NCBI GenBank assembly: GCA_016932895.1
Contig: JAFGCA010000524.1
Coordinates: 1-6,571 of the forward strand
DNA from: Sedimentisphaerales bacterium
GTDB lineage: Bacteria > Planctomycetota > Phycisphaerae > Sedimentisphaerales > SG8-4
Length of the DNA stretch: 6,571 nt
Direction of reading: 5' to 3'
In this document: in pieces, positions 1 through 6,571 of the stretch
How positions within the stretch are numbered: position 1 is the stretch's first letter
Layout of the letters: every line of letters starts with the position of its first letter
Made by a program: the position numbers and the translations under genes
The notes under the pieces: model-generated
What the model was told of the DNA's origin: nothing
Database searches by the model: none
Seen by the model: only the letters and a program-made list of their open reading frames with translations

Positions 1-122
1 ACTGACAACCAGCGAATCCTCCCTCCAAACCAAACAGTTCCCAGTCGCGTACTTGTGGGTAAAGACAAGGTCATGACCCGGCCTACGTGGATTAGCCACT
101 AGCCGACCGTCCTCACTCCTGG

Positions 123-145
123 CCCCTCTCCCAAAGGGAGAGGGG
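123..145. repeat. Perfect 10-bp palindrome, probable dispersed REP-like element and possible transcript end
   Basis: CCCCTCTCCC at 123-132 pairs perfectly with GGGAGAGGGG at 136-145 around an AAA loop (plus strand). With the flank CCTCACTCCTGG (111-122) it matches, from memory, a GC-rich element scattered in intergenic DNA of many environmental bacterial genomes, often seen translated as SPLPLGEGPGVR. Here it starts 9 bases after the stop codon of the last gene. The stem could stop or protect the transcript, but no T-run follows it on the minus strand, so a classical intrinsic terminator is not supported. Bases 1-110 hold nothing I can identify. Confidence 0.7.
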
Positions 146-154
146 AAGTGACCT

Positions 155-685
155 CTACCTGTTGCTCTTGCTTCGCTTGGCCTGCGAGCGGCCCATGCCC
201 ATGGGGGCGGGCACAGCCTCCTTGAGCGACTTGGGCTTGCGGTCGACCACGGCCAGTTGCGTCCGGGCACGTTCCAGACGATCGGCCAGCAGGCTGGCGA
301 TCTCGCTCATCAGGCGGAAGCCAAGCTGCGGATCTTCGTAGCACAGATGACGCAGACCGGCCGCGTCGATCGCCGCAAGCCGGGTCTCGCGGGTCGTTGT
401 ACCGACGCCGGAGGTCCGATGGGGCTCGACCAGAGCCGACCAGACGAGCAGGTCGCCGTCGATGAGCGTGTCGACCGTGACCATTTCTCCGCTGCCCAGC
501 GTGTACTTGATGTCTACCTCTCCCTTGAGGATGACGTAGAGCGTGTTGGCCGGATCATGCTCGTAGAACATGACCGTTCCGGCCGGCACCACGCGTTCCT
601 CGGCCAGCATCGCTATCTGCTTGAGACTCTCCTCCGCGATCGGCGCGAAGTACGCGTAGCGACGCAACACTTCCGGCGAAATCAT
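155..685 (-). CDS. Stand-alone cyclic-nucleotide-binding-fold (CRP N-domain-like) protein
   Basis: A 176-residue protein with one cNMP-binding beta-roll and no DNA-binding domain. Residues 1-30 (MISPEVLRRYAYFAPIAEES) match the helical lead-in of CRP-like sensors; VVPAGTVMFYEHDPANTLYVILKGEVDI is the typical roll core. The phosphate-binding cassette is altered: GDLLVWSALVEPHRTSGV takes the place of the FGE(L/I)ALL...RxA pattern, so binding of cAMP or cGMP is unproven. A helix follows (FRLMSEIASLLADRLERARTQL) and then a basic tail rich in Lys, Arg and Ser. There is no helix-turn-helix, so it is not a CRP/FNR regulator. The start at 685 is set by GGAGGTG with 7 bases between; an in-frame ATG at 703 lies upstream of that site and is rejected. 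It is on the same strand as the hydrogenase genes, 180 bases after mvhA. Similar proteins occur beside some soluble hydrogenase operons, so an allosteric or accessory role is possible but unproven. Confidence 0.85.
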   Translation of the reverse strand: MISPEVLRRYAYFAPIAEESLKQIAMLAEERVVPAGTVMFYEHDPANTLYVILKGEVDIKYTLGSGEMVTVDTLIDGDLLVWSALVEPHRTSGVGTTTRETRLAAIDAAGLRHLCYEDPQLGFRLMSEIASLLADRLERARTQLAVVDRKPKSLKEAVPAPMGMGRSQAKRSKSNR

Positions 686-865
686 AGTCGAACACCTCCA
701 CACGAGACCTGAAGACGAGAAAAGGAATATCAGAGAAACCTACCTAACGCGGTTCCCTGCTGATGGTTCGGTCAATCCAGTGTCCGCACGCCGTTTCTTT
801 TCGAGTGTCTATCTCCTGAGTTGCCTGGTTTCAAACTGGCAAAAATGTCAAGCGTGTTAACCGCC
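686..865 (-). other. Intergenic gap between mvhA and the cNMP-fold gene
   Basis: 180 bases with no convincing gene. It holds the cNMP ribosome site (693-699) and an imperfect hairpin at 821-842 (TTGCC pairing with GGCAA, plus GTT with AAC inside) about 25 bases past the mvhA stop. A 4-bp palindrome at 861-872 spans the mvhA stop. No run of T follows either hairpin on the minus strand, so neither is a standard terminator. A TTGACA box on the minus strand (845-850) has no fitting -10 box about 17 bases on. The hairpin could stabilise the 3' end of the hydrogenase mRNA; that is a guess. Confidence 0.4.
693..699 (-). promoter_or_regulatory. Ribosome binding site of the cNMP-fold gene
   Basis: GGAGGTG read on the minus strand, 7 bases before the ATG at 685. 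Sequence and spacing are identical to the mvhA site. It rules out the upstream in-frame ATG at 703, which would place the start before the site. Confidence 0.87.
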
Positions 866-2323
866 TTAGCGGATCTCTTGTACGAGTTGGTATTGGGGAT
901 CGTAAACCCGCACGACCAGCGGCATCCGGCCCAACAACTCGTGTGTCGCGCAGCCGTGGCACGGGTCGTACGCCCGGAAGGCCATTTCGACCAGGTTCAG
1001 AATCCCGTCGTCGATCTTGCCTTCGCGGATGACGCCCTTGGCCGCGCGGTCGACCGACATGGCGATCCGGGCGGCGTTGTTCTGGGTGGCCACGATCAGG
1101 TTGGCCCCGGTGATCACGCCCCGTTCGTCCGTCTGATAGTGATGGAACAACGTCCCACGCGGCGCCTCGATCACCGCGACGCCCTCGCGGGGCGTGGCCG
1201 TGGGGATCGTGCGGATGTTGGGGCTGATGATCTCCGGATCGTTGGCCAGGTTCTGCATCATCTCAGCCGCCGAGAGCATCTCGACCAGCCGGGCCCAATG
1301 GGTGGCCAGCGTGTGGTGGACCGGCTTGCCGCCGAGTGTCTCGAAATACTGCTCGTAGGCCGCCTGGGCCTTGGGCGTGGCCATCCCGTCGGCCGCGTTG
1401 AGCCGGGCCAGGGGAGCCACGGCATAAACACCGCTGTCAGGCCCCTCTTCAAAGCCCTTCCAGCCGATGTCCTTCAGGTAGCAGAACTTGATATAGCTCC
1501 ACGGCTCGACGTGCTCGGCCACGTGTTTCAGATAATCCTGAGCGGAGAATTTTAGGAACTCGTTCCCATTGGGGTCGACCACACGGAGTTGCCCGTCGTA
1601 GAAGTTCACTCGATTGTTCTCGTCGACCAGACCCATGTAATATGTCCGATGGGTGTAAGCGTCGGAGAGGATCAGGTCGACATAGCCCTGGTTGGCCAGG
1701 ACGACGTCGTTGAAGATCTTCAAGGAGAACTCGGCGAAATCGACCGCCTGGTTGGCCACGTCGATGCACCGGGCCTGGTCCTCGGCGGCCAGGGGTTTGG
1801 CCACGCCGCCGGGCAGGCCCAACACGGGGTGGATCACCTTGCCGCCGGCCAGGGAGATCAGCTCCCGGGCCATCCGCCGCATGGCGATCACCTTTTTGCT
1901 CACCTCGACGCCGACCTTGCCCACCACGCCCAGGATGTTCCGCTCGGCTTTCGGCGCGTCGGGTCCCACGACGAAGTCCGGCCCGCCGAGAAAATAGAAG
2001 TGCAGCGCATGGTCCTCGAACGTGAACGCGTTGTAGACCAATTCGCGGATCATGCGTCCCGCCGGGGGCGGCTGGACGTCGTACAGGTCGTCCAGCGCCT
2101 TGGCCGCGCACATGTGGTGGGCCGTGGGGCAGACGCCGCAGATGCGGGAGGTGATCTGGGGCATGTCCTCGGCCAGGCGGCCCTGGGCGAACCGTTCGAA
2201 CCCTCGCAGCTCGGGCACCTCGAAATAGGCCCGATCGACGTTCCCCTGGTCGTTCAGGAAGATGTCGATCTTCCCGTGGCCCTCCAGCCGCGTGATCGGA
2301 TCAATCGTGATCTGCTGGGGCAT
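866..2323 (-). CDS. mvhA: MvhA-type [NiFe]-hydrogenase large (catalytic) subunit
   Basis: A 485-residue catalytic subunit that would hold the NiFe(CN)2CO site for reversible H2 splitting. The N-terminus has ITIDPITRLEGHGKI. The L1 motif is RICGVC (C62, C65) and the L2 motif is DPCHGCATH (C455, C458, H461), giving all four metal-binding cysteines with no selenocysteine codon. The 24 residues after H461 (ELLGRMPLVV onward) match the tail removed by a maturation protease in this family; no protease or hyp gene is in the window. The frame stays open upstream to 3286, but that part is an Arg/Pro-rich shadow of mvhG. The ATG at 2323 is fixed by GGAGGTG with 7 bases between, and lies 2 bases after the mvhG stop. 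The protein acts with MvhG as a soluble heterodimer attached to MvhD. Alternative: a closely related group 3a or 3b enzyme, less likely given mvhD. Confidence 0.97.
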   Translation of the reverse strand: MPQQITIDPITRLEGHGKIDIFLNDQGNVDRAYFEVPELRGFERFAQGRLAEDMPQITSRICGVCPTAHHMCAAKALDDLYDVQPPPAGRMIRELVYNAFTFEDHALHFYFLGGPDFVVGPDAPKAERNILGVVGKVGVEVSKKVIAMRRMARELISLAGGKVIHPVLGLPGGVAKPLAAEDQARCIDVANQAVDFAEFSLKIFNDVVLANQGYVDLILSDAYTHRTYYMGLVDENNRVNFYDGQLRVVDPNGNEFLKFSAQDYLKHVAEHVEPWSYIKFCYLKDIGWKGFEEGPDSGVYAVAPLARLNAADGMATPKAQAAYEQYFETLGGKPVHHTLATHWARLVEMLSAAEMMQNLANDPEIISPNIRTIPTATPREGVAVIEAPRGTLFHHYQTDERGVITGANLIVATQNNAARIAMSVDRAAKGVIREGKIDDGILNLVEMAFRAYDPCHGCATHELLGRMPLVVRVYDPQYQLVQEIR

Positions 2324-2325
2324 CG

Positions 2326-3312
2326 TCAAGCACCTCCGTTTCCGTTGCTGGGAACCTTGCGAAAGAGGGTCGAGCCGGGCACGCTGTAGCGATAGAACGT
2401 CCCGGCCGGGTCGGGAATGGCTTGCATCACGGCGCGGACCTCTGCCGGTTCCTTGGGCGAGACCAACGACGCTGCGGACGACAGGACGGCCGCGCCCTGG
2501 TCGCGGACATGGCTCAAGGGACCCAGGCAGCCCGTGCAGGGCATGTTGCCCTCGATGCACGCATGGTCGCACCCGCTCCGCGTGGCCGGGCCCAGGCATA
2601 AAAGCCCTTGGGCCAACAGGCACGTCTCCGTGTCGATCTGGATCTCGTGTGGACGCTTGAATTGGGTGATGAACTGTTCCTCCGGCTTCGTGTCGACTCG
2701 AGGACAGTCGTGGCACTGGGCCATGTCCGGCGCGAGCACTGTGCCCGGCGGGGGCAGCTTGCCCTGGACGATCGCCGTGACCGCCTCGACGATCAGCTTC
2801 ACCGGCGGCGGACAGCCGGGCAGGTAGTAGTCGACCGGCACGACCTGGTCGAGCGTCAGGACCGAGCGGTCCAGGATGGGCAGTTCCACGCGGCCCTCGG
2901 GCACGTCGGTGAAGTGCCGCGGTCGGGTGCCCTCGGGGTTGACCGTGCTGAACAGCCCGTCGTCGTAAACCGTCGAGAGGATCGACTCGAGCGAATAGAG
3001 GTTGGCCAGGCCGGGGATACCGCCCGTGTGCGAACAGCTTCCGAACGCAACCAGCAGCTTGGACTTCTGCCGGCAGAGTTCGGCCATTTCTCGCTGTTCG
3101 GAGGTGCGGATCGCGCCGTTGACGAAACAGGCGTCCATCTGGCCGTCGGCCATCGCCTCGACGTCCGACCGCTTGAAGTCCATCGCGCAGGGCCAGAAGA
3201 CGATGTCGACCAGCTCGACTACGTCGAGGACACCTTCTGCGAGGTCGACAACGGCTTCCTCGCATCCTCCGCAGGATGCGCACCAATAGAATCCGACTTG
3301 GGGCTTGGACAT
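2326..3312 (-). CDS. mvhG: MvhG-type [NiFe]-hydrogenase small subunit
   Basis: A 328-residue small subunit of a cytoplasmic group 3 [NiFe]-hydrogenase, which carries electrons away from the NiFe site. The proximal [4Fe-4S] ligands are C11 and C14 (WCASCGGCEE), C93 (GSCSHTGG) and C167 (LPGCPPP). Eight further cysteines (C200, C203, C231, C239, C248, C252, C259, C262) are exactly enough for two more all-cysteine [4Fe-4S] clusters. There is no Tat signal peptide or membrane anchor, so the enzyme should be cytoplasmic. The length and three clusters separate it from the short single-cluster HoxY of NAD-linked group 3d enzymes and support an Mvh-like (3c) or Frh-like (3a) type; the adjacent mvhD favours 3c. 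The start at 3312 is preceded by AGAAGGA with 8 bases between. It overlaps mvhD by 94 bases and stops 2 bases before mvhA, so translational coupling with mvhA is likely. Confidence 0.96.
   Translation of the reverse strand: MSKPQVGFYWCASCGGCEEAVVDLAEGVLDVVELVDIVFWPCAMDFKRSDVEAMADGQMDACFVNGAIRTSEQREMAELCRQKSKLLVAFGSCSHTGGIPGLANLYSLESILSTVYDDGLFSTVNPEGTRPRHFTDVPEGRVELPILDRSVLTLDQVVPVDYYLPGCPPPVKLIVEAVTAIVQGKLPPPGTVLAPDMAQCHDCPRVDTKPEEQFITQFKRPHEIQIDTETCLLAQGLLCLGPATRSGCDHACIEGNMPCTGCLGPLSHVRDQGAAVLSSAASLVSPKEPAEVRAVMQAIPDPAGTFYRYSVPGSTLFRKVPSNGNGGA
2331..2337 (-). promoter_or_regulatory. Ribosome binding site of mvhA
   Basis: GGAGGTG read on the minus strand, 7 bases before the ATG at 2323. 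It lies inside the last codons of mvhG. It fixes the mvhA start, which cannot be set by an upstream stop codon because the frame is open for about 960 bases further. Confidence 0.88.
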
Positions 3313-3800
3313 GTTGGGGTTCCTTCTTCGACCGCGGTGGTCATTCCCGCGACCTTATGCACAGGCACCGGCTCCATTTTGAGCGGACCCAGACGCCGTA
3401 ACTGTTGGACCATTTCGTTGGTCACGTCACGCACCTTGTCGCCTTCGGAGGCCGAGATCCACTCCAGCCGCAGCCGCTCGGGCTCGATGCCGAACTGGCC
3501 GAGCATCTGGCGCAGAAGCTCGACGCGCCGAAGGCACTTGTAGTTGCCTTCCAGATAGTGGCAGTCGCCCGGGTGGCAACCACCGATCAACACCCCGTCG
3601 GCGCCCTGGCGGAAGGCGGCCAGGACGAACTGGGGATCGAGCCGCCCCGAACACATCAGCCGGACAACCCGCGTGTTGGGGGCGTAGTCCATCCGGGACG
3701 TCCCGGCCAGGTCCGAGGCGGTGTAGGTGCACCAATTGCAGAAAAACGCCACGATCCGGGGATCGTATCCGTTGGACTCCGAAGAGACGGGTTCAGACAT
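3219..3800 (-). CDS. mvhD: MvhD, hydrogenase [2Fe-2S] delta subunit with unusual C-terminal extension
   Basis: A 193-residue MvhD-family protein, which in methanogens carries one [2Fe-2S] cluster and passes electrons from MvhAG to HdrA. Family landmarks are IVAFFCNWCTYTASDLAG (C21, C24), RVVRLMCSGR (C50), GADGVLIGGCHPGDCHYLEGNYK (C75, C80) and C89. The ATG at 3800 lies inside the end of the HdrA-like gene (8-base overlap) with an AAGGG-type site 10 bases upstream; the frame stays open to 4013, but that part is a shadow of the HdrA-like gene. The recognisable family sequence ends near residue 142 (QQLRRLGPLKMEP). The last 45 or so residues look unrelated to MvhD and run 94 bases into mvhG in another frame. 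Both other frames have stops just before mvhG (TAA at 3355-3357, TGA at 3341-3343), so a small frameshift near the 3' end is possible. The function call is strong; the true C-terminus is uncertain. Confidence 0.92.
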   Translation of the reverse strand: MSEPVSSESNGYDPRIVAFFCNWCTYTASDLAGTSRMDYAPNTRVVRLMCSGRLDPQFVLAAFRQGADGVLIGGCHPGDCHYLEGNYKCLRRVELLRQMLGQFGIEPERLRLEWISASEGDKVRDVTNEMVQQLRRLGPLKMEPVPVHKVAGMTTAVEEGTPTCPSPKSDSIGAHPAEDARKPLSTSQKVSST

Positions 3801-5589
3801 AGCACATGATCCCTTCGATTTCGTCGAAAACCTGCCGGTTGGTAAACAATCGTTGGCTGGCCGCGCCCGAGGGGCACGACGCCACGCACGTGCCGCAGCC
3901 CTTGCAAAGGGCCTCGTCGACCACGGCGACCTGTTTCTCGGGGTCGCGCGAAATGGCCAAATAGGGGCACAGTGGAATGCACGTCTTGCAGCCGGAACAA
4001 AGCTCCTCGTCAATCGACGCGGTGCTCGGTTCCAGCTCGATCCGGCCGCAGTCGATCATCGCCAGGGCCTCGGCCGCCGCGGCGCCGGCCTGGGCAACGG
4101 TATCAGGAATGTCCTTGGGCCCCTGGCAGGCCCCGGCCAGGAATATCCCGTCGCTGGTGGTGTCCACCGGAGCGAGCTTGGGATGTTTCTCCGCGAAAAA
4201 GCCGTCAACGCTTTTGCACATCCCCAAAATCTGGGAAAGCTTATCGCTGTCGGCACCGGCCTTGATACCGGCGGAAAGAATGACCATGTCCAGCGGCACG
4301 CGCCGCACCAGGCCCAGCAGGGTATCCTCGCAGACTACTGTCAGCTTGCCCTCTTCCTCGGCGGAAGACGCAACATCCGTGATTTCAGCTACCTTGCCGC
4401 GGATAAAATTGACATCCTCCGACATCAGCCTCTTGTAGAACTCCTCGTAGCCCTTGCCGAACGCCCGCATGTCGATATAGAAATTATAGACTTCGGCGTC
4501 GGTCTTCTCCTTGACCAGGTGGGCGAACTTGAGCGAGTACATACAGCAGACACGGGAGCAGTAGACCTGGTGGTTTTCATCACGGCTGCCGACACAGTGT
4601 ACGATTCCCACGGATTTCGGCGGCTGGCCGTCGCTTTTCATCAGTTTTCCACCGGTAGGGCCGCTGGCGTGGCTGAGACGCTCGAACTCAAGGGCGGTAA
4701 TCACATTCGGCAGGCGGCCGTAGCCGTAACGGGGGATTTCCCGCGAGTCGAACATGTCGAAACCCGTGGCCATGATTATTGTCCCGACCTTGATTTCTCT
4801 GACCTCGTCTTCTGCCTTATGGTCGATAGCTTCGGCTTCGCAGTTGTCCTCGCATACCTTGCAGCCTTCGGTCTTGAAATGCATGCAGGTTTTCTGATCG
4901 ATCACCGGCACCCTGGGTACCGCCTGCGGAAACTGCAGGTAGATCGGTTTGCGGTTCATCAGCCCCTGTTCGTACTCGAAGGGGATGTTCACCGGGCTCC
5001 TGTCGGTGATATGTCCCTGTCGGATCGAGCCGGTGGGACAGATCGACTCGCAGGCGCCGCAGAGACGGCAGTCGTCGCTGGGCTCACGGAAAGGAGTGGT
5101 CACCGTGCGGTAGCCGCCCCTGCCTTCGAAAGCCAGGGCTCCCACTTTCATTACATCGTCGCAGATCCGCACGCACATGCCGCAGAGGATACATTCTCCG
5201 CCTTCTCCCACCAGGCAGCTCTGACTGGCCTTGGGCCGGTCGAAACGGCTTTCGTTGATACCCAGTTCGGCCGCCAACTCGATTACGGGTTCGGAATGCG
5301 GGCAGCGGGCCAGCATCAACTCGGCCAGGATGCGCCGGATCTTGAGGACTTTCTCGGTCTTGGTAGCCACTTCCATACCTTCGGACACCGGAAGAGTGCA
5401 ACTGGTGAATAATCTGGTACGGTTCCGCTGGGTTACCTCGACAATACAGAACCGGCAGGCCCCATACGGGGGCAGTGATTCATGGTGGCAGAGAGTCGGA
5501 ATATGGATGCCTGCGGACCTGGCTGCCTCAAGCACAGTCTGCCCGGGAGGGCTTTCCACCTTTCTGCCGTCGATGGTAAGTTTAACCAT
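3793..5589 (-). CDS. hdrA: NuoG-HdrA chimeric iron-sulfur protein (HdrA-like, lacking the N-terminal FAD-binding segment)
   Basis: A 598-residue electron-transfer protein. Residues 1-80 are a NuoG/HydA-like [2Fe-2S] ferredoxin domain (C34, C45, C48, C64). Residues 130-190 carry two [4Fe-4S] motifs (C133/136/139/143 and C174/177/180/184). The His-Cys cluster motif usual between these domains in NuoG is not intact; only C96, H98 and C125 remain. From about residue 200 the sequence is HdrA: NRKPIYLQFPQAVP, C235/243/246/250, ATGFDMFD, YGYGRLPNVITALEFERL, ASGPTGG, CVGSRD, YCSRVCCMY, YIDMRAFGKGYEEFY, then GIFLAGACQGPKDIP. Residues 531-572 hold two more [4Fe-4S] motifs. The GGGIAG-like N-terminal flavin motif of standard HdrA is absent, so flavin binding is doubtful. 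Start: ATG preceded by AGAGGG with 7 bases between. It overlaps mvhD by 8 bases. By context it should link MvhD to the NuoF-like subunit. The family assignment is firm; the electron route is inferred. Confidence 0.92.
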   Translation of the reverse strand: MVKLTIDGRKVESPPGQTVLEAARSAGIHIPTLCHHESLPPYGACRFCIVEVTQRNRTRLFTSCTLPVSEGMEVATKTEKVLKIRRILAELMLARCPHSEPVIELAAELGINESRFDRPKASQSCLVGEGGECILCGMCVRICDDVMKVGALAFEGRGGYRTVTTPFREPSDDCRLCGACESICPTGSIRQGHITDRSPVNIPFEYEQGLMNRKPIYLQFPQAVPRVPVIDQKTCMHFKTEGCKVCEDNCEAEAIDHKAEDEVREIKVGTIIMATGFDMFDSREIPRYGYGRLPNVITALEFERLSHASGPTGGKLMKSDGQPPKSVGIVHCVGSRDENHQVYCSRVCCMYSLKFAHLVKEKTDAEVYNFYIDMRAFGKGYEEFYKRLMSEDVNFIRGKVAEITDVASSAEEEGKLTVVCEDTLLGLVRRVPLDMVILSAGIKAGADSDKLSQILGMCKSVDGFFAEKHPKLAPVDTTSDGIFLAGACQGPKDIPDTVAQAGAAAAEALAMIDCGRIELEPSTASIDEELCSGCKTCIPLCPYLAISRDPEKQVAVVDEALCKGCGTCVASCPSGAASQRLFTNRQVFDEIEGIMCYV

Positions 5590-5604
5590 GGTTTAACCCT
5601 CTAT

Positions 5605-6571
5605 TTATTGGCGAATGACAGCATCAAATTTGCAAACATCGTAACAGACACCGCATTTGGTGCATTTGCTCTGATCGAGAACGTGCGGTTTCTTGCTCTC
5701 CCCGCTGATCGCTTCCGCAGGACAGTTGACTGCGCAGAGCGTGCAACCGTTGCATTTTTCCTTGTCGATTTCATAGGTGACCAGCGCCTTGCATACTCCA
5801 GCAGGACAGCGATGTTGCTCCACGTGAGCTTTGTATTCGTCCTCGAAATACTCCATAGTTGTCAGGACCGGGTTGGGAGCGGTTTTTCCCAGTTCGCAAA
5901 GAGATGCCACCTGGGTAACTTCAGCCAGATCATGCAGCAGCTCCAGGTCTTCCGGCCCGGCCTCGCCGTCACATATTTTCTGTAGTATCTGCGACATGTG
6001 GATCAGGCCCTCGCGGCAGGGTGTGCACTTGCCGCAGGACTCATCTTTGAGGAAATTCACGAAGTAGCGGGCGAAATCGACCATGCAGGTGTCTTCGTCC
6101 ATCACAATCATGCCGCCGGAGCCCATCATGGAGCCGACTTCCACCAGGCGGTCATAATCGATCGGGATGTCCAGATGCTTTTCGCTGAGCACTCCGCCGC
6201 TGGGTCCCCCGGTTTGTACTCCCTTGAATTTCTTTCCTCCCGGGATTCCCTCGCCGATGTCCCAGATTACCTTGCGCAGGGTTATCCCCATCGGCACTTC
6301 CACCAGGCCGGTGTTGTTGATTTTTCCAACCAGGCTGAAAATCTTGGTGCCCTTGCTGCCGCCCCAGGGGTTTTCGCTCACATCGCCGGTTCCAACGCTG
6401 GTGTACCACTTGGCGCCGTTGTTGATAATCTTGGGCACTGTGGCCCAGGTCTCCACATTGTTCAGGGTGGTGGGACTGTCCCAAAGTCCGCGCTCCACCG
6501 TGTGAATATGCTTGGCACGGGGTTCTCCGGCCCGGCCCTCGATAGAGGCCATCAGGGCGGTGGATTCGCCG
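5605..6571 (-). CDS. nuoF: NuoF/HydB-like NAD(P)H-binding flavoprotein subunit, partial (5' end outside window)
   Basis: This is the C-terminal 321 residues of a NuoF/HoxF/HydB/HndC-family subunit, which in known relatives binds FMN and exchanges electrons with NAD(H) or NADP(H). The frame is open to the right edge. It begins with [12 protein letters not shown], a conserved internal NuoF motif, so the Met at 6552 is internal and the real start lies beyond 6571. Visible in order are [19 protein letters not shown], the GGPSGG loop, the N3-type [4Fe-4S] motif [12 protein letters not shown] with its fourth cysteine in [12 protein letters not shown], a CPAGVC pair, and a C-terminal double [4Fe-4S] ferredoxin domain ([12 protein letters not shown] and [11 protein letters not shown]). 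The added ferredoxin domain points to the HydB/HndC type of soluble hydrogenases rather than respiratory complex I NuoF. It ends 15 bases before the next gene, which suggests cotranscription. A NuoE-like partner would be expected upstream but cannot be seen. The choice between NAD and NADP cannot be made from this part. Confidence 0.93.

What the first reader, a model, noticed from the sequence alone, without database searches (positions are those of the whole stretch)
866..6571. Mvh-type [NiFe]-hydrogenase wired to a NuoF-like NAD(P)H module: candidate NAD(P)-linked, possibly electron-bifurcating complex
The sequence shows an unbroken same-strand order NuoF-like, NuoG-HdrA chimera, MvhD, MvhG, MvhA with gaps or overlaps of 15, -8, -94 and +2 bases. 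In methanogens MvhADG feeds HdrABC, while NAD-linked soluble hydrogenases normally use HoxFU with a short HoxY. Here a three-cluster Mvh-type small subunit and MvhD are combined with a HydB-type flavoprotein. The inferred activity is H2 plus NAD(P), perhaps with ferredoxin as a second partner. Related Nuo/Hdr/Mvh combinations may exist in sequenced anaerobes, so novelty must be checked.
Basis: partly seen in the sequence, partly recalled or inferred. Interest (0 to 1): 0.75.

Follow-up and report, generated by a model that had tools for sequence, protein, structure and literature searches.

The report
NADH module spliced into hydrogenase-linked HdrA
The window shows part of a bacterial hydrogen-metabolism operon in which an NADH/ferredoxin electron-splitting module is built into a second electron-splitting enzyme by cutting one of its subunits in two; the arrangement is real and recurs in many uncultured bacteria, but this particular contig is probably stitched together from two genomes.

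Summary
The five genes, their order and gaps are as described. But the window is a mosaic. Chimera residues 1-496 differ from a metagenomic homologue at 22 positions, residues 497-598 at 45. None of 417 control pairs shows such a drop, and third-position GC jumps there, beyond all 20 control loci. Probably an assembly join of two related operons, less likely a recent recombination.

The arrangement itself is real. In 32 public-genome loci the NuoG-HdrA chimera carries only the C-terminal part of HdrA. The FAD-binding N-terminal part is an upstream gene in 29 of 32, fused to NuoE in four, usually preceded by HdrB and HdrC. A Bfu-type NuoE-NuoF-NuoG' module is thus spliced into hdrCBA-mvhDGA, splitting HdrA inside its inserted ferredoxin domain. 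NuoF keeps the ligands of clusters B1-B4.

Best reading: a Bfu (type 2) H2-NAD(H)-ferredoxin module hard-wired into HdrABC-MvhADG. I found no description in the papers searched. A new variant of known kinds, nearest to Bam, MvhADG-HdrABC and HydABCSL.

The parts
5605..6570 (-). C-terminal ~320 residues of a NuoF/HydB/BfuB-like flavoprotein (cut by the window edge); ligands of clusters B1, B2 (C162, C200, H249, C255, C260) and B3/B4 present
   Evidence: B2 ligand numbers of A. mobile HydB from PMC8880783 (passage)
3793..5589 (-). NuoG'::HdrA-C chimera, 598 aa: residues 1-191 BfuA/NuoG-like (2Fe-2S, two 4Fe-4S), 198-594 C-terminal part of HdrA; no FAD GxGxxG motif seen
   Evidence: fold of the homologue P0003
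4099..4200 (.). suspected join between two source genomes (chimera residues 464-497, a highly conserved stretch)
3219..3800 (-). MvhD (FlpD family) 2Fe-2S linker; the reading frame runs on past the stop used by several relatives into mvhG
2326..3312 (-). MvhG/VhuG-like small subunit; 16 cysteines, enough for three 4Fe-4S clusters (cluster count inferred)
866..2323 (-). MvhA/VhuA-like NiFe large subunit (RICGVC at 60-65, DPCHGC at 453-458)
155..685 (-). cNMP-binding-domain protein downstream of mvhA; role unknown, not counted as part of the complex

Best explanation
The window carries the 3' end of an Hdr-Bfu-Mvh operon type. In its intact form the order is hdrC, hdrB, hdrA-N, often DRTGG/HATPase/[FeFe]-like sensor/PHP genes, nuoE, often a small 2Fe-2S gene, nuoF, nuoG'::hdrA-C, mvhD, mvhG, mvhA. 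A Bfu-type NADH/ferredoxin module has been inserted into hdrA between the two 4Fe-4S motifs of its inserted ferredoxin domain, so HdrA is made as two chains and one of them is covalently the BfuA subunit. SHOWN: gene order, split, fusions, cluster ligands. [quoted passage not shown] The enzyme would couple H2, NAD(H), ferredoxin and a disulfide-type acceptor; the direction is unknown. In this particular window the NuoF/chimera half and the HdrA-C-end/MvhDGA half most likely come from two genomes joined during assembly.
For: Split: HdrA-N in 29 of 32 chimera loci, NuoE 30, NuoF 30 (L018 has a further NuoF fragment at a contig end), HdrC 25, HdrB 24, MvhD 26, MvhG 25, MvhA 21; all eight in 15 of 32, and many misses lie at contig ends. 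On the full-length HdrA of L035, HdrA-N mostly ends at 263-300 and the chimera starts matching at 245-278 in 21 of 32. GxGxxG in 0 of 32 chimeras, 25 of 29 HdrA-N and 41 of 42 other HdrA of at least 640 residues. HdrA-N fused to NuoE in L001, L002, L003, L005. Pfam of the L006 operon. In the 30 strict loci B1 and B2 ligands are kept in all NuoF except the semi-conserved B2 Cys; NuoE motif 30 of 30; the His-ligated motif taken for A3 absent in 30 of 30 chimeras, as in type 2 Bfu. Fold search with P0003: the N part's best match is the BfuA-like chain 9mqx_A, the C part's are HdrA structures. Seven further loci in a sample of the phylum of L013. Mosaic.
Against: No biochemistry. 5 of 32 loci (L008, L010, L014, L021, L023) have the split HdrA but no MvhDGA behind it although about 10 kb of downstream sequence is present, so the hydrogenase is not obligatory. 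L021 has neither NuoE nor NuoF. Whether the FAD site really forms from two chains was not modelled; the single-chain model is poor (pLDDT 71.7, pTM 0.43). All 80 loci are titled as metagenome-assembled; no isolate was found. In the window itself neither HdrA-N, NuoE nor HdrBC can be seen, and the linkage is probably artificial.
Confidence: 0.62

Rival explanations
1. The window is a natural recombinant: in one organism the end of hdrA and mvhDGA were recently replaced by those of a standard hdrA-mvhDGA operon, giving a working hybrid.
For: The reading frame is intact across the break. L003 and L004 show NuoF-chimera genes whose HdrA part and MvhDGA resemble those of the one-piece-HdrA operons, so the two lineages have mixed in nature.
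Against: The break is sharp inside a highly conserved stretch and coincides with a GC3 jump of 0.135, against a range of -0.073 to +0.070 in 20 relatives with all five genes. In L003 and L004 nearest neighbours do not switch between the two halves of the gene.
Confidence: 0.25
2. Two separate enzymes share one operon: a free Bfu (HydABC-like) module and a standard HdrABC-MvhADG.
For: Split-HdrA/Bfu clusters without hydrogenase exist, and one-piece HdrA-MvhDGA operons without an adjacent NuoF are common.
Against: BfuA and part of HdrA are one polypeptide in the 32 loci (this is how they were picked out), and BfuC (NuoE) is fused to the other part in four of them. The chimera alone lacks the FAD motif.
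Confidence: 0.1
3. A non-bifurcating NAD-linked hydrogenase: NuoF serves only as diaphorase and the HdrA parts as wiring.
For: NuoF homologues in several complexes do not bifurcate (PMC9304861, section read). No assay exists here.
Against: Clusters B2-B5 are stated in PMC9304861 to be missing from non-bifurcating homologues; B2 ligands and the C-terminal B3/B4 domain are kept in the window and in 27-30 of 30 relatives per position, the semi-conserved B2 Cys apart.
Confidence: 0.15

Closest known systems
MvhADG-HdrABC of methanogens (group 3c hydrogenase with heterodisulfide reductase; PDB 5odc)
   Same: MvhA, MvhG, MvhD, HdrB, HdrC and both parts of HdrA are present in intact relatives; the HdrA part matches 5odc
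   Different: HdrA is split in two chains and a NuoEFG-type NAD(H)/ferredoxin module lies between the parts
NiFe-HydABCSL of Acetomicrobium mobile (NiFe-Bfu, type 3; PDB 7t2r)
   Same: NiFe hydrogenase joined to a BfuABC module with a B2 cluster; its large subunit scores almost as high as MvhA against the window's (378 v. 382 bits)
   Different: Five subunits, HydA, B, C, S and L, with one cluster in S (passages of PMC8880783); no HdrA, HdrBC or MvhD. Its HydA has clusters A3 and A5, whereas this BfuA part lacks the His-ligated motif
Bam complex (class II benzoyl-CoA reductase, BamB-I; Bam-Bfu, type 2)
   Same: Described in PMC9304861 as a BfuABC module (subunits I, H, G) plus an HdrA-type module in one complex, proposed to act in series
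   Different: Tungsten aromatic reductase instead of a NiFe hydrogenase; a split HdrA fused to BfuA is not mentioned in the parts read
Bacterial hdrA-mvhDGA operons with one-piece HdrA (the other loci here)
   Same: Same hydrogenase and HdrA families; the window's own downstream half groups here. HdrC and HdrB lie upstream in several (e.g. L100, L101, L117, L120)
   Different: One-piece HdrA with GxGxxG and no NuoEF between

Membership tests
Bfu family (BfuABC bifurcating enzymes) | BfuB with clusters B1-B5 including the 4Cys+His B2 site | tested here: met
   B1-B4 ligands in the window, B2 spacing identical to A. mobile HydB; 30 relatives. B5 was not tested: that part lies beyond the window edge
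Bfu family (BfuABC bifurcating enzymes) | BfuC (NuoE-like) subunit | tested here: met
   In relatives only: NuoE in 30 of 32, PF01257 in L006. Not visible in the window
Bfu family, type 2 | BfuA without A3 and A5, plus extra subunits feeding it | tested here: met
   HxxxCxxCx5C absent in 30 of 30 chimeras and in the window; 2Fe-2S and two 4Fe-4S motifs present in the window. That this motif is A3 is recalled; A5 was judged only from the HdrA-type C part
Bfu family (BfuABC bifurcating enzymes) | coupled reduction of NAD+ and ferredoxin | not testable with these tools
   needs purified enzyme
Group 3c NiFe hydrogenase (Mvh/Vhu) | MvhA/MvhG of the Mvh type with MvhD | tested here: met
   VhuA and VhuG profiles best but below NCBIfam cut-offs, FlpD in Pfam; closest PDB chain MvhA, HydL nearly equal; about 50-79% identity to HdrA-linked Mvh loci against 37% to the NuoF-linked paralogues in L049 and L055. 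VhuA also scores best on those paralogues, so the profile alone does not separate 3c from 3d; no HydDB run and no tree with named reference groups
HdrABC heterodisulfide reductase | HdrA with FAD-binding Rossmann motif in one chain | tested here: not met
   0 of 32 chimeras have GxGxxG; the motif is in the separate HdrA-N (25 of 29)
HdrABC heterodisulfide reductase | HdrB (CCG domains) and HdrC present | tested here: met
   In relatives only: HdrB 24 of 32, HdrC 25 of 32; Pfam CCG in L006; L020 and L026 have ~400-aa proteins that look like HdrC joined to an HdrB-like part. Not visible in the window

The most novel reading that the evidence does not exclude
A single complex holds two electron-bifurcating centres in series, the FMN/Fe-S core of Bfu and the FAD of a two-chain HdrA. 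They meet at the inserted ferredoxin domain, the proposed exit to free ferredoxin in the methanogen enzyme, so that H2, NAD(H), ferredoxin and a thiol/disulfide couple are balanced by one machine.
Probability: 0.45. Interest if true: 0.8.

Novelty: new variant of a known kind. Interest (0 to 1): 0.6.

Why it matters
If true, two independently evolved bifurcation mechanisms were merged by splitting one subunit at its ferredoxin outlet. That would give a testable picture of how bifurcating modules are wired together and a candidate H2/NADH/ferredoxin hub in many uncultured anaerobes, where such loci may at present be annotated simply as group 3c hydrogenases. The Bam complex, whose bifurcation could not be demonstrated according to PMC9304861, has a similar pair of modules, so a soluble hydrogenase version could make the question easier to test. 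The mosaic result also warns that gene-order novelty in short metagenome contigs needs an intragenic check.

Tried and rejected
First idea rejected: that the chimera had simply lost the HdrA flavin and was only a wire. The missing part turned up upstream in relatives.

NCBIfam VhuA as proof of group 3c: rejected, because it also ranks first on the NuoF-linked paralogues.

The AlphaFold model of the homologue P0003 was weak and was used only for fold matching, not for the flavin site.

SECIS-like folding behind the in-frame TGA codons was not clearly better than shuffles (best z -1.59, for an MvhD site): inconclusive.

Literature: seven searches and passages or sections of 11 papers gave no description of a split HdrA with NuoEF between its parts; most listed papers were not opened (one search found 50 and one search found 150, 30 listed each). 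Two more searches and passages of two more papers concerned selenocysteine. The nearest remark seen is in PMC12142623 (passage), which assigns some NuoEFG homologues of a sulfur-disproportionating isolate to 'Hox or Mvh' hydrogenases. Appel et al. 2021 on HdrA(BC) modules was not read (cited in papers seen) and could hold the arrangement; supplements were not readable.

Not done: HydDB classification, read mapping over the break, multi-chain structure prediction, a test of whether the split arose once, HdrA-N or NuoE of the window's own organism (off the contig, no genome held).
Full report
WHAT IS IN THE WINDOW. Minus-strand ORFs: NuoF-like 5605-6570 (open at the edge), NuoG-HdrA chimera 3793-5589, MvhD 3219-3800, MvhG 2326-3312, MvhA 866-2323, and a cNMP-binding-domain protein at 155-685. 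Pfam and NCBIfam agree: NuoF 251 bits over its C-part; chimera 1-191 like NuoG/HoxU/HydA and 198-594 like HdrA2 positions 253-640; FlpD; VhuG; VhuA. The -94 overlap comes from a missing stop: several relatives end MvhD in a TGA at that point, the window has a Cys codon.

THE WINDOW IS A MOSAIC. Against P0003, its closest homologue (89% overall), the chimera differs at 22 of 496 positions up to residue 496 and at 45 of 102 after it, two of these being end gaps. Its 12 best partners for residues 1-480 are only 52-59% identical over residues 500-598, and the 12 best partners for the C-part are 53-62% over the N-part (120 homologues). Control: among 417 pairs of other homologues with at least 75% N-part identity, N minus C identity averages -0.9 (SD 5.7, maximum 13.8); the window's 13 such pairs average 25.7 (minimum 21.6). 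GC3 is 0.716 upstream (NuoF plus chimera 1-496) and 0.851 downstream; in 20 relatives with all five genes the same difference averages 0.001 (SD 0.034, range -0.073 to +0.070). In trees the upstream part (chimera residues 196-490) sits with the split-HdrA loci L001, L002 and L005 (Planctomycetota) at modest support (0.61-0.82), and the downstream part with L037 (0.95) and L071, both one-piece HdrA operons. The join lies in the conserved stretch at about 4099-4200. The longest exact DNA match of that region to any of the 80 loci is 29 bases, so the parents themselves are not in hand. I favour an assembly join (about 3:1) over recent recombination. L003 and L004 show that NuoF-chimera operons with HdrA-C and MvhDGA like those of the other lineage exist, but their nearest neighbours do not switch inside the gene.

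THE ARRANGEMENT IS REAL. ORF mapping finds 32 loci where a NuoG-like N-terminus is joined to an HdrA-like C-part: 30 strict ones (where lack of the Rossmann motif was one criterion), L018 cut at a contig end, and L021 without NuoEF. Of the other 48 loci, 41 have a one-piece HdrA with GxGxxG; most of the rest are cut. In chimera loci the order NuoF, chimera, MvhD, MvhG, MvhA is the rule. Their titles name Planctomycetota, Zixibacteria, Neomarinimicrobiota, Acidobacteriota/Aminicenantes, Chloroflexota, Armatimonadota, Ignavibacteria, Coatesbacteria, Eisenbacteria, GN15 and Calditrichaeota.

HdrA IS SPLIT. Looking upstream of NuoF showed a gene of about 280-330 residues that is the missing N-terminal part of HdrA, with FAD Rossmann motif and the first 4Fe-4S motif of the inserted ferredoxin domain (Pfam). 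In L001, L002, L003 and L005 it is fused to NuoE. On the full-length HdrA of L035, HdrA-N mostly ends at 263-300; in L026 and L030 it is interrupted by a TGA. The chimera starts matching at 245-278 in 21 of 32 and at 203-233 in the other 11, which probably reflects ferredoxin-motif similarity of the NuoG part. GxGxxG occurs in 0 of 32 chimeras (before any selection on it), 25 of 29 HdrA-N (several of the rest are cut or interrupted) and 41 of 42 other HdrA of at least 640 residues (L029 is the exception). Counts over all 32 loci, misses at contig ends included: HdrC 25, HdrB 24, HdrA-N 29, NuoE 30, NuoF 30, MvhD 26, MvhG 25, MvhA 21; all eight in 15. Five loci (L008, L010, L014, L021, L023) with about 10 kb downstream have no MvhDGA; the contig of L014 holds a second, complete locus (L121). 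In L006 and others DRTGG, HATPase, a Fe_hyd_lg_C protein and PHP genes lie between hdrA-N and nuoE; in L002 and L005 such genes lie between nuoF and the chimera. I recall such genes from HydABC operons; no call shows it.

SECOND SAMPLE. In 199 genomes of the phylum of G012 (L013, titled Acidobacteria), 46 have an MvhA-like match at E 1e-60. Of 29 rows with at least 50% identity I fetched the surroundings of 28 (G108 left out). Ten are split-HdrA loci: L104, L105, L113, L114, L116, L118, L119, L121, L122, L123. L114 is cut inside NuoF, so its HdrA-N is not visible. L099, L110 and L111 are too short to tell.

CLUSTERS. Cys/His ligands of B2 in A. mobile HydB are C438, C476, H525, C531, C536 (PMC8880783, passage). 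The window has C162, C200, H249, C255, C260 with the same spacings. In the 30 strict loci four of these are invariant and the fifth is Cys (8), Thr (16) or another residue (6); the paper calls that position semi-conserved, Cys or Thr, in [FeFe] enzymes. B1 is 30 of 30, B3/B4 27-30 of 30 per position, the NuoE motif 30 of 30. The window's chimera has the 2Fe-2S and two 4Fe-4S sites; the His-ligated motif is absent in it and in 30 of 30 relatives, which fits Bfu type 2 as defined in PMC9304861 (section 5 read) if that motif is A3 (recalled). Fold matches of the P0003 model: N part to 9mqx_A, the bifurcating aldehyde oxidoreductase's NuoG-like chain (rmsd 1.9 over 193 columns), C part to HdrA of 5odc and relatives.

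HOW IT PROBABLY WORKS. Shown: gene order, fusions and ligands. Inferred: H2 electrons run through MvhA, MvhG and MvhD to HdrA. The two HdrA chains rebuild the FAD site. The split falls between the two 4Fe-4S motifs of the inserted ferredoxin domain, described in PMC9012536 (passage) as the route to free ferredoxin, so Bfu would be plugged into that outlet. PMC9304861 proposes a series arrangement of Bfu and HdrA for Bam-Bfu. The direction and the partner of HdrBC are unknown.

NOVELTY. The parts are known; the split-HdrA/Bfu combination was not found in seven paper searches or in the passages and sections read. PMC7509429 (passage) reports MvhADG/HdrABC and an [FeFe] group A hydrogenase for an Ignavibacteriae genome without mention of a split. 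PMC12142623 (passage) suspects that NuoEFG homologues of a sulfur-disproportionating isolate belong to Hox or Mvh hydrogenases. Appel et al. 2021 was not read. I rate it a new variant of a known kind.

SIDE OBSERVATION. An in-frame TGA replaces MvhA Cys65, the second Cys of RICGVC, in L004, L013, L016 and L073 among the 80 loci and in two more genomes of the second sample, L113 and L110. A 2026 review table lists Sec in MvhA only as UxxC (PMC13188914, passage). Of four of these genomes, tRNA-Sec is over the cut-off in three (G004, G012, G013) and 46.7 against 47 in G008, which is weak since many further, probably ordinary, tRNA matches score 30-51 bits in the same search; SelB is over the cut-off in all four. 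L113 and L110 were not tested. Hairpin folding was not clearly better than shuffles.

Noticed in passing
L004:6337, L013:13362 (= L104), L016:13448, L073:3501, L113 and L110 (MvhA codon 65): In-frame TGA exactly at the second Cys of the L1 motif (RICGVC to RICGV-TGA) of MvhA in six genomes, with both split (L004, L013, L016, L113) and one-piece (L073) HdrA: a likely selenocysteine at a Ni-Fe ligand position not listed in a 2026 selenoproteome review table. For L004 only NuoE onward is on the contig. That this Cys is the bridging ligand is recalled.
   Followed up: partly
L016:12019, L046:7620, L068:7713, L069:3395, L123 (MvhD codon 75): In-frame TGA at Cys75 of MvhD (GGCHPGDC), another probable selenocysteine site.
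   Followed up: partly
L026:6576-7421, L030:1633-2478, L097: HdrA-N or HdrA with a TGA at the second Cys of its DCxxC motif; probably the selenocysteine known from HdrA (CxxU).
   Followed up: partly
L010 and L016, NuoF ORFs of 1024 and 1058 aa: NuoF carries a C-terminal glutamate-synthase-small-subunit-like pyridine nucleotide oxidoreductase extension (family name judged by eye).
   Followed up: no
L020:1161-2372, L026:3024-4223: A ~400-residue protein like HdrC joined to an HdrB-like part lies upstream of HdrA-N, and no separate HdrB was found (HdrD/GlpC-like, judged by eye).
   Followed up: no
L049:572-6816, L055:328-7223: A second NuoF, NuoG-like, NiFe small and large subunit cluster in the same loci; L055 NuoF has the B2 spacing and L049 does not. 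Possibly HydABCSL-like.
   Followed up: partly
window 155-685: cNMP-binding-domain protein next to mvhA; Pfam finds no DNA-binding domain.
   Followed up: no
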